Source: a virus
Length of the DNA: 45,411 nucleotides
Reading direction: 5' to 3' (one strand)
IMG/VR virus record: IMGVR_UViG_3300020125_000098
Location: 1-45,411 of that record
Positions 1 through 45,411 of the stretch are shown one piece after another. The first letter of the stretch is position 1. Every line of letters begins with the position of its first letter. The notes below the pieces were generated by a model. That model made no database searches, was not told the origin of the DNA, and saw nothing but the letters and a program-made list of their open reading frames with translations. Made by a program: the position numbers and the translations under genes.

Positions 1-118
1 AACCATCTGGATACCCGCTAAAGATGAGCCTAAATACGTGTTCTTTGCCACCATTGGTATCCCTGACTTGAAAAGTGATTGTTTCCCCCGCCTCTTCGAT
101 TGCTTGAATGTATTTCAT
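1..118 (-). CDS. Partial duplicate copy of small hypothetical gene (N-terminal 39 residues)
   Basis: This is the second copy, cut by the window edge, of the 63-residue gene at 45211-45402. The start codon is at 118, preceded by AGGAGG in the leader TAACTGAGGAGG. It should be counted once when the circle is closed. It lies downstream of the promoter at 669-697, after the genes at 397-618 and 183-362, so it is the third gene of that early transcript. Confidence 0.85.
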   Translation of the reverse strand, partial: MKYIQAIEEAGETITFQVRDTNGGKEHVFRLIFSGYPDG

Positions 119-127
119 GTCGTCCTC
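1..127. repeat. Terminal direct repeat, left copy (circular-assembly overlap)
   Basis: These 127 bases are identical to 45285-45411. An exact 127-base overlap at both contig ends is what a de Bruijn assembler run with k=127 leaves on a circular or circularly permuted molecule. It is therefore most likely an assembly overlap and not a biological terminal repeat. It holds the 5' part of the gene given in full at 45211-45402. Confidence 0.95.
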
Positions 128-182
128 CTCAGTTATAGTGATACTCACAACCCGGCTCGCTTTGATGAATACTCACGGCCCG

Positions 183-362
183 TTAGGCTTTGACTAATTC
201 TCCATCGTGAAATACGTTGACTTTCAACTCGCTTTCTTTAGCCCAACGCTTCGCATCTTTGCGAGCATCGGCCAAAGTGTGAAACCAGGTTCCAGAGTCC
301 CAACCATCCGGCTTAACCTCAAACCGTTCGGTTGTCCTAAGCTTCAGTTTCAAGATGGTCAT
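183..362 (-). CDS. Hypothetical early protein, 59 aa
   Basis: An ATG start follows a GGAG ribosome binding site in the leader AACTAAGGAGCGCAAA. The gene encodes a small charged protein with two aromatic positions (GWDSGTW) and a lysine/arginine-rich helix (ADARKDAKRWAKESE). No family is recognised. It is the second gene after the promoter at 669-697. Its leader is nearly identical to that of the gene before it (363-378 and 621-636), and both genes end in the same sequence, CCTAACGGGCCGT, so the intergenic spacer looks duplicated. Confidence 0.75.
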   Translation of the reverse strand: MTILKLKLRTTERFEVKPDGWDSGTWFHTLADARKDAKRWAKESELKVNVFHDGELVKA

Positions 363-396
363 TTTGCGCTCCTTAGTTTGATTTACGAACGGCCCG

Positions 397-618
397 TTAG
401 GCTCTTGAAGGCAAGAGCGTCAAAACGTTGCGAACCGAATACAGCTTTCCGTTGGCATAACGCCCGCTTTCAACGTGATAAGCCATGGTATGGTCTTGGT
501 TGCCCTTTTGCGGGAACACATTGGAACGAGTGAACCCGCTATTACGCAAAGACCGCAAGGTGGATTTCAGCGCCTTCCTCATAGACATTTGGTCTTTAAA
601 ACCTCTTAGATTTTTCAT
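397..618 (-). CDS. Hypothetical early protein, 73 aa, first gene after the promoter
   Basis: The start ATG at 618 has GGAG eight bases upstream in the leader CTAAGGAGCGCAAAAC. The protein is small and basic, rich in Arg, Lys and Ser, with no recognised domain. It is the first gene downstream of the promoter at 669-697, so it should be among the earliest expressed. Phage proteins in this position often interfere with host functions, but nothing in this sequence shows that. Confidence 0.7.
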   Translation of the reverse strand: MKNLRGFKDQMSMRKALKSTLRSLRNSGFTRSNVFPQKGNQDHTMAYHVESGRYANGKLYSVRNVLTLLPSRA

Positions 619-668
619 GTTTTGCGCTCCTTAGTTAAGTGAGTAACTTAGTACCGCCTACGTGAACC

Positions 669-697
669 AATATAGTCTAAGCTCGCTTAGTAGTCAA
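669..697 (-). promoter_or_regulatory. Sigma70-type promoter with palindrome between -35 and -10
   Basis: Read on the minus strand, TTGACT (697-692) and TATATT (674-669) are separated by exactly 17 bases, matching the TTGACA-17-TATAAT consensus at 10 of 12 positions. The spacer contains the inverted repeat CTAAGC-GA-GCTTAG (677-690), a good place for a repressor to occlude RNA polymerase. The intergenic stretch is AT-rich and about 50 nt upstream of the first gene start. The promoter should drive the early genes from 618 downward and across the circle junction. Confidence 0.8.
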
Positions 698-700
698 GCG
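677..700. promoter_or_regulatory. Candidate operator: CTAAGC palindrome plus shared 17-bp motif
   Basis: Two features overlap here. One is the perfect 6-bp-arm palindrome at 677-690. The other is the 17-bp element CGCTTAGTAGTCAAGCG at 684-700, itself an inverted repeat with CGCTT/AAGCG arms and a 7-nt centre. The 17-bp element recurs at 41980-41996 with two differences and again includes a TTGAC -35-like box. The HTH protein at 37337-37753 is the only clear regulator candidate in the genome, but the pairing is inference. Confidence 0.55.
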
Positions 701-747
701 GATTAAAATAAAAATAATAGCTGTTTTCGCTAGTGTTTGGGCGGGTT

Positions 748-900
748 TTAATCTTCTTCGTTTTTTTCTGTTGGAATCATTCTTTCGCCGTGGGCTTTGC
801 AATAGACTCCACCGTGCATTAATTCCAGGTCATAGTCGTGGCGTGTAGTTCCTTGCTCACAACCGCCAATACAGCGTAGGTAAATTAGGTCCTCGCTCAT
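748..900 (-). CDS. Small Cys-containing hypothetical protein, 50 aa
   Basis: I chose the ATG at 900 because it overlaps the TGA of the nuclease gene as ATGA, the coupling used throughout this genome. A longer in-frame start at 942 would overlap that gene by 46 nt and has no better ribosome binding site. The protein has a Cys pair (CIGGC) near the start and a later CKAHGER, which could make a small metal-binding fold. No family is recognised. It is the last gene before the promoter region at 669-697. Confidence 0.7.
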   Translation of the reverse strand: MSEDLIYLRCIGGCEQGTTRHDYDLELMHGGVYCKAHGERMIPTEKNEED

Positions 901-1271
901 TGGTTCCAGTACCATTGCACTGTCTTTATGGCTTCGTTGCATCCGTAGCAGACTTTCCAGGCGTAGCTTTTGGCGGTCAAGAAATCTCTCCAGAGAATTT
1001 GATCCGCACTAAGTTTTCCGTCCTTGGCTTTCATTTCAATCCAAAGTCCGCAAAACAAACCCTTCGGAACCGGAAGGAACAAATCAGGAACGCCCCGCTT
1101 CACCCCTTCAGCCTTCAGTTTTTTGGCGACAGAGAAAGACCGCTTGCCTCCATTGGGCACGGCAAACATATGGTCTATTCCGGGATAGGTAGTCTCATGG
1201 ATTTTTACCCATTCCATGAACGCTTTTTGTTCTTCGTGTTCCGAAATCCTAAACACATTGACCTTTTTCAA
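897..1271 (-). CDS. VRR-NUC domain nuclease
   Basis: The gene encodes about 124 aa of VRR-NUC type, a PD-(D/E)XK nuclease superfamily found in phages as Holliday-junction or flap-type nucleases. Visible signatures are an N-terminal E-x-x-Q helix (HEEQKAFMEW), the VPNGGKRS turn, KAEGVKRGVPDLFLP with the catalytic Asp, and WIEMKAKDGKLSADQ with the catalytic E-x-K followed by the conserved Gln. I prefer a TTG start at 1271: AAGGAG lies six bases upstream and the TTGA overlaps the previous stop. The ATG at 1277 directly abuts the Shine-Dalgarno. It sits in the replication block next to the helicase and may resolve replication or packaging intermediates. Confidence 0.85.
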   Translation of the reverse strand: MKKVNVFRISEHEEQKAFMEWVKIHETTYPGIDHMFAVPNGGKRSFSVAKKLKAEGVKRGVPDLFLPVPKGLFCGLWIEMKAKDGKLSADQILWRDFLTAKSYAWKVCYGCNEAIKTVQWYWNQ

Positions 1272-1675
1272 GGGCATCTCCTTAATAGACTTTGACTTGC
1301 CATAACAGCCACCTCCAGCGCCTTCAAAACAGCCTTGCTATACGCTACAAGCGCCGTTACATAGGCGATTTTTGCCTCTGCCTCTATCTTTGCCCAGGTG
1401 CTTTGAATCTTTGAATTTTGGGCCTGTAGCGTTTGAATTTCCTCTGCGTAGGCTATATCTCTAAAGTATTCGGCCTTCGTCTGGATATCCGCTAGTGTAA
1501 ATTGTTCGTCCATTAGGGTTTCTATCAGTTGTTCTATCCCTTTGGTGCGGTTTGGTTCTTTCGGAATCTTCCCGTTCACTAGGGCGAGTTTGTGAAATGC
1601 CTGTCCGTGGAAGTTGGCCCATTGTTCCTGAATCTCGGGGTCTGAAAAAGTGTAGTCTTTCAATCCGGTTCCCAT
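1268..1675 (-). CDS. Hypothetical helical protein downstream of helicase, 135 aa
   Basis: The ATG at 1675 lies 16 nt inside the 3' end of the helicase gene. The protein is mainly helical: a GIEQLIETLMDEQFTLADIQ segment, then a long Ala/Lys/Glu-rich helix from about residue 60 to 130 that looks like coiled coil. No family is recognised. Its position between a DnaB-type helicase and a nuclease makes a helicase-associated or loader-like role conceivable, but no AAA+ motif or other proof of such a role is present. Confidence 0.8.
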   Translation of the reverse strand: MGTGLKDYTFSDPEIQEQWANFHGQAFHKLALVNGKIPKEPNRTKGIEQLIETLMDEQFTLADIQTKAEYFRDIAYAEEIQTLQAQNSKIQSTWAKIEAEAKIAYVTALVAYSKAVLKALEVAVMASQSLLRRCP

Positions 1676-2949
1676 TTCTTGTGTTTTTCCGGGGTGTATT
1701 CTCTCGGCTCGTAGTCCAACAGTTCCGAGTTTGAATAGTTCGTCGTTAAGACCACCTGTCCGCTTGGTGCGTTCCTCAAATACTTCGATTTTATAAGCAA
1801 GCTGTTATCCTCCTCGTTCAAGACCAACTCGAAAACGCTATCTGGCCCAAATCCCCAGCGACTGGACCCCTTAGCCTTCCCCTCGTAGCTCATATCAACC
1901 GTCCCAACTATCGCAACGTCCAGCTCTTGAGCCGTGGCTTGAAAATCGTTAATCATCTGAGAAATAAAACTCTCATCGGTCTGCCCTTTTTCCGGTGTCA
2001 CCTCAAATTTTTGGAAACTATCCACGAAGAAAATTTTCGTCTTAAAGTTCTTCTTTGCGTATTGCATGAACCGAATACACGCCTTGTAGTTATGACCTAT
2101 GTTCTCTTGTCCCGCCACCTTCAACGGGAGTTTCGCAATCTCCGCCATCTCCCTCGGTATGTCCTCGGGGTTCAGGTCAATCCCGTATTCAATCTGCGCT
2201 ATGGTTTTCTTGAGCCTTCTTGAAAGGAACCGGAAAATTATCTTGTCCCGCATCATATCCAAAAGGATATAGGCCACTTCGTTACCGCTCTGCGCTATAC
2301 GGTCAGCCGAGTTAATCATGAACATCGACTTACCGACCTTGGGAGGGGCTAACAGTACCGTTAAGCTCCCTGCCTCCCATCCCTTGAACTGGGCGTCAAA
2401 CTTTACGAACCGACTGGGGATATGTGGTTTTCGTTCCCCTTTCTGCGCCTTCTCGATTTTCTCCAAAACCGATCCCAACAAGTCCCCAAGGTCACATTCA
2501 AAATCCTTTCCCGACTTCCCGAAATCCGTAGTGCAAAAGTTAAAAAGTTCGTTCAAGGCCTCTTCGGGGTCCCCACCCTCGTAAAGGTTGTGCGCTCTTA
2601 AGCGAAGTTCTTCTATGCACTTACGGGCCAGAGATTTCTCTTTCACTATCTGGCAATAGCTTTCAACATTTGCGGAAGTGTAAACCTTAGTCGTCAAGGC
2701 CGACGTCCCGCCTACCGCTTCAAAATCCCCCACTCTTTTTAGTTCGTCTGCCATCACCAACGGGTCAATTGGTTTCTTTTGGTCGTGAAGTTCCACGATT
2801 GTTTTGAATAACTTTTGGTTGGCCTCTTTGTAGAAGTCCGAGGCCGTCAGGTGTTGAAGCACCTTAAAGATACACTTGGCGTCCAGCATCATTGCGCCGA
2901 TAACTGCGCTCTCTGCCTCTGGACTTTGCGGAAGGGGTCTTACTTTCAA
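1660..2949 (-). CDS. DnaB-like replicative helicase
   Basis: The 429-aa protein has an N-terminal DnaB-type domain (about residues 8-115; PQSPEAESAVIGAMMLD is typical) and a RecA-like motor. The Walker A motif is APPKVGKS (201-208) and Walker B is KIFFVD (305-310). In the H1a position DnaB proteins carry Glu (FSLEM); here the sequence is YILLDMM, so the presumed catalytic residue is Asp, a conservative but unusual change. It should unwind the fork and recruit host primase and polymerase, since no phage polymerase is seen. The start is TTG at 2949: an in-frame TGA lies just upstream and no ATG precedes the domain. The TTG lies 7 nt after the preceding small gene's stop. Confidence 0.93.
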   Translation of the reverse strand: MKVRPLPQSPEAESAVIGAMMLDAKCIFKVLQHLTASDFYKEANQKLFKTIVELHDQKKPIDPLVMADELKRVGDFEAVGGTSALTTKVYTSANVESYCQIVKEKSLARKCIEELRLRAHNLYEGGDPEEALNELFNFCTTDFGKSGKDFECDLGDLLGSVLEKIEKAQKGERKPHIPSRFVKFDAQFKGWEAGSLTVLLAPPKVGKSMFMINSADRIAQSGNEVAYILLDMMRDKIIFRFLSRRLKKTIAQIEYGIDLNPEDIPREMAEIAKLPLKVAGQENIGHNYKACIRFMQYAKKNFKTKIFFVDSFQKFEVTPEKGQTDESFISQMINDFQATAQELDVAIVGTVDMSYEGKAKGSSRWGFGPDSVFELVLNEEDNSLLIKSKYLRNAPSGQVVLTTNYSNSELLDYEPREYTPEKHKKWEPD

Positions 2950-2956
2950 GCGGTTC

Positions 2957-3094
2957 TCATTTCATGAATAGAGTGGAAGCGGTTATCGAGCAAGCTGAAT
3001 ACCAATACCAAGCCATAACGTGTCGTCCATGAAAAAGTTCCCAAGTCCCGCCACAAAACGAAAGGATAATGGAACCGATAACAAATGGATTCAC
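2957..3094 (-). CDS. Small two-helix membrane protein, 45 aa
   Basis: A GTG start follows AAAGG by five bases. The product begins MNPFVIGSIILSFCGG, has a polar turn (ELFHGRHV), then a second hydrophobic stretch (AWYWYSACSITASTLF), giving two predicted membrane segments. The gene ends seven bases before the helicase start, so the two are likely translated together. No family is recognised. It belongs to a pair of tiny membrane-protein genes in an otherwise unexplained 300-nt gap. Confidence 0.6.
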   Translation of the reverse strand: MNPFVIGSIILSFCGGTWELFHGRHVMAWYWYSACSITASTLFMK

Positions 3095-3118
3095 AAAAAC
3101 CTTTCTTGAACCACCTGA

Positions 3119-3259
3119 TTAATTGCTGAGCGAACGAATCAAAAACGAAACCCAAAGAATAACAACCCAAATCATGACCGCCGCAATAAACGAGCCAGCT
3201 ATCACCTCTAAGGTCCGGTTGATTCTGTCCGCTATGGTGTCTGGGTCGGATATCTTCAA
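3119..3259 (-). CDS. Small single-pass membrane protein, 46 aa
   Basis: A TTG start lies eight bases after AAAGGAG and overlaps the TGA of the upstream gene as TTGA. The N-terminus is polar (MKISDPDTIADRINRTLE), then one long hydrophobic helix (SFIAAVMIWVVILWVSFLI) ends in a positively charged tip. Topology and size resemble small phage membrane proteins such as holins or antiholins. Its location beside the replication genes gives no support for a lysis role, so I assign no function. Confidence 0.68.
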   Translation of the reverse strand: MKISDPDTIADRINRTLEVIAGSFIAAVMIWVVILWVSFLIRSLSN

Positions 3260-3642
3260 ATAAAACTCTCCTTTACGACTTGATTGACTACCTCATAAAT
3301 TGGCTTGGGTTGCCTTTTACTAATTGCGCTTAAAGCTATCTTTGAGCTTTTCCGGTATGCTACCGCTAACAAAACGTAAGGTCCCCACATATCCCCCTTT
3401 GGATTTCGTCCATACCAATTCATCGTGGCTAAAGATTGCCTGTAAGAGGGCCAGAGTTCGGAGAAAAATTCCGGGCCGTTCTGGTCGTAACATGACTTCA
3501 GTTTTTTCAACGCTAGAGCGCAGATGGTACGCTTTTCCTCTTTGGTTAGACATTCCTCCCCCTTTGGTCCGTAAACGTTAGGTAAGAATTGTTGGTTAAG
3601 TTCGAGGACTTGCCAAATGTCCGTGAATGTTGGTTCGTTCAT
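3256..3642 (-). CDS. Hypothetical protein, 128 aa
   Basis: The ATG at 3642 overlaps the upstream stop as ATGA. The sequence is globular: EEKRTICALALKKLKSCYDQ suggests a helix, followed by aromatic segments (FFSELWPSYRQSL, MNWYGRNPKGDMWGPY). No catalytic motif or family is recognised. It lies in a four-gene translationally coupled chain (3639-3854, this gene, 3119-3259, 2957-3094) leading into the helicase, so a replication-accessory role is possible but undemonstrated. Confidence 0.78.
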   Translation of the reverse strand: MNEPTFTDIWQVLELNQQFLPNVYGPKGEECLTKEEKRTICALALKKLKSCYDQNGPEFFSELWPSYRQSLATMNWYGRNPKGDMWGPYVLLAVAYRKSSKIALSAISKRQPKPIYEVVNQVVKESFI

Positions 3643-3854
3643 TTTACCCGTTCCAATTGGGCATCAACGGCCCCTAAACGTTCTAGAAATTTCGGAATTA
3701 CTATGCTTTGAACTCCGGGGCTCATTTTTTGAACCACGTCTAGAGAAAAATGTAATGCTCTTTGTTCTGCAATCAGTTCAATTGTTTTTGAACTATCTTT
3801 CAGATAATCCGGGTATTTTTTCTTTGAACGAAGAGACCAAATAAACTGTTTCAT
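3639..3854 (-). CDS. Hypothetical protein, 71 aa
   Basis: The ATG at 3854 is preceded by AACTGGAGGTTAA with a good Shine-Dalgarno. The protein is small and basic, with a likely central helix (SSKTIELIAEQRALHFSLDVVQ cut in two). No family is recognised. It is the first gene after the structured non-coding region 3855-4133 and heads the helicase operon, so any signal in that region would affect it first. Confidence 0.75.
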   Translation of the reverse strand: MKQFIWSLRSKKKYPDYLKDSSKTIELIAEQRALHFSLDVVQKMSPGVQSIVIPKFLERLGAVDAQLERVK

Positions 3855-4133
3855 TTAACCTCCAGTTAAAACCTAAAATCTGTCGTTACTGTCGTAACGA
3901 ATACACCTTTTAAAAACAACGCTTACAAACCTGCTTTAGTCAAAGACGTAGCGTCTTCCAGCTACGTCTTTGTTAAGAAAAGACGTATCTAGGTGCCGAC
4001 GGTCAAAGTTTTCAAAGTTGCCACTCAATCGGCTGGCTTGGTAAGGCGTACCAGCGACGCTAACCTCTCGGCGGTCCCGGCTATTTTCCGCTAGGACACT
4101 CGTAATACGATGAGTACAGAACAGGGCAATTTT
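3855..4133 (-). ncRNA. Structured non-coding region (candidate ncRNA, leader or origin)
   Basis: No plausible gene is present in about 280 nt, while inverted repeats are dense. They include a perfect 12-bp hairpin (3941-3952/3961-3972, 8-nt loop), a perfect 7-bp hairpin with a 4-nt loop (3883-3889/3894-3900), 5-bp stems at 3995-3999/4029-4033 and 4032-4036/4051-4055, and the palindrome TCGTAATACGA (4100-4110). The 12-bp hairpin has no U-tract on either strand, so it is not a standard terminator. A third copy of AAAGACGTA lies near 3979. The region precedes the helicase operon, so an origin, a regulatory leader or a stable RNA are all possible. Confidence 0.5.
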
Positions 4134-4454
4134 TTAGGCCACAGGCTTTTTGATGACCTTTGTTTTTTCGTAGTAGTACCGCACACCCTTACAAACGTCA
4201 TTCGCCGACCACAATAGGTCACGGTTGGCGTCAAAATCACAATGGGCAACAGATTTGCGAACCCGTGAGAGCTTGCTAGTTCTTGCCCATGTCAAATCTA
4301 GACCCTTGGCGTTGTCCGACTTAACGGCCACACGCTGAATTTTGGAAGTGTTTCCGGTCCTGGCCCATGTCAGGTCATTACCCAAAGCCATATCCATCAA
4401 AGCACGATCTAAATCTTCTAGATTCTGTTTTCGTTGTTTTGGTGTTTGGTGCAT
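4134..4454 (-). CDS. Repeat protein with three DL(T/L)W units, 106 aa
   Basis: Three successive units of about 26 residues are visible: NDLTWARTGNTSKIQRVAVK (from residue 26), LDLTWARTSKLSRVRKSVAH (from 52) and DLLWSANDVCKGVRYYYEK (from 79). The first two share LTWART followed by a basic S-K-x-x-R-V segment; the third is diverged. The N-terminal 25 residues are Gln/Lys- and Leu-rich. The basic repeats could bind nucleic acid, but no family is recognised. The ATG follows directly after a terminator U-tract, so the gene lacks a normal ribosome binding site. Confidence 0.7.
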   Translation of the reverse strand: MHQTPKQRKQNLEDLDRALMDMALGNDLTWARTGNTSKIQRVAVKSDNAKGLDLTWARTSKLSRVRKSVAHCDFDANRDLLWSANDVCKGVRYYYEKTKVIKKPVA

Positions 4455-4617
4455 AAAATAAAAAAACCCTTGGGCGAAGGGGCGGGATTTGGGTCACGTA
4501 CCCATTGGCTTTCGCCAAACCCACTTCGCTCAAAGGTCTTTAACATCACGTGAACGGTATCCCTACCGTTTCCACTTACAAAGCTAATTCAACTCGCCCA
4601 AAACTTCAAGCACTTTT
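4455..4617 (-). other. Intergenic regulatory region with hairpins
   Basis: Between the metallophosphoesterase and the repeat-protein gene lie a 7-bp-arm hairpin (AACGGTA-TCCC-TACCGTT, 4553-4570), the palindrome TCACGTGA (4546-4553), a GGGT/ACCC hairpin near 4490-4502 and the terminator at 4458-4481. A 42-codon frame starting inside the region runs through the terminator and is not convincing as a gene. Together with 3855-4133, this leaves the repeat-protein gene flanked by structured non-coding DNA on both sides. Confidence 0.5.
4458..4481 (-). terminator. Rho-independent terminator before the repeat-protein gene
   Basis: On the minus strand CCCTT-CGCCC-AAGGG (4481-4467) is followed at once by seven T residues and then ATTTT. 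The stem is short (5 bp) but GC-rich and the U-tract is excellent. It would end transcripts coming from the metallophosphoesterase and lysis block. The U-tract runs into the start codon of the next gene (4454), which is odd: the AAGGG arm is also the only Shine-Dalgarno-like sequence, 12 bases from the ATG. Confidence 0.65.
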
Positions 4618-5469
4618 TTAACCTAAACTTTTCCCATGCAACTTATGTTTCTTGACTAATTCACCCATATCCATTATAGGCTCGGGTTCCGTGGGCTTCT
4701 TGACGAATGGGGCACTAAAGAGCTTCCCTCCAATCACTACGGTTCCATCCATCACAGGGTAGCCTTGTAAGTGGTGGTTCTGTCTTTGTGGGTCATACCA
4801 GTCTATCCCTATCATCTTTACCCAGTCCCTTTTTTGCGTCCTTGAGGCATAGGTTTGGGCGTTCTCATCTGATCCGTGGCCGAGAGTGGTCGAAACAAAT
4901 ACTTTCCCATCCATGTTCCTAAACCATTTTTGGACCGCTCCATGCGTATGGGCTTGAGCGTTTGTTCCCATGAACCTTTCCCCGGCTTTCCTAGCGCTCC
5001 CCTCTCCCCCGGTCGATACGTCATGGGTGAAGTAAGCGCCGTCAACCTTTGCAAAATCCCCATACTCGAAAACCTCCCACCCGTTTTGTTCTAACCTAAT
5101 TTCGTCCTGGAACGTCCCTATCTTCGTGATAAAGAATTCGTTCCCCACGTTGTCATTCAACCACTTGTCCCAACGGGCCTCGTGGTTCCCCTTGATGAAC
5201 ACTTTTCGTTTTGCACCCAGCTTGTCAAGTTCGGCCCGTCGAAGTCTGGCGGTTTCCATCTCCAACTTCATGGACGTAGCCAATAGGCGTTTAGGACTCT
5301 TTGAGTGTTTGGAAATTGAAAAGTGATCAACAAAGTCGCCGAGGTCAATGATGACGTCGGGCTTTAACCAATGGCCGACTTGAAGTAGGAGGTTCCAGTA
5401 TTGAAGGTCAGCAAAGGGCCAGTGTGTGTCGGGAATCAAAAGCCTTGGGCTAAGGCCTTTGCGTTTCAC
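4618..5469 (-). CDS. Calcineurin-like metallophosphoesterase
   Basis: The 283-aa protein has the metal-binding motifs of the superfamily in order: D-x-H in IPDTHWP (residues 14-16), GDxxD in DLGDFVDH (44-48), GNHE in KGNHEARW (94-97), and later His motifs (YFTHDVS, QAHTHGAV, TLGHGSD). This family hydrolyses phosphomonoesters or diesters with two metal ions; phage members occur near replication or recombination genes, but the substrate cannot be read from sequence. The start is GTG directly after the upstream TAA (TAAGTG), so translation is probably coupled. A downstream terminator at 4458-4481 ends this transcript. Confidence 0.9.
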   Translation of the reverse strand: MKRKGLSPRLLIPDTHWPFADLQYWNLLLQVGHWLKPDVIIDLGDFVDHFSISKHSKSPKRLLATSMKLEMETARLRRAELDKLGAKRKVFIKGNHEARWDKWLNDNVGNEFFITKIGTFQDEIRLEQNGWEVFEYGDFAKVDGAYFTHDVSTGGEGSARKAGERFMGTNAQAHTHGAVQKWFRNMDGKVFVSTTLGHGSDENAQTYASRTQKRDWVKMIGIDWYDPQRQNHHLQGYPVMDGTVVIGGKLFSAPFVKKPTEPEPIMDMGELVKKHKLHGKSLG

Positions 5470-5919
5470 TTAGAAGGACAAACCTAGACCAACATAGGGC
5501 TTGCCATTGGCGAACATAGCTCCTAACGAAATGGGCGGAAGAAACTGATAAGTGATTGAGCCGGCCACTTCTTTATCGAGGTCGAGATAGACACAAGCAC
5601 TCAATAAACCTCTCTTCGTGGTGACTTCTTGATGAGTTCGTGAAGCAAGACTAAGGTCTGAACGGGTATTCTTGTCCTCGCTAGTGTTCGTATCAGTTTC
5701 GGACGAAGTTTCGCTGGCAAGGTGCCCGTCGGGAAAATAAGTTTTGCTATTAGTTTTTGTCTTGCTTGCCGTGATAAGTCGGTCTTGTAAATCCGAGATT
5801 TGGCGGGTAAGGTTTTCACTATCTTTGACACTCTTTCGATAAGCCGGGGTTAACCAAGAAACGAAAGCCAATAGTATTAGAATTGCTACATACGGTCCAT
5901 ACTTTTTAAGACTGTCCAT
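5470..5919 (-). CDS. Membrane-anchored protein with coiled coil and polar linker (possible spanin-like)
   Basis: I place the start at the ATG at 5919, preceded by AGAGGAC and overlapping the upstream gene by 14 nt. An alternative start at 5961 adds 14 basic residues. The 149-aa product has an N-terminal membrane helix (YVAILILLAFVSWLTPAY), a short coiled coil (DSENLTRQISDLQDRLI), a Ser/Thr/Asp-rich linker (about 65-100) and a C-terminal beta-rich part ending KPYVGLGLSF. One membrane anchor, then coiled coil, in a lysis cassette is the layout of an inner-membrane spanin, but no lipoprotein partner is seen. Treat the function as a guess. Confidence 0.78.
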   Translation of the reverse strand: MDSLKKYGPYVAILILLAFVSWLTPAYRKSVKDSENLTRQISDLQDRLITASKTKTNSKTYFPDGHLASETSSETDTNTSEDKNTRSDLSLASRTHQEVTTKRGLLSACVYLDLDKEVAGSITYQFLPPISLGAMFANGKPYVGLGLSF

Positions 5920-6094
5920 TAGGTTTGTCCTCTTTGACCGAACGCCAAGTTTGAAACCCACCCGCAGAAGCTAAGAAGGCTACGAGCGCCGGAAAGTTAG
6001 GTGAGTCGGGGTGAACAAAAAAAGCCACGCCAGCAAGAACCACGCAGACCATTAAAGTTACGTGTGTCTTGCCGAGCGTGTTGTATGGGTTCAC
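5906..6094 (-). CDS. Small membrane protein, holin candidate, 62 aa
   Basis: The GTG start overlaps the upstream stop (AAGTGA). Two hydrophobic segments are present: THVTLMVCVVLAGVAFFV and PALVAFLASAGGFQTW, separated by a short Pro-rich turn (HPDSPNFP). The C-terminus is charged (RSVKEDKPNGQS). Size, two membrane helices and location downstream of the endolysin suit a class II holin. Three other small membrane proteins lie within 1.5 kb, so which one forms the lysis pore cannot be decided from sequence. Confidence 0.75.
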   Translation of the reverse strand: MNPYNTLGKTHVTLMVCVVLAGVAFFVHPDSPNFPALVAFLASAGGFQTWRSVKEDKPNGQS

Positions 6095-6207
6095 TTAATC
6101 GGGTTTCCTAGGTCGGTGTTGACCTTATCGGCCACGGTCCCGAACTTACGGCACGAAAACCACCCACCCACAAACCCAACGACCAAAGCTAATGCAATCC
6201 AAATCAT
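6091..6207 (-). CDS. Tiny single-pass membrane protein, 38 aa
   Basis: An ATG follows GGAGCGAACG, a good ribosome binding site. The product is one N-terminal hydrophobic helix (MIWIALALVVGFVGGWFSC) with a short polar tail ending LGNPIK. It overlaps the upstream gene by four bases at the start and the next gene's GTG at the stop. With its neighbours it forms a chain of small membrane-protein genes in the lysis region. No family is recognised. Confidence 0.68.
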   Translation of the reverse strand: MIWIALALVVGFVGGWFSCRKFGTVADKVNTDLGNPIK

Positions 6208-6743
6208 CGTTCGCTCCTCATTTTGTAATATGCCATATCTCGACCTTCGCAATAGAGTTTAATCCAAAGTATATCGTTTGAATAGGCTTGGTTAGAAATG
6301 GGGTCGTGGTTGTGCCACCTCTTAGGGTTGCAATGGATGACGGGTCCACAAAAGTACCTAGCCAATAACCTGTTCGTTTCCCATGGGTGAGCCCTCGCCC
6401 AAGCCCTCGATTTTCCATTTGTTGCCCGTTTAATGACCCGATAACCAGCACCGGAATATCCTGACCCTCCGTTGTGGTCTAAAGCGTCCAAATAGACCAT
6501 TCCACGTTCTTTAATGCACACCCAAAAGTAAACTCTTGACTTTACTGGGTCTTCCCCACAGCCCTCCCAGGTCGTCCAAGAATAGTGTTCTATCTCGGTA
6601 CGGGTTAAATCGGGGTTCCAGTGTCGCCCGTTCTTAGCAACGTACTTTAGAAAGACCGTGTAGGGGTCATCCTTTGGAAGTGTCTGTGTGCCCGAAAGGT
6701 GGGGTAGGGCAAGGAGGGTGAGAAAAAAGGTTAAGCGGATAAC
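6204..6743 (-). CDS. Hypothetical exported protein with no standard start codon in view
   Basis: The coding frame clearly runs upstream of the first GTG (6521). It continues through about 70 protein-like codons (for example PYTVFLKYVAKNGRHW, IEHYSWTTWEGCGEDP) into a hydrophobic signal-peptide-like stretch (RLTFFLTLLALPHLSG) and stays open to a TGA at 6780-6782. No ATG, GTG or TTG occurs in that extension. The left part overlaps the endolysin 3' end in another frame. Translation may begin at a rare codon (ATC at 6740 precedes the Arg of the signal), or a frameshift joins it to the endolysin, or the assembly has an indel. The upper coordinate given is a working limit. Mature part about 160 aa with Cys pairs; no family recognised. 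Confidence 0.6.
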   Translation of the reverse strand, partial: VIRLTFFLTLLALPHLSGTQTLPKDDPYTVFLKYVAKNGRHWNPDLTRTEIEHYSWTTWEGCGEDPVKSRVYFWVCIKERGMVYLDALDHNGGSGYSGAGYRVIKRATNGKSRAWARAHPWETNRLLARYFCGPVIHCNPKRWHNHDPISNQAYSNDILWIKLYCEGRDMAYYKMRSER

Positions 6744-7165
6744 GGAGGCGGGTCCGGGTACAGAGTTAGATTCATACTTTCAAATCCGGCAAGCTCAAAG
6801 TGATCAACATCGTGAATGGATTTGAAGTCGCCACCCCAAACCAACCCAGCCGATTTTCCAACCTTACCGATCACGGGCCAAACTGGGTCCGTTTCAGGAG
6901 GCCATCCAAGAGGGTCACCCATTTTCTTAGCGACCATCAAATCAAAAGAAACTCCGAAGTTGTGAGGGGACTTTCCCCAAACAGCTTTGGACTTACCATT
7001 GGCTTTTGCGGCGTTTTGCTCCGCTTCTCCCCGCCACCCTTGGGCTACGTCAATGTCGATACCATCAACCGAAAGCCCGTCCCGCATAGCAAAGAACCCA
7101 TTCAAGACCGATTCCTCAATGATGAACTGTTTTCCAAACCTATTCTTGTAGGCCTTGAAGTTCAC
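6731..7165 (-). CDS. Endolysin, peptidase M15 (VanY/L-Ala-D-Glu peptidase-like)
   Basis: The 144-aa enzyme carries the zinc-peptidase signature of the M15 family: SPHNFGVSFDLM supplies His68 and Asp75, and DVDHFELAGF supplies Glu124 and His122. Family members cut the stem peptide of peptidoglycan, and short single-domain versions without a wall-binding domain are typical endolysins. No signal peptide is present, so export should depend on a holin. The GTG start overlaps the stop of the tiny membrane gene 7162-7272 (GTGA), which ties endolysin translation to a membrane protein. The 3' end overlaps the next gene's signal-like segment. Confidence 0.9.
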   Translation of the reverse strand: MNFKAYKNRFGKQFIIEESVLNGFFAMRDGLSVDGIDIDVAQGWRGEAEQNAAKANGKSKAVWGKSPHNFGVSFDLMVAKKMGDPLGWPPETDPVWPVIGKVGKSAGLVWGGDFKSIHDVDHFELAGFESMNLTLYPDPPPLSA

Positions 7166-7272
7166 CTAAGAATCCCACGGGTCTTTAGTTTTTCGTATTG
7201 TTTATGGATTCGTCGGTCTTCGAAAAAAATAAGAGAAACAATCATCACAACCATCGCAGTTAATAGAATCAT
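7162..7272 (-). CDS. Tiny membrane protein upstream of endolysin, 36 aa
   Basis: The ATG overlaps the TGA of the upstream gene (ATGA). The product begins MILLTAMVVMIVSLIFF, a single membrane helix, then a basic tail (EDRRIHKQYEKLKTRG). It is coupled by a four-base overlap to the endolysin. A small single-pass protein directly before the endolysin is a reasonable holin or antiholin candidate, but homology cannot be shown at this length. Confidence 0.65.
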   Translation of the reverse strand: MILLTAMVVMIVSLIFFEDRRIHKQYEKLKTRGILR

Positions 7273-7619
7273 CTCTTTAACCTTTCGTCCAAGAAAACCT
7301 TTTCAAGAAACTCCAAACGCTTGTCTACCCGTTTGTCGCTCTCTATTCTGTCTTCTCGGATGTTCTTGTAGTTGTCTCTTAGGGCGTCCAAAAGGTCTGC
7401 TCTGACACCCAATATAGTTTCCTTGACTTCCGAAAATCTTTCAACATCTCTTTCCTCGTGTCGGGCCAATTCCGCCGTGTGGTCCTTTAAAATCATTGTA
7501 ATTAAAGCCTTTAGACCATCCAAAATCTTTTGCCTAAAGATGATTCCAAGCCCGGTTAAGGCGGTTAAAATGTGAGCCCAAAACTTTTCAAAGAATCCAG
7601 GCATTTGAGGGTCCGGCAT
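7269..7619 (-). CDS. Membrane-associated coiled-coil protein, 116 aa
   Basis: Near the N-terminus is a hydrophobic segment (HILTALTGLGIIF) preceded by FFEKFW. From about residue 40 to the end the protein is highly charged and helical (ELARHEERDVERFSEVKE, IESDKRVDKRLEFLEKVF), a likely coiled coil. It is the first gene after the tail fibre block and opens the lysis cassette with ATGA coupling. A holin or a membrane-linked lysis regulator is possible; no family is recognised. Confidence 0.78.
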   Translation of the reverse strand: MPDPQMPGFFEKFWAHILTALTGLGIIFRQKILDGLKALITMILKDHTAELARHEERDVERFSEVKETILGVRADLLDALRDNYKNIREDRIESDKRVDKRLEFLEKVFLDERLKR

Positions 7620-7631
7620 ATAAAACCTTTC

Positions 7632-8948
7632 TTAATCTAACGTTGCGACTAGATAGACGACCTGATTTTGACTGATAGACGTAAATGAGGTAATGACTGG
7701 GATAACAGCACCCACAGAAGCGAAGGTACTTGTTCCCATCGCCGCCGTGGCCGTTGAGCCTGTGTTGTAATCTGCCGTGAGCCCTCCCAACTGAGGTTGA
7801 ACGCTCCAAGTTGAAAGCCACCCGGCCCACAAGTGTTTACCAGCCGTCACAGAGGTCCCCATTGCGCTTGTGTTTTTGTTGATGGCCGAGGCCGTATAGT
7901 TGGTTGTGACGGTGGCTGACGCAATCTTGGTTAATTGCTGACTCGTTCCGTTTGGTGGGTTTGGAGAGGAAAATAACCCAACCTCGGAAGCCGAAACAGT
8001 TCCATTGGTTGCGGTCACAAAGAATTTTACGAACTTGGGTGTAATGGCGTTGGCTACGGTCCCTAGGTAACAAAAGTGCGCCGTCTGAGAAGAAGGAGTT
8101 ATGGCAGAGTTATTTAGTATGCCCTGTTTAGGTGAAAAAGCCCTATCTGTGATTCCCTCAAGCGTCATAGGGGTTCCGTTGATTCCTAGAACAGTTGGGT
8201 TGGGATAAGTCCCTCCTAAATCCCCTCCGGCTGTCCCGCCAGGAGCAACACCGCTAATTGTTATGTTCCAAGCCGAGGTCGTTAGACCTTTCGCATTAAC
8301 CGTAAAAGCTCCAACCTGTGTCGCACTTCCAAAAGACCCTACGTTAGGATTTACTGTGACAAGTGTTGGATTCGGATAAGTACCCGTTAAATCTCCGCCC
8401 GCATTTCCTCCCGGAGTGGTTCCGGTTATCGCCACATTCCAAGCGGAAGTAGTGAGTCCTTTACCGTTGACCTGGAAAGCCCCAACGTGAGTAGCGTCAC
8501 CAAATGCACCAACATTTGGATTGACCGTTACCAGAGTTAACGGAACCGAACCCGGTCCATTAGCCGTTCCGTCTCCGGTCAGGGCGGTTATTGCGGTTGC
8601 GGAAGGAGAAAAAGCTGATGTTCCTTGAAGCTGATACATTCCAACGCCCGAGGAATAAAACCAACCCTGCCCATCTAATGGAGTCGTTGCGGACAACCCG
8701 ACATTCTGAAAACCATTGACTGTTAAAAATGGATAAGGTCCGAACACGTCTCCATAGGGTTGGTCAATGCTCCATCGTTGAAATGAAGGGTCCAGGTAAA
8801 GCACTCCGGGAGACCCCGAGGTATACGAAAACCCACTTGTCGGAGGGATGGGAAGTCCCCAAATGCCCGTAACCGTTTCCACGTTGTTGTTCGAGGAAAC
8901 ATCAGAGCCAAAAGTAGTTTGAGGTCTTGTGGGTTGCCTAAGTGCCAT
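7632..8948 (-). CDS. Tail fibre protein with tandem GDLTGTYPNP repeats
   Basis: The 438-aa protein has two tandem 57-residue repeats (138-194 and 195-251). Each starts TLVTVNPNVG and ends with the GGDL(T/G)GTYPNP motif common in phage tail-fibre shafts, where such repeats build trimeric beta structure. The C-terminal third (about 275-438) is Thr/Ser/Ala-rich and probably forms the head or receptor-binding tip. It lies last in the tail block, directly after another fibre-like gene (8948), which it overlaps by one base. Host-range determination is the expected role. Confidence 0.85.
   Translation of the reverse strand: MALRQPTRPQTTFGSDVSSNNNVETVTGIWGLPIPPTSGFSYTSGSPGVLYLDPSFQRWSIDQPYGDVFGPYPFLTVNGFQNVGLSATTPLDGQGWFYSSGVGMYQLQGTSAFSPSATAITALTGDGTANGPGSVPLTLVTVNPNVGAFGDATHVGAFQVNGKGLTTSAWNVAITGTTPGGNAGGDLTGTYPNPTLVTVNPNVGSFGSATQVGAFTVNAKGLTTSAWNITISGVAPGGTAGGDLGGTYPNPTVLGINGTPMTLEGITDRAFSPKQGILNNSAITPSSQTAHFCYLGTVANAITPKFVKFFVTATNGTVSASEVGLFSSPNPPNGTSQQLTKIASATVTTNYTASAINKNTSAMGTSVTAGKHLWAGWLSTWSVQPQLGGLTADYNTGSTATAAMGTSTFASVGAVIPVITSFTSISQNQVVYLVATLD
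8196..8537 (-). repeat. Two 171-bp tandem coding repeats in the tail fibre
   Basis: Residues 138-194 and 195-251 of the tail fibre are encoded by two adjacent units of 171 bp (8367-8537 and 8196-8366). The protein copies agree at most positions (shared VTVNPNVG, VGAF, GLTTSAWN, GGDL). The DNA copies have drifted more, so the duplication is not recent. Unit number could vary between relatives by slippage or recombination. Confidence 0.8.
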
Positions 8949-9940
8949 TAATACTCCAAGTAAATTGTTGATGCGCTAGGCATCGGACTTATACCGTTTA
9001 GATTAAGTGTTCCACCGCTTGCGGTTCCGTTTACTCCTCCGGTATTTCCATTAGTTGCCGTGATAGTCGTTCCGTTCAAAGCAACGCTGTTACTTCCTCC
9101 GTTACCAAAAGAAATTGTTATCGTGGCAACATCACCCGGTTTTACTGAGTAAATGTTTTCTGTGTAAGCCCCGTTTCCGTTTATAGTCTGGATTTTCGAA
9201 CCATAAACCCTAGCCTTGACAAAGAACACTCCAGACGGAACGGTAAACGTGTTGTTTGATGTGTAAGCTGTCGATTGAGAGAACGAAGGTCTGTCCCTCA
9301 TAAAGATTCCATCAATGTAAATGTTGGTCGAAGCTCCTGGAGGAGTAACGGCATCGTTCCCAAGGTTGCAGATAATCCGACAGAATTCAGCCGAGGCCGG
9401 AGGGGTTAGGTTTGATGTAACGTAGGTGGTCCAGGATGTTGGAGCGCTTCCATTGGCTATGGACTTAACCGTAGTCGAAGACAAGAAAGATTTAGAAGCG
9501 TCATACCAATTCAAAACAACAGAGTTAAGAACGTCCACCCTAGAGCATTTCAACATGAATCCGACTTGGTAAGACAAAGAGGGTGAAACATTCATATACT
9601 GACTTCCGCTTGCGTATGGTCCGTCCAAAACTCCTCCGGTATGACCCGAGGTATTATCCTGGGTCACTAGGTAAGAGTTGGCTCCGTGGTTCTGTTGGGT
9701 GTTCGTTACGGTTCCTGTGCCTCCGGTTCCAGCCGTGAAGTTCCATCCGGTCGGAGTAGCGGTTCCCGAAGCGTCAAGCTCAAAAGACCCGTTCACAATG
9801 TTTGGAGACCCGCCCGTATCTTGTGGGGCGTTTTGGTTTGTGTTTAGGTAAACCTCGTTTGCGTAAAGGTCCGAAATCAAGTCTGTACTGACCGGAGCAT
9901 CGGCGGCGTACCTTGGAGCGTTAATGACTGTAAATCCCAT
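8948..9940 (-). CDS. Tail fibre / receptor-binding protein with carbohydrate-binding-like domain
   Basis: The 330-aa protein has a short N-terminal attachment part, then from about residue 45 a jelly-roll-like domain. It opens NIVNGSFELDASGTATPTGW, a hallmark of CBM4/9-type carbohydrate-binding modules, and includes STNIYIDGIFMRDRPSF near its end (about 205). The C-terminus (230-330) is Gly/Asn/Thr-rich and repeats like a fibre tip (GNGGSNSVALNGTTITATNG). It lies between the large tail-tip protein and the repeat fibre. Glycan binding on the host surface is inferred from the domain resemblance only. Confidence 0.75.
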   Translation of the reverse strand: MGFTVINAPRYAADAPVSTDLISDLYANEVYLNTNQNAPQDTGGSPNIVNGSFELDASGTATPTGWNFTAGTGGTGTVTNTQQNHGANSYLVTQDNTSGHTGGVLDGPYASGSQYMNVSPSLSYQVGFMLKCSRVDVLNSVVLNWYDASKSFLSSTTVKSIANGSAPTSWTTYVTSNLTPPASAEFCRIICNLGNDAVTPPGASTNIYIDGIFMRDRPSFSQSTAYTSNNTFTVPSGVFFVKARVYGSKIQTINGNGAYTENIYSVKPGDVATITISFGNGGSNSVALNGTTITATNGNTGGVNGTASGGTLNLNGISPMPSASTIYLEY

Positions 9941-9942
9941 TT

Positions 9943-11862
9943 CTATCCCCCTATGTAATAGCCTGGGTCCCCGTTTGACATATAGCCAAGCGAGGACGTT
10001 CCAGGGACCAGCGTTGAAAGAAAAGCGTAATTTTGTTGGGTTGCCGTTGCTCCCGTGTAATTCGGAAGCCCTGACGTACCTATAACTGCATACCTCTTGT
10101 TTGAAGCGTACCCAGTCGCAAAAAGCGTTAGGGTTACTTGGTCGTTCCTAAAGTCCGGCGCAGAAGCAAGACACTCGCAAAGAACTATCCCGCCACGTTT
10201 CCCCGTCAAGAGATTAGGGGTAACAGTACTCGCTAACTGTATTGTATCGCCGGGATTGACTAATTGAAGCTGGGCGAAACAACGAACTGTAATAATCGGT
10301 AACGGGTTAGAAAACCGCTTGAACAAGATGTTCGTTGCCCGGTTCGCTATTTGAAACCCTCTGTCCCTGGTGTTTATAAACTTTGCGTCTACGCTGTCCA
10401 CACTTGACTCTTCGTATGTGTTCTGGCTCGAGCCGTTAATGGTAATCAACTGATTCACATAGAAGTCCGCTACCGGCTGATAGTCGTAGTTGAAATCTAT
10501 TTCGTTCAGGTAGTTGTTCCCCGTTTGAAGTGAGGCATTGAACTGAGGAATCCCAATGATGTTTGAATCGTCCAGGGTAATATAATCGTTCGTGGGCAGA
10601 GGGTAATAGATGACCTTTAGGTCTAGCTGTCCTGATTTATTAGTGAATAGATAAAGTTGAGCCTGTTGGTAAATCTCATCCTGGAAAAACTTTAGGGCCG
10701 TCTTTTGGTCGTGGAAATAATTGGAGAACGTCAGCCAAGACAAGAATCTGTTCTTTTGGTTCTGAAAGTTCGTGATGTTAACCAGAGAGTAAGGAACACC
10801 TATCCCTTGGTTGGCTGGTAGCACGTCATAGTTCGTTCCGGTCCCGCTATAGTTCGTCCCTACTCCGGTTGAGAGAATGATTTGAAGCATGATATCGACC
10901 GGGTTTCCGCTAAAGAGAACGTAGTTGTCAACGTTGGAACCGGACTGGTTGGTTTGTGCGCCCGACTGCCCATTGGAACTAAGAACCACTTGTTGAAGTC
11001 CGTAGAACGCTCCATTAGCACTTCCCAATCCTGTGGGCCCACCACTTGAAGCGGAAGTCCCGGCAATCACGCATTTGTAAATGTTCCCGAGGTTAAAGAC
11101 CTTGTTCCCGACTACATAAGCGTGACTCGCCAACCATTGAGGAGTTGTGGCTGTTACCGTTCCCTGTCCGATGTACTGCCAAGTGATTGAGTTGTCCAAG
11201 ACAATTCCAGAGCCCTTACCCGTGTACGAATAGAGACAGTTGTTTATCTTGAGGTAATTTCGAGGTCCGTTCCCGTCCCCGAGATCGGTTGAACCCGCAA
11301 AGTAAAAACTAGAGGTAACAAAACAGGTTGTGTCGCCTGGGTTAAAGTCCCTGGTTAACTGAGTGTGACCCTTAAGTATTTCGGTGTTTAACTGTTTTAG
11401 AGCATCCGTAACCGTAAAGGTGTAGGCCGTCCCATCTGCGGTAAGAACCCAGTTATTGATTTGCCCTGAATAGATGGATGAATAGTATTGTTCGTCAATG
11501 CCTTCATATCCCTTATAGATGGTCACAAGCCTGTTTTTCATCGTGTAGGAGGCCACTGCGTTCGTTATTTCGTTGTTTATGTCCAATAGGTCAAAGGTGA
11601 TAGAAGATAGCGAGGAAACGCCCGTCAGAGGGTTAATTGTGTTGGGTGCGGAGGTAGGAGCCGACATATACCGTTTACGAGAAACCGTAGCTCCTTGAAT
11701 GGGTCCGGTACAGTATTGGTCAGGAAAAACTTGAGAGTTGGTTCCGAGCGGTCCGGTGACAAGTCCAAAGACAACGTAATAGACAGGTCGCTTTTGGGCT
11801 TGGTCGTTGTATCGAACAAATGCGCTGGAAGCATCTCTAAAGTTTTCAGGAGTTAAGGCCAT
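9943..11862 (-). CDS. Large tail-tip / baseplate protein
   Basis: The 639-aa protein is encoded downstream of the tape measure and before the fibres, where siphophages encode tail-tip hub or baseplate proteins. An early conserved-looking segment (YYVVFGLVTGPLGTNSQVF) is followed by beta-rich sequence with KNRLVTIYKGYEGIDEQYYS and INNWVLTADGTAYTFTVTDA, then a carbohydrate-binding-like insert (WLASHAYVVGNKVFNLGNIY, about 245-265). The C-terminal part includes LQLVNPGDTIQLAS, common in hub proteins. I assign it from synteny and beta-rich composition, not from a diagnosed family. Confidence 0.75.
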   Translation of the reverse strand: MALTPENFRDASSAFVRYNDQAQKRPVYYVVFGLVTGPLGTNSQVFPDQYCTGPIQGATVSRKRYMSAPTSAPNTINPLTGVSSLSSITFDLLDINNEITNAVASYTMKNRLVTIYKGYEGIDEQYYSSIYSGQINNWVLTADGTAYTFTVTDALKQLNTEILKGHTQLTRDFNPGDTTCFVTSSFYFAGSTDLGDGNGPRNYLKINNCLYSYTGKGSGIVLDNSITWQYIGQGTVTATTPQWLASHAYVVGNKVFNLGNIYKCVIAGTSASSGGPTGLGSANGAFYGLQQVVLSSNGQSGAQTNQSGSNVDNYVLFSGNPVDIMLQIILSTGVGTNYSGTGTNYDVLPANQGIGVPYSLVNITNFQNQKNRFLSWLTFSNYFHDQKTALKFFQDEIYQQAQLYLFTNKSGQLDLKVIYYPLPTNDYITLDDSNIIGIPQFNASLQTGNNYLNEIDFNYDYQPVADFYVNQLITINGSSQNTYEESSVDSVDAKFINTRDRGFQIANRATNILFKRFSNPLPIITVRCFAQLQLVNPGDTIQLASTVTPNLLTGKRGGIVLCECLASAPDFRNDQVTLTLFATGYASNKRYAVIGTSGLPNYTGATATQQNYAFLSTLVPGTSSLGYMSNGDPGYYIGG

Positions 11863-11865
11863 TCA

Positions 11866-13419
11866 TCACCCGTTATCGTATTCGGAACAACCTTGCGTCC
11901 AGTTGTAACGAGGGATATTAGGGTCTGTCACTCGGAAGCCAGTCAGACCGTTTCCGTTGACTTCTAGGAACGGGTAATAGAGGAGTGAGTAAACGTAGTC
12001 ACCCGGATTAGTGGCGAAGTTTGTTGGTTGACTCAACGTAACCGATGACGTTGCAATAGCCGTGAATTGAACCACTTGTTTGTTAGTGTTGAGAGCGTTT
12101 TGGATAACGTAATAATCTTGGGTCGAAGTGGACTTTTGCGAGAACTGGCTAGTCGGATTCGTTCCAAGATTACCCATGATTTGAAGCGTTGAAGAGTTGG
12201 GTTGCCTTGAAGTACCAATAACTCCAAAACATCTGTCTGTAACATTGTCAACCATTAACCCGAACGGGTTTCCTTGAACGGCGTTCAGGAAGAAGTTATC
12301 GGCTGATTGTCGCCATTGATACCCACAAAGGTCCCTGACAGAAAAAGATAAGTCTCCCTTTAAACCATAGTTATTAGTTTCTCGGACACCAGCCGTCGAG
12401 ATATTAACAGACTGAAGCTCTTTTGGAGTCGGGTCATAGGTGGTTATCTTCCTTCCAAAATCTATTGTTTTATAAGAATATATGTCCCCAGGGTTCATCA
12501 TAATTAAATTAGAACGACACCCAAGGCTCGTTGCGGTAGCCGTAGAAATCTCTGTGTATATCCCAATCGGAAGATTTGCATTAAAATAACTAGTTCCAAC
12601 AAAATTTAATGCGGCAGGAGATGAAGAATCTGCCGTTGTTGAAAGCAAAAGAGAATTCTGGTTTGTGTAAAAGTTAACTGTTTGCATTGTGGTTGTTGGC
12701 ATTAATATCTGAATTTGAGCGGACCGATAATATTCGACCGAATCAAAATAACCAATAGATGTCCCAGTTCCTCCTGCCAAATTAGACTGAACGTAAATTT
12801 CAGAAACCGTAGAGGTGGTTGTAGAAACGTTTGAAATTAATGTTCCGTCTATGAGCATGTTATAAGATCCGAAATTTCCGAGTTGCATTTGAAATAAATG
12901 CCACCCAGTTGTTCTTGTTACAGAGGATACGTTTTGGGGATCGTCTTGGGCGGCGCTCGTAACCGCATTGAAACAATACTTGGTTGTACTAAAAGAATTC
13001 CTCACACCCACGCTCATATACTTTCCAGATGCGAGTTTGGCTTTTAAATATGGTCCTTGGGCAGTTGTGTTCGTTGCATCATCATAAAACCAACCCTGAA
13101 CTAACCAAAAATTATCGACGTTGGTATCTGTTATTACCTTTTTGGCTATAGGTATTCCGCCATTAGCATTGTTGTCCCAGGATTTAATGCCTTGCTTGAA
13201 CTGAACCCCAGAATTGGCGGGAGCCCCTTGAATAGTTGTCCATCCATCGGCGGAAATGAAATTATCGTTTTCAAAACCTTCTGAGAACACAACGCCATCA
13301 CGAATCTTTTGTAGGTAGGTAATAACCGAATGACCACCGGACGGACCATAGGGGTTTTGATTAGAAGCCATTTGACAACCTCCCAACAAACAAGCTAGTA
13401 ACGCTAGTACCTTTTTCAT
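11866..13419 (-). CDS. Tail-region protein with a lipoprotein signal peptide, 517 aa
   Basis: The N-terminus MKKVLALLACLLGGCQMAS is a textbook lipoprotein signal: a KK n-region, a leucine-rich h-region and the lipobox LGG-C with Cys15. A LamG/concanavalin-like beta domain follows (about 40-230; SEGFENDNFISADGW, GWHLFQMQLGNFGSYNMLID). The C-terminal half is of unknown fold. The ATG has a good GGGAGTGAACC leader. The gene lies between tape measure and tail tip, the usual place for a distal tail protein, yet carries an export and lipidation signal. It may be a surface lipoprotein made late in infection, or a virion component. The 5' half looks more AT-rich than its neighbours, suggesting domain acquisition. 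Confidence 0.78.
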   Translation of the reverse strand: MKKVLALLACLLGGCQMASNQNPYGPSGGHSVITYLQKIRDGVVFSEGFENDNFISADGWTTIQGAPANSGVQFKQGIKSWDNNANGGIPIAKKVITDTNVDNFWLVQGWFYDDATNTTAQGPYLKAKLASGKYMSVGVRNSFSTTKYCFNAVTSAAQDDPQNVSSVTRTTGWHLFQMQLGNFGSYNMLIDGTLISNVSTTTSTVSEIYVQSNLAGGTGTSIGYFDSVEYYRSAQIQILMPTTTMQTVNFYTNQNSLLLSTTADSSSPAALNFVGTSYFNANLPIGIYTEISTATATSLGCRSNLIMMNPGDIYSYKTIDFGRKITTYDPTPKELQSVNISTAGVRETNNYGLKGDLSFSVRDLCGYQWRQSADNFFLNAVQGNPFGLMVDNVTDRCFGVIGTSRQPNSSTLQIMGNLGTNPTSQFSQKSTSTQDYYVIQNALNTNKQVVQFTAIATSSVTLSQPTNFATNPGDYVYSLLYYPFLEVNGNGLTGFRVTDPNIPRYNWTQGCSEYDNG

Positions 13420-13431
13420 GGTTCACTCCCA

Positions 13432-14907
13432 TTAGTTTACTTTCGATGCGACTAAGGTTACGTTACCTTGTTGAACCACGTCCGACAACCTCTTAGCTAG
13501 ATTAGCGGCGAATTGGTCGTCCATAATACCGCCTTGTACATTTACGGTTAATTGTGTCGTCGTTCCTGCGTTAGAGGATGACGCTCCAGGATTTAAAGAG
13601 TTAACTCCAAGGTTTCCATTAGCCGTTGAGGTCGAACCAGTACTAGTCCCAGGTCCAATCGCCGCACTCGCCACGGCTCCCAAAGTCTCGATAGCTAGAC
13701 CTTCTGCCGTTGCAACCGCCGCCTGACCAAAGTTCCCTTGAGCAATCCAATAGGCCGCCCAAGCGTAAGCCCCTTTAGCCAGGTTCGTGGTTGTTTCGGT
13801 GATGAGGCCCTGAAACATCTTTGCCGTATCAACAACAATTACGCCATTGACCTTTGAAATGTTACCCGTTAAAAAGTGTGTATATTTTTCAATTTCAGAA
13901 GCTATCTTGTCGATGTTCGATTTTTCATTTGCGAGCATCTCAAGGTCAGACTGTCTACGAGCTTGGTTATAAGCAATATGATGTTCTAAAAGTTGACGCT
14001 CTTTTTCGTCCCTTGTATCCGCCAATTTTAGTGATAGGTCGGTGTTTTCTTGATCAATTTTTATAACGTCTTGGACCTTCGCCATATCAATGTCCCGATA
14101 CTGGGTCATTAACTTTTGTTGGTCCATTAGGGTTTTGCTAGCTTGGATTTGCCTAGTCAGTATCTGCCACTCGTCCTCTTTTGTCTTTTGAGCTTTGGCG
14201 TTCTCGGCCAAGACGGCGGTGTAAGCGGCTATCTCGTCGTTAAGAGTTTTCTGAGCCGCCGCAACCCTCTTTAACCTCTCGGACTCAACAACGTGGCCGA
14301 CACCTGTTTTTTCATCCAAAGACGCCCGGTCTTGTCCAAGTAAAATAGCCCTAAGGTTTTCACGAGCTAAATCAACCTGAGCTTTGGCTTGGTCCTTGGT
14401 GTGTTGGGTTAGTCCATCGAGTGCGTTGGCTTGGTCGAGAAGACTTTTAACAATGTCGGCACGTTCGCCGGACTTCTTGGCTTCCTCGGCGGCGTCCCTG
14501 AACGATTTAGCGGTCTTGTTGTTCTTATCAATTATCTTTTGTATTTCATCAGCGGTTAAATGAGCAGAAGCGGCCATCTTTTGAAAGACTTCAAACAATG
14601 CCGTACCAGCAATGACAGCAATACCTAGAGCTGGATTGAAAAACAAAAGAGCATTACCCGCCGCATGAAGACCATGCTCTAACATGGCCGTTCCGCTCTC
14701 GCCCTTCTGTCCCATATCCAGCATATCATTGGCAATACCAGAATAAGCAATGGCCGCAATCGGTCGTTCAATACGTTTGATTAAGCGCTCGTTCTTAGAG
14801 GCGAAATCGTCAACCGAATCACCCATACCCTTAATATCTTTTTGTGCCTGTTTCAGGCCGGTATCGGTGTAGGTTGTAGAAACGTTCAGGGCTATGTCGC
14901 TTGGCAA
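13432..14907 (-). CDS. Tape measure protein
   Basis: At 491 aa it is a short tape measure, consistent with a short siphovirus tail. The N-terminus has the typical ALNVSTTYTDTGLKQAQKDI pattern. A hydrophobic region (AGNALLFFNPALGIAVIAGT, about 85-105) could insert in membrane, and a long Lys/Glu/Ala helical section (130-340) includes HTKDQAKAQVDLARENLRA. A second hydrophobic, Ala/Gly-rich part (365-410) and a low-complexity Ser/Thr/Gly linker follow. The start is a TTG immediately after the stop of the frameshift extension. It lies directly after the chaperone genes, as expected. Confidence 0.88.
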   Translation of the reverse strand: MPSDIALNVSTTYTDTGLKQAQKDIKGMGDSVDDFASKNERLIKRIERPIAAIAYSGIANDMLDMGQKGESGTAMLEHGLHAAGNALLFFNPALGIAVIAGTALFEVFQKMAASAHLTADEIQKIIDKNNKTAKSFRDAAEEAKKSGERADIVKSLLDQANALDGLTQHTKDQAKAQVDLARENLRAILLGQDRASLDEKTGVGHVVESERLKRVAAAQKTLNDEIAAYTAVLAENAKAQKTKEDEWQILTRQIQASKTLMDQQKLMTQYRDIDMAKVQDVIKIDQENTDLSLKLADTRDEKERQLLEHHIAYNQARRQSDLEMLANEKSNIDKIASEIEKYTHFLTGNISKVNGVIVVDTAKMFQGLITETTTNLAKGAYAWAAYWIAQGNFGQAAVATAEGLAIETLGAVASAAIGPGTSTGSTSTANGNLGVNSLNPGASSSNAGTTTQLTVNVQGGIMDDQFAANLAKRLSDVVQQGNVTLVASKVN

Positions 14908-15132
14908 TTATCTCTCGCTTGGGTGGACTGTTCCGAATCCACCGTTCCAACTTAGTCCGCCTCCGGAAGAGGCTTTTTCCGCATCTTTAAGTTCAGCGAC
15001 TCGGTTCAAGTAACCAACAACTGCGTTGATCTGAACTCTTGACCACTCGCTAACTGGTTTACCAAATGGGATTGAATGAAAGTAAAGGGCCAACTCAATT
15101 TCGTTGGTTATGAATTGACCCTCGATGATTCC
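14908..15132 (-). CDS. Tail assembly chaperone, -1 frameshift extension (gpT-like)
   Basis: This frame is open from 15152 to 14908, has no ATG and no ribosome binding site, and continues the upstream chaperone gene one base back. It reads FITNEIELALYFHSIPFG after the slip, then KPVSEWSRVQINAVVGYLNR. Such frameshift extensions are known between tube and tape-measure genes in long-tailed phages (lambda gpG-GT). The likely slip site is GGGGGAA at 15135-15129 (minus strand), read G-GGG-GAA in frame 0. The fused product would be 194 aa. A TTG at 15093 could start it separately but has no Shine-Dalgarno. Confidence 0.72.
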   Translation of the reverse strand, partial: GIIEGQFITNEIELALYFHSIPFGKPVSEWSRVQINAVVGYLNRVAELKDAEKASSGGGLSWNGGFGTVHPSER

Positions 15133-15491
15133 CCCAATTCCTCCTCCGTAGCCTCAAAGCTTTTAGAATAAAGGTCGTGAAGGCGGTTAACATCGGCTCC
15201 AAGTTCAAGAACCTGTTTGGAGTGAGTGAAGAACCGTTCAGCGTTAGGTTGGTCGCTTTTCCTCACCACAAACATCAATTCTTGCACTACAGAGGCGATA
15301 TTCGAGGCGTTCATAACGTCCTGCTCGTCAGAACCGCCCTTACGCATTTCGATAGCCGTTTCGCTTGCCCTTGCGATACAAACGATAGCCTCGACGGGGT
15401 ACTTGAGCGGGTGAAGCCAAACCTTGACTTCACCTATGGTCGTCTCGACTGGCTTCGCAAACATCTTTTGAACAATCTTTTCGCTATCCAT
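15108..15491 (-). CDS. Tail assembly chaperone (gpG-like)
   Basis: The 127-aa protein is encoded between the tail tube and tape measure genes. It opens MDSEKIVQKMFAKPVETTIG and contains a helical body (about 35-110; VVQELMFVVRKSDQPNAERF). Proteins in this position bind the tape measure and are absent from the mature virion. The ATG has AAAGGAG seven bases upstream. The last ten codons carry the presumed slippery sequence that gives a longer -1 product. A long-range hairpin (15515-15600) lies immediately upstream of the ribosome binding site. Confidence 0.8.
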   Translation of the reverse strand: MDSEKIVQKMFAKPVETTIGEVKVWLHPLKYPVEAIVCIARASETAIEMRKGGSDEQDVMNASNIASVVQELMFVVRKSDQPNAERFFTHSKQVLELGADVNRLHDLYSKSFEATEEELGESSRVNS

Positions 15492-15514
15492 TTACTTCTC
15501 CTTTTGACAAAATT

Positions 15515-15600
15515 TAAAGGACCGTACCCAGGGTTTCGGATTCAGGGTTGAACTAGTCTGGTAGGAGTGAGTTACCACCTTACCCCAAACGGTCCTTTTA
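15515..15600 (-). terminator. Long-loop inverted repeat between tail tube and chaperone genes
   Basis: The arms TAAAGGACCGT (15515-15525) and ACGGTCCTTTTA (15589-15600) pair over 10-11 bp and enclose about 63 nt with a small internal hairpin. On the minus strand the 3' arm ends CCTTTAAATTTT, a weak U-tract, then the chaperone Shine-Dalgarno. It could act as an attenuating terminator that lowers chaperone and tape-measure expression relative to the tube protein, or as an mRNA-stabilising 3' structure. The loop is long for a classic terminator. Confidence 0.5.
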
Positions 15601-15612
15601 AGTTTTACGTCC

Positions 15613-16428
15613 TCAGTCCGGCCCACCCGAATAAGGAGCGTGAGTACCAACGGGAACGAATACATCCCAGTAATCGGTTGAGGCTGGAGCCCCGCCAAGG
15701 ATGAAAGACGTTCCGGTAATCGACCAAGGGCTAGTCCCGGCAGGAGGCATCACAACGCCGTTCTGTAGAACAACCGCATAGTTGATGGTTGAGGTCGAAC
15801 TGTTGTTCCCAGGAAGCGGAACGTTGATGGGTGAATAGTTCGTAACCACCACATTAGAACCAGAGAAGGTCTTACCGTAGGCCGTGGGGAAAGCCACGCT
15901 TGAAGCGTTGCCACGGATATAGTCAATGGCTCCGTTCATCACCTTGCGGTAAAGAGTGCCCATTCCCTTGAACGTGATTTTGGTGACGTTCTTCAAGTCT
16001 TGAGTTTCCGAAGAATCGCTCAAAAGAACCTGACTAACCACGAACCCTTGCATGATGTTCCCGGTGGACATATTCATCTGATTCCCAAAAATCGTGAACG
16101 AACATTTGTAAAGAAGTTCGGGCATCAGCATCATGCTCGCCTGCGCCGGGTCAATATCCATCAGGCAGTTGTAAAGATAAACGAGGTCGGTTTCGTAAAT
16201 GTCGAACGAAACTTCCACGTTCGTGTAATCCTGGAAGGTAATAACGTCGTTGGGAGTACCGAATTCCCCAACACCCTGAACGGTAAGTTTAGGGGTGATG
16301 GTCAGGTTCTGAACGATTGGAGCAGGAACGTACTGCGAGTTGACCGTGTTGTATTTGGTCCCTCGGCTCCTTCCAACGATGTAAACTAATTTGTTGATAC
16401 CTTTTGCGACACTTTGCGGGCTTGACAC
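15613..16428 (-). CDS. Major tail (tube) protein
   Basis: The 271-aa protein is beta-rich, with ITPKLTVQGVGEFGTPNDVI, an EVSFDIYETDLVYLYNCL strand pair and TKITFKGMGTLYRKVMNG, typical of siphovirus tube proteins. The C-terminal 70 residues (PLPGNNSSTSTINYAVV onward) look like an added Ig-like or adhesive domain. I chose the GTG at 16428, preceded by AAAGGAGACTATC. A longer TTG start at 16482 would overlap the previous gene and lacks a ribosome binding site. It precedes the chaperone pair and follows the tail-terminator candidate. Confidence 0.83.
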   Translation of the reverse strand: MSSPQSVAKGINKLVYIVGRSRGTKYNTVNSQYVPAPIVQNLTITPKLTVQGVGEFGTPNDVITFQDYTNVEVSFDIYETDLVYLYNCLMDIDPAQASMMLMPELLYKCSFTIFGNQMNMSTGNIMQGFVVSQVLLSDSSETQDLKNVTKITFKGMGTLYRKVMNGAIDYIRGNASSVAFPTAYGKTFSGSNVVVTNYSPINVPLPGNNSSTSTINYAVVLQNGVVMPPAGTSPWSITGTSFILGGAPASTDYWDVFVPVGTHAPYSGGPD

Positions 16429-16442
16429 GATAGTCTCCTTTT

Positions 16443-17051
16443 TTAGTCGTTGCCTGTCGGTAAAGTCGTATACCGATGCCAACGAATTCTTGCGTAAATC
16501 CTGTACCTCTTAACGTTTATCATTGCCGGGTCGTTCTCAATGAACGTCTCGGCCCATGACCCCGAATCTTCTTGCTGGAACCAAACATAAGACCCCGTTG
16601 GGGTGTCTGAATTGTTCCCGTCTACCAACTGAATCCCTGGATAAATCACCGCTCCACTTAAACCTTGTTGAGCCGAGTTCTCCAAATAATCCTTTAGAAC
16701 GTCCCTCATCCTTCTCACATTTTGATCGGCTGAACCATAAGCCGATGTTCCGTTAACAGCTTCTACGTTTTGGTCGTAACAATTAAACTCGACCTGTGTT
16801 TGTTCCTCGTACCCCTTATAACCATCTGCCGTCTGTCTACCCATAGCGAACGCCCCTAAAGAAGGTCCGCCTACGTCTTGAAGCGTGATAACCGGGAACT
16901 GCATCGTCTGGTTATAGCTCATTGGTGAAACCGTCAGAGCGTTAGGGTTTAGGTTTCCTCCCCATCCCGAAAACTGGTTCAGAGTGCCCTTGTAAAGCGA
17001 ATAAAGAGCGTTCTCTTTTCCTGTAAGCAGATAGGTAGGTGTGCTAGTCAT
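16443..17051 (-). CDS. Tail terminator / tail completion-like protein
   Basis: The 202-aa protein is encoded immediately before the tube gene, where siphophages place the tail terminator. It has a helix (QNVRRMRDVLKDYLENSA) followed by YPGIQLVDGNNSDTPTGSY and ends with KRYRIYARIRWHRY, the mixed alpha/beta layout expected of terminators. The ATG follows GAGGAGTAA. No diagnostic motif is present, so the call rests on synteny and overall pattern. Confidence 0.65.
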   Translation of the reverse strand: MTSTPTYLLTGKENALYSLYKGTLNQFSGWGGNLNPNALTVSPMSYNQTMQFPVITLQDVGGPSLGAFAMGRQTADGYKGYEEQTQVEFNCYDQNVEAVNGTSAYGSADQNVRRMRDVLKDYLENSAQQGLSGAVIYPGIQLVDGNNSDTPTGSYVWFQQEDSGSWAETFIENDPAMINVKRYRIYARIRWHRYTTLPTGND

Positions 17052-17058
17052 TTACTCC

Positions 17059-17628
17059 TCAAAAGTCCGTGTTGTTCGGAACGCCTAAGTCCTCAGGCAC
17101 TTCAATCGTTCCCGTATCCCCGTCCCGCATTATCTTTGTCAACCAAGCGTCACAGTTATCCATAATCCTTTGCATCTTGTCGGCGTAGAGTTTTCCGAAA
17201 AACGGTCCCGCCGCTTGTACGTCCCCATAAAGAGCGGGTTGTACTGAGTGCCCTCCGGTTACGTCAAAAATTCCAGCGTTAGAATCGTTGAGGTATCCGG
17301 CGTAATTGACCCCGTTCTCAACATAGAGCGATAAGTAACCCTCTTGATATCGACCCGAAGCTAACCCTTCAGTAAATGCGCCCGCTTCTTCATGCAAAGG
17401 GGCTTTAATTGAACGATTCCACGGAAACCCATTAGCCGCTAGGTAGGGTATCCACCCAGCCCTTAAACGGCCTGTATCAACACGAGTCCATCTAATGCAA
17501 AGTTCGAGGATGTAAAAACAGCAAGCTCGGTGCATCTTCTGGAGAGAATCCCCAAAGAATTTAGTGAACTCGTTGAACCGTTCAGCCGGATACTGAGGGG
17601 TTATTTTTATGTCCACTCGGATACTCAA
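17059..17628 (-). CDS. HK97 gp10-like head-tail / minor tail component
   Basis: The sequence RVDTGRLRAGW followed later by YVENGVNYAGYLN is the recognisable signature of the HK97-gp10-like family, small proteins of the head-tail junction. The protein is 189 aa from the TTG at 17628, which overlaps the upstream stop as TTGA with GGAG nine bases before. A GTG at 17643 would add five residues. It follows the head-closure candidate and precedes the terminator candidate, as is usual. Confidence 0.78.
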   Translation of the reverse strand: MSIRVDIKITPQYPAERFNEFTKFFGDSLQKMHRACCFYILELCIRWTRVDTGRLRAGWIPYLAANGFPWNRSIKAPLHEEAGAFTEGLASGRYQEGYLSLYVENGVNYAGYLNDSNAGIFDVTGGHSVQPALYGDVQAAGPFFGKLYADKMQRIMDNCDAWLTKIMRDGDTGTIEVPEDLGVPNNTDF

Positions 17629-18032
17629 GACGCTTTTCTCCACACGCTTTGATATTCAACAACTCCACCACCACCCGGAACAGGATAGGGTGTCCCTGCC
17701 TGACTGTATTGAACCCCATCAAAAATCATGCTGTCCACTTGTTGCCCCGTCTTGCTTCCTGCTCCGAAAATCGGGATACGGGTTTTGATCTGTAAGTCCC
17801 CGACCTCATAAATCCCGCCTTGTGTCAGAACGTCTTTTCCGGTCATCACTCGAACCTGTCCCGCTACCTCGATAAAATAAAAGGTCTTGGTTGGGGCAAC
17901 ACCCAACGAAGGGTTCCCGGCACTTTGAGAAACGTAACGCTTTAGAACAAACCTTCTTCCCATCCCTCTATCGGTCTCGGTAGAGAGGTCGGAAAAAGAT
18001 TGAGCGTCATTACCAGTAAATTGGTCGTTCAT
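17625..18032 (-). CDS. Head-closure / stopper-like protein
   Basis: The 135-aa, beta-rich protein includes RFVLKRYVSQSAGNPS, TFYFIEVAGQVRVMTGKDVL and a Pro/Gly-rich tail (GTPYPVPGGGGVVEYQS). Size and position between adaptor and gp10-like genes match head-closure proteins that seal the portal. The ATG overlaps the upstream stop by four bases. The function is assigned from gene order; no family signature is certain. Confidence 0.7.
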   Translation of the reverse strand: MNDQFTGNDAQSFSDLSTETDRGMGRRFVLKRYVSQSAGNPSLGVAPTKTFYFIEVAGQVRVMTGKDVLTQGGIYEVGDLQIKTRIPIFGAGSKTGQQVDSMIFDGVQYSQAGTPYPVPGGGGVVEYQSVWRKAS

Positions 18033-18760
18033 CGGAACCCGCCAAAATATTGAGCCCTGTTAAAGCTGTTTAAGTTGCGTTGTCCACCCTGCCCCGAAAG
18101 AACGCTAGAGGCCACGGTAGACTTGCCCTGTCTAGGTCCATAAATCATCTTCCGTTCATCTTCCGCAAAAGCCAGGTACTTATCCGACAACTCAAGATAG
18201 CGTTGGGCAATAGAACCCTTCCCCAGGTTCTTTCCTTCCGCCGAGGCGTTGACCATTTGAGCGTAGCGGTTAGAGAGGGAGTAATACCCCATTGCCGTAG
18301 CGAATAAACAGACAACGTTGAACTGTGCGGACGACAACCCCTGATAAGAGGTCGTAGCGTTCGCCCCTGTCATCGGAGCGGTGCTTTCGACCTGACCTAG
18401 CCCAAAGTTCACGAACTCGTCTATTTCTGCATCAGTGAAGTGCTGGAAGTAATAAAGAGCCTGAACGTAAGTCGGTACGCTTGTCGAAAGTTGTGGAGCG
18501 GACGAAGTGGTTAGAATCCCGTTTACGGTATCAACCGACGAAACCCAACCCTTACTGAATCCCGTTTGGTTAACATCCAAAGCAGGAAGCGCAGAGGTGG
18601 TTTGAACGTTAGTTCTTGAAAGAGTGAAGACGGTACGAGACCCATTCCCGCCAACTACCTGAATGGTCAAATCTTCAACCATCCGATTGTTATTGGTCGT
18701 TCCTGTGTCCTGAAGAAACTCTCTTACTTGAGCTTCATACTGGGCCTGTGAATAACTCAT
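18029..18760 (-). CDS. Head-tail adaptor (connector) protein
   Basis: The 243-aa protein has an N-terminal helix (YSQAQYEAQVREFLQDTGT), a beta-rich insert (45-110), then helices (FTDAEIDEFVNFGLGQVE, FNVVCLFATAMGYYSLSNRY, IAQRYLELSDKYLAFAEDER) typical of gp6/gp15-type adaptors that dock on the portal. The beta insert is larger than in minimal adaptors. It is the first connector gene after the capsid genes. Confidence 0.75.
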   Translation of the reverse strand: MSYSQAQYEAQVREFLQDTGTTNNNRMVEDLTIQVVGGNGSRTVFTLSRTNVQTTSALPALDVNQTGFSKGWVSSVDTVNGILTTSSAPQLSTSVPTYVQALYYFQHFTDAEIDEFVNFGLGQVESTAPMTGANATTSYQGLSSAQFNVVCLFATAMGYYSLSNRYAQMVNASAEGKNLGKGSIAQRYLELSDKYLAFAEDERKMIYGPRQGKSTVASSVLSGQGGQRNLNSFNRAQYFGGFR

Positions 18761-18766
18761 TTGGTA

Positions 18767-19150
18767 TCACGGCATTTCGTCGTAAGAGACGCTATAGGTG
18801 ATTGTCCCCGAAGCGATATTCTTAATGTAATATCTCGCTCCAAGAGGATAACCCAGGGTATTGTTCGCAACCGTGAGCAACCCAGGGTAGATGACCAATG
18901 GGGTCACCGGGCCAACGGCAGAGGTGGCGGCTGTGGAGAGGATAGGGTAATCATTATTGAACCTATCCCGGAACATGATACTGGTTGTGACCGTACCACC
19001 TCCCGCCGTGTTCACAAAAGGGTAAACAATCAGCCCACGGCTACCAACATTGGGCTGTACGTCAGGTTGAACGTAAGAAGAGGTGGCGTTCTTAACAACA
19101 ATTGCGCCACCAACCGTTGTGAAATCTGACCCGCCAGTAAATCCGCTCAT
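18767..19150 (-). CDS. Hypothetical structural protein, 127 aa
   Basis: The ATG at 19150 overlaps the preceding TGA as ATGA; a GTG two codons earlier is possible. The protein is hydrophobic, Gly/Thr/Val-rich and beta-like (GGSDFTTVGGAIVVKNATSS, SRGLIVYPFVNTAGGGTVTT), as in minor capsid or decoration proteins. No family is recognised. Its place between the capsid and connector genes supports a virion role. Confidence 0.72.
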   Translation of the reverse strand: MSGFTGGSDFTTVGGAIVVKNATSSYVQPDVQPNVGSRGLIVYPFVNTAGGGTVTTSIMFRDRFNNDYPILSTAATSAVGPVTPLVIYPGLLTVANNTLGYPLGARYYIKNIASGTITYSVSYDEMP

Positions 19151-19782
19151 TGCCACGTCCCGTAAATCTCAGATTCAAGGTCCCTAGCCGGATTCACCGG
19201 CCCAAACGAAAACTCGGGCTCCTTGTCCAACTTCTTGAAACGCTCGAAGAAAATGTTCTTCGGGTCATCCATGTTAAAAGTAAACTCTTCGCCTTCGACA
19301 ATGTAGAAGTAACGGTAATTAGAAGACTCGCAAACGAACTTCTTAGCCAGGATTCTTTCCTCGGTCCAGAACTTGTCGTTCGGGATTTTGTCAAAGATAA
19401 CCTGGATGTTCTCGGTCTCTCGTTCGCCCAAAGCCAGAAACCCCAATGAAGCTTCCCTAGGGCCTTCAAGGGCCGGGTAATAAACCCGACTACAAACAAT
19501 TAATGAGCCATTGTCCAACCTAGGCCAGCGAGTGTCGGTGAAGTCCGACTTGTAAAGTGGGTCGCCCTTCAAACCAAGGACAGTCTTTAAGAGAGTTGTA
19601 AAAACATCGCCCTCTTTGACCTTCTTTAGTTCCTTGACCAACTCTTTACCGTCTTGAGCTTCGGCCTTCTCTTGCTCTAGTTGCTCATTAAAGCCTTGGG
19701 TGGCTTCGACGTTTTGAAGATTTTCACCTTCAACAATCGAAGCCGTTGTCCCCTTGACTTGTCTACTCTGTTTCTTTCTCAT
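19147..19782 (-). CDS. Hypothetical head-region protein, 211 aa
   Basis: An ATG at 19782 lies six bases after AGGAG; a GTG at 19785 is the alternative. The first 60 residues are charged and helical (EQLEQEKAEAQDGKELVKEL). The remainder is globular with aromatic strands (YRYFYIVEGEEFTFNMDD, NIFFERFKKLDKEPEFSFG). No family is recognised. It directly follows the major capsid gene, so it may be a head accessory or completion protein. Confidence 0.72.
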   Translation of the reverse strand: MRKKQSRQVKGTTASIVEGENLQNVEATQGFNEQLEQEKAEAQDGKELVKELKKVKEGDVFTTLLKTVLGLKGDPLYKSDFTDTRWPRLDNGSLIVCSRVYYPALEGPREASLGFLALGERETENIQVIFDKIPNDKFWTEERILAKKFVCESSNYRYFYIVEGEEFTFNMDDPKNIFFERFKKLDKEPEFSFGPVNPARDLESEIYGTWQ

Positions 19783-19801
19783 CACTCACTCCTTTTGGCT
19801 A

Positions 19802-21019
19802 TTAGTTACCATCGTTCCCTTGGAAGGTGAATCGAGACGCACCGGGATACATGAACATCTGACCCCGTTTGCTAACACGCCAGCGAGCCAACATACGATT
19901 GAAGGAAGTCCCGGAATTGGGAGCCTCTTGAACCGTCATCAGGCCGGTACGTTCCTGCCAAACCACGGGTTTCTTGGACTCCATTAAGAACCAAGCCCCG
20001 CCGTTATTGCCGCTGGAAGTCAGGTAACGACATTCGTACTTCTGATACATCCCTTGAATCGGGTTGATAGCGAACACCTGTCCAGTCGGCGCACCGTAAG
20101 CAGTGTTAGCCTGAATGGGCGAGGGGAAGTTCGGGGACTTCAAGATAATGTCCACGATTTGCTCGTCGTCTGGGTGATAAACAACCGAGTTCGGGTTCAC
20201 GAGAACCAACTGACCATCCGGCTGTTTGATTTTCTTCAAGACCTGCTTAGCGGTTTTCAGCGTACCAACGCTGATAGCGCCGAAAGAAGCAGGGCGGTTT
20301 TGGCGATTACCCGAAGACTTGTACACGCCCGTAGTTCCGTCAGGGTCAGTATAGGTCAACGGAGTAAAGGTCAAAGAAGCCTGGGTCAAGGCAGTATCAG
20401 AAAGAACGGCGGCAAACGCCAATTCCTCGTAGATACCCATGTTGACGCCAACCTCTTCGACTTTCATCTGAAGCTCGCCGGTTTGGTCATCATCCAAAGC
20501 TTCTTGCTGATAGGAGATGATTTTCCCGAACTTCACGTTCTCGATAAGAGCCCCGTAACCTTGAACGCTGGTTTCGCTGAACTCTTCACCAATCCCGGTC
20601 TGGTTAGGCAACCCAGGACGGAAGGTGCCAGCATAGGGCTGGACGAAAGCGGTGGAACTTGCGGTCCGGCGAAGTTGATCCCCAACCATCGGGACGGTCA
20701 ACCAAGCTTTAGCCAGCAAGTCCTGAACGCCCAAACGCATAAGGGTATTAAAGGCGGTCAGAGCGTTAGTTTCACGCAATTCACCTTTCCGTTCTGCTTC
20801 GAACAAACCCTCACGGATTTCCCCGAACCTCTCAGGTTCAAACATCGACTCGGCCAAATCGACGGCCTTCTTCTCGCCAAACAGCTTGACGAGAAGTTGG
20901 TTATCCCGAGCGATAGTCCGAATATCGGTGTCTTTATCGTAAGTCTTCTTCACCGATTCCTTGAGAGCCTTAGCCCGGCTCTCCACATCTTTGTACGTCT
21001 CACGAAGATTCGTAACCAT
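19802..21019 (-). CDS. Major capsid protein
   Basis: The 405-aa protein has the HK97-fold layout: a helical N-terminal arm rich in Lys and Glu (1-95), then a core with LRLGVQDLLAKAWLTVPMVG, GKIISYQQEALDDDQTGELQ and the P-domain-like segment (VEEVGVNMGIYEELAFAAVL). It also has LVLVNPNSVVYHPDDEQIVD with the HPDD motif typical of capsid A-domains, and a C-terminal strand (GAWFLMESKKPVVWQE). The N-terminal arm might be removed by the phage protease, but no cleavage site can be pinpointed. It is preceded by the decoration and protease/scaffold genes. Confidence 0.92.
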   Translation of the reverse strand: MVTNLRETYKDVESRAKALKESVKKTYDKDTDIRTIARDNQLLVKLFGEKKAVDLAESMFEPERFGEIREGLFEAERKGELRETNALTAFNTLMRLGVQDLLAKAWLTVPMVGDQLRRTASSTAFVQPYAGTFRPGLPNQTGIGEEFSETSVQGYGALIENVKFGKIISYQQEALDDDQTGELQMKVEEVGVNMGIYEELAFAAVLSDTALTQASLTFTPLTYTDPDGTTGVYKSSGNRQNRPASFGAISVGTLKTAKQVLKKIKQPDGQLVLVNPNSVVYHPDDEQIVDIILKSPNFPSPIQANTAYGAPTGQVFAINPIQGMYQKYECRYLTSSGNNGGAWFLMESKKPVVWQERTGLMTVQEAPNSGTSFNRMLARWRVSKRGQMFMYPGASRFTFQGNDGN

Positions 21020-21032
21020 TTATTTTTTCTCC

Positions 21033-21521
21033 TTAGGTGGCGCTGGCGGGCCAGACGGTTTTCAACATGATTTGAATTTGGTTAGAGCCGGTTCCGACAA
21101 GACCCACGTTCACAGCTAGAGGGTCATCATTCACATAACCAATCGAATTGGAATTCGAAGAGGTCTTGGTGATGGTCTGAGCATTGGTATTAAAATAAAC
21201 CTGTTGCCCAGGGTAATAAGTTTCGCCGGAAGTTGTGTACGGATACCAAATACCTTCACGCTGAACCATCATCCCAACATTTGGTTTAGGGTCATTTGCA
21301 TAAACCCCATAGTTGGTCGGGTCGTAAGTGTCTTGGCAGATACCCGCAAACGTCAAAGCGTGAGAATCGGAATCGAGCGCTTTAATGTCGTAAGTACTTC
21401 CAAAGACGTTGGTATCAACATAGACAGCATCACCGGAATGAATGACGTTCCCGGCGACGTTCGGATACTGAGCAAAAGCCCGCTCAGTTTTAACCATAAT
21501 ATTTTGAGGCGTAGTAGCCAT
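21033..21521 (-). CDS. Head decoration protein (DUF2190-like)
   Basis: The 162-aa, beta-rich protein is encoded between scaffold and capsid. Motifs such as VIHSGDAVYVDTNVFGS, MMVQREGIWYPYTTSGETYY, PGQQVYFNTNAQTITKTSS and SIGYVNDDPLAVNVGLVG follow the pattern of DUF2190/gpD-like capsid-stabilising proteins. Decoration proteins bind the expanded shell. Gene order (protease-scaffold, decoration, capsid) supports the call. Confidence 0.8.
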   Translation of the reverse strand: MATTPQNIMVKTERAFAQYPNVAGNVIHSGDAVYVDTNVFGSTYDIKALDSDSHALTFAGICQDTYDPTNYGVYANDPKPNVGMMVQREGIWYPYTTSGETYYPGQQVYFNTNAQTITKTSSNSNSIGYVNDDPLAVNVGLVGTGSNQIQIMLKTVWPASAT

Positions 21522-21531
21522 TTAATCCCCC

Positions 21532-22143
21532 TTACTTTTCATCGAGGAATCCGGCAAGCACCGGACCGCTCGAATTATGTTTACTGGTTCCACGATTCAA
21601 AGCAGGAGCGCCCGATTCCCGGAGGTTGAAGTATTCGACCTTCTCGCTCTCGGATTCGATAATCGCCTCGATTTGCTTAATGGACTTTCCTTCAGCCTGC
21701 GCCCTGACCGACTTTTGGAACGGCTCGGGCAACTCAGACTCTTTCAACATCTTCTCTAGCTTCAATTCGAAGTTTTCCTTGCGAAGAGCTTCCATCTTAG
21801 CCTCTTTCTTCGCTTCGCTTTCTTTCTCGTCCTCATCATCTTCCGACTCTTTTTCGTCTTCGTCCTCGGCCTCTTTACCCTTCTTGGCTTCTTTTTCTTT
21901 CTTGGCCTCGGCTTCTTTCTTCATGTCCTCGTCTTCATCTTCAGACTCGGTTTTCCCTTCGTCGCCATCCGGTTCGCCGTCACCGTCTTTGGGCGCATAT
22001 TGGGAAGCATGGTCCATCAGGATTTTCTTGGTAGCATCGTCCCCGGCTTGAGCGGCCAGCCCAGTCAAAGCGGCATGAGCGGCACCACGAGCCGCCTTGT
22101 TAGCCTCTTCGAGAATCTTTTGCTCAGACTTTTTCTTTTTCAT
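21532..22143 (-). CDS. Nested scaffold protein (internal in-frame start)
   Basis: Inside the protease-scaffold gene, codon 249 is an ATG at 22143 preceded by GAGGGAGAAACG, a strong Shine-Dalgarno at ideal spacing that the coding sequence does not require. Translation would yield a 203-aa protein beginning MKKKKSEQKILEEANKAA, followed by the acidic/Lys-rich scaffold and the C-terminal helix. The arrangement matches lambda C/Nu3, where the scaffold is produced from an internal start at higher level than the protease. Independent expression is inferred. Confidence 0.72.
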   Translation of the reverse strand: MKKKKSEQKILEEANKAARGAAHAALTGLAAQAGDDATKKILMDHASQYAPKDGDGEPDGDEGKTESEDEDEDMKKEAEAKKEKEAKKGKEAEDEDEKESEDDEDEKESEAKKEAKMEALRKENFELKLEKMLKESELPEPFQKSVRAQAEGKSIKQIEAIIESESEKVEYFNLRESGAPALNRGTSKHNSSGPVLAGFLDEK

Positions 22144-22887
22144 CGTTTCTCCCTCTTGGCTCGTGCCCAACACGGTCAGCAAATTGTCGGACATTCGGCG
22201 CAATTCTTTTTGAAGCGGAAATTCACCTGCGGCTTGAATCTTGTCTCTCAACTCTTTGACAATCCCACAAGCTTGCGTCATTTTGTCGGCGTCCGTTTCC
22301 CGCTTCTTCCTGAACGCTTCCAATTTCTTCTCGAACCTTCCACCCCTAGCGGCCTTGGTTACTGCGTCAACGCTTTCGGCTTCGGTAATCCGATCTACTT
22401 GGTTCCATTCCTCGCCGTTCAAATCGACCGGAGAGGATTCCCCGTTGGCGTTGATTGAAAGCCCCGCATAATCCTCGCCCACATTCTCAAGCGAGTAGTC
22501 CAAACAATCTTGGATGAACGCCTCTAAAAACTCGCCCGTTTCCGTCTTGCTAATTGTGAGCGTAGCTTTTAAAGCCACTCCATCCGCATGAACATTTGTG
22601 AACCAACCCGCCCTGTCCTGCACCCTGCGTTCTGGTTGGATTTGGTCGTCCAACGTTGAAGGGTGATTCAAGAAACAGGGTTTACCCTGGAACGCCTCTC
22701 GTGTAACCGGGTCGTTAATGCAAGCCTGGGAGTAATAGTGTCGGTCCCGAGGATTGCCTTTCCCTTCCGTGAGGATTACGACCTCATAGCGGGAACGCCC
22801 GTTTGCATCTTTGCCTAGGCTCTTTGCTTCTCTAAGTGCGCTGTGGGTACTGTTACACTCAATGAGTTTCTTGGTCTTAGTGAGCAT
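21532..22887 (-). CDS. Prohead protease with fused scaffold domain
   Basis: The 451-aa polypeptide has an N-terminal prohead protease-like domain (about 1-180) with a His in CFLNHPSTLD (His75) and a Ser in DYAGLSINANGE (Ser144), the spacing of HK97/herpes-type serine proteases. A charged helical region follows (about 180-245), then a scaffold-like section of long Lys/Glu/Asp runs (about 290-375) ending in a helical capsid-binding-like tail. An in-frame ATG at 22143 has its own ribosome binding site, so the scaffold can also be made alone. The ATG at 22887 lies 14 nt past a terminator U-tract, with only GGGGAC as Shine-Dalgarno. Confidence 0.88.
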   Translation of the reverse strand: MLTKTKKLIECNSTHSALREAKSLGKDANGRSRYEVVILTEGKGNPRDRHYYSQACINDPVTREAFQGKPCFLNHPSTLDDQIQPERRVQDRAGWFTNVHADGVALKATLTISKTETGEFLEAFIQDCLDYSLENVGEDYAGLSINANGESSPVDLNGEEWNQVDRITEAESVDAVTKAARGGRFEKKLEAFRKKRETDADKMTQACGIVKELRDKIQAAGEFPLQKELRRMSDNLLTVLGTSQEGETMKKKKSEQKILEEANKAARGAAHAALTGLAAQAGDDATKKILMDHASQYAPKDGDGEPDGDEGKTESEDEDEDMKKEAEAKKEKEAKKGKEAEDEDEKESEDDEDEKESEAKKEAKMEALRKENFELKLEKMLKESELPEPFQKSVRAQAEGKSIKQIEAIIESESEKVEYFNLRESGAPALNRGTSKHNSSGPVLAGFLDEK

Positions 22888-22901
22888 TTGTCCCCGAAAA
22901 T

Positions 22902-22939
22902 AAAAAAGGGCCGCCTCCCCTATGTGGGAAAACGGCCCT
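22902..22939 (-). terminator. Rho-independent terminator upstream of protease-scaffold gene
   Basis: On the minus strand AGGGCCG (22939-22933) pairs with CGGCCCT (22913-22907), a perfect 7-bp GC-rich stem that ends in six U residues (22907-22902). Inside the loop, CCC-ACATA-GGG (22928-22918) forms a small second stem. This is the strongest terminator in the window. It lies inside the head operon, between the small genes 22987-23782 and the protease, so the capsid block must be transcribed by read-through or by its own promoter. Confidence 0.85.
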
Positions 22940-22986
22940 CGCTGTTTGCGTCAGGCAATTAGATTTTTGGCCAACCTAGACAACAT

Positions 22987-23205
22987 CTAAAAGTTAGAGC
23001 AACTCGTAGCTAATGTCAAATGGTTTTTATAAATAGCCGTTAAATTCTCTCTAGGCTCAGAAAGCTCGACCCTAATATCTACGAGCCGATGTTCCGAGAA
23101 TTTACCCACAAACCCGCTAAACCCATGTATTTTAGCCATTCTTGCGTTCTTAACGATTATCGCCAGTTCTAAGGGTGTGAGTTCGTTGCTAGACATAGGT
23201 GACAT
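22987..23205 (-). CDS. Hypothetical protein, 72 aa
   Basis: The protein is small with a helical N-terminal half (SSNELTPLELAIIVKNARMA) and a more polar C-terminal half. Starts at 23205 or 23196 are both possible; both overlap the upstream gene's end. No family is recognised. It is the last gene before the strong terminator at 22902-22939, so it closes the packaging-gene transcript. Confidence 0.65.
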   Translation of the reverse strand: MSPMSSNELTPLELAIIVKNARMAKIHGFSGFVGKFSEHRLVDIRVELSEPRENLTAIYKNHLTLATSCSNF

Positions 23206-23398
23206 GGACCCGAAAACGATTATCCGCTAGGCGGTTCATGCTATGGAACTTGACCTTTGCTGGACTGGTTGCCTTAGCCTTGCAATGCTCCAACACCTGA
23301 ATCATGGCCGAGGAAATGAAAAGGTTGCCTATTGAGTGGTTCTTATCCGTGAGCTTGTATAGGTCCATGCTCATGATTTGGGCGAGGGTTAGGGCCAT
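23189..23398 (-). CDS. Hypothetical protein, 69 aa
   Basis: The ATG overlaps the upstream stop as TAATG. The sequence has a hydrophobic central helix (SIGNLFISSAMIQVLEHCKA) and a basic C-terminal strand pair (VKFHSMNRLADNRFRVHVTY). No family is recognised. It is one of four small overlapping genes between the MuF-like gene and the terminator. Confidence 0.68.
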   Translation of the reverse strand: MALTLAQIMSMDLYKLTDKNHSIGNLFISSAMIQVLEHCKAKATSPAKVKFHSMNRLADNRFRVHVTYV

Positions 23399-23676
23399 TA
23401 GTTCCTCATTATTTCTTGGCCGTCTGCGCCATAGATTCCGGTTCCCTTGGGTTGATCAATTTTCTTGAACCCAAACGTAATGGCTTTTCCATCAGGCGAC
23501 ATAGTGGGATTATCGACTTCCAACTCCCCAATATCACAACTCAATCTATGCGCTTCATCATTCGCCATTACGAACAACGCCACAAGGTAGCGTTGAAACT
23601 CAGGGTTTTCCGAGAACGCTTCCACCCACCTCTTGTTGTCCTTCATTAACTCTATGAACAGTTCTCCTTCGGCCAA
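23398..23676 (-). CDS. Hypothetical protein, 92 aa
   Basis: The TTG start at 23676 is supported by GGAGG seven bases upstream. The protein has an acidic helical N-terminus (GELFIELMKDNKRWVEAFSE), a middle helix (YLVALFVMANDEAHRLS) and a C-terminal beta part (GKAITFGFKKIDQPKGTG). It overlaps the 60-aa gene upstream by 77 nt in another frame. No family is recognised. Confidence 0.7.
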   Translation of the reverse strand: MAEGELFIELMKDNKRWVEAFSENPEFQRYLVALFVMANDEAHRLSCDIGELEVDNPTMSPDGKAITFGFKKIDQPKGTGIYGADGQEIMRN

Positions 23677-23782
23677 GTTGTTCCTCCATGTCCTGAATTA
23701 TGACTTCGACTTTTGCCTTCTCCCAAAACTTAACCCCATACTCTCTCAAAACTTCTTTTACCTCATCCATTTCGACCATCAT
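23600..23782 (-). CDS. Small hypothetical protein, 60 aa, overlapping
   Basis: The ATG overlaps the MuF-like gene's TGA (ATGATG). The first 35 residues form a convincing acidic/basic helix (EMDEVKEVLREYGVKFWEKA). The last 25 residues lie in the overlap with the next gene and look less natural, so the stop may simply be the first one met in this frame. It is kept because of start coupling and because the 5' part has no competing gene. Confidence 0.55.
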   Translation of the reverse strand: MMVEMDEVKEVLREYGVKFWEKAKVEVIIQDMEEQLGRRRTVHRVNEGQQEVGGSVLGKP

Positions 23783-24765
23783 AGGTTTCCCCTGTCAGCC
23801 GTTTGTAAGTTCTCATCGGCCCAATCGCTGTATTGCATTATCGGGTTCTTTAAGTTCTTGGCGTCTGGAAAATCCTCGATACCCTGCGACAGTTCATCCG
23901 GCAGAATGTCCTTGAACGATTTGAGTTTAGGTGCCCAGGTACACCGACAATTAGGATGAACTGGCGGGTCTACGTCCAACTCTTGTTCGGCGGCCAGTTC
24001 CTCAACCTCGTCCCTCGTCTTGCCTGACCTTTCCAAACACTCGAAGCACAACCGCCCGTCACCTATTGCGCCTGTGACCCATACCATCGTTTCAACAACG
24101 TCTGAGTTGTTGTTGTAGATGTGGACTCTCGCTCTGTTCGCCGCCCCTAACATCTCGGTTCTAGCTATTCGTTCGGCCCTGTACCTGTACCCATCATCCT
24201 CGGTTCCAATAATGTCTATGATTCGGTCTCTAAGCTCTGTTACCGATTCACCTTGAATCATCGAACGTGTAATCTCTGTCTTTAGGTCGTTGGCAAGAAA
24301 CACATATTCTTTCATGTTCCTTGTAACAAACATATTGTCCCAATCGTCAGTAACAAATTGTCGCATTTGAAGTTCGGTCGGTAGGTTGTACTTTAACTCC
24401 GTGTCGGGTGGTAAGGCGTTATCCATCGCCCAGGCTGTCGTGTTGTAGGCGTCTTTATACTGCGTGACCAAATCATCAACCCTAGTTGAATCGACCTCTT
24501 GGTGTAACCGTTGAAGCTCTTTTTGGATAGCGCCCTCGATTTGCTTGTCGGCTCCGAACCTCTGAAAATCCGTGAAGTCGGGAGCATCACCGGACGAAAT
24601 GGCCGAATGGATTTTAAGCATATCGGCTTCGAGTCTTGCGGAGAACTCCGACCACTTACTTTGTAGCGCCTTGACATACTCGTCTTCATTGGCTTCGAGC
24701 ATCTGGTCAGAATCGGCGATGCTCTTAGTTATGGCGTCTAGGCGCTCTTGTTCTGTCGCTGTCAT
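23779..24765 (-). CDS. Phage head morphogenesis protein (MuF / SPP1 gp7-like)
   Basis: The 328-aa protein has a helical N-terminal half and a C-terminal MuF domain (about 190-300) with the signature RAERIARTEMLGAANRARVH followed by Cys pairs (CFECLERSGK) and VHPNCRCTWAP. These proteins are minor virion components linked to the portal and sometimes injected with DNA. The ATG overlaps the portal stop as ATGA. Gene order (portal, MuF) is classic. Confidence 0.9.
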   Translation of the reverse strand: MTATEQERLDAITKSIADSDQMLEANEDEYVKALQSKWSEFSARLEADMLKIHSAISSGDAPDFTDFQRFGADKQIEGAIQKELQRLHQEVDSTRVDDLVTQYKDAYNTTAWAMDNALPPDTELKYNLPTELQMRQFVTDDWDNMFVTRNMKEYVFLANDLKTEITRSMIQGESVTELRDRIIDIIGTEDDGYRYRAERIARTEMLGAANRARVHIYNNNSDVVETMVWVTGAIGDGRLCFECLERSGKTRDEVEELAAEQELDVDPPVHPNCRCTWAPKLKSFKDILPDELSQGIEDFPDAKNLKNPIMQYSDWADENLQTADRGNL

Positions 24766-26891
24766 TTATTCGGTTTATATCCCTGTCCGTCCATATACCA
24801 CGCCAGCTTGAACGGGTTATCTATTCCAGCATGCTTCTTCATTCGCTTGACCGTCGGTTCCCATCCCGGAGGCGCAACCTCTCCAAAATCAGTCTCGGCG
24901 TATGGGTGCTTCTTGGCCTTCATTTCTTTCTCGCACTTCTCCCACTCCCTAGGTGTGGCCACCCTTAATTGAGACGGGTAAGCGGTAGCGGAATTCGTCT
25001 CACGCTGTTTAAAGTTCAGGGCGTTCTTAATCGTCTTAGTGGTGTTTGAACTTAACCCTGCCTTGTCACCGCCATACGTTGATTTACTAGTAGGTCCAGC
25101 ACCCGGAGCGGTGGCACCAGCTTTGGGTTGTCCCGGTACGCCTGCACTAGCTCCACCAGAAACAGGAGCTTTTGCGCCTCCACCAGCACCGCCAAATCCT
25201 CCGGGAGGAGTGGGCTGAAACAACATGGCAAGTTGTGGGTCTTTGGCGATTTCATCCTTGATTTCCTTTTGAGTTTCTTCGTAGTCGTAACTGGTATCGT
25301 CCATTTCTTTTGCCGCCGTGGTAGCCGCCTTCTCATGGCTCCAATAACGGTTTTGATCCATGAACGAGATATTACCCAGTTTCTCTTTCTTGTCCTCGGG
25401 CGCAATCTCGGCAAAGATAACCTCAACCTCTTCACTTGCGCTCTTGTCCAATAGACCGCCTTCTTTGGCGTTCTGAATAACTTTCTTCGCCAATTCTTTA
25501 AGACCAAACTCCCACATCTTTTGACGCCTGCGAAAGAACTTGTAAGCGGGTTCAACTTTGGTAATGGCTGACGCCCTGTTCCCGCCTCCACCTCCACCGC
25601 CAACATAGTCTAGGGGTTGGTTGCCAGCACCCGCACCAATACGAGCAAGCATTTCATCCTGAAATCCAGATTTAGCTTCACCCCGTCCGTCCGGTGTCAA
25701 AATCTCTAGTTTGACCGATTCGTTATGCGTGTGTTTGGTGCCAGGGCCTAGGTAATTGGTTTGCACGTTCGCAATGCTCGAGACGTCCGTGTCTTGACCA
25801 AGAACAGTCTCATCAAACACCAAAGCAGACCGATTAATAACCGCAACCGCCTTATAGCGAATAATATCCTGTAGGAGTTTGATATCGGACATGACAGCTA
25901 ATAGGTCGGAGCGTCCACGCTTCTCGTTCTCATAGACGTTTATCTTGAGGTGGACAACCTCGTCGGGTTTAACCACTTCCACAACGTAGTCAGCCATTGG
26001 AATGTTATCGACTGTGTAAAGCTGGTACTGGGTTGGGTACTGCACCCAATAACCCTTAACGTCAAAGATGTTCTTGGGGACGGTGATGATTTCCCAAACC
26101 GTTGAAGCGTCTATGGTCAATAGGTTGCTATATCCTGGCTTTCCGTTCTTGGACATTGCAACTACTCGGAAGAACAGTTCTCCGTCAGTGCAAAGCATAT
26201 CGTTCATCGTGGGGAGTCTTAGGTCAAAGTTACACCGCTCGGTAAACTCATCCCAAACCTCTTGGGCTTTTTCGTCCTCAAAATCCATTTTGATACCGTC
26301 ACCAATGGTAAAGGCTGTCAAAAGAGAGATAAGGCCTTTAGCTACTGCGTCATGGTTCTTTAGTTGGAAACACCTTGCCTGCATCTGCCACATGGCCTGT
26401 AAATAAAGCTGACGGGTGAATGGGCCTGGAGGATATTGGACGTTACCATCTACCGGTTGCCCGAAAACGAATGGGTCTGGGCCACCCAGGGCAAACTCAT
26501 TCCCCACACCCTCAGTTAGCTTGTTCTTGAATTTAGAAAGGTCAACTCTAAGTGATTCGGTTATCTTCTTGCCTTTGACCGTTCGTTCTTTGGGCCAATA
26601 GACCTCAACAATGCGTCCGTAACACTCACGCCCAAACGGGTCAACCCACTTGGGATAGTTCTTGGTCGGGTCTTTGTCCGCTTCAACCGTTCGGATCATC
26701 TTGGGGTTCAACAATTGGAAAGGTTGCCAGCTATCAGCCTCTAGCTTCTTCAACTCTCCCACGTGGTCAGAGATAGTGATTGGGTCGTTATTGACCACAA
26801 CCGTATCTTTGTGGTGGGCGCTCTTATATTTACGTCTCGGCATGGTCGTGGTTAACTGCGCCGATTCAATCTTTATGTTTTTCTTCTTCAC
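24762..26891 (-). CDS. Portal protein with C-terminal extension
   Basis: The 709-aa protein lies between terminase and MuF. Core features include the wing/clip-like helices (YLQAMWQMQARCFQLKNHDA, ERCNFDLRLPTMNDMLC), VHLKINVYENEKRGRSDLLA and the stem region (DIKLLQDIIRYKAVAVINRS). After the crown comes a Gly/Ala/Pro-rich linker (about 570-620), then a basic module ending GIDNPFKLAWYMDGQGYKP, which resembles a short motif found as stand-alone peptides in other phages. Translation starts at GTG 26891 with AAAGGA six bases upstream. The portal drives DNA entry and docks the terminase. Confidence 0.9.
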   Translation of the reverse strand: MKKKNIKIESAQLTTTMPRRKYKSAHHKDTVVVNNDPITISDHVGELKKLEADSWQPFQLLNPKMIRTVEADKDPTKNYPKWVDPFGRECYGRIVEVYWPKERTVKGKKITESLRVDLSKFKNKLTEGVGNEFALGGPDPFVFGQPVDGNVQYPPGPFTRQLYLQAMWQMQARCFQLKNHDAVAKGLISLLTAFTIGDGIKMDFEDEKAQEVWDEFTERCNFDLRLPTMNDMLCTDGELFFRVVAMSKNGKPGYSNLLTIDASTVWEIITVPKNIFDVKGYWVQYPTQYQLYTVDNIPMADYVVEVVKPDEVVHLKINVYENEKRGRSDLLAVMSDIKLLQDIIRYKAVAVINRSALVFDETVLGQDTDVSSIANVQTNYLGPGTKHTHNESVKLEILTPDGRGEAKSGFQDEMLARIGAGAGNQPLDYVGGGGGGGNRASAITKVEPAYKFFRRRQKMWEFGLKELAKKVIQNAKEGGLLDKSASEEVEVIFAEIAPEDKKEKLGNISFMDQNRYWSHEKAATTAAKEMDDTSYDYEETQKEIKDEIAKDPQLAMLFQPTPPGGFGGAGGGAKAPVSGGASAGVPGQPKAGATAPGAGPTSKSTYGGDKAGLSSNTTKTIKNALNFKQRETNSATAYPSQLRVATPREWEKCEKEMKAKKHPYAETDFGEVAPPGWEPTVKRMKKHAGIDNPFKLAWYMDGQGYKPNK

Positions 26892-27033
26892 GTTTTTCCT
26901 TTCGCTTGTACGTCACCTTGTTGGTTTCGTATTCCCTCATTGCGGTCTTAATCTTAGCGTGTGCCTCTAGGTGCCGTTCCATGTACTTGACCGGAAACCT
27001 TTGACCGCATAGTTCGCACTTCTTACCGTCCAT
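26866..27033 (-). CDS. C2H2 zinc-finger protein between terminase and portal, 55 aa
   Basis: An ATG two bases after the terminase stop encodes MDGKKCELCGQRFPVKYMER, then HLEAH: a Cys-x2-Cys...His-x4-His zinc finger. A highly basic helix follows (about 35-55) that could bind nucleic acid. The 3' end overlaps the portal start by 26 nt. Single-finger proteins like this occur in phage packaging regions with unknown roles; an accessory role in packaging or regulation is a guess. Confidence 0.7.
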   Translation of the reverse strand: MDGKKCELCGQRFPVKYMERHLEAHAKIKTAMREYETNKVTYKRKEKREEEKHKD

Positions 27034-27035
27034 TG

Positions 27036-28673
27036 TTACCACCCCAATTTGATTTGATTCGTGTTCTTGACCAACCTTTGAGCGTACATTCCGTCAGACG
27101 TCACCTTGATTACCGATGTTGGTTTCGTCTCGCCCTTGTACCAGAGCATTGCATCATAGTTGAAGGCGTGTCGAAAGTGGTCAGGACGGTTCGCTCCCAA
27201 TTGTACATACCGTGCGGTCATTATACCCGTCTTTTCATTGGTCTCAAGAATTCTCGCAACGTTGGAACAATGTTCGGCAAAGGTCTCAATGACCTCTGAC
27301 CGTCTAGGCAACCCAATAAGGTGTTCCCTCAAAATGCGCTGACTTGCATCCATCGACTCTGTTCGGTTGACTGAAACCTTGTGGTCCTCATCGTCCCACG
27401 AATACCCGTCCTTTTTGTTCTCAATGTAATAGCACCTAAACCCACGGTTCCCCATTGCCTTGATAACCCTATTTGCGCCCTCGGGGTCGGGGTTGCCGTC
27501 GATAACAAACCTCTTAACTCCAAACCGCTTGAGGATTGGTACGGTGTCCTCTAGCAGATCAACAACGCCCATCCAGACTATTTCCCTCAGCTTTCCCTCG
27601 GCTCTACGGCTTATGACTATGTGATGCCCAGCCGTAGGGTTAACGTCAATCCCCGCCGTGGTGTTGTCGTCACAAGATTCCCACATAGGCCAATGCCCAC
27701 ACATGGCTAGGATATGGGCGGCGTCTATTCGGCTCTGTTTATCGCTCCAAGGTAGTCCTAGAACACGGTTATAGAAGTTTGCGATATTAAGGCCCTTTTT
27801 GGACCTGTTAAGGATTTCTTGGTAATCAGCGTTCCAAACGAATAATCGACTAACGTAATAGCCACTAGATGCAATTCCAGGCCGTTTGGCAACCCATTGG
27901 CCCTTGAGAACATCTAGTTTGCCACGACAGCGCCTACAGGCCAAAAACCCTTGTTCGATACAGGCAGGGAATGGCATGCGCTCGGTGTTAACATCGGCTT
28001 CGTTCTGTTCTCCGCAATGCGGGCATTTCATTGCCCAAAACTTTTGGTCCGATTCCATGAACTTTCCATCGGTGCCAAAGTCTGGAATGGTTGGGTTGCC
28101 TATGATATCCCTGCATTTGTGCGGGCTGTCCTGCATACGCTCAAGGGCGATTTCAACATCGTTCGGACCCATAAGGTCATATTCATCAAACACTTCGCAA
28201 TCGGCGGGGGTTGATTCTTTTTGTGTCTTTCCGGCCAATCCAAAGAAGTAAGCGAACGCATTGCCTATTTGCTTGGTTGTGGTGTTGTCTGTCGCCGGGA
28301 TCAATTTTTGAAGCTCTGAATTCATCTCCAAAAGCCTGTTAAAGCGGGAAAGCATGAAAGGGTATAGGGCGGTATCTGTGGGGAAGTAATAAATCCCGTT
28401 CCATCCTTGGATTCCTACTCGATGGATAAACCGCATAATCATTGTCATGGAAAGGCGGGTTTGGGAGGACTTGCGGACTACCAACTCTCGAGCTTGGTCA
28501 TCAAATATGTCTATCAGGTATGGGTTTCGGCTTAGGTCAAAGGTTCTGTTATCAACCCGCTTTATCTTCTGTGTCGCCCACCAATATCTGCTGGCCATTT
28601 CCAGCATTTGGGGCGTAACTTCTAACCCATTCCCTAAGAGCTTGGGCGGTAGTTGGGTCAAGCTGTTGGCCAT
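27036..28673 (-). CDS. Terminase large subunit (lambda gpA-type)
   Basis: The 545-aa protein has an ATPase domain with a deviant Walker A, KSSQTRLS (68-75). It aligns with lambda gpA KSARVGYS, where the Lys sits at the front; Arg replaces the usual Gly. Walker B plus catalytic Glu is VFDEYDLM (Asp163-Glu164). A Cys4 zinc-ribbon is formed by CPHC (217-220) and CRRC (246-249). Nuclease-domain acidic residues are in TTAGIDVNPT (343), FVIDGNPDPE (392) and FRHAFNYDAMLW. It packages DNA into the prohead with the small subunit. It overlaps the small-subunit gene by 122 nt. Confidence 0.92.
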   Translation of the reverse strand: MANSLTQLPPKLLGNGLEVTPQMLEMASRYWWATQKIKRVDNRTFDLSRNPYLIDIFDDQARELVVRKSSQTRLSMTMIMRFIHRVGIQGWNGIYYFPTDTALYPFMLSRFNRLLEMNSELQKLIPATDNTTTKQIGNAFAYFFGLAGKTQKESTPADCEVFDEYDLMGPNDVEIALERMQDSPHKCRDIIGNPTIPDFGTDGKFMESDQKFWAMKCPHCGEQNEADVNTERMPFPACIEQGFLACRRCRGKLDVLKGQWVAKRPGIASSGYYVSRLFVWNADYQEILNRSKKGLNIANFYNRVLGLPWSDKQSRIDAAHILAMCGHWPMWESCDDNTTAGIDVNPTAGHHIVISRRAEGKLREIVWMGVVDLLEDTVPILKRFGVKRFVIDGNPDPEGANRVIKAMGNRGFRCYYIENKKDGYSWDDEDHKVSVNRTESMDASQRILREHLIGLPRRSEVIETFAEHCSNVARILETNEKTGIMTARYVQLGANRPDHFRHAFNYDAMLWYKGETKPTSVIKVTSDGMYAQRLVKNTNQIKLGW

Positions 28674-29148
28674 TGTTCACCTGAACATTTACTTGTGTTT
28701 GCGGTTTAGTATCTTCGTACACCGATCCTTGAATGTCGGACCCAATTTTGATAATTGCCGCAAGGTCTCTAGCATCGGCTTCGTCAATCTTTTCTTTGGA
28801 AAGACTTCGCATTCCTCTAGCAACCAATAGGCGGCCTGCTCGTAGGCGAGACTCGATAGCACTAATGTACTTTCTTCCACTTCTTTCGAGTGCTGTTTCA
28901 ATGAGTTTTTGGCGTCTTTTCTTGTGTTCATCTTGCCAGCCCGTTGTATTTCTATAAACCGTATTTAAACTTAGACCTTTGGCTTTGGCCCACTCAGCAA
29001 TATCAACAATTTCTTGCGACAAATAATCAGCTTTTAGGGCTATCCAATCGTGCTTTGTCTTTGTAAATGGTTTCGATTTCTCGGTCGATAACGAGGTCAC
29101 CGCTTGGTTCTCTGTGGAAATAGATGAGGTTTCGGGTAATGGTTCCAT
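28552..29148 (-). CDS. Terminase small subunit
   Basis: The 198-aa protein has a flexible Ser/Thr/Glu-rich N-terminus (1-30), a helix-turn-helix-like domain (about 34-75; SQEIVDIAEWAKAKGLSLNT, VYRNTTGWQDEHKKRR), a helical oligomerisation region with LRAGRLLVARGMRSLSKE, and a C-terminal Gln/Asn-rich tail that may contact the large subunit. HTH plus helical core, immediately upstream of the large terminase, is the standard design. It recognises the packaging start site. The start ATG is at 29148. Confidence 0.85.
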   Translation of the reverse strand: MEPLPETSSISTENQAVTSLSTEKSKPFTKTKHDWIALKADYLSQEIVDIAEWAKAKGLSLNTVYRNTTGWQDEHKKRRQKLIETALERSGRKYISAIESRLRAGRLLVARGMRSLSKEKIDEADARDLAAIIKIGSDIQGSVYEDTKPQTQVNVQVNNGQQLDPTTAQALREWVRSYAPNAGNGQQILVGDTEDKAG

Positions 29149-29183
29149 TTTTCCTACTCGTTATTTCTACGAATCCTTCGATG

Positions 29184-30191
29184 TTATCCAATGAGTTCCC
29201 TGATTAATTCTAACCTCTTTTGGTTAACTTTGGGTAACAAATAGTTCTCTTGGATACAGTCCCAACTTTTCTGTACGTCTAGGTTGTTCTGTAATCCGTG
29301 GTTTTGAATAGCCAAGTTTAGGTCCGTTCCCACTCCCGGTTGTGTCCATTCGTACCAAGGCATTCCTATGGTTTTTGCGCCGACCCATGATGCCTCTAAC
29401 CATGCAAGATTGGACCTTGAACGTGCGAATGGGTTGTCTTTAAGCGGTACTATCCAAATCGCTGGGTTTATTTGGCAAAGCGTGTGCATATATTCATAAA
29501 GTGTTGGGGTGTGAGGGACATACTTCATGTTAGGCAAAACCCCGTTGTAATCATCCATTTCTTCGTACCACCAAGGGTAAATCCCCAGGAAATAGAGCGT
29601 CCAGTCTGGATTTGCTAACATTGTTTCATAAAGCTCTTTTCGGACCATCAAAAGGTCTGATAGGTGGGCTGGTGCGCTTCCACGCCAAAGAATTGTTTTA
29701 CCTTTAGGTTTTAAATCCGGTTTCGTGAACGTCTCTAGGTCTAGGGCGTTTGGTACATTTACAATCTTGGCTTTTGTAAACTGTCTCAGTTGATCGCCTA
29801 GGTAATTCGTTGTGACCGTTACCACGTCCGCCATTTCCAAGCAAGCTCTAATTGTGTTCTGCGTTGGCTCAATCATGTAACTGTAAAATGCGTTATGGCT
29901 AGGCGGAACGTTGGTTTGTAAATCGTCCTCATCCACCCAAATCTTGGCTCCCATGCGTTTAAATGTTGCGGTTGCGCTTATCAAATCAGGGTGAAACGGT
30001 CTTTGAAGGAAAACTAAGTCAAAGAACCCCGCTTGGTCCCAGGTTCCCGGTAAAGGTAATCCGCTCTTGCTCGAAATGTATTTGATTTCGTAATCGTTCC
30101 CTAGTTTTTTGGCGATTAACTGCCAAGGTCTAGCGCAACGATAAAAGCTTGTTGGGTCGTTGTCGGGAGCATAAACGAGTATTCTTTTCAC
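29184..30191 (-). CDS. Glycosyltransferase, GT-B fold (GT4-like)
   Basis: The 335-aa protein begins MKRILVYAPDNDPTSFYRCA. It continues with a GT-B-like core: LVFLQRPFHPDLISATATFK, KIWVDEDDLQTNVPPSH, DVVTVTTNYLGDQLRQF, IVNVPNALDLETF (a GT4-like acceptor-to-donor linker) and WRGSAPAHLSDL. The late segment (NPFARSRSNLAWLEASWVGA) fits the nucleotide-sugar E-x7-E region. The GTG start overlaps the preceding stop. It is the last gene of the glycan cassette. Donor and acceptor are unknown. Confidence 0.82.
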   Translation of the reverse strand: MKRILVYAPDNDPTSFYRCARPWQLIAKKLGNDYEIKYISSKSGLPLPGTWDQAGFFDLVFLQRPFHPDLISATATFKRMGAKIWVDEDDLQTNVPPSHNAFYSYMIEPTQNTIRACLEMADVVTVTTNYLGDQLRQFTKAKIVNVPNALDLETFTKPDLKPKGKTILWRGSAPAHLSDLLMVRKELYETMLANPDWTLYFLGIYPWWYEEMDDYNGVLPNMKYVPHTPTLYEYMHTLCQINPAIWIVPLKDNPFARSRSNLAWLEASWVGAKTIGMPWYEWTQPGVGTDLNLAIQNHGLQNNLDVQKSWDCIQENYLLPKVNQKRLELIRELIG

Positions 30192-31849
30192 GCTTTTTCC
30201 TTTTGGCCTTGTAGTAATTTCATTCCAATACTAAAAATCTCTCGTGGGTCGAACCCACTTGAACACATGAATTGCCTTGGGTCTCCTGGTTTGTAATCGC
30301 AGTAATAACCAGTTACTAATCCGTGTCTCTCAATACACCTTTTACATTCGGCTTTCGTTTCAATGGCCGTGACTCGATTGGAAACTAAGTTTGCGGGATT
30401 GCAAACCGTGAACAGTCCAATCGCAGGACAAACACCGTCCGCAACGTGCAAGGGTCCCGAATCCACTCCCACGAACAGTTTAGCCCCATAAAGTAGTTCT
30501 CTAAGCGTGTGAAGGGTCGTCTTCCCCACGAGGTTATGAACGCCTTTTCCTTGTCCACCAAAGTCGTTACCGGACCCAACACACATAACTTGATATCCAA
30601 GGTTCACAAAGTTTCCAATGAGGTTTTCCCAAATTGCGGCGTCAATCATCTTTCCAGGAAACCCAACTCCCATGTGGAACACAACGTAATCTTGGCTCCA
30701 ATCGAAGTCTGGTAGCTGTCTCCTCAATTGAAATTGATCGAAATAGTTTGTCTTGAGCTTTACGGGTTTCATTCCAGCATCTTCTAATCCCGCTTGTTTG
30801 GCGTACATTTCGCTAACGGTTTTGGTTCGGTCCCACTCGCTTGCGAGGTCCATGTTAACAATGCTTGAGAAGGCAAATTCCTCCTCGCAATCGGTTATGG
30901 CGATACATTGTCTATCCCTGAAAACCTCAGGTACTCCCGTCACCACAATGTAAGGACCATTTTTGGCTACCAATTGGTCATATACTTCAAGCGTTCGCAT
31001 CACGTCACCAATCGCCCCATGACGAATAAAGGCTTTAGGTAAATCGGGGTGAAGTTCTTCGTTGGCTTTGTTCATCTTTTCTTCAATGGCTTTACAGTCC
31101 AAATCCGAGTAACGGTTTTTAAATATCTCTAGGGTTTTCTTTTCTCGCTCATAAACAATTGGTGCGTTGCGACGTTTCTCTTCGTCCGTGCGTCCCCTTG
31201 TTGAACCCTCGTTGTGGATGCTCGTAATCATCGGGTCATAGTAAACCTTCATTCCGTTCTGCCACGCTTTGAAACACATATCGGTATCTTCGCAGGACAT
31301 GGTTAGCGTTTCGTCAAATGGGTTTTGTTGCCAAAAACTCTTTCTAACCGCCGAAGTTGCGCCCGTAACGTACATTCGGAAGCTCGGGATAGTGCAGAGC
31401 TTCACTTGGTGCGGGTAGCGGTGCTGTCCATAGTGCCCCATTGCGCTTGAGTTCCAGAACCGACGCCCTCCACCGTGTTGAATCTTTCCGTCTGAATAGA
31501 ATAACAACCCACCAACCACGGCTATTTTTTCATCCTTCTCAAAGTCGGCTTGGAACTGCTCGGTTAGCCTAGTGGTGAACTCAACGCCATTTGTTGCGAT
31601 ACAAACGTAATCAGTTTCAGCGGCGGCACATCCTAGGTTCATAAGCTTCGACAAAGAATCGTTGAATGGGTTGACAATGAATTTGGCGTTGAACATCTCG
31701 GCCACCTGACGGGTCAATTCAACGTTCGGACCTCCGTTGTCAGTTAGAATTAGCGGGTCGTCTGGATGAAACTTTCGGAAAGTTGACAAGCATTTCATCG
31801 TTAATTCTTGCTTTCCAAACGATAGGACGACATATGTGACTTGGTTCAT
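30188..31849 (-). CDS. Bifunctional glycosyltransferase: GT2 fused to GT9 (heptosyltransferase-like)
   Basis: About 553 aa. The N-terminal 260 residues are a GT2 family GT-A domain: TYVVLSFGKQELTMKCLSTF, ILTDNGG, TDYVCIATNGVEFTT in place of the DxD region, and ETLTMSCEDTDMCFKAWQNG, the ED motif of rhamnosyl-like GT2 enzymes. From about 270 a GT9 domain begins with AFIRHGAIGDVMRTLEVYDQ and contains FVGVDSGPLHVADGV, the heptosyltransferase signature for nucleotide-sugar binding. A Cys-rich tail (KAECKRCIERHG, YYCDYKPGD) follows. The fusion suggests two successive sugar additions. The start at 31849 overlaps the previous stop as ATGA. Confidence 0.88.
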   Translation of the reverse strand: MNQVTYVVLSFGKQELTMKCLSTFRKFHPDDPLILTDNGGPNVELTRQVAEMFNAKFIVNPFNDSLSKLMNLGCAAAETDYVCIATNGVEFTTRLTEQFQADFEKDEKIAVVGGLLFYSDGKIQHGGGRRFWNSSAMGHYGQHRYPHQVKLCTIPSFRMYVTGATSAVRKSFWQQNPFDETLTMSCEDTDMCFKAWQNGMKVYYDPMITSIHNEGSTRGRTDEEKRRNAPIVYEREKKTLEIFKNRYSDLDCKAIEEKMNKANEELHPDLPKAFIRHGAIGDVMRTLEVYDQLVAKNGPYIVVTGVPEVFRDRQCIAITDCEEEFAFSSIVNMDLASEWDRTKTVSEMYAKQAGLEDAGMKPVKLKTNYFDQFQLRRQLPDFDWSQDYVVFHMGVGFPGKMIDAAIWENLIGNFVNLGYQVMCVGSGNDFGGQGKGVHNLVGKTTLHTLRELLYGAKLFVGVDSGPLHVADGVCPAIGLFTVCNPANLVSNRVTAIETKAECKRCIERHGLVTGYYCDYKPGDPRQFMCSSGFDPREIFSIGMKLLQGQKEKA

Positions 31850-32118
31850 TTTCTTATCCATTCGGGCGATTTTTCGTCATAGAATTTATTATCAGCGAAA
31901 TATTCTCTAATTTGTTCGGGTTTAAAATCCGCATACATTTTGCAATCTAGCCCTTGCATCGCTTTCATTGAATTATAGTCGTGCCCATAAACAAAACCTC
32001 TTCCGCAACCTATACAATTTCTCCCTAAAATCATTGATGACCTAGCCCAGATATCCTTAATCTTCCACGATCCCCACTGATGAATCCCCAATGAACAAAG
32101 AATTCTATGAAAGTTCAC
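31846..32118 (-). CDS. Small Cys/Trp-rich protein in the glycan cassette, 90 aa
   Basis: The GTG at 32118 has GGGAGG upstream and overlaps the previous stop (GTGA). A longer ATG start at 32136 is less likely. The protein has an HxW-type head (CSLGIHQWGSWKIKD) followed by CIGCGRGFVYGHDY, a layout seen in small phage or bacterial zinc-binding proteins of unknown function. It lies between two glycosyltransferase genes and is co-transcribed with them. Confidence 0.7.
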   Translation of the reverse strand: MNFHRILCSLGIHQWGSWKIKDIWARSSMILGRNCIGCGRGFVYGHDYNSMKAMQGLDCKMYADFKPEQIREYFADNKFYDEKSPEWIRK

Positions 32119-32819
32119 TTCACCCTCCCTAACCATTTATCAATTACCGACATTCTCTGCTCTAACGTCATCCCTGCTAGATGGACAATATAATCTCCGG
32201 GTGTCCAATTCCCAGGGTCGTCCTCTGGTTCCAACCTCGCTCCGCAATCGTAAGAGTTCATGGCCTTTTGTGCCACCGGAAAGATAAATGGTCTTGGGTT
32301 GTCCCAAAAGTACCTTTGGTCGTGTTCGCAATCCCCTGCGTCAACTCGCCTGAGCATTTCCAAAAAGTATTGAAACGAATTGTTACAGTTTTTGATTAAC
32401 ATTTGGCTTGAGTTGATCCCGGCCTTGTCGGTCCCAACCATTATATCTTTCGGATACCACTTGGTAAGCTCTTCGATGGTTTGGCTCGTGTCCGTGAAAA
32501 TCGCATCACACCCAATGGTAAAAATGTAATCAAACCTTGGGTCCAACTTTAATAACATCTTCATTGCAAAATTTGCGTTTCGTTGGCCCGCAACGCATAG
32601 GGCTTGGTATCCCCTCGGTTGGTCTTTGAACTCTTGTCCTCTTACGCCCTCCATCATTCGTATATCCATATCCATTGCGTCTTCCGTGTTGTAGTTCTCC
32701 ATTTTGTGTTCAAAGTATTGATATCCGTGTTTCTTGCAATAGGCTCGATGGTTAGCCGTCGTCTTTTCTGCCAGCCCCTTGTAATTAGGATAATAAAAAG
32801 TCGTCACTACTATTTTCAT
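32115..32819 (-). CDS. Glycosyltransferase, galactosyl/mannosyl GT34-like
   Basis: The 234-aa protein opens with KIVVTTFYYPNYKGLAEKTT and has YCKKHGYQYFEHKMENYN, the pattern of GMA12/MNN10-type (GT34) transferases. DYIFTIGCDAIFTDTSQT provides a DxD-like metal/nucleotide-sugar site (CDAIFTD). Downstream are QMLIKNCNNSFQYFLEML and a C-terminal His in YIVHLAGMTLEQR. The product transfers a hexose to an unknown acceptor. It is coupled by overlap to genes on both sides. Confidence 0.78.
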   Translation of the reverse strand: MKIVVTTFYYPNYKGLAEKTTANHRAYCKKHGYQYFEHKMENYNTEDAMDMDIRMMEGVRGQEFKDQPRGYQALCVAGQRNANFAMKMLLKLDPRFDYIFTIGCDAIFTDTSQTIEELTKWYPKDIMVGTDKAGINSSQMLIKNCNNSFQYFLEMLRRVDAGDCEHDQRYFWDNPRPFIFPVAQKAMNSYDCGARLEPEDDPGNWTPGDYIVHLAGMTLEQRMSVIDKWLGRVK

Positions 32820-34099
32820 AATGTCTTTAACTCTGGTATAGGAACAATGAACTTACCACCAGCTTTTCGGTAAGGCTCCTCCTTCGCCAAAATCTCATCC
32901 ACAAAGTTCCAAGCCGTCAATAGGGCGCAATTTGGCAATGTGGACATTAAACTCTCTGGTGAGTAAATCGGGATATGAGTACCGGGCGTGTAATGGTTCT
33001 GTTTGTCGGGCGTTGCATCAACCATGTAATCCAGAACCGAATTGTCTATCCCGAAATAGTTCAGAAGAGTTGTGGATTTTGCCGTGGCTCCATAACCAAC
33101 AATCTTTTCATTTCTCCATAGTCTTTCGTCCAACACTTCCCAAAGACTTTTCTTTAGTTCGATGATTCTAGATTCAAGATTTCTATAAGTTCCTATTCTT
33201 TTAACTCCCCATTCTCTTTCATTCGTCAACCTGTTTTCTATGTTCAATGGGTTGTTGTATGATTTTGGTCCGTCCTCACGTTGGAAATAAACCCTAAGTG
33301 ATCCTCCGTGAATTGGTATTCGCTCAACATCAACCAACGCAAGTCCGTGCAACTCAAAAAGTTCCTTAATCGAGTGAAGTGAGTAGTAACAAAGGTGTTC
33401 GTGGTAGATACAGTCAAATTCTAGTTGGTCAACCAAGTCTCGAACGTAGTGAGTTTCAACCACGGCCACTCCATCGGGCGCTAATAGGATTTTGATTCCC
33501 TCAATAACGCTGTGTAGGTCCGCAACATGGGCCAGAACATTGTTGGCGTGAATAACATCTGCGTGAAAGTTCCATCCAACACGCTTAGAATCAATTTCCT
33601 TTGACCCGTTTCCAACCAACTGCCTAGCGGTCTTTTCGTTGAAGAATCCGTTAATGGTTCTGACACCCGCTTTATTAGCTTTGTCCGCTATGTTCTCGGC
33701 GGGTTCAATCCCAATAACTTTTATTCCGTGCTTGACGTAGTTTTTTAGAAGGTATCCATCGTTAGACCCAACTTCAACCACGCAAGAGAAATCCTTCTCG
33801 CCGTATGGCTTGAGATTTCTTTGTTTAATTAAGTATTCGACCAAATCCTCGGCGTTCTTGAGTGTGGTTTGGGATATGGAGGAATTGTAAAAGTAATTCG
33901 AGAATAGTTTTTCGGGCGGGACCGTCTCAACGATTTGTACAAGTGTACAATCTTCGCAGAATACTAGGTCAAGTGGGTACTTCTCTTCGGGTTGGTCTAG
34001 TTGTTCTTTGGTTAAAAGAGCGTTCGCAAGTGGAGTAAATCCAAGCGAAAGAATATTCTTAATTCTATTACCGCCACAAACCCGGCAAGACAAAATCAT
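32816..34099 (-). CDS. Sugar C-methyltransferase (TylCIII/NovU-like)
   Basis: The 427-aa protein has all three parts of the family. An N-terminal zinc-binding domain has CRVCGG and FCEDCTLVQI (residues about 5-60). A class I SAM domain has VVEVGSNDGYLLKNYVKHGI (motif I) and GVAVVETHYVRDLVDQLEFD. A C-terminal domain begins YGATAKSTTLLNYFGID, typical of C-methyltransferases acting on nucleotide-linked ketosugars. Such enzymes make branched deoxysugars. No phage gene for the sugar nucleotide itself is present, so the substrate would come from the host. Confidence 0.9.
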   Translation of the reverse strand: MILSCRVCGGNRIKNILSLGFTPLANALLTKEQLDQPEEKYPLDLVFCEDCTLVQIVETVPPEKLFSNYFYNSSISQTTLKNAEDLVEYLIKQRNLKPYGEKDFSCVVEVGSNDGYLLKNYVKHGIKVIGIEPAENIADKANKAGVRTINGFFNEKTARQLVGNGSKEIDSKRVGWNFHADVIHANNVLAHVADLHSVIEGIKILLAPDGVAVVETHYVRDLVDQLEFDCIYHEHLCYYSLHSIKELFELHGLALVDVERIPIHGGSLRVYFQREDGPKSYNNPLNIENRLTNEREWGVKRIGTYRNLESRIIELKKSLWEVLDERLWRNEKIVGYGATAKSTTLLNYFGIDNSVLDYMVDATPDKQNHYTPGTHIPIYSPESLMSTLPNCALLTAWNFVDEILAKEEPYRKAGGKFIVPIPELKTL

Positions 34100-34118
34100 T
34101 CACTCACCCCAATTTAAC

Positions 34119-34913
34119 TTAATCGTTGTACGTTCTATCCTTAATCCATTGTTTTAGGTACTTGGGCGGTGCTTCCGTTGCAGGTAAAAGGTCAGACTTG
34201 GAGAAGCGAGTATACGGGCGAAACGCTCCTCCGTTTTCTCGAATATCTGCATCCGTTCTCGGGTCGTGGAGCCCAAGGTCGAAGACTCGCTCTTGGATGT
34301 GGAGGATGTGATCGGTTTTCTTTTTCCGGTCTCGGATGAACCCAGCATGGAATAGTCTAATGGCATCTTTGTACTCCCATGTGAACGGTGCTTCTAAACT
34401 CTCGGCGTCACCGTAAGAATTATATTGTCGAAGTGCCAAACGAACAACGTATTCCGAACAAGGAAGTTCCCCACCCCGACCCGTTGCGAACATCTTGGGG
34501 TAGTTAATGTAATGGTAGGCGTCTCCCCAGGTGCTTCTGCGTTGAACAGCGTAGGCTTGAGCAATAGGATTTTCAATCGCCGCCCTTACTGCCCAATGGC
34601 AGTCCTCATGCAAAACCTCGTCGGCTTGTATGTTGAAATGAAATTCGGTAGTCAACATATCCCTTGCGATGTTGGTGAAATATGGAAGTCGTTCTTTTCC
34701 AGGCCTTCCGTCGAAGTCCGCTTCGGTCATCTTCTTCAAAATTATTTTTGGCTCGTTAGCGAACTTTTCTTTGAAAGTTTCGAGGTCGTCGTCACTGAAC
34801 AAAAGAATGGCCACTTGTTGGGATACTGGCAACACCGACTCAATAGCTTCTGTCCAACAGTAGTCCAGACGATTTCCACGGCATACCATTAAACTCGACC
34901 CTAGTGTGGTCAT
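34119..34913 (-). CDS. GT-A-like glycosyltransferase
   Basis: The 264-aa protein shows a GT-A-like pattern: AILLFSDDDLETFKEKF, then FTNIARDMLTTEFHFNIQAD, where QADEVLHED resembles the acidic metal/nucleotide-sugar region of bacterial GT2-like transferases. HAGFIRDRKKKTDHILHIQE forms a basic acceptor-side helix. The ATG at 34913 overlaps the preceding TGA (TGATG). It lies in the glycan cassette after the SAM methyltransferase. Family assignment is moderate. Confidence 0.7.
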   Translation of the reverse strand: MTTLGSSLMVCRGNRLDYCWTEAIESVLPVSQQVAILLFSDDDLETFKEKFANEPKIILKKMTEADFDGRPGKERLPYFTNIARDMLTTEFHFNIQADEVLHEDCHWAVRAAIENPIAQAYAVQRRSTWGDAYHYINYPKMFATGRGGELPCSEYVVRLALRQYNSYGDAESLEAPFTWEYKDAIRLFHAGFIRDRKKKTDHILHIQERVFDLGLHDPRTDADIRENGGAFRPYTRFSKSDLLPATEAPPKYLKQWIKDRTYND

Positions 34914-35563
34914 CACTCTCCTCCTTTTGGTTCAATGACAAAGCATCCCAGACCTTCGTGATAACCCTGCTCTTTTGCTAAGTACCATTCGCCTTTTACG
35001 TTGAAACTTTCAAGCGCTTTGTCGGTGCCAATCTTTACGCTAGGCGTGAGTTGCCAGTCATCCACAATCAAGATAAACGGGCTCGTGTTAGCCTTTCCAA
35101 AGTGTGTAATCCCGAGGTTGGTGGAAAATTCATCATGTGAACCGTCATAGAAGTAAACTTGGCTTTGGGGTCTTTCGTGTTCTTCCATTCCGAAACAATC
35201 TCGGTTAATGATTCGGTACTCTCCAAGGTGACCGCCGTATTTCAAGAGGTTCTTATTAAGCTCTTCTCTTGCGTCAAATCCTCCGCACTCTTGAACCCCG
35301 AACTGGCTAAAGTTATCAATGGCAATTCCCTTAATATTGTTGTCGTAAAGAGCGGGGATAAATGTAGACCCAGCCCACGTTCCGATTTCTAGGTAGGTGT
35401 GTGGACCAAATGAATTAATGTGATTGAGGAACCTACGGATTTTCGGAGAAGAGAACCCACGAAGCATTACAACGTCTTCGGGCATCTTTCCATTGTCGCC
35501 ATTTGAAGCGTCGATACTCTGCTCGACCATTTTGATTAGGTCGGAAGTGTTTGAGTAATCCAC
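34913..35563 (-). CDS. Class I SAM-dependent methyltransferase (Methyltransf_24-like)
   Basis: The 216-aa protein contains TYLEIGTWAGSTFIPALYDN (SAM motif I), KGIAIDNFSQFGVQEC (motif II acidic), QVYFYDGSHDEFSTNLG (motif III-IV with D-G-S-H) and FILIVDDWQLTPSVK (motif with DD), the pattern of small-molecule or sugar O-methyltransferases. The GTG start overlaps the preceding stop. It begins the glycan cassette. A role in methylating a transferred sugar is inferred from its neighbours. Confidence 0.82.
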   Translation of the reverse strand: MDYSNTSDLIKMVEQSIDASNGDNGKMPEDVVMLRGFSSPKIRRFLNHINSFGPHTYLEIGTWAGSTFIPALYDNNIKGIAIDNFSQFGVQECGGFDAREELNKNLLKYGGHLGEYRIINRDCFGMEEHERPQSQVYFYDGSHDEFSTNLGITHFGKANTSPFILIVDDWQLTPSVKIGTDKALESFNVKGEWYLAKEQGYHEGLGCFVIEPKGGE

Positions 35564-35769
35564 TAGCTCACCCTTTTTAATTGGCCCGTTTCTTCATTTA
35601 AAGGCCGTTCTTTTAAGACTTTACGAGCTATACAAGCCCTGCGCCTACAAGCTCCCGAACAATGGATAACCTTTTCTTTAACGCTCTCGAACCTTTTACC
35701 ACATTTACACTTCTGTTTGTACTTCTTTTTGTATGGTCCCCGTTTCATTTTTAGGACTATGTACCTCAC
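35563..35769 (-). CDS. Small basic zinc-ribbon protein, 68 aa
   Basis: The protein contains KCKCGKRFESVKEKVIHCSG, then CRRRAC: four to five Cys in a ribbon-like spacing within a very basic chain. GTG 35769 has GGAGG ten bases upstream; an ATG seven codons later is an alternative. Its 5' end overlaps the zinc-finger gene 35705-35842 by 65 nt in another frame. Nucleic acid binding is plausible. No specific family is recognised. Confidence 0.7.
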   Translation of the reverse strand: MRYIVLKMKRGPYKKKYKQKCKCGKRFESVKEKVIHCSGACRRRACIARKVLKERPLNEETGQLKRVS

Positions 35770-35842
35770 GTTGATGTTTCCTCCATTCGTCCAGACTATG
35801 AATCCCGACTAAGCACTCACGGCAATAGTAATTATGGGTCAC
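35705..35842 (-). CDS. C2H2 zinc-finger protein, 45 aa
   Basis: A GTG after AAGGAACAACC encodes MTHNYYCRECLVGIHSLDEW, then RKHQREVH, a Cys-x2-Cys / His-x4-His zinc finger with the hydrophobic positions in place. The 3' half overlaps the next gene. The leader contains the recurrent AAAGCGAG and GCATAGAG elements. Like the finger protein at 26866-27033, it may bind DNA or RNA; no function can be assigned. Confidence 0.65.
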   Translation of the reverse strand: MTHNYYCRECLVGIHSLDEWRKHQREVHSPKNETGTIQKEVQTEV

Positions 35843-35887
35843 GGTTGTTCCTTAGTGCGTCTCGCTTTGCCCTCTATGCACGGTCCG

Positions 35888-36463
35888 TTAACCCCATTGT
35901 TCGGCCATGGCTTGGGCTATGCCAGGCCAAAATTTAGCCCTATTCTTTTGCCTAGACTTCCCCCCCTTGTTATACCAACTTGCCGTAACTGTGCTTTCGT
36001 ATGAACCGCAAATGGCCGTTGCCATCAATGGTGGTAAATTCTTTAACCAGAGATATGTTCGTTTGGCAAAAGGATCACCAAATTCATAAGGATTTACTAT
36101 TTGACTAGCTATCGGAAGTCCAAATAGCTTTGTAGGCATTGGATTTTCTACACAAATTTTAGGGATTGGAGCATTTAACAATTTCATAAAAAAAGACTTT
36201 CCTTCCAATCCTTTAGAATATCGCTCTTGGTTCAGTTTTCCTTTTGGCAATAGCCAACCAACACCAGCGTTTGATAAATAGGTGCAAGGTGGGTGCGCTA
36301 TCATCAAATCCCAATCACCATCTAGGTGATTCAAAACATCGCCAAAAATGTGATTCCCTGGTGCTTCTGTGGGGATAATATCGCAAGACCAAGCGTCATG
36401 GCCACGCTTTGCAAAAGCATCCCTAACGGTTCCTGAGTATTCACAAGCCACCAAGACCTTCAT
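35888..36463 (-). CDS. C5-cytosine methyltransferase-like protein
   Basis: The 191-aa protein keeps the core C5-methylase motifs: motif I ACEYSGTVRDAFAKRGHDAW, motif IV AHPPCTYLSNAG with the catalytic Pro-Cys, and motif VI KICVENPMP (ENP in place of ENV). It lacks the long target-recognition domain of restriction-type methylases. Short proteins of this type occur in many phages and may protect DNA or modify a nucleotide; activity is unproven. The ATG follows GGAGCGTGA. Confidence 0.82.
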   Translation of the reverse strand: MKVLVACEYSGTVRDAFAKRGHDAWSCDIIPTEAPGNHIFGDVLNHLDGDWDLMIAHPPCTYLSNAGVGWLLPKGKLNQERYSKGLEGKSFFMKLLNAPIPKICVENPMPTKLFGLPIASQIVNPYEFGDPFAKRTYLWLKNLPPLMATAICGSYESTVTASWYNKGGKSRQKNRAKFWPGIAQAMAEQWG

Positions 36464-36482
36464 TCACGCTCCTTGCAAAGAC

Positions 36483-36755
36483 TTATTTGCACAGTCCAAG
36501 AACTTTTCTAACCGCTTTTTCGTAGAGGGCCTTAACCTCTTTGCTTGGCAAATAACCAAGCATTGATTGGTCTTCCATTTCGTTTTCAACCTCTTCCTTC
36601 ACCGTTGCTTTAAGCCTCTTTAGGAACGCTTTAGAGGCCATGTATTGGGCCAACTGTTTCTTAATGACTGGAATTATTTGCTTTCTTGCTTTTTGAACTT
36701 CCTCCTCTACCATTTCCCTTGAAATTTTCGTCACCAATTCGTCCGATAAAGCCAT
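36483..36755 (-). CDS. Hypothetical helical protein, 90 aa
   Basis: The gene encodes an almost purely helical, charged protein (DELVTKISREMVEEEVQKAR, KAFLKRLKATVKEEVENEME) with a short C-terminal part. The start ATG follows CTGAGGAGGTAGTT; the leader TAACTGAGGAGG recurs upstream of two other early genes. No family is recognised; coiled-coil interaction is likely. Confidence 0.75.
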   Translation of the reverse strand: MALSDELVTKISREMVEEEVQKARKQIIPVIKKQLAQYMASKAFLKRLKATVKEEVENEMEDQSMLGYLPSKEVKALYEKAVRKVLGLCK

Positions 36756-36773
36756 AACTACCTCCTCAGTTAT

Positions 36774-36932
36774 TTATGAAACTAAAGCCCGATAAATCAA
36801 AACAACGGCAATTACGACAACCCAGAAAGCAACAGCACCCAAGAAACAAAGACCAATCATCCTAAAAACGTAGTCCAATTTCGCCTCAACCTCTTCGGGT
36901 GTGTTGATGTAAAGAAACACTTTTTTCGGCAT
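36774..36932 (-). CDS. Small single-pass membrane protein, 52 aa
   Basis: An ATG after the leader AACTGAGGAGGATAA encodes MPKKVFLYINTPEEVEAKLD, then a hydrophobic run (GLCFLGAVAFWVVVIAVVLI), then a short basic end (YRALVS). One membrane helix is predicted with an N-terminal cytosolic helix. No family is recognised. It is an early-region gene, so superinfection exclusion is one possibility, unsupported by motif. Confidence 0.7.
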   Translation of the reverse strand: MPKKVFLYINTPEEVEAKLDYVFRMIGLCFLGAVAFWVVVIAVVLIYRALVS

Positions 36933-36966
36933 TTATCCTCCTCAGTTATCCCAATAACTAAACCGC

Positions 36967-37131
36967 TCAAAACCAGCACATTTCACCATTCAAAGATTCA
37001 AGATGCTTTCTGAAAGCTTCCGTACGACGCCTTTCTTCGTTCATTTTGAACTGCTCTGTTACGGCGTCAATAAGCTCCTCCTTGGAACAATCCGAGAGTG
37101 GCTTGCCCATGTATGTAATTTCAGACTCCAT
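36967..37131 (-). CDS. Hypothetical protein, 54 aa
   Basis: I prefer the ATG at 37131, preceded by AAAGGAGG at ideal spacing. The same frame is open upstream to GTG 37191 and further without a start codon, and the upstream residues look protein-like (SPAPSGAVTKEDWM), so a longer or formerly longer gene is possible. The short product is acidic then basic-helical (CSKEELIDAVTEQFKMNEER). No family is recognised. Confidence 0.65.
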   Translation of the reverse strand: MESEITYMGKPLSDCSKEELIDAVTEQFKMNEERRRTEAFRKHLESLNGEMCWF

Positions 37132-37336
37132 CCAATCCTCCTTTGTCACGGCACCTGAGGGTGCGGGGCTCTGCTTTTGACCATAGGCCACCGGATAATC
37201 CGTTGAAGGGATGGCCGGGAGCGACCCGTGTATCCCCGTCTCGTGCGCTACGACTGGCCTTTTCTGATGTCCAGAAGTTGTTCCCCGCCCTTTCAGCTAC
37301 CGTGACGCCTATTACAAACAATCAAATGCACAACGC

Positions 37337-37753
37337 TCACCTCACCTGCTTATAAACCACGAATTCCTTTGAATCAAAGTCGTTGTCGGCCACCTCCAAA
37401 ATCCAAGGGAAAGTCAGAATCACTTTCATCAGAGCTACCGCCGAATCGGATATTTCGCCTCGACTCCAACGGGCCATTGTCCTTTGCGGGATTCTAAGAG
37501 AACGCTCGAAATAGGCCTGGGTAATACCCTTGGTCTTCAGAGATTCAATCATATCGGGCACTCCAGTCTCCAAGAGCTTTTTGATCCCGGCGTCATACTT
37601 GGCGTCATTTCCTTCGTCACCCCACTCCTCCCGACAGCCTGAACATTTGTGAATTATTTCTTCGATTTCCGAGAATCCAATAAACCCATCACCGATATTT
37701 CTTTTTTCGGTCCTGCTATTGGTTGAATTTTCACCGCAAATTGGACAGTTCAT
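37337..37753 (-). CDS. MqsA/YgiT-like zinc-finger HTH regulator
   Basis: The 138-aa protein begins with a zinc-binding domain (MNCPICGENS, then HKCSGCREEWGDE) and ends with an HTH (about 80-120; ESLKTKGITQAYFERSLRIP, QRTMARWSRGEISD). This Cys4 plus XRE-like HTH is the layout of YgiT/MqsA antitoxin-type regulators, which bind palindromic operators and repress their own promoters. No toxin partner is adjacent. It is the best candidate in this genome for a repressor of the promoter at 669-697, but that link is inference. Confidence 0.75.
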   Translation of the reverse strand: MNCPICGENSTNSRTEKRNIGDGFIGFSEIEEIIHKCSGCREEWGDEGNDAKYDAGIKKLLETGVPDMIESLKTKGITQAYFERSLRIPQRTMARWSRGEISDSAVALMKVILTFPWILEVADNDFDSKEFVVYKQVR

Positions 37754-37942
37754 TTACGCTTCTCGCTTTGTGTGGAATGCACGTTCAGGACCCTGAAACT
37801 TATGGTTTACAGACCCATCCTCGTGCGAAGCTCTGTTCCATCCGCAAACGTAACCCCTCTCAGAAACCCTTCGGCACCAATCTGGCCCAAGTAATGTGAC
37901 GTTGAAGTTAGCCTTACGCTTTTTCTTTGTCGCTGGTTTCAT
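37754..37942 (-). CDS. Small Cys/His protein, 62 aa
   Basis: The ATG overlaps the upstream TGA as ATGA. The sequence is basic at the start (MKPATKKKRKANFN) and contains CRRVSERGYVCGWNRASHED, then GSVNHKF. The C...C...H...HKF arrangement repeats the small metal-binding motif that occurs several times in the neighbouring 313-aa protein (VCNACG...HE...DGYTHKF), so the two genes appear to share a module. Confidence 0.72.
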   Translation of the reverse strand: MKPATKKKRKANFNVTLLGPDWCRRVSERGYVCGWNRASHEDGSVNHKFQGPERAFHTKREA

Positions 37943-38880
37943 GGCACCTTCCCCTCTGGCGCTGGCCCTGGGGCTACAAATCGGTGGTCACATAACTCTT
38001 GGTGGTCTATTCCACCCGCAAAACCTCCGTAGGTGTGTTCGCTGGCATGTCGCTCTTTTCCGCATCCTTGGTAGGCGCACCTCTCGCCCTCGGCGCTCTT
38101 GGTGAGTTGGGGCGCACTCATCGACATTTGACAGAGCCAGATATAGTCGAGCACATCCCAGTGGTCATTTTTGTCCTGAACGGGTTTGTTGCAAGACGGG
38201 CACTTGGTTGACTCCGGTGGCTTTGGGCGTTCCGAAATGTTCTCGACCATGTGGTGAGTGAAGCCTGGTCCCCGGTCCTTGTGTTCTTCGTCAGACTTAG
38301 CGCCACAAGGGCAAGCCGTGATGGGTGGCACAAAGGGTTCGGCGGCGCACATGGCACATCCTCGCTCCGCTTCACCGCCTTGAATGTGACACGCACATTG
38401 GCACGGGATATTCGACAACGGTTTAGGCACGAACTTATGGGTATAACCATCCTCAACAAACGGCGGTTCGTGTTCTTTTGCGCTTTCGACCAACCCGCAG
38501 GCGTTACAAACCCGCTCCGTGATCGTGGCGGTGGGTTCGGCTAGGGCTCCGGGCGGTTGGATAATGGTGTCCAAGCTAAAGGGCGTCGCTATGGCGCTTA
38601 TCTGATTTAGGGCGTCTTCCGGGTCAAGCGAAACATCCCCAGCGATACGGTCAATCTCGCCCAACGCTTCCCGATACCACTGTTCGTTCGGCCCGTCCCC
38701 TGGGATTGAGGGGCGGCGGTTCCAGGCCAAATAGGCGTCCTCTTTCGTGGTCATTCCCGAAATTCGCGGCCCTTTAGCGCCACAGTCACCGCATAATGCC
38801 CAGCGATGATGGTTTCCGTAATCGGCGAAAGTGCGTGTTGACCCGCAAAACGGGCACGGCTCCAGCCTATTGTCGCTCAT
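37939..38880 (-). CDS. Multi-zinc-ribbon protein with Lar-like N-terminal domain
   Basis: The ATG at 38880 overlaps the upstream stop (ATGA). The 313-aa protein opens LEPCPFCGSTRTFADYG...CGDCGAKGP...AYLAWNRR, the pattern of restriction-alleviation (Lar) family proteins. At least four Cys/His modules follow: RVCNACGLVESAKEHEPPF with DGYTHKFV, CQCACHIQGGEAERGCAMCA, TACPCGAKSDEEHKDRG with FTHHMV, and TKCPSCNKPVQDKNDHWDVL. A final CAYQGCGKERHASEHTYGG is followed by CDHRFVAP. Lar proteins modulate type I restriction; whether this one does is not shown. The chain of ribbons suggests a modular nucleic-acid or protein binder. Confidence 0.75.
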   Translation of the reverse strand: MSDNRLEPCPFCGSTRTFADYGNHHRWALCGDCGAKGPRISGMTTKEDAYLAWNRRPSIPGDGPNEQWYREALGEIDRIAGDVSLDPEDALNQISAIATPFSLDTIIQPPGALAEPTATITERVCNACGLVESAKEHEPPFVEDGYTHKFVPKPLSNIPCQCACHIQGGEAERGCAMCAAEPFVPPITACPCGAKSDEEHKDRGPGFTHHMVENISERPKPPESTKCPSCNKPVQDKNDHWDVLDYIWLCQMSMSAPQLTKSAEGERCAYQGCGKERHASEHTYGGFAGGIDHQELCDHRFVAPGPAPEGKVP

Positions 38881-39203
38881 TGGAACTCCTTTTCGGTTTC
38901 GTGAAGCCACTTGTAAAGGTCTGTGTCCTTGAGATAGTCGTTTCCTGGTTCGGCCACGAATGACCGGAGTTTCCTAATAACCTCAATCGCCCCATGTTCT
39001 CGGCCATTCCTAAAAGCCACGTTCAGGTTGTGGCAATAGATGTTCGGGTAACCCTTCGTGTCATCGTCGGTATAGGCCATCAAATATGACATGGCGCTCA
39101 CCCCCGGCCCGTAGGTCATCCAACCCATCACATCATCAACCTTGACCGAATACGGCCTCTCAACGTCAATCTCGTCCATCTTCCCCTTATCCCCTCTGGC
39201 CAC
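38877..39203 (-). CDS. Hypothetical protein, 108 aa
   Basis: I chose GTG 39203, preceded by GGGAGG at five-base spacing; starts at 39233 or 39179 are alternatives. The sequence contains YSVKVDDVMGWMTYGPGVSA, YPNIYCHNLNVAFRNGREHG and a helical C-terminus (DLYKWLHETEKEFQ). No family is recognised. It is coupled to the zinc-ribbon gene by a four-base overlap. Confidence 0.7.
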   Translation of the reverse strand: MARGDKGKMDEIDVERPYSVKVDDVMGWMTYGPGVSAMSYLMAYTDDDTKGYPNIYCHNLNVAFRNGREHGAIEVIRKLRSFVAEPGNDYLKDTDLYKWLHETEKEFQ

Positions 39204-39214
39204 GTTTCCCTCCC

Positions 39215-39397
39215 TCACAAGTCCATCTCCCACTTCAGCAAAGCCAACAATCCGGCACCGAGGTAAAGGGCCACGACGAAGTAGAGAAGCAGAAATTCGC
39301 CCTCGCTCGTATTAACGTGGTGACCCCAGCAACAAAAACCTATCCCCGCCATAAAGTTCATGAACCACAGAGCCACGAACAACGCTTTACTTTTCAT
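39215..39397 (-). CDS. Small two-pass membrane protein, 60 aa
   Basis: The protein is strongly hydrophobic: ALFVALWFMNFMAGIGFCCW and LLLYFVVALYLGAGLLALLK flank a short loop (GHHVNTSEGE), giving two membrane helices. The ATG has GGGGAGCGGGGA upstream. No family is recognised. In an early position it might be a membrane effector, for example in superinfection immunity, but no motif proves it. Confidence 0.75.
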   Translation of the reverse strand: MKSKALFVALWFMNFMAGIGFCCWGHHVNTSEGEFLLLYFVVALYLGAGLLALLKWEMDL

Positions 39398-39417
39398 TCC
39401 CCGCTCCCCTCTTGGCC

Positions 39418-39699
39418 CTATTGGGCACCCAAAGTTTTAATCTCAATGTCCACGCCTTGCCCAGCTTCGCCATAACACGCTATCCAGGCTTCGCTACTCA
39501 TCCAGCACTCCGTCCTCGAAACCACGGTTCCAGAAAGTCGGCGCTTCTTCCCGTATCCAAGGCTCAAGGTGACCGGACGGCCCGGAAACACATTCTTTGC
39601 GCTCCAACGAGGGACATCCCGGCGATACTCGTGCGTCTTCTCCCCTCGCTCAAAAGCCTCAAAGTAAGGGCGCTTCAAAGGTATAAACAGAGGCTTCAT
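39418..39699 (-). CDS. ASCH-domain protein
   Basis: The 93-aa protein reads MKPLFIPLKRPYFEAFERGE, then KTHEYRR...W and PGRPVTLSLGYGKKRRLSGT, matching the ASCH fold (PUA-like beta barrel) with the conserved K-x-x-E-x-R segment. ASCH proteins bind RNA or act on nucleosides; phage versions are common and poorly characterised. The ATG follows GGGGGAGCG. It is an early gene. Confidence 0.82.
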   Translation of the reverse strand: MKPLFIPLKRPYFEAFERGEKTHEYRRDVPRWSAKNVFPGRPVTLSLGYGKKRRLSGTVVSRTECWMSSEAWIACYGEAGQGVDIEIKTLGAQ

Positions 39700-39722
39700 C
39701 GCTCCCCCCTAGGGCACAGACT

Positions 39723-40127
39723 TTAGTTTTCGGCCTTTGCACGGTCTGCGATTAAATAGCTGTTTTCGTATGTGTTGCCGATGACTTCGTAATATTTTTC
39801 GACGGCCCCCTTGCCAAATGACCAACCCGAACCACCCTCTTTTCCGTCGATTCTGAAGTGGTTAAACCCGCCTCGGCTTTCGTCCCACTTAACAATCCTC
39901 ATAAACGGGTCCGGGTCATCCATGCTCGATATTCCAACTTCACTTATTCTGCAAATGTCACCTTCGTAAACATCTTTCCCGCTCTTATCCTTGAGACCAG
40001 TGGATTCAAGCCAAATAAGCTTTTCGACCACAAAGGCGTTTTCCATTTCCATGATGTCTTGGATTTTCTTTGGGTGCCACATAACATTGGCTCCCGTGTC
40101 CCAAACCCTAAACTTGATTTCACGCAT
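39723..40127 (-). CDS. YopX-family protein
   Basis: The 134-aa protein begins MREIKFRVWDTGANVMWHPK and contains LESTGLKDKSGKDVYEGDIC and KYYEVIGNTYENSYLI, which are the diagnostic blocks of the YopX family, widespread in phages. The biochemical role of YopX proteins is unknown. The leader carries the recurrent AAAGCGAGACGC element directly before the start. Confidence 0.9.
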   Translation of the reverse strand: MREIKFRVWDTGANVMWHPKKIQDIMEMENAFVVEKLIWLESTGLKDKSGKDVYEGDICRISEVGISSMDDPDPFMRIVKWDESRGGFNHFRIDGKEGGSGWSFGKGAVEKYYEVIGNTYENSYLIADRAKAEN

Positions 40128-40157
40128 CTGCGTCTCGCTTTCTGAAGAAACTACGGC

Positions 40158-40355
40158 TCAAAGACTCTCTATTGCCCAGTCGAGCTTTTTGGCCTCTCTA
40201 ATGGTCATTTTCGTCGGTTCTTTTTTTCCGTTTTTATACCACCAAGCTTCCTGTCCATCGCAATAGGCTTTGCCCAAAACAGTAAGACCCTTTTCGTCTA
40301 TCACGCAAGCAACCACTGGCTTGCTTCCGTTTGCTAAAGCGGTGGCTAATTTCAT
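40158..40355 (-). CDS. Hypothetical protein, 65 aa
   Basis: An ATG follows GGGAGGGATAG. The sequence has a small beta-rich core (KPVVACVIDEKGLTVLGKAY, then AWWYKNGKKEP) and a C-terminal helix (MTIREAKKLDWAIESL). No family is recognised. It is an early-region gene in the co-oriented small-gene cluster. Confidence 0.72.
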   Translation of the reverse strand: MKLATALANGSKPVVACVIDEKGLTVLGKAYCDGQEAWWYKNGKKEPTKMTIREAKKLDWAIESL

Positions 40356-40398
40356 CTATCCCTCCCAGGACTTTGCTTTCGGCAGTAACTACGGTTGA

Positions 40399-40572
40399 TT
40401 ACCTAACTACCCACTCCAAGGCTTTTCTTGCGGCAATCGCTTCACTTCGGTCGCTATCAGTCATAACCCCAAAAGAATGTGGATGGTCGGCATCAACCAA
40501 ATCCTGCAACCGTTTAATTTCCTCCTCAATCTGCACCTTCGTCTTAATAGGCCTTTCGATTCCTTCACCCAT
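40399..40572 (-). CDS. Hypothetical protein, 57 aa
   Basis: An ATG after AAGGAGGACAT encodes a mostly helical protein: VQIEEEIKRLQDLVDADHPH, then DSDRSEAIAARKALEWVVR. The ribosome binding site is strong and no other frame competes in this gap. No family is recognised. Confidence 0.72.
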   Translation of the reverse strand: MGEGIERPIKTKVQIEEEIKRLQDLVDADHPHSFGVMTDSDRSEAIAARKALEWVVR

Positions 40573-40597
40573 ATGTCCTCCTTGTGTTCTACAAAAC

Positions 40598-40975
40598 TCA
40601 CAGCCCGTCTAAATCGGCCATAAACCTCTTGTCCTCTGCGCTTCTAAAGTCGTGGTCATACATCCCCGGAGTAATGGTTTTATAGCGGTGATGGGCTTGG
40701 CAGATGATTTGGGCGTTGGCGAAGGTGTCCGTGTCAACTCCGTGGCGTCCCTTCGGTCTAACGTGGTCCCATTCAAGTGATCCGTGGCACCCAACCGGGT
40801 CAATCCCTCGAATCCCGAACTTCCAAGCCATGCAATACGTCCCACCCTTCTGTTCGTGCTGGGCGTTCAATGCCATCTGTTTCTTGGCACGAAGGCTCCT
40901 CAAACGCTTGATTTGTTTCCTGCTCACCTTTCTCATGGGCTTCCTCTTGGCGTTAGGGTCCCGCTTCATTCCCAT
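40598..40975 (-). CDS. HNH-like nuclease protein
   Basis: About 125 aa, with starts at 40975 (ATG), 40969 (ATG) or 40999 (TTG) all possible. A basic N-terminal helix (KRKPMRKVSRKQIKRLRSLR) precedes an HNH-like core: CHGSLEWDHVRPKGRHGVDT supplies the D-H pair, and ANAQIICQAHHRYKT supplies the second motif with CxxHH. An upstream Cys (YCMAWKFG) may complete a zinc site. It could be a recombination or packaging-associated nuclease; activity is not shown. Confidence 0.78.
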   Translation of the reverse strand: MGMKRDPNAKRKPMRKVSRKQIKRLRSLRAKKQMALNAQHEQKGGTYCMAWKFGIRGIDPVGCHGSLEWDHVRPKGRHGVDTDTFANAQIICQAHHRYKTITPGMYDHDFRSAEDKRFMADLDGL

Positions 40976-41030
40976 GATGGTCAAAAGAACGCCTCCCAAT
41001 ACTCCTCAAATATCTCTTGGTCCTCTTGGC

Positions 41031-41549
41031 TCAAAATGGCACCGTGTAAGAACCCGTCTTGGCGTAGTCCAGGAAACATTTGTCCCACTTATCCAACGCC
41101 TCTTTGATGTTTTCGTCCGTGGCGATTAACTTTCCTGCCCCGATTTGAGAACAAACCAGTTCCACGGAACAGCTACGGCGGTTCCCTAGGTCGGGTCCAT
41201 TCATGGCGTTGGCGTGAACGTGGTGGGCTTCCAATGGCTCGTTGTGGGTCTCTTTGGGCTTCTCCGTGCCACTCCCTTGGTTCTTGTTGGCGGGTTCGTA
41301 GCTGTTACAGAACCTCATCCCGGTTTTAAATTTGGGGTCCTTGGGTGGATATTCCACGCCCTCGAAGGTGTAGGTGCCTCCGATTTTCGGAGCGGTCCCG
41401 CCACCCGCTATAACTTCGTCAATCAAGTCTTGCCCAACGCTCACCGAACCCTTGTCGGTCTTGCAAAGAAAGTACGTGCCCTTAGAGCCCTCCTTCTCCT
41501 CTTTCTTCTCAATAGTTGCAACGATTGTAAAATTCTTGTTGTCTCCCAT
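41031..41549 (-). CDS. Hypothetical protein, 172 aa
   Basis: The ATG at 41549 overlaps the preceding TGA (TGATG). The N-terminal half is beta-rich and OB-like in feel (NFTIVATIEKKEEKEGSKGT, YFLCKTDKGSVSVGQDLIDE). A low-complexity charged linker (about 88-110) leads to a helical C-terminus (DENIKEALDKWDKCFLDYAK). A single-strand-binding or accessory role is conceivable, but no signature supports it. No family is recognised. Confidence 0.75.
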   Translation of the reverse strand: MGDNKNFTIVATIEKKEEKEGSKGTYFLCKTDKGSVSVGQDLIDEVIAGGGTAPKIGGTYTFEGVEYPPKDPKFKTGMRFCNSYEPANKNQGSGTEKPKETHNEPLEAHHVHANAMNGPDLGNRRSCSVELVCSQIGAGKLIATDENIKEALDKWDKCFLDYAKTGSYTVPF

Positions 41550-41716
41550 CACTTCACCCCCTGTAGTTCTTCGATAATTGACTTTTCTTTAACACGATTC
41601 ACGAGCGAAAAAGCACTTGTTAGTGCCACCTGTGAATCTATGTCCTCAACCTTCACGCCATCCAACGCTTCTCCGATAAACTTTAGTGCTTGCTTTAGGT
41701 GTTCCGTTTGGTTCAT
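41549..41716 (-). CDS. Small hypothetical protein, 55 aa
   Basis: The ATG overlaps the upstream stop as TAATG with GGAGGG nearby. The product is helical (HLKQALKFIGEALDGVKVED, SLVNRVKEKSIIEELQGVK). It is coupled at its 3' end by TGATG to the next gene. No family is recognised. Confidence 0.7.
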   Translation of the reverse strand: MNQTEHLKQALKFIGEALDGVKVEDIDSQVALTSAFSLVNRVKEKSIIEELQGVK

Positions 41717-41937
41717 TAATGCCCTCCGTAAAACTTGTTCGAGAAGTCCCGGCGTTCTTGTCTCGCCGCCACCACATCCGAACCCCTAAAATTGGTCTTT
41801 GGTCCTTTGAAAAACGAATCGTAACAATCAACACACGCCCACGCTTGTTTTCCAACCCACGGACCACCAATGAAGTGCCCAACCTTTCCATACTTGACCG
41901 TGGCGTTTTTTCGTTCACACCAACAACACTCTTTCAT
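41716..41937 (-). CDS. Zinc-ribbon-like protein, 73 aa
   Basis: An ATG six bases after GGAGG encodes MKECCWCERKNATVKYGK, then WACVDCYDSFFKGP: two CxxC pairs about 30 residues apart, a zinc-ribbon layout. A basic C-terminus follows (AARQERRDFSNKFYGGH). It is the first gene downstream of the 17-bp motif and TTGACT box at 41980-41996. No function is assigned. Confidence 0.75.
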   Translation of the reverse strand: MKECCWCERKNATVKYGKVGHFIGGPWVGKQAWACVDCYDSFFKGPKTNFRGSDVVAARQERRDFSNKFYGGH

Positions 41938-41979
41938 AACCAACCTCCGCTCTCAGTTGGCTGTATCTTCCGGGAAACA

Positions 41980-41996
41980 CGCTTACAAGTCAAGCG
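41980..41996 (-). promoter_or_regulatory. Second copy of the 17-bp promoter-associated motif
   Basis: CGCTTACAAGTCAAGCG differs from the element at 684-700 at only two positions and keeps the CGCTT/AAGCG inverted repeat. On the minus strand it contains TTGACT, and the zinc-ribbon gene starts about 50 nt downstream, so a promoter is plausible. The -10 region is weak (AAGATA or GAAGAT at 17-18 nt spacing). The motif overlaps the last codons of the gene at 41990-42154. Confidence 0.5.
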
Positions 41997-42154
41997 TTAT
42001 TTTTTAGTTTAGCCAACCTTTTCTTTTCCATGGCAAGCCATCCCTTACGGGCAATTTTCTTGCGCTTTTCGGGAGACAATGCTTCGGCCCTAGCCTCCCC
42101 GCCCTTCTTACCCATGCTCCGATAGTGTTCAGCTATGATTTGTTTCTTGTTCAC
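41990..42154 (-). CDS. Basic KGG-type peptide, 54 aa
   Basis: A GTG after AAGGGGAACAA encodes a lysine-rich helical protein with MGKKGGEARAEALSPEKRKK, then IARKGWLAMEKKR. The GKKGG-x-AR...SPE-(K/R)R...IARK pattern is common in small bacterial and phage proteins with antitoxin-like or histone-like character, though their roles are mostly unknown. It is very basic, so DNA or RNA binding is plausible. Confidence 0.7.
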   Translation of the reverse strand: MNKKQIIAEHYRSMGKKGGEARAEALSPEKRKKIARKGWLAMEKKRLAKLKNNA

Positions 42155-42176
42155 TTGTTCCCCTTGCTTTTGTGTA

Positions 42177-42383
42177 TTACTTAGTCGCTCGTCTCATAAA
42201 CGCCGGAACTTCTAGCCAATCCTCTACATTCAATTCTCCGGCCTTCCACCCTATACAATATTTTTCAACAAACATTCCGGATGCCCATTCATTCCCACGC
42301 CACGACCACGGCATCAAATAAATTGGTTCATCTTCCACGAGAAAACACTTTGAGTATCCAAGGTCAACCTTAACTATGCTCAT
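42177..42383 (-). CDS. Hypothetical protein, 68 aa
   Basis: The ATG at 42383 overlaps the previous TGA as ATGA; an in-frame start three codons earlier is less likely. The sequence is beta-rich (SIVKVDLGYSKCFLVEDEPI) with several Trp residues (MPWSWRGNEWASGMF). No family is recognised. Confidence 0.7.
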   Translation of the reverse strand: MSIVKVDLGYSKCFLVEDEPIYLMPWSWRGNEWASGMFVEKYCIGWKAGELNVEDWLEVPAFMRRATK

Positions 42384-42529
42384 CGGACCCACTCGCAGGA
42401 AAGTATTTGAGCGTTTGGGTTAATCTTATGGATCGCCCTCATCGCCGCCTCCTGGGTATCGGCGTGAACCGTGAATGCTGAATAGGGTTTGTTTCCTCCG
42501 GCTGTTATCGCAACCATAAACTTTTCCAT
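42380..42529 (-). CDS. Small hypothetical protein, 49 aa
   Basis: An ATG after AAGCGAGGAGAAC encodes MEKFMVAITAGGNKPYSAFT, then VHADTQEAAMRAIHKINPNA, then QILSCEWVR: a small beta-alpha-beta layout. Its leader contains the recurrent AAGCGAG element found before other early genes. No family is recognised. Confidence 0.68.
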   Translation of the reverse strand: MEKFMVAITAGGNKPYSAFTVHADTQEAAMRAIHKINPNAQILSCEWVR

Positions 42530-42558
42530 GTTCTCCTCGCTTATCGTTCTATGCACAG

Positions 42559-42741
42559 TCAGGGTTTGCCAAATGTATTTTTGAATCCGAAAACCCTCAA
42601 AACGTCGCCAACCATAAGTTCAATCGTTACATTTCCATTATCGAAATAACAATCTCGACTGTTGTGTCTAATGTGCTGACCCACTAAAGCTAAAATCAAA
42701 AAAAGAAGAATATAAATCGGTAAAAACCTCAAAATTTTCAT
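42559..42741 (-). CDS. Small membrane-anchored protein, 60 aa
   Basis: The ATG has AGGAGG nine bases upstream. The N-terminus is a single hydrophobic helix (ILRFLPIYILLFLILALVG), followed by a polar part with one Cys (HNSRDCYFDNGNVTIELMVG) and a short C-terminal strand. One membrane helix with an external tail is the likely topology. No family is recognised. Confidence 0.72.
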   Translation of the reverse strand: MKILRFLPIYILLFLILALVGQHIRHNSRDCYFDNGNVTIELMVGDVLRVFGFKNTFGKP

Positions 42742-42774
42742 ATTTTAATCCTCCTAGCCTTGTGTTAATTACCA

Positions 42775-43128
42775 TTACTTAGGTTGGACTATCAGCTTTC
42801 CAAGAATGTTGGAAACCGCTTGATAATCGGGGTTTAAAAAACCGCTCATCGAACATTCGACGCAAACAAAAATCAGCGCCAATGAAACAAAGAACAAGAG
42901 TCCCGAAGCAGCCCTCAACATATCGTCGTTATCTTTGTTCTTGGCCCATCCATAAAACTTGGGTAGGAAAAACACAAAGAAAGCAATCCAGAGCAGACTT
43001 TCAAACGAGTCAATGTAAACCTGACGGATAGCCAGCTTGTAATACTGGTCCGCTCCAGTTCCAAGCTTGTCGGCTAAAGGCTTCAACGCTTCGATTACTT
43101 CCTTCGTCGCTTCTGTCATGTCACCCAT
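42775..43128 (-). CDS. Two-pass membrane protein, 117 aa
   Basis: An acidic helical N-terminus (EATKEVIEALKPLADKLG) is followed by a first hydrophobic helix (ESLLWIAFFVFFLPKFYGW), a charged loop (AKNKDNDDMLRAAS) and a second (GLLFFVSLALIFVCVECS). The ATG follows GGGGAGCGT. No family is recognised. Several early small membrane proteins cluster here, which may act on the host envelope. Confidence 0.75.
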   Translation of the reverse strand: MGDMTEATKEVIEALKPLADKLGTGADQYYKLAIRQVYIDSFESLLWIAFFVFFLPKFYGWAKNKDNDDMLRAASGLLFFVSLALIFVCVECSMSGFLNPDYQAVSNILGKLIVQPK

Positions 43129-43150
43129 ACGCTCCCCTTAGTTACTGTAT

Positions 43151-43324
43151 TTACTTAGTCACATTAACAACGACCACGGCAGTACCAAAACCAGTCAACA
43201 ATAAACCATTAATGAAAACCGCAACTCCGAACCACTCAGACGAAAAGTGGGTCACCGAAAAAGTGGCGGCAAAAATGCCAATCTCTGCCACGGCAACACC
43301 AATGGCAATTCTTCCAATTTTCAC
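43151..43324 (-). CDS. Small two-helix membrane protein, 57 aa
   Basis: A GTG after AAAGGGGATTGAG encodes MKIGRIAIGVAVAEIGIFAA, a short loop (THFSSEWFG), then VAVFINGLLLTGFGTAVVVV. Two membrane segments are predicted. It lies downstream of the tRNA and structured RNA segment. No family is recognised. Confidence 0.68.
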   Translation of the reverse strand: MKIGRIAIGVAVAEIGIFAATFSVTHFSSEWFGVAVFINGLLLTGFGTAVVVVNVTK

Positions 43325-43358
43325 CTCAATCCCCTTTCAACCTACATTTTCACGGCTC

Positions 43359-43469
43359 ACGGAGCCCAGCGCACCAACTCGCCTCCCGTCCCCGACCTCA
43401 GAACACTCCACTTCGGTTCAAAACAGACTGCGGGTTTCTCGGGCCTTAGTCAGTCTTTCGGGGCTCCGT
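43359..43469 (-). ncRNA. Candidate structured RNA closed by a perfect 9-bp stem
   Basis: On the minus strand ACGGAGCCC (43469-43461) and GGGCTCCGT (43367-43359) form a perfect 9-bp stem around 93 nt. Inside, AGACTG/CAGTCT makes a 6-bp stem, and CCCCGA can pair with TCGGGG as an alternative or pseudoknot. No convincing reading frame fills the segment. It lies 22 nt downstream of tRNA-His in the same direction, so both could come from one transcript. It does not fold as a second tRNA. Confidence 0.5.
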
Positions 43470-43491
43470 CAATCGTCAATCACAGTTCGGG

Positions 43492-43562
43492 GGTGTGGGA
43501 GGGGAATCGAACCCCCGTCTTGCGCACCACAGGCGCAGGGCCTACCACTGACCGACCCACAC
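43492..43562 (-). tRNA. tRNA-His (anticodon GTG)
   Basis: A full cloverleaf is visible on the minus strand: acceptor stem GTGTGGG/CCCACAC, D-arm GGTC-AGTGGTA-GGCC, anticodon stem TGCGC/GCGCA with loop CTGTGGT (anticodon GTG), variable loop AGAC, and T-arm GGGGG-TTCGATT-CCCCT. The discriminator is C73, the hallmark of tRNA-His. However, the expected encoded G-1 is T here, so the extra base would have to be added or is not used. CCA is not encoded (CCC follows). It may support translation in the host. Confidence 0.9.
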
Positions 43563-43577
43563 ACCCCAACCGTGCAT

Positions 43578-43982
43578 TCAACCGTTTGCGAGAGGCTTGC
43601 CCTTCGCCCACTTGTTGCACAACTCCATGTGTTTTTCTCTTGCTTCTTTGTCGCTGTTTGCGGGCTCCATGTCCAATTCCGATCCGCTAATGGACGGCAT
43701 CCCGCATCCGCATTTAGGCGCATCGCATGGCTTTCCAGCTTCAAAAACCATCGTTTCGTATTTGCGACCAAAACCAATTTCTTTACCTGGATAGTTTTTC
43801 TTTAGCCATTCACTTTCTGTTCGTTCACTGCCACCACACTCCGAAGGAGGAACATATGCCCCAACGGTCGAAATGAGATATTTGCCAACCACCGTTACCA
43901 TATGGAACCGGCACCATTCGCCACAAATGAAATGGCCTGGACGCCCATACCAAACCCAATCCTTTTCGGGTATTCGCTTCAT
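43578..43982 (-). CDS. Hypothetical phage protein with Cys motif, 134 aa
   Basis: The ATG at 43982 follows GAGGAGCGGAA; an earlier start at 44006 is less likely. The protein opens KRIPEKDWVWYGRPGHFICG, then CRFHMVTVVGKYLISTVGAY, a beta-rich block that looks conserved. A Cys cluster follows (CDAPKCGCGMPSI), then a helix (DKEAREKHMELCNKWAKGK). No enzymatic motif is identified. Confidence 0.75.
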   Translation of the reverse strand: MKRIPEKDWVWYGRPGHFICGEWCRFHMVTVVGKYLISTVGAYVPPSECGGSERTESEWLKKNYPGKEIGFGRKYETMVFEAGKPCDAPKCGCGMPSISGSELDMEPANSDKEAREKHMELCNKWAKGKPLANG

Positions 43983-44018
43983 TTCCGCTCCTCTCGTGTA
44001 GGACAATAACTACAACGC

Positions 44019-44183
44019 TTAGAAACCAGCTTCTTTGAATAGGGTGGCTAAAGTTATGATTTCCGCATAAGTTAATCGCAACGGATCGCCAAACAACTTC
44101 AACTCTGCGGTTTCTGTGTTATCGTCAACCACCAATTCAAATCTACCTTGCTTAAACGTGGCCTTCAATTCTTCAACACTCAT
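44019..44183 (-). CDS. Small hypothetical protein, 54 aa
   Basis: The ATG at 44183 is preceded by GGAGG at five-base spacing; an earlier in-frame start at 44213 lacks this. The product is MSVEELKATFKQGRFELVVD, then ETAELKLFGDPLRLTYAEII, a small alpha/beta protein. The leader has the recurrent CTGTGCAAAC element. No family is recognised. Confidence 0.7.
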   Translation of the reverse strand: MSVEELKATFKQGRFELVVDDNTETAELKLFGDPLRLTYAEIITLATLFKEAGF

Positions 44184-44215
44184 CACGCCCTCCTTGTGTT
44201 TGGCTGTTTGCACAG

Positions 44216-44398
44216 TCAGCCCTTAATTACCTGCTCGTCAATCTCTTGAATCGTCTTGTTAAGGTTATCCAATGCGGCCGACAGTTCCGGGAACTGCTTT
44301 GTAATCTTCACCTGATTTGCGGCGGCCGCTAGAAACACCCGGCCGACAGCATCACCCAACTTTTTCCAACGCTCCAATTCACGCTTAGATACTGTCAT
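44216..44398 (-). CDS. Small helical protein, 60 aa
   Basis: The ATG at 44398 has GGGGGAGGGGG upstream; a longer open frame to 44476 would overlap the previous gene. The protein is helical (KRELERWKKLGDAVGRVFLA, then FPELSAALDNLNKTIQEIDE). It probably oligomerises. No family is recognised. Confidence 0.7.
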   Translation of the reverse strand: MTVSKRELERWKKLGDAVGRVFLAAAANQVKITKQFPELSAALDNLNKTIQEIDEQVIKG

Positions 44399-44792
44399 AT
44401 ACCCCCTCCCCCACCGTTTCTGTTCCGCAACATCCGCAATCGCCAGCCACGGGGTCATCACCCTTTGGCTTTCCACATTCCACGCAAATTTGAACAGTCT
44501 TATTTTTTGTACTTCTGCCAGCTACCAATCCGTAGTAATAAGCGTAATTTAAATCTTTAACAGTAATCGGAATATCCGGGCCTTCGTAAGCAGAATACTC
44601 CATTTGCCTTATCATTCCGGGACCAGACAATTCCCACGTATCAGTAAATTGTCCGCTTTTAATCAATCTCTGCTCATAAGGAAAATACTCTTTCATTTCC
44701 TCGATAGCTTCCATCAGCTTGTCGTTTTGTTGATTACTCACTTTGGTTTCCTCCAATCCTTCCGGAAAGCCCGGTGCCCAATCCATACTCAT
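44385..44792 (-). CDS. Hypothetical protein with C-terminal Cys4 motif, 135 aa
   Basis: The ATG overlaps the upstream stop as ATGA. The N-terminal part is helical (NQQNDKLMEAIEEMKEYFPY) and the middle mixed (DIPITVKDLNYAYYYGLVAG). The C-terminus holds QICVECGKPKGDDP and DCGCCGTETVG, two Cys clusters forming a probable zinc ribbon. No family is recognised. Confidence 0.75.
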   Translation of the reverse strand: MSMDWAPGFPEGLEETKVSNQQNDKLMEAIEEMKEYFPYEQRLIKSGQFTDTWELSGPGMIRQMEYSAYEGPDIPITVKDLNYAYYYGLVAGRSTKNKTVQICVECGKPKGDDPVAGDCGCCGTETVGEGVYDSI

Positions 44793-44962
44793 AGCGGCCG
44801 CTTTAGACGTTCAATTTCATCTTCAAGCGCTTTAATGTGCCTACCGTCTAGTTCATACTGCTTTTCTGCCCTTAGGCGTTCCATCAACGCCCCATCCTCA
44901 AAGCCCTCTCGACGGCCGTCCCTAAACCCCTCTTGATAAGCCTCTTGCGTGTCCGAACTCAT
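44789..44962 (-). CDS. Small charged helical protein, 57 aa
   Basis: The ATG overlaps the previous TGA as ATGA. The sequence is MSSDTQEAYQEGFRDGRREG, then FEDGALMERLRAEKQYELDG and KALEDEIERLKRPL, with a Gly/Arg/Glu repeat and a coiled-coil-like C-terminus. No family is recognised. Confidence 0.7.
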   Translation of the reverse strand: MSSDTQEAYQEGFRDGRREGFEDGALMERLRAEKQYELDGRHIKALEDEIERLKRPL

Positions 44963-45207
44963 TTTTCGGCCTTTAAATCGGTTCTAAAGGCAACTTCATT
45001 CCAACCAGTAATGGTTGTGTAATCTGGTTCAGACCGTACGAAAGCCAAAGTCTTTCCAGACAGCAAGCGTTGAAATTCTTTTTCCCATCCCATCATTCGA
45101 AAGCGAACTTCGTTTACGTCTATCAACTCTTTTGATTTTTCGATACCTTCAACGGTTACCCGATGATAAAAGTCTTTGTATCTTTTGCCATCTATGAAAA
45201 GTTCCAT
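44959..45207 (-). CDS. Hypothetical protein, 82 aa
   Basis: An ATG at 45207 lies downstream of the 45211-45402 gene with little spacing. The product reads MELFIDGKRYKDFYHRVTVE, EVRFRMMGWEKEFQRLLSGK and TTITGWNEVAFRTDLK, a small alpha/beta protein. It is coupled at its end by ATGA. No family is recognised. Confidence 0.75.
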   Translation of the reverse strand: MELFIDGKRYKDFYHRVTVEGIEKSKELIDVNEVRFRMMGWEKEFQRLLSGKTLAFVRSEPDYTTITGWNEVAFRTDLKAEK

Positions 45208-45210
45208 TGA

Positions 45211-45402
45211 TTAGTCCTCCATTCCGACATAGTTGAAATTTTTAACCACCAATGGCAAATCGGCGTCCTTTGAAAGCACAACCGAACCATCTGGATACCC
45301 GCTAAAGATGAGCCTAAATACGTGTTCTTTGCCACCATTGGTATCCCTGACTTGAAAAGTGATTGTTTCCCCCGCCTCTTCGATTGCTTGAATGTATTTC
45401 AT
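45211..45402 (-). CDS. Hypothetical early protein, 63 aa (full copy)
   Basis: This is the full copy of the gene whose 5' end also appears at 1-118. The start ATG at 45402 and its leader lie within the terminal repeat; AGGAGG of the leader TAACTGAGGAGG is seen in full only at the left end of the window. The sequence is beta-rich (ETITFQVRDTNGGKEHVFRL, then GSVVLSKDADLPLVVKNF). No family is recognised. It shows that transcription from the promoter at 669 continues across the circle junction. Confidence 0.75.
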   Translation of the reverse strand: MKYIQAIEEAGETITFQVRDTNGGKEHVFRLIFSGYPDGSVVLSKDADLPLVVKNFNYVGMED

Positions 45403-45411
45403 GTCGTCCTC
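45285..45411. repeat. Terminal direct repeat, right copy
   Basis: This is an exact copy of bases 1-127, so the unique circular genome is bases 1-45284. The length equals a common maximum assembly k-mer, and no coding or structural feature marks the repeat edges. I read it as evidence of circularity or circular permutation and not as a packaged terminal redundancy. Confidence 0.95.

Follow-up and report, generated by a model that had tools for sequence, protein, structure and literature searches.

An operator-like inverted repeat at two putative early promoters of an uncultured tailed phage

Promoter-like hexamers, a palindrome and a 17-bp element overlap at positions 669-700 of this phage DNA, and the element recurs at a second site. 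Does this arrangement represent a promoter with a built-in operator, and might one regulator act at both sites? The window is the whole IMG/VR virus record IMGVR_UViG_3300020125_000098 (45,411 bases), from an uncultured tailed phage. An identical 127-bp repeat is present at its two ends, and a relative, G001 (IMGVR_UViG_3300043811_000019), likewise carries a 127-bp end repeat; the repeat is therefore probably the assembler's overlap and the genome probably circular. All predicted genes taken into account here are on the minus strand. Terminase, portal, head proteins, endolysin, DnaB helicase, a VRR-NUC nuclease, a DNA methyltransferase and glycosyltransferases were among the proteins recognised, and many of the small proteins had no family match. 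No integrase and no RNA polymerase were found among the proteins scanned, which covered part of the small ORFs. If the genome is a circle, a leftward unit starting at about 661 would cover genes 397-618 and 183-362 and then the small genes at 45.4-42 kb. An identical 17-nt leader, AACTAAGGAGCGCAAAA (minus strand), is found upstream of both 183-362 and 397-618 (at 362-378 and 620-636, respectively), and a tRNA-His gene (anticodon GTG; 43490-43562, minus strand) lies within a 253-nt gap.

The first site contains the following features:

669-697, minus strand: putative promoter P1, with TTGACT (697-692), a 17-nt spacer and TATATT (674-669).
677-690, no strand assigned: palindrome CTAAGC-GA-GCTTAG, with perfect 6-bp arms, within the P1 spacer and overlapping the 17-mer by 7 bp.
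684-700, minus strand: 17-bp inverted repeat CGCTT-GACTACT-AAGCG, operator-like copy 1, over the P1 -35 box.
701-719, minus strand: A/T-rich stretch directly upstream of the P1 -35 region.
397-618, minus strand: 73-aa gene directly downstream of P1, without family match.

The minus strand at this site reads CCGCTTGACTACTAAGCGAGCTTAGACTATATTGG, and the arrangement given in the preliminary description, a TTGACT-17-TATATT promoter on this strand (697-669) enclosing a perfect palindrome (690-677), was confirmed. The two hexamers of P1 match the sigma70 consensus at 10 of 12 positions with a spacing of 17 nt, and the scan for TTGACA- and TATAAT-like hexamers 16-18 nt apart recovered P1 and missed the second site. 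Promoter-like sites are no commoner in the window than in shuffled sequences, so that a -35/-10 match counts for little by itself. A perfect 6-bp palindrome occurs in a random 17-nt stretch with a frequency of 0.003. Judged from the sequence, transcription would be expected to start near 661-663, with 397-618 as the first gene, and the A/T-rich stretch at 701-719 is a possible UP element. A putative promoter with a palindromic operator built into it, as originally proposed, is the best reading of 669-700.

The second site lies upstream of another leftward gene:

41980-41996, minus strand: copy 2 of the inverted repeat, CGCTT-GACTTGT-AAGCG, overlapping the TGA stop codon of gene 41990-42154.
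41965-41993, minus strand: putative promoter P2, with TTGACT, 17 nt and GAAGAT; weak -10, missed by the scan.
41716-41943, minus strand: gene of 75 aa, zinc-ribbon-like by its two CxxC pairs, downstream of P2, without family match.

The recurrence of the 17-bp element over a TTGACT box upstream of a zinc-ribbon gene had also been reported, and it held on inspection, the gene being zinc-ribbon-like by its CxxC pairs. The two 17-mers are identical at 15 of 17 positions and agree with CGCTTANNAGTCAAGCG at all 15 of its specified positions; the second site reads AACGCTTGACTTGTAAGCGTGTTTCCCGGAAGATACAG and the core common to both is CGCTTGACTNNTAAGCG. This core is an inverted repeat, CGCTT-N7-AAGCG, around the -35 box, a property that had previously been overlooked. 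Both copies are located in or at intergenic gaps, in the same orientation, around TTGACT and upstream of leftward genes. On the minus strand of the window, only these two places come within one mismatch of the CGCTT/AAGCG arms, and the only other place within three mismatches of CGCTTANNAGTCAAGCG (42186-42202) is inside a gene. Duplication of a larger segment was considered as the source of the two copies and rejected, the similarity stopping at the 17-mer.

It is plausible that the copy of the repeat at 41996-41980 belongs to a second promoter. However, the evidence for P2 is much weaker than that for P1, because GAAGAT, the best -10 at 17 nt, keeps just three consensus bases next to a near-consensus -35, and because the element overlaps a stop codon: the -35 box of the second site extends over the end of the small gene 41990-42154, and part of the element is coding sequence. 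A truncated third form had been placed near 3919, and we could not uphold it as a further copy. The 9-mer CGCTTACAA is indeed present at 3920-3928, but it also occurs inside a gene (25540-25548), and the nearby TTGACT is arranged differently, standing 13 nt rather than 2 nt before TAAGCG, with no -10 after it. The gap in which it lies (3855-4133), upstream of gene 3639-3854, folds only slightly better than shuffled sequences (z -2.0) and contains a hairpin (AAAGACGTAGC...GCTACGTCTTT, minus strand) with about 11 bp of perfect pairing.

The window contains 117 same-strand pairs of 17-mers with at most two mismatches, and bare 17-mer similarity is therefore not significant. The pair 684-700/41980-41996 was nevertheless the sole one of the 117 with both copies in gaps between genes, where simple arithmetic gives about 0.6 expected. 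Once the TTGACT box is taken as given, 9 of the 11 flanking positions agree, a level reached by 0.024% (0.00024) of the same-hexamer pairs in the window; among 4000 simulated intergenic sets, only 3 gave any such TTGAC[AT] pair, in no case also as an inverted repeat. On these last two figures, from tests that were post hoc and framed after the sites had been seen, the shared element is probably not due to chance.

Searches of IMG/VR (by protein, alignment and DNA pattern), GTDB genomes and phage records yielded a single informative relative, G001, identified through its DnaB (58% identical). DnaB, 1268-1675, 748-942 and the HNH protein are common to the two phages. The 17-mer is absent from G001, including the matching place, and the expectation that it would be kept upstream of the same genes in relatives was therefore not borne out in the only relative found; a near-match at G001 3395 was dismissed as being inside the terminase gene. 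Immediately past the stop codon of its 748-942 homologue, G001 carries TTGACTTTATACCCCATTGGGGGTACATC, that is, TTGACT followed by the perfect palindrome TACCCC-ATTG-GGGGTA (G001 37130, about L003 12625). This was the only one of the 27 TTGAC[AT] boxes on the G001 coding strand to have a 6-bp palindrome within the next 25 nt. The box lacks a good -10, and the gene that follows is ribbon-helix-helix-like (weak match). We interpret this G001 site as a promoter that has kept its place and carries another operator. Thus, what recurs in G001 is the promoter's place and its palindromic character, not the sequence of the 17-mer.

Elsewhere in IMG/VR, exact core matches were found in 28 stretches, many of them one sequence repeated, and all lie in open reading frames without a -10; the 17-mer is not a widespread operator. 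DNA pattern searches of IMG/VR revealed no instance of the 17-mer as a promoter element, and a pattern for the longer element found nothing there. Protein searches of IMG/VR identified no relatives of 397-618, 41716-41943, 37337-37753 or the terminase, and a two-row DnaB alignment recovered no useful relative beyond G001 in that database. DnaB had only distant relatives in the GTDB genomes and, by tblastn, only distant matches in phage records, in which 37337-37753 and 397-618 had none. A 61-bp DNA match to Sphingomonas phage Birtae was dismissed, as it had no support at the protein level.

We favour, with a probability of about one half, a reading in which a single dimeric phage regulator has operators overlapping two sigma70-type early promoters. 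P1 (697-669), and probably P2 (41993-41965), would be early promoters for the host sigma70 RNA polymerase, and one and the same DNA-binding protein of the phage, a dimer, would have its operator in the CGCTT-N7-AAGCG repeat framing each -35. Once bound at the repeat, this regulator would block polymerase and turn off two leftward units together, the small-gene cassette from P1 and the zinc-ribbon/173-aa/HNH unit from P2; the second, overlapping palindrome at P1, CTAAGCGAGCTTAG, may allow tighter control. Against this reading count the small number of sites (only two), the lack of a regulator gene beside either, the absence of the 17-mer from G001 and of any promoter-like use of it in IMG/VR, the poor -10 and partly coding element of P2, the lack of a good -10 at the G001 box and the post hoc statistics. 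As for the small phage regulon under one controlling protein that was originally suggested, its sequence was well described and a pair of operator-bearing promoters is plausible, but a regulon that includes the third site reads too much into the data, and the single protein is inferred from two sites.

Chance resemblance would make P1 an ordinary unregulated sigma70 promoter, the 17-mer and palindrome arising from a shared -35 and many possible pairs. The 117 pairs of equal grade, the equal abundance of promoter-like sites in shuffles, the absence of the element from G001 and the 28 matches confined to open frames without a -10 all fit this explanation. However, they leave aside that this pair alone has both copies in gaps, the 3 in 4000 simulated sets, the inverted repeat around the -35 in both copies and the palindrome at the syntenic G001 position, and we consider chance rather unlikely.

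In transcripts reading through from upstream genes, the repeat could instead act as a small RNA hairpin with stem CGCUUG/UAAGCG and loop ACUNN, at which the 3' end of the upstream gene would be processed or weakly terminated. The minus-strand RNA of each site can form a hairpin, of -4.6 and -7.2 kcal/mol, in which a G-U pair uses conserved positions, the second site abuts a stop codon, and a scan flagged 41979-41997 as terminator-like on the plus strand. Nevertheless, neither hairpin is followed by a U-run on the minus strand, there are no apparent plus-strand genes here, and the -35 and -10 of P1 would be left unexplained, so that a role in RNA seems improbable. Similarly slight is the probability that the repeat binds a phage activator or RNA-polymerase modifier that switches P1 and P2 on later. 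The near-consensus -35 combined with a poor -10 at P2 would suit an activator, but P1 looks strong unaided, the scanned proteins included no recognisable phage polymerase or sigma factor, and a site over the -35 hexamer usually excludes polymerase.

Autorepressed promoters in phages and mobile elements typically have inverted repeats in their core; in Aca-controlled promoters the repeat is always inside the core promoter, at times with a second one (PMC9410906). The Aca-controlled acr-aca promoters are the closest described design; like the present sites, they combine near-consensus -35 and -10 hexamers with an internal inverted repeat, to which another is sometimes added (PMC9410906). A -35/-10 core with an internal inverted repeat is present at P1 and, given its weak -10, only in part at P2. 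Unlike Aca systems, the same repeat stands at two promoters, no anti-CRISPR was recognised and no aca gene follows in the operon: neither P1 nor P2 has a helix-turn-helix repressor gene close downstream, and no helix-turn-helix match was obtained in the genes after P1 or directly after P2.

L5-type stoperators at early promoters cover the -35; their consensus, GGTGGMTGTCAAG, is an asymmetric 13-mer with many copies. In the window this consensus had no exact match and three matches with two mismatches, a number reached by 18 of 100 shuffles. The sites described here resemble mycobacteriophage L5-type stoperators as short phage repressor sites repeated in the genome, whereas a stoperator is asymmetric, occurs in many copies and is recognised by a repressor monomer, and here there is an inverted repeat in two copies (PMC9283540).

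Only one candidate regulator was recognised:

37337-37753, minus strand: MqsA-like protein of 138 aa, with N-terminal cysteines and a C-terminal helix-turn-helix.

Aca repressors also have a helix-turn-helix, Aca2 resembling MqsA in structure and Aca3 matching MqsA by profile (PMC9410906). The N-terminal cysteine pairs and C-terminal helix-turn-helix of 37337-37753 are like those of the MqsA antitoxin, from which it differs in that no toxin partner was identified and no 17-mer copy lies upstream of its gene (PMC4803016). Its match to TIGR03830 (MqsA family; E 1e-6, residues 3-116) scored 28.5 bits, below the cut-off of 61.8, which leaves it outside the family by that threshold while its layout and span agree. 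A structure model from the single sequence was of low confidence (mean pLDDT 42.5) and was set aside. MqsA operators are palindromes of the AACCT/AGGTT type. No AACCT-N-AGGTT-type palindrome was present at either site, and the one match in the window (20826; 0.38 expected by chance) is inside a gene. The gene adjoins neither site, being located about 4 kb beyond P2, and has no match in G001. Nothing ties 37337-37753 to either site; it is a reasonable candidate for the regulator of both, and the best one, although the odds are against it, and the true regulator could be any of the small proteins without a family match.

Other elements of the two genomes also attracted our attention. A probable small RNA of about 125-135 nt lies at 4460-4585 (minus strand) and at L003 8369-8540 (plus strand), in each phage within the region that precedes the replication genes. 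Its predicted fold (z-scores -4.5 and -6.2) has a long stem closing off two hairpins that lie side by side, with six bases left unpaired on the 3' side and then a U-run; the topology is nearly identical in the two phages and the sequences are strongly different. It had no Rfam match, and the G001 copy has a promoter-like TTGACT-18-TAGAGT. A repeat of about 30 nt at gene junctions, CTGACTGTGCATA-N6-AAGCGAGGAG with variants CGGGCTGTGAGT..., was found on the minus strand, mostly at or just past a stop codon and running into the next ribosome-binding site:

35858-35887, 36469-36498, 37759-37788, 42533-42562, 44190-44219, 125-154, 153-182 and 40578-40607, minus strand: gene-junction repeat.

Its placement, but not its sequence, is like that of the start-associated sequences in Cluster K mycobacteriophages (PMC3203893). 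An early gene of G001 contains a coding region of 9-nt repeats (GCCGCCTAC/GCCGCCACC; L003 16056-16356).

The most specific form of the proposal, which we regard as improbable, is that a toxin-less phage MqsA-like zinc/helix-turn-helix protein co-represses two early promoters on either side of a small-gene cassette. It would act through an inverted repeat that embraces the -35 and that, between related phages, changes fast in spelling and stays fixed in place. In a phage with no recognised integrase, an immunity-like operator specificity would then be undergoing turnover, a notion that we hold with equal reserve. Palindromic operators within the early promoters of phages are a well-known kind of control site. 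If the favoured reading of two promoters under one regulator is true, it would identify the main early switch in a phage lineage of which hardly any relatives have been sequenced, as well as a place where the operator sequence appears to change while the promoter keeps its position.

Follow-up and report, generated by a model that had tools for sequence, protein, structure and literature searches.

The gene at 11866..13419, on the minus strand of the window (the whole 45,411-base IMG/VR record analysed here, from an uncultivated tailed phage), encodes a 517-amino acid protein from an ATG at 13419, and joins a lipoprotein-type signal sequence to what appears to be a tail protein. Virion proteins of tailed phages are expected to remain cytoplasmic until the cell lyses, and tail proteins assemble in the cytoplasm. 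The best explanation, held tentatively as quite possible rather than probable, is that a protein of the distal-tail position acquired an inserted signal sequence, and that one reading frame would now yield a lipidated form starting at Met1 and a virion form starting at Met17.

Genomic position and relatives

The gene, whose minus-strand orientation was not given in the first-pass annotation, sits directly between candidates for the tape measure and hub/Tal genes, which is the gene order of a Dit. The upstream neighbour (13432..14907, minus strand) encodes a probable tape measure protein of 491 amino acids, and the downstream neighbour (9943..11862, minus strand) a hub- or tail-tip-like protein of 639 amino acids. 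Both were assigned from position, length and their counterparts in the relative L100: the tape measure candidate matches no family convincingly and corresponds in position to L100:15128-16747, and the hub-like protein, for which family searches gave nothing above cut-off, is 33-40% identical to L100:18219-19553. With these probable tape measure and hub-like genes on either side, the slot between tape measure and tail tip that the first-pass annotation had proposed is borne out, as is the AT-rich 5' half that it described, with a GC content of 0.411 (0.434 in the 3' half) against 0.467-0.519 in the neighbouring genes. Equally AT-rich sequence makes up 1.8% of the 777-nt stretches of the window. 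Residues 242-270 of the hub-like protein show a weak match to the carbohydrate-binding family CBM_5_12 (E 0.0023, below cut-off). Elsewhere in the window, a run of glycosyltransferase- and methyltransferase-like genes (29184-35563) lies upstream of the terminase genes; counterparts of three genes of this run (29184, 30188 and 32115) adjoin the terminase in L005, a contig of the L005/L085 lineage whose terminase shows 76% identity.

Direct searches with the 517-amino acid protein found no match in IMG/VR, phages or PDB sequences, and nothing significant in Pfam. NCBIfam gave one weak match, to the Leptospira lipoprotein LIC11073 (E 0.0075), which is read as LamG-type similarity, and PHROGs gave phrog_888, a family of unknown function (E 0.009). 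Single-protein searches with the hub, capsid and terminase returned no close relatives, and neither did alignment of the protein against genome_contigs. Relatives were reached stepwise, through an alignment of terminases, then of prohead proteases and then of capsid proteins; the capsid alignment recovered one locus from genome_contigs (L179), from a metagenome-assembled bacterium.

Among these relatives, L100 (the same as L177) is collinear with the window through the tail, with counterparts of the genes at 18029, 17625, 17059, 16443 and 15613, of the studied gene and of the hub-like gene. The L100 homologue is 34% identical over residues 29-514 (36% in the alignment), and a more distant full-length homologue in L109 (the same as L178) is 23% identical in the alignment. 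Both begin straight at the LamG-like module (MKSLLNYCQKIRDGVLFAETFENDN and MGNTILQMMVPGIEGQMLFESFEGTN, respectively), and a signal is found in neither, a point lacking in the first-pass annotation. Insertion of a moron among the tail genes was considered and ruled out, given that the relatives have a homologue in the same slot. Downstream of the tail genes in this closest syntenic relative, a 217-amino acid ORF (L177:13402) has a lipoprotein-like N-terminus (MKPATAAGLLLMLLSTAGC) and no PHROG match.

The C-terminal part of the protein (residues 260-517; 11869..12642, minus strand) contains a core, at approximately residues 320-420, that recurs behind the tape measure in 16 other contigs. This core of about 100 residues, present in one ORF of each contig, was traced with an HMM of residues 262-517, run iteratively on the retrieved loci. 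Its first round depends on two modest matches (E 0.0004 and 0.005), and the profile is supported because all later matches share one slot. In 16 of 16 contigs, the core ORF follows an ORF of 642-702 amino acids, taken as the tape measure, and lies ahead of the following tail gene. Most of the core ORFs start with MALxxKSLFLYGF or a similar sequence, and none carries a signal. Gene order and homology together suggest that 11866-13419 encodes a tail protein of virion type, occupying the distal-tail position. Membership of the Dit family is established by neither sequence nor fold, hence the term 'distal-tail position' protein rather than proven Dit; the Dit families DUF2460 (PF09343) and Sipho_tail (PF05709) had no match in the window at E<=10, with both models detected in the control genomes.

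The LamG-like module and structure models

Residues ~40-262 (12634..13302, minus strand) form a predicted LamG/ConA-like jellyroll module. In Pfam, LamG is not significant in the window protein itself, and the L109 homologue gives a weak match to Laminin_G_3 (E 0.048). In a fold search, the BFVD matches were mostly phage ConA/LamG jellyroll proteins, and the PDB matches included CBM40 and Cip1. A single-sequence AlphaFold model was useless (pLDDT 28.5), and the model built with 19 sequences was partly confident for the N-terminal module alone, reaching a pLDDT of 80 near residues 171-200. The core region remained below 50, and no Dit was among the 50 fold matches listed. The models lend moderate support to a jellyroll fold of the N-terminal module, which probably binds saccharide. 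The top PDB fold matches were binding domains of clostridial neurotoxins, and a toxin reading was rejected, as these matches (TM ~0.2, rmsd ~20 A) reflect only the common ConA-like jellyroll. The LamG-like domain of the first-pass annotation finds support in the fold search, with Pfam below cut-off, and its suggestion of a domain-swapped tail protein agrees with this N-terminal module, with the L100 synteny and with the core in 16 further contigs.

A predicted lipoprotein signal with two candidate start codons

Codons 1-15 (13375..13419, minus strand) encode a predicted type II signal sequence, MKKVLALLACLLGG followed by Cys, and the N-terminus of the protein reads MKKVLALLACLLGG-C15QMASNQNPYGPSGGHSVITYLQKIRDGV. 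The lipobox has Leu at -3, Gly at -2 and Gly at -1 ahead of Cys15; Gly at -2 is tolerated but not classical. Signals were called with a home-made rule; in the related phages, the calls were then read by eye. A bacterial-type lipoprotein (Lgt/LspA substrate) has an n-region with Lys/Arg, an apolar h-region and a lipobox ending in Cys within approximately the first 30 residues. In the studied gene, MKKVLALLACLLGGC has the Lys/Arg n-region, an apolar h-region of mean hydropathy 3.26, and the lipobox Cys. The LGG-C15 lipobox that had been noted at first pass is confirmed, and the gene is the sole ORF in the window with a signal and lipobox by this simple rule (ORFs of at least 35 amino acids, both strands). 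The rule was passed by 12 of 1,000,000 random N-termini drawn with the codon usage of the window, or about once per 80,000, and by 19 of 75,241 start codons followed by 40 open codons in the window and loci. A signal such as this is not expected by chance.

The putative ribosome-binding site of Met1 is GGGAG (13426..13430, minus strand; -6.8 kcal/mol), and the start position is the same as in L100. The surrounding sequence is also common to the two (ACCATGAAAA in the window and ACCGTGAAAA in L100, sharing ACC[A/G]TGAAAA), with 12 nt from the upstream stop to the start in the window and 11 nt in L100. Because position and context match L100 and the extra codons come after, Met1 is probably the old start, with the signal and a linker inserted behind it; alignment with L100 places this lineage-specific insertion of ~28 codons at 13328..13411 (minus strand). 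An exported, lipidated product is plausible because the signal is non-random and Met1 lies at the old start position. This reading is complicated, however, because a second start with a better ribosome-binding site, Met17, bypasses the lipobox.

Met17 (13369..13371, minus strand) is an internal in-frame ATG, absent from the first-pass annotation, that lies two codons past the lipobox Cys and has GGGAGG seven bases upstream (13379..13384, minus strand; -10.9 kcal/mol). This Shine-Dalgarno sequence falls within the codons of the lipobox Leu-Gly-Gly-Cys and is built from them (TTG GGA GGT TGT); it ranks first among those of the 237 internal in-frame ATGs, and exceeds nearly all annotated starts. 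Initiation at Met17 would give a predicted form of 501 amino acids that has neither signal nor lipobox and resembles the signal-less homologues. A Gly-Gly pair encoded GGA GGN resembles a Shine-Dalgarno sequence by itself, which counts against a reading of two products; 24 of the 74 Gly-Gly pairs in the window are encoded in this manner, and only that of the lipobox is followed by a suitably spaced ATG, three to four codons downstream. A strong internal Shine-Dalgarno sequence is also seen in the protease-scaffold-like gene of the window (21532-22887, minus strand), where the ATG at 22143 (MKKKKSEQKILEE) ranks third of the 237 and is placed where a nested scaffold would begin.

Signal-like starts in genes of related phages

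The tail-tip gene of L173 (L173:17625-20312), which follows that of the core protein, has its N-terminal motif from residue 29, preceded by MRNFMRQIIASLLLFVLPINAFA. Among its 15 counterparts, 13 have the motif starting at residue 5 or 6, whereas those of L175 and L131 did not fit the motif pattern; all 15 lack a hydrophobic start. The ATG at L173:17625 overlaps the stop codon of the preceding gene (ATGA), and the signal is not followed by a second start. The L173 gene appears to have gained a signal, in parallel to the window gene.

Signal-like N-termini are also found in two families of the related phages. All members of a fibre-like family with the motif WGPKxNxxxDxID (L133:19174, L111:15242, L115:16337-17407 and L148:18818-20260) have a signal-like N-terminus that ends in an AxA-type site, and all members of a family of ~450 amino acids behind the capsid gene (L128:11228, L133:11192, L111:7560-8939, L115:8749-10131 and L116:11190-11627) have a hydrophobic, signal-like N-terminus, joined in L128 to an F5/8C-like C-terminus. 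In both families the signal-like N-termini vary in sequence and the mature part is conserved, and PHROG and Pfam matches, ranging from weak to good, link members with tail fibre proteins and with proteins that carry an F5/8C domain. Further signal-like starts occur at L121:10864, which has a tail-spike match, and at L175:18980, which matches K1-lyase_C.

Two proposed products from one reading frame, and the alternatives

As the sequence shows, the ~28-codon insertion of this lineage brought in a type II signal sequence and, within its lipobox codons, the strong ribosome-binding site of Met17. If two products are made, initiation at Met1 would yield a precursor for export and lipidation at Cys15, whereas initiation at Met17 would yield the 501-amino acid form, which would stay in the cytoplasm and become part of the tail tip. 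On the envelope of the infected cell, the lipidated copy would expose the receptor-binding module of the phage itself; conjecturally, it binds the receptor saccharide of the phage, and perhaps hinders re-adsorption. The tail homology, the match of Met1 with L100, the strength of the Met17 Shine-Dalgarno sequence, precedents for internal starts and the parallel in L173 argue for two products. Against them, the signal occurs in one genome and was called by a home-made rule, no relative is close enough to show conservation of either start, the fold of the core is unconfirmed in the models, and the L173 tail-tip gene, with a signal and no second start, shows that two starts are not a general rule.

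Were Met17 the sole real start, the signal-like stretch would be an untranslated spacer bearing the Shine-Dalgarno sequence, and the product an ordinary cytoplasmic tail protein, as would suit the very strong Met17 site, the homologues without a signal and the established assembly of tail proteins in the cytoplasm. However, a spacer is unlikely to encode MKK, a nine-residue apolar run and a lipobox (~1e-5), it would leave a gap of 60 nt, against fewer than 20 nt between most neighbouring genes, and Met1 coincides with the start position of L100; we regard this account as rather unlikely. Alternatively, Met1 may be used and the hydrophobic N-terminus remain uncleaved in the virion, as a membrane-active segment of the tail tip during DNA entry. 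The tail-tip position is in keeping with such a role, and the L173 tail-tip gene, with a signal-like start, no alternative start and presumably a virion protein as its product, offers an example. Yet the complete lipobox and signal-typical length go beyond a mere hydrophobic segment, and the AxA-type cleavage sites kept by the fibre-like family suggest processing, making an uncleaved N-terminus decidedly doubtful.

The main idea of the first-pass annotation, a dedicated exported lipoprotein made from Met1 only that blocks receptors or superinfection in the manner of T5 Llp or Rtp45, seems very unlikely. The lipobox is present, and the Llp gene adjoins that of the receptor-binding protein pb5 (PMC9586334), but the window gene occupies a conserved tail-protein slot with a conserved core, its full export would remove a tail component, and the strong Met17 start speaks against it. 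Llp and Rtp45 are also small; the Llp type is a small, dedicated lipoprotein that is no virion component, and the product here has 517 amino acids and is homologous to tail-slot proteins. More broadly, this phage group may repeatedly place Sec or lipoprotein signals on tail-tip and fibre proteins for display on the envelope, with the window gene keeping its virion form through the second start embedded in the lipobox. We consider this wider proposal somewhat unlikely.

Comparison with known systems

A distal-tail-position protein that bears an extra module is of a known kind, and it is the N-terminus that is unusual. Evolved Dits are siphophage Dits with inserted carbohydrate-binding modules, described in phages of Gram-positive hosts (PMC7291167). 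The window gene shares with them the slot behind the tape measure and an extra lectin-like module, but its product has no DUF2460 or Sipho_tail match, and the module is N-terminal and LamG-like rather than inserted in a galectin domain. We know of no evolved Dit with a lipoprotein signal. In searches of the open-licence literature, neither a tail protein with a lipoprotein signal nor a two-start tail protein was found.

The exclusion lipoproteins T5 Llp, Rtp45 and Cor resemble the window gene in being phage-encoded with a lipoprotein signal, and in lying near tail or receptor-binding genes. Those that have been solved are small, dedicated proteins that act from the periplasm, mature Llp having ~60 residues and Rtp45 a mass of ~6 kDa (PMC9586334, PMC12685063). 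The window product, in contrast, is a 517-amino acid homologue of tail proteins, with no similarity shown to these lipoproteins, and exclusion by a lectin-carrying tail protein would therefore be by different means. If the two-product explanation is true, it suggests that tail proteins can also serve for display on the envelope or for receptor blocking by the phage itself, and the L173 parallel, together with the signal-like starts in two families, suggests that the window case is not isolated.

In-frame internal starts are familiar from lambda, in holin S and C/Nu3. They have also been described for phage endolysins with two products (PMC9430671). As in these genes, one reading frame with two starts would give the window products a common C-terminus, whereas the long form would differ from the short by a signal for export and lipidation. 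The lipobox codons, doubling as a ribosome-binding site, would in that case be a compact route to a virion component together with its membrane-anchored counterpart.
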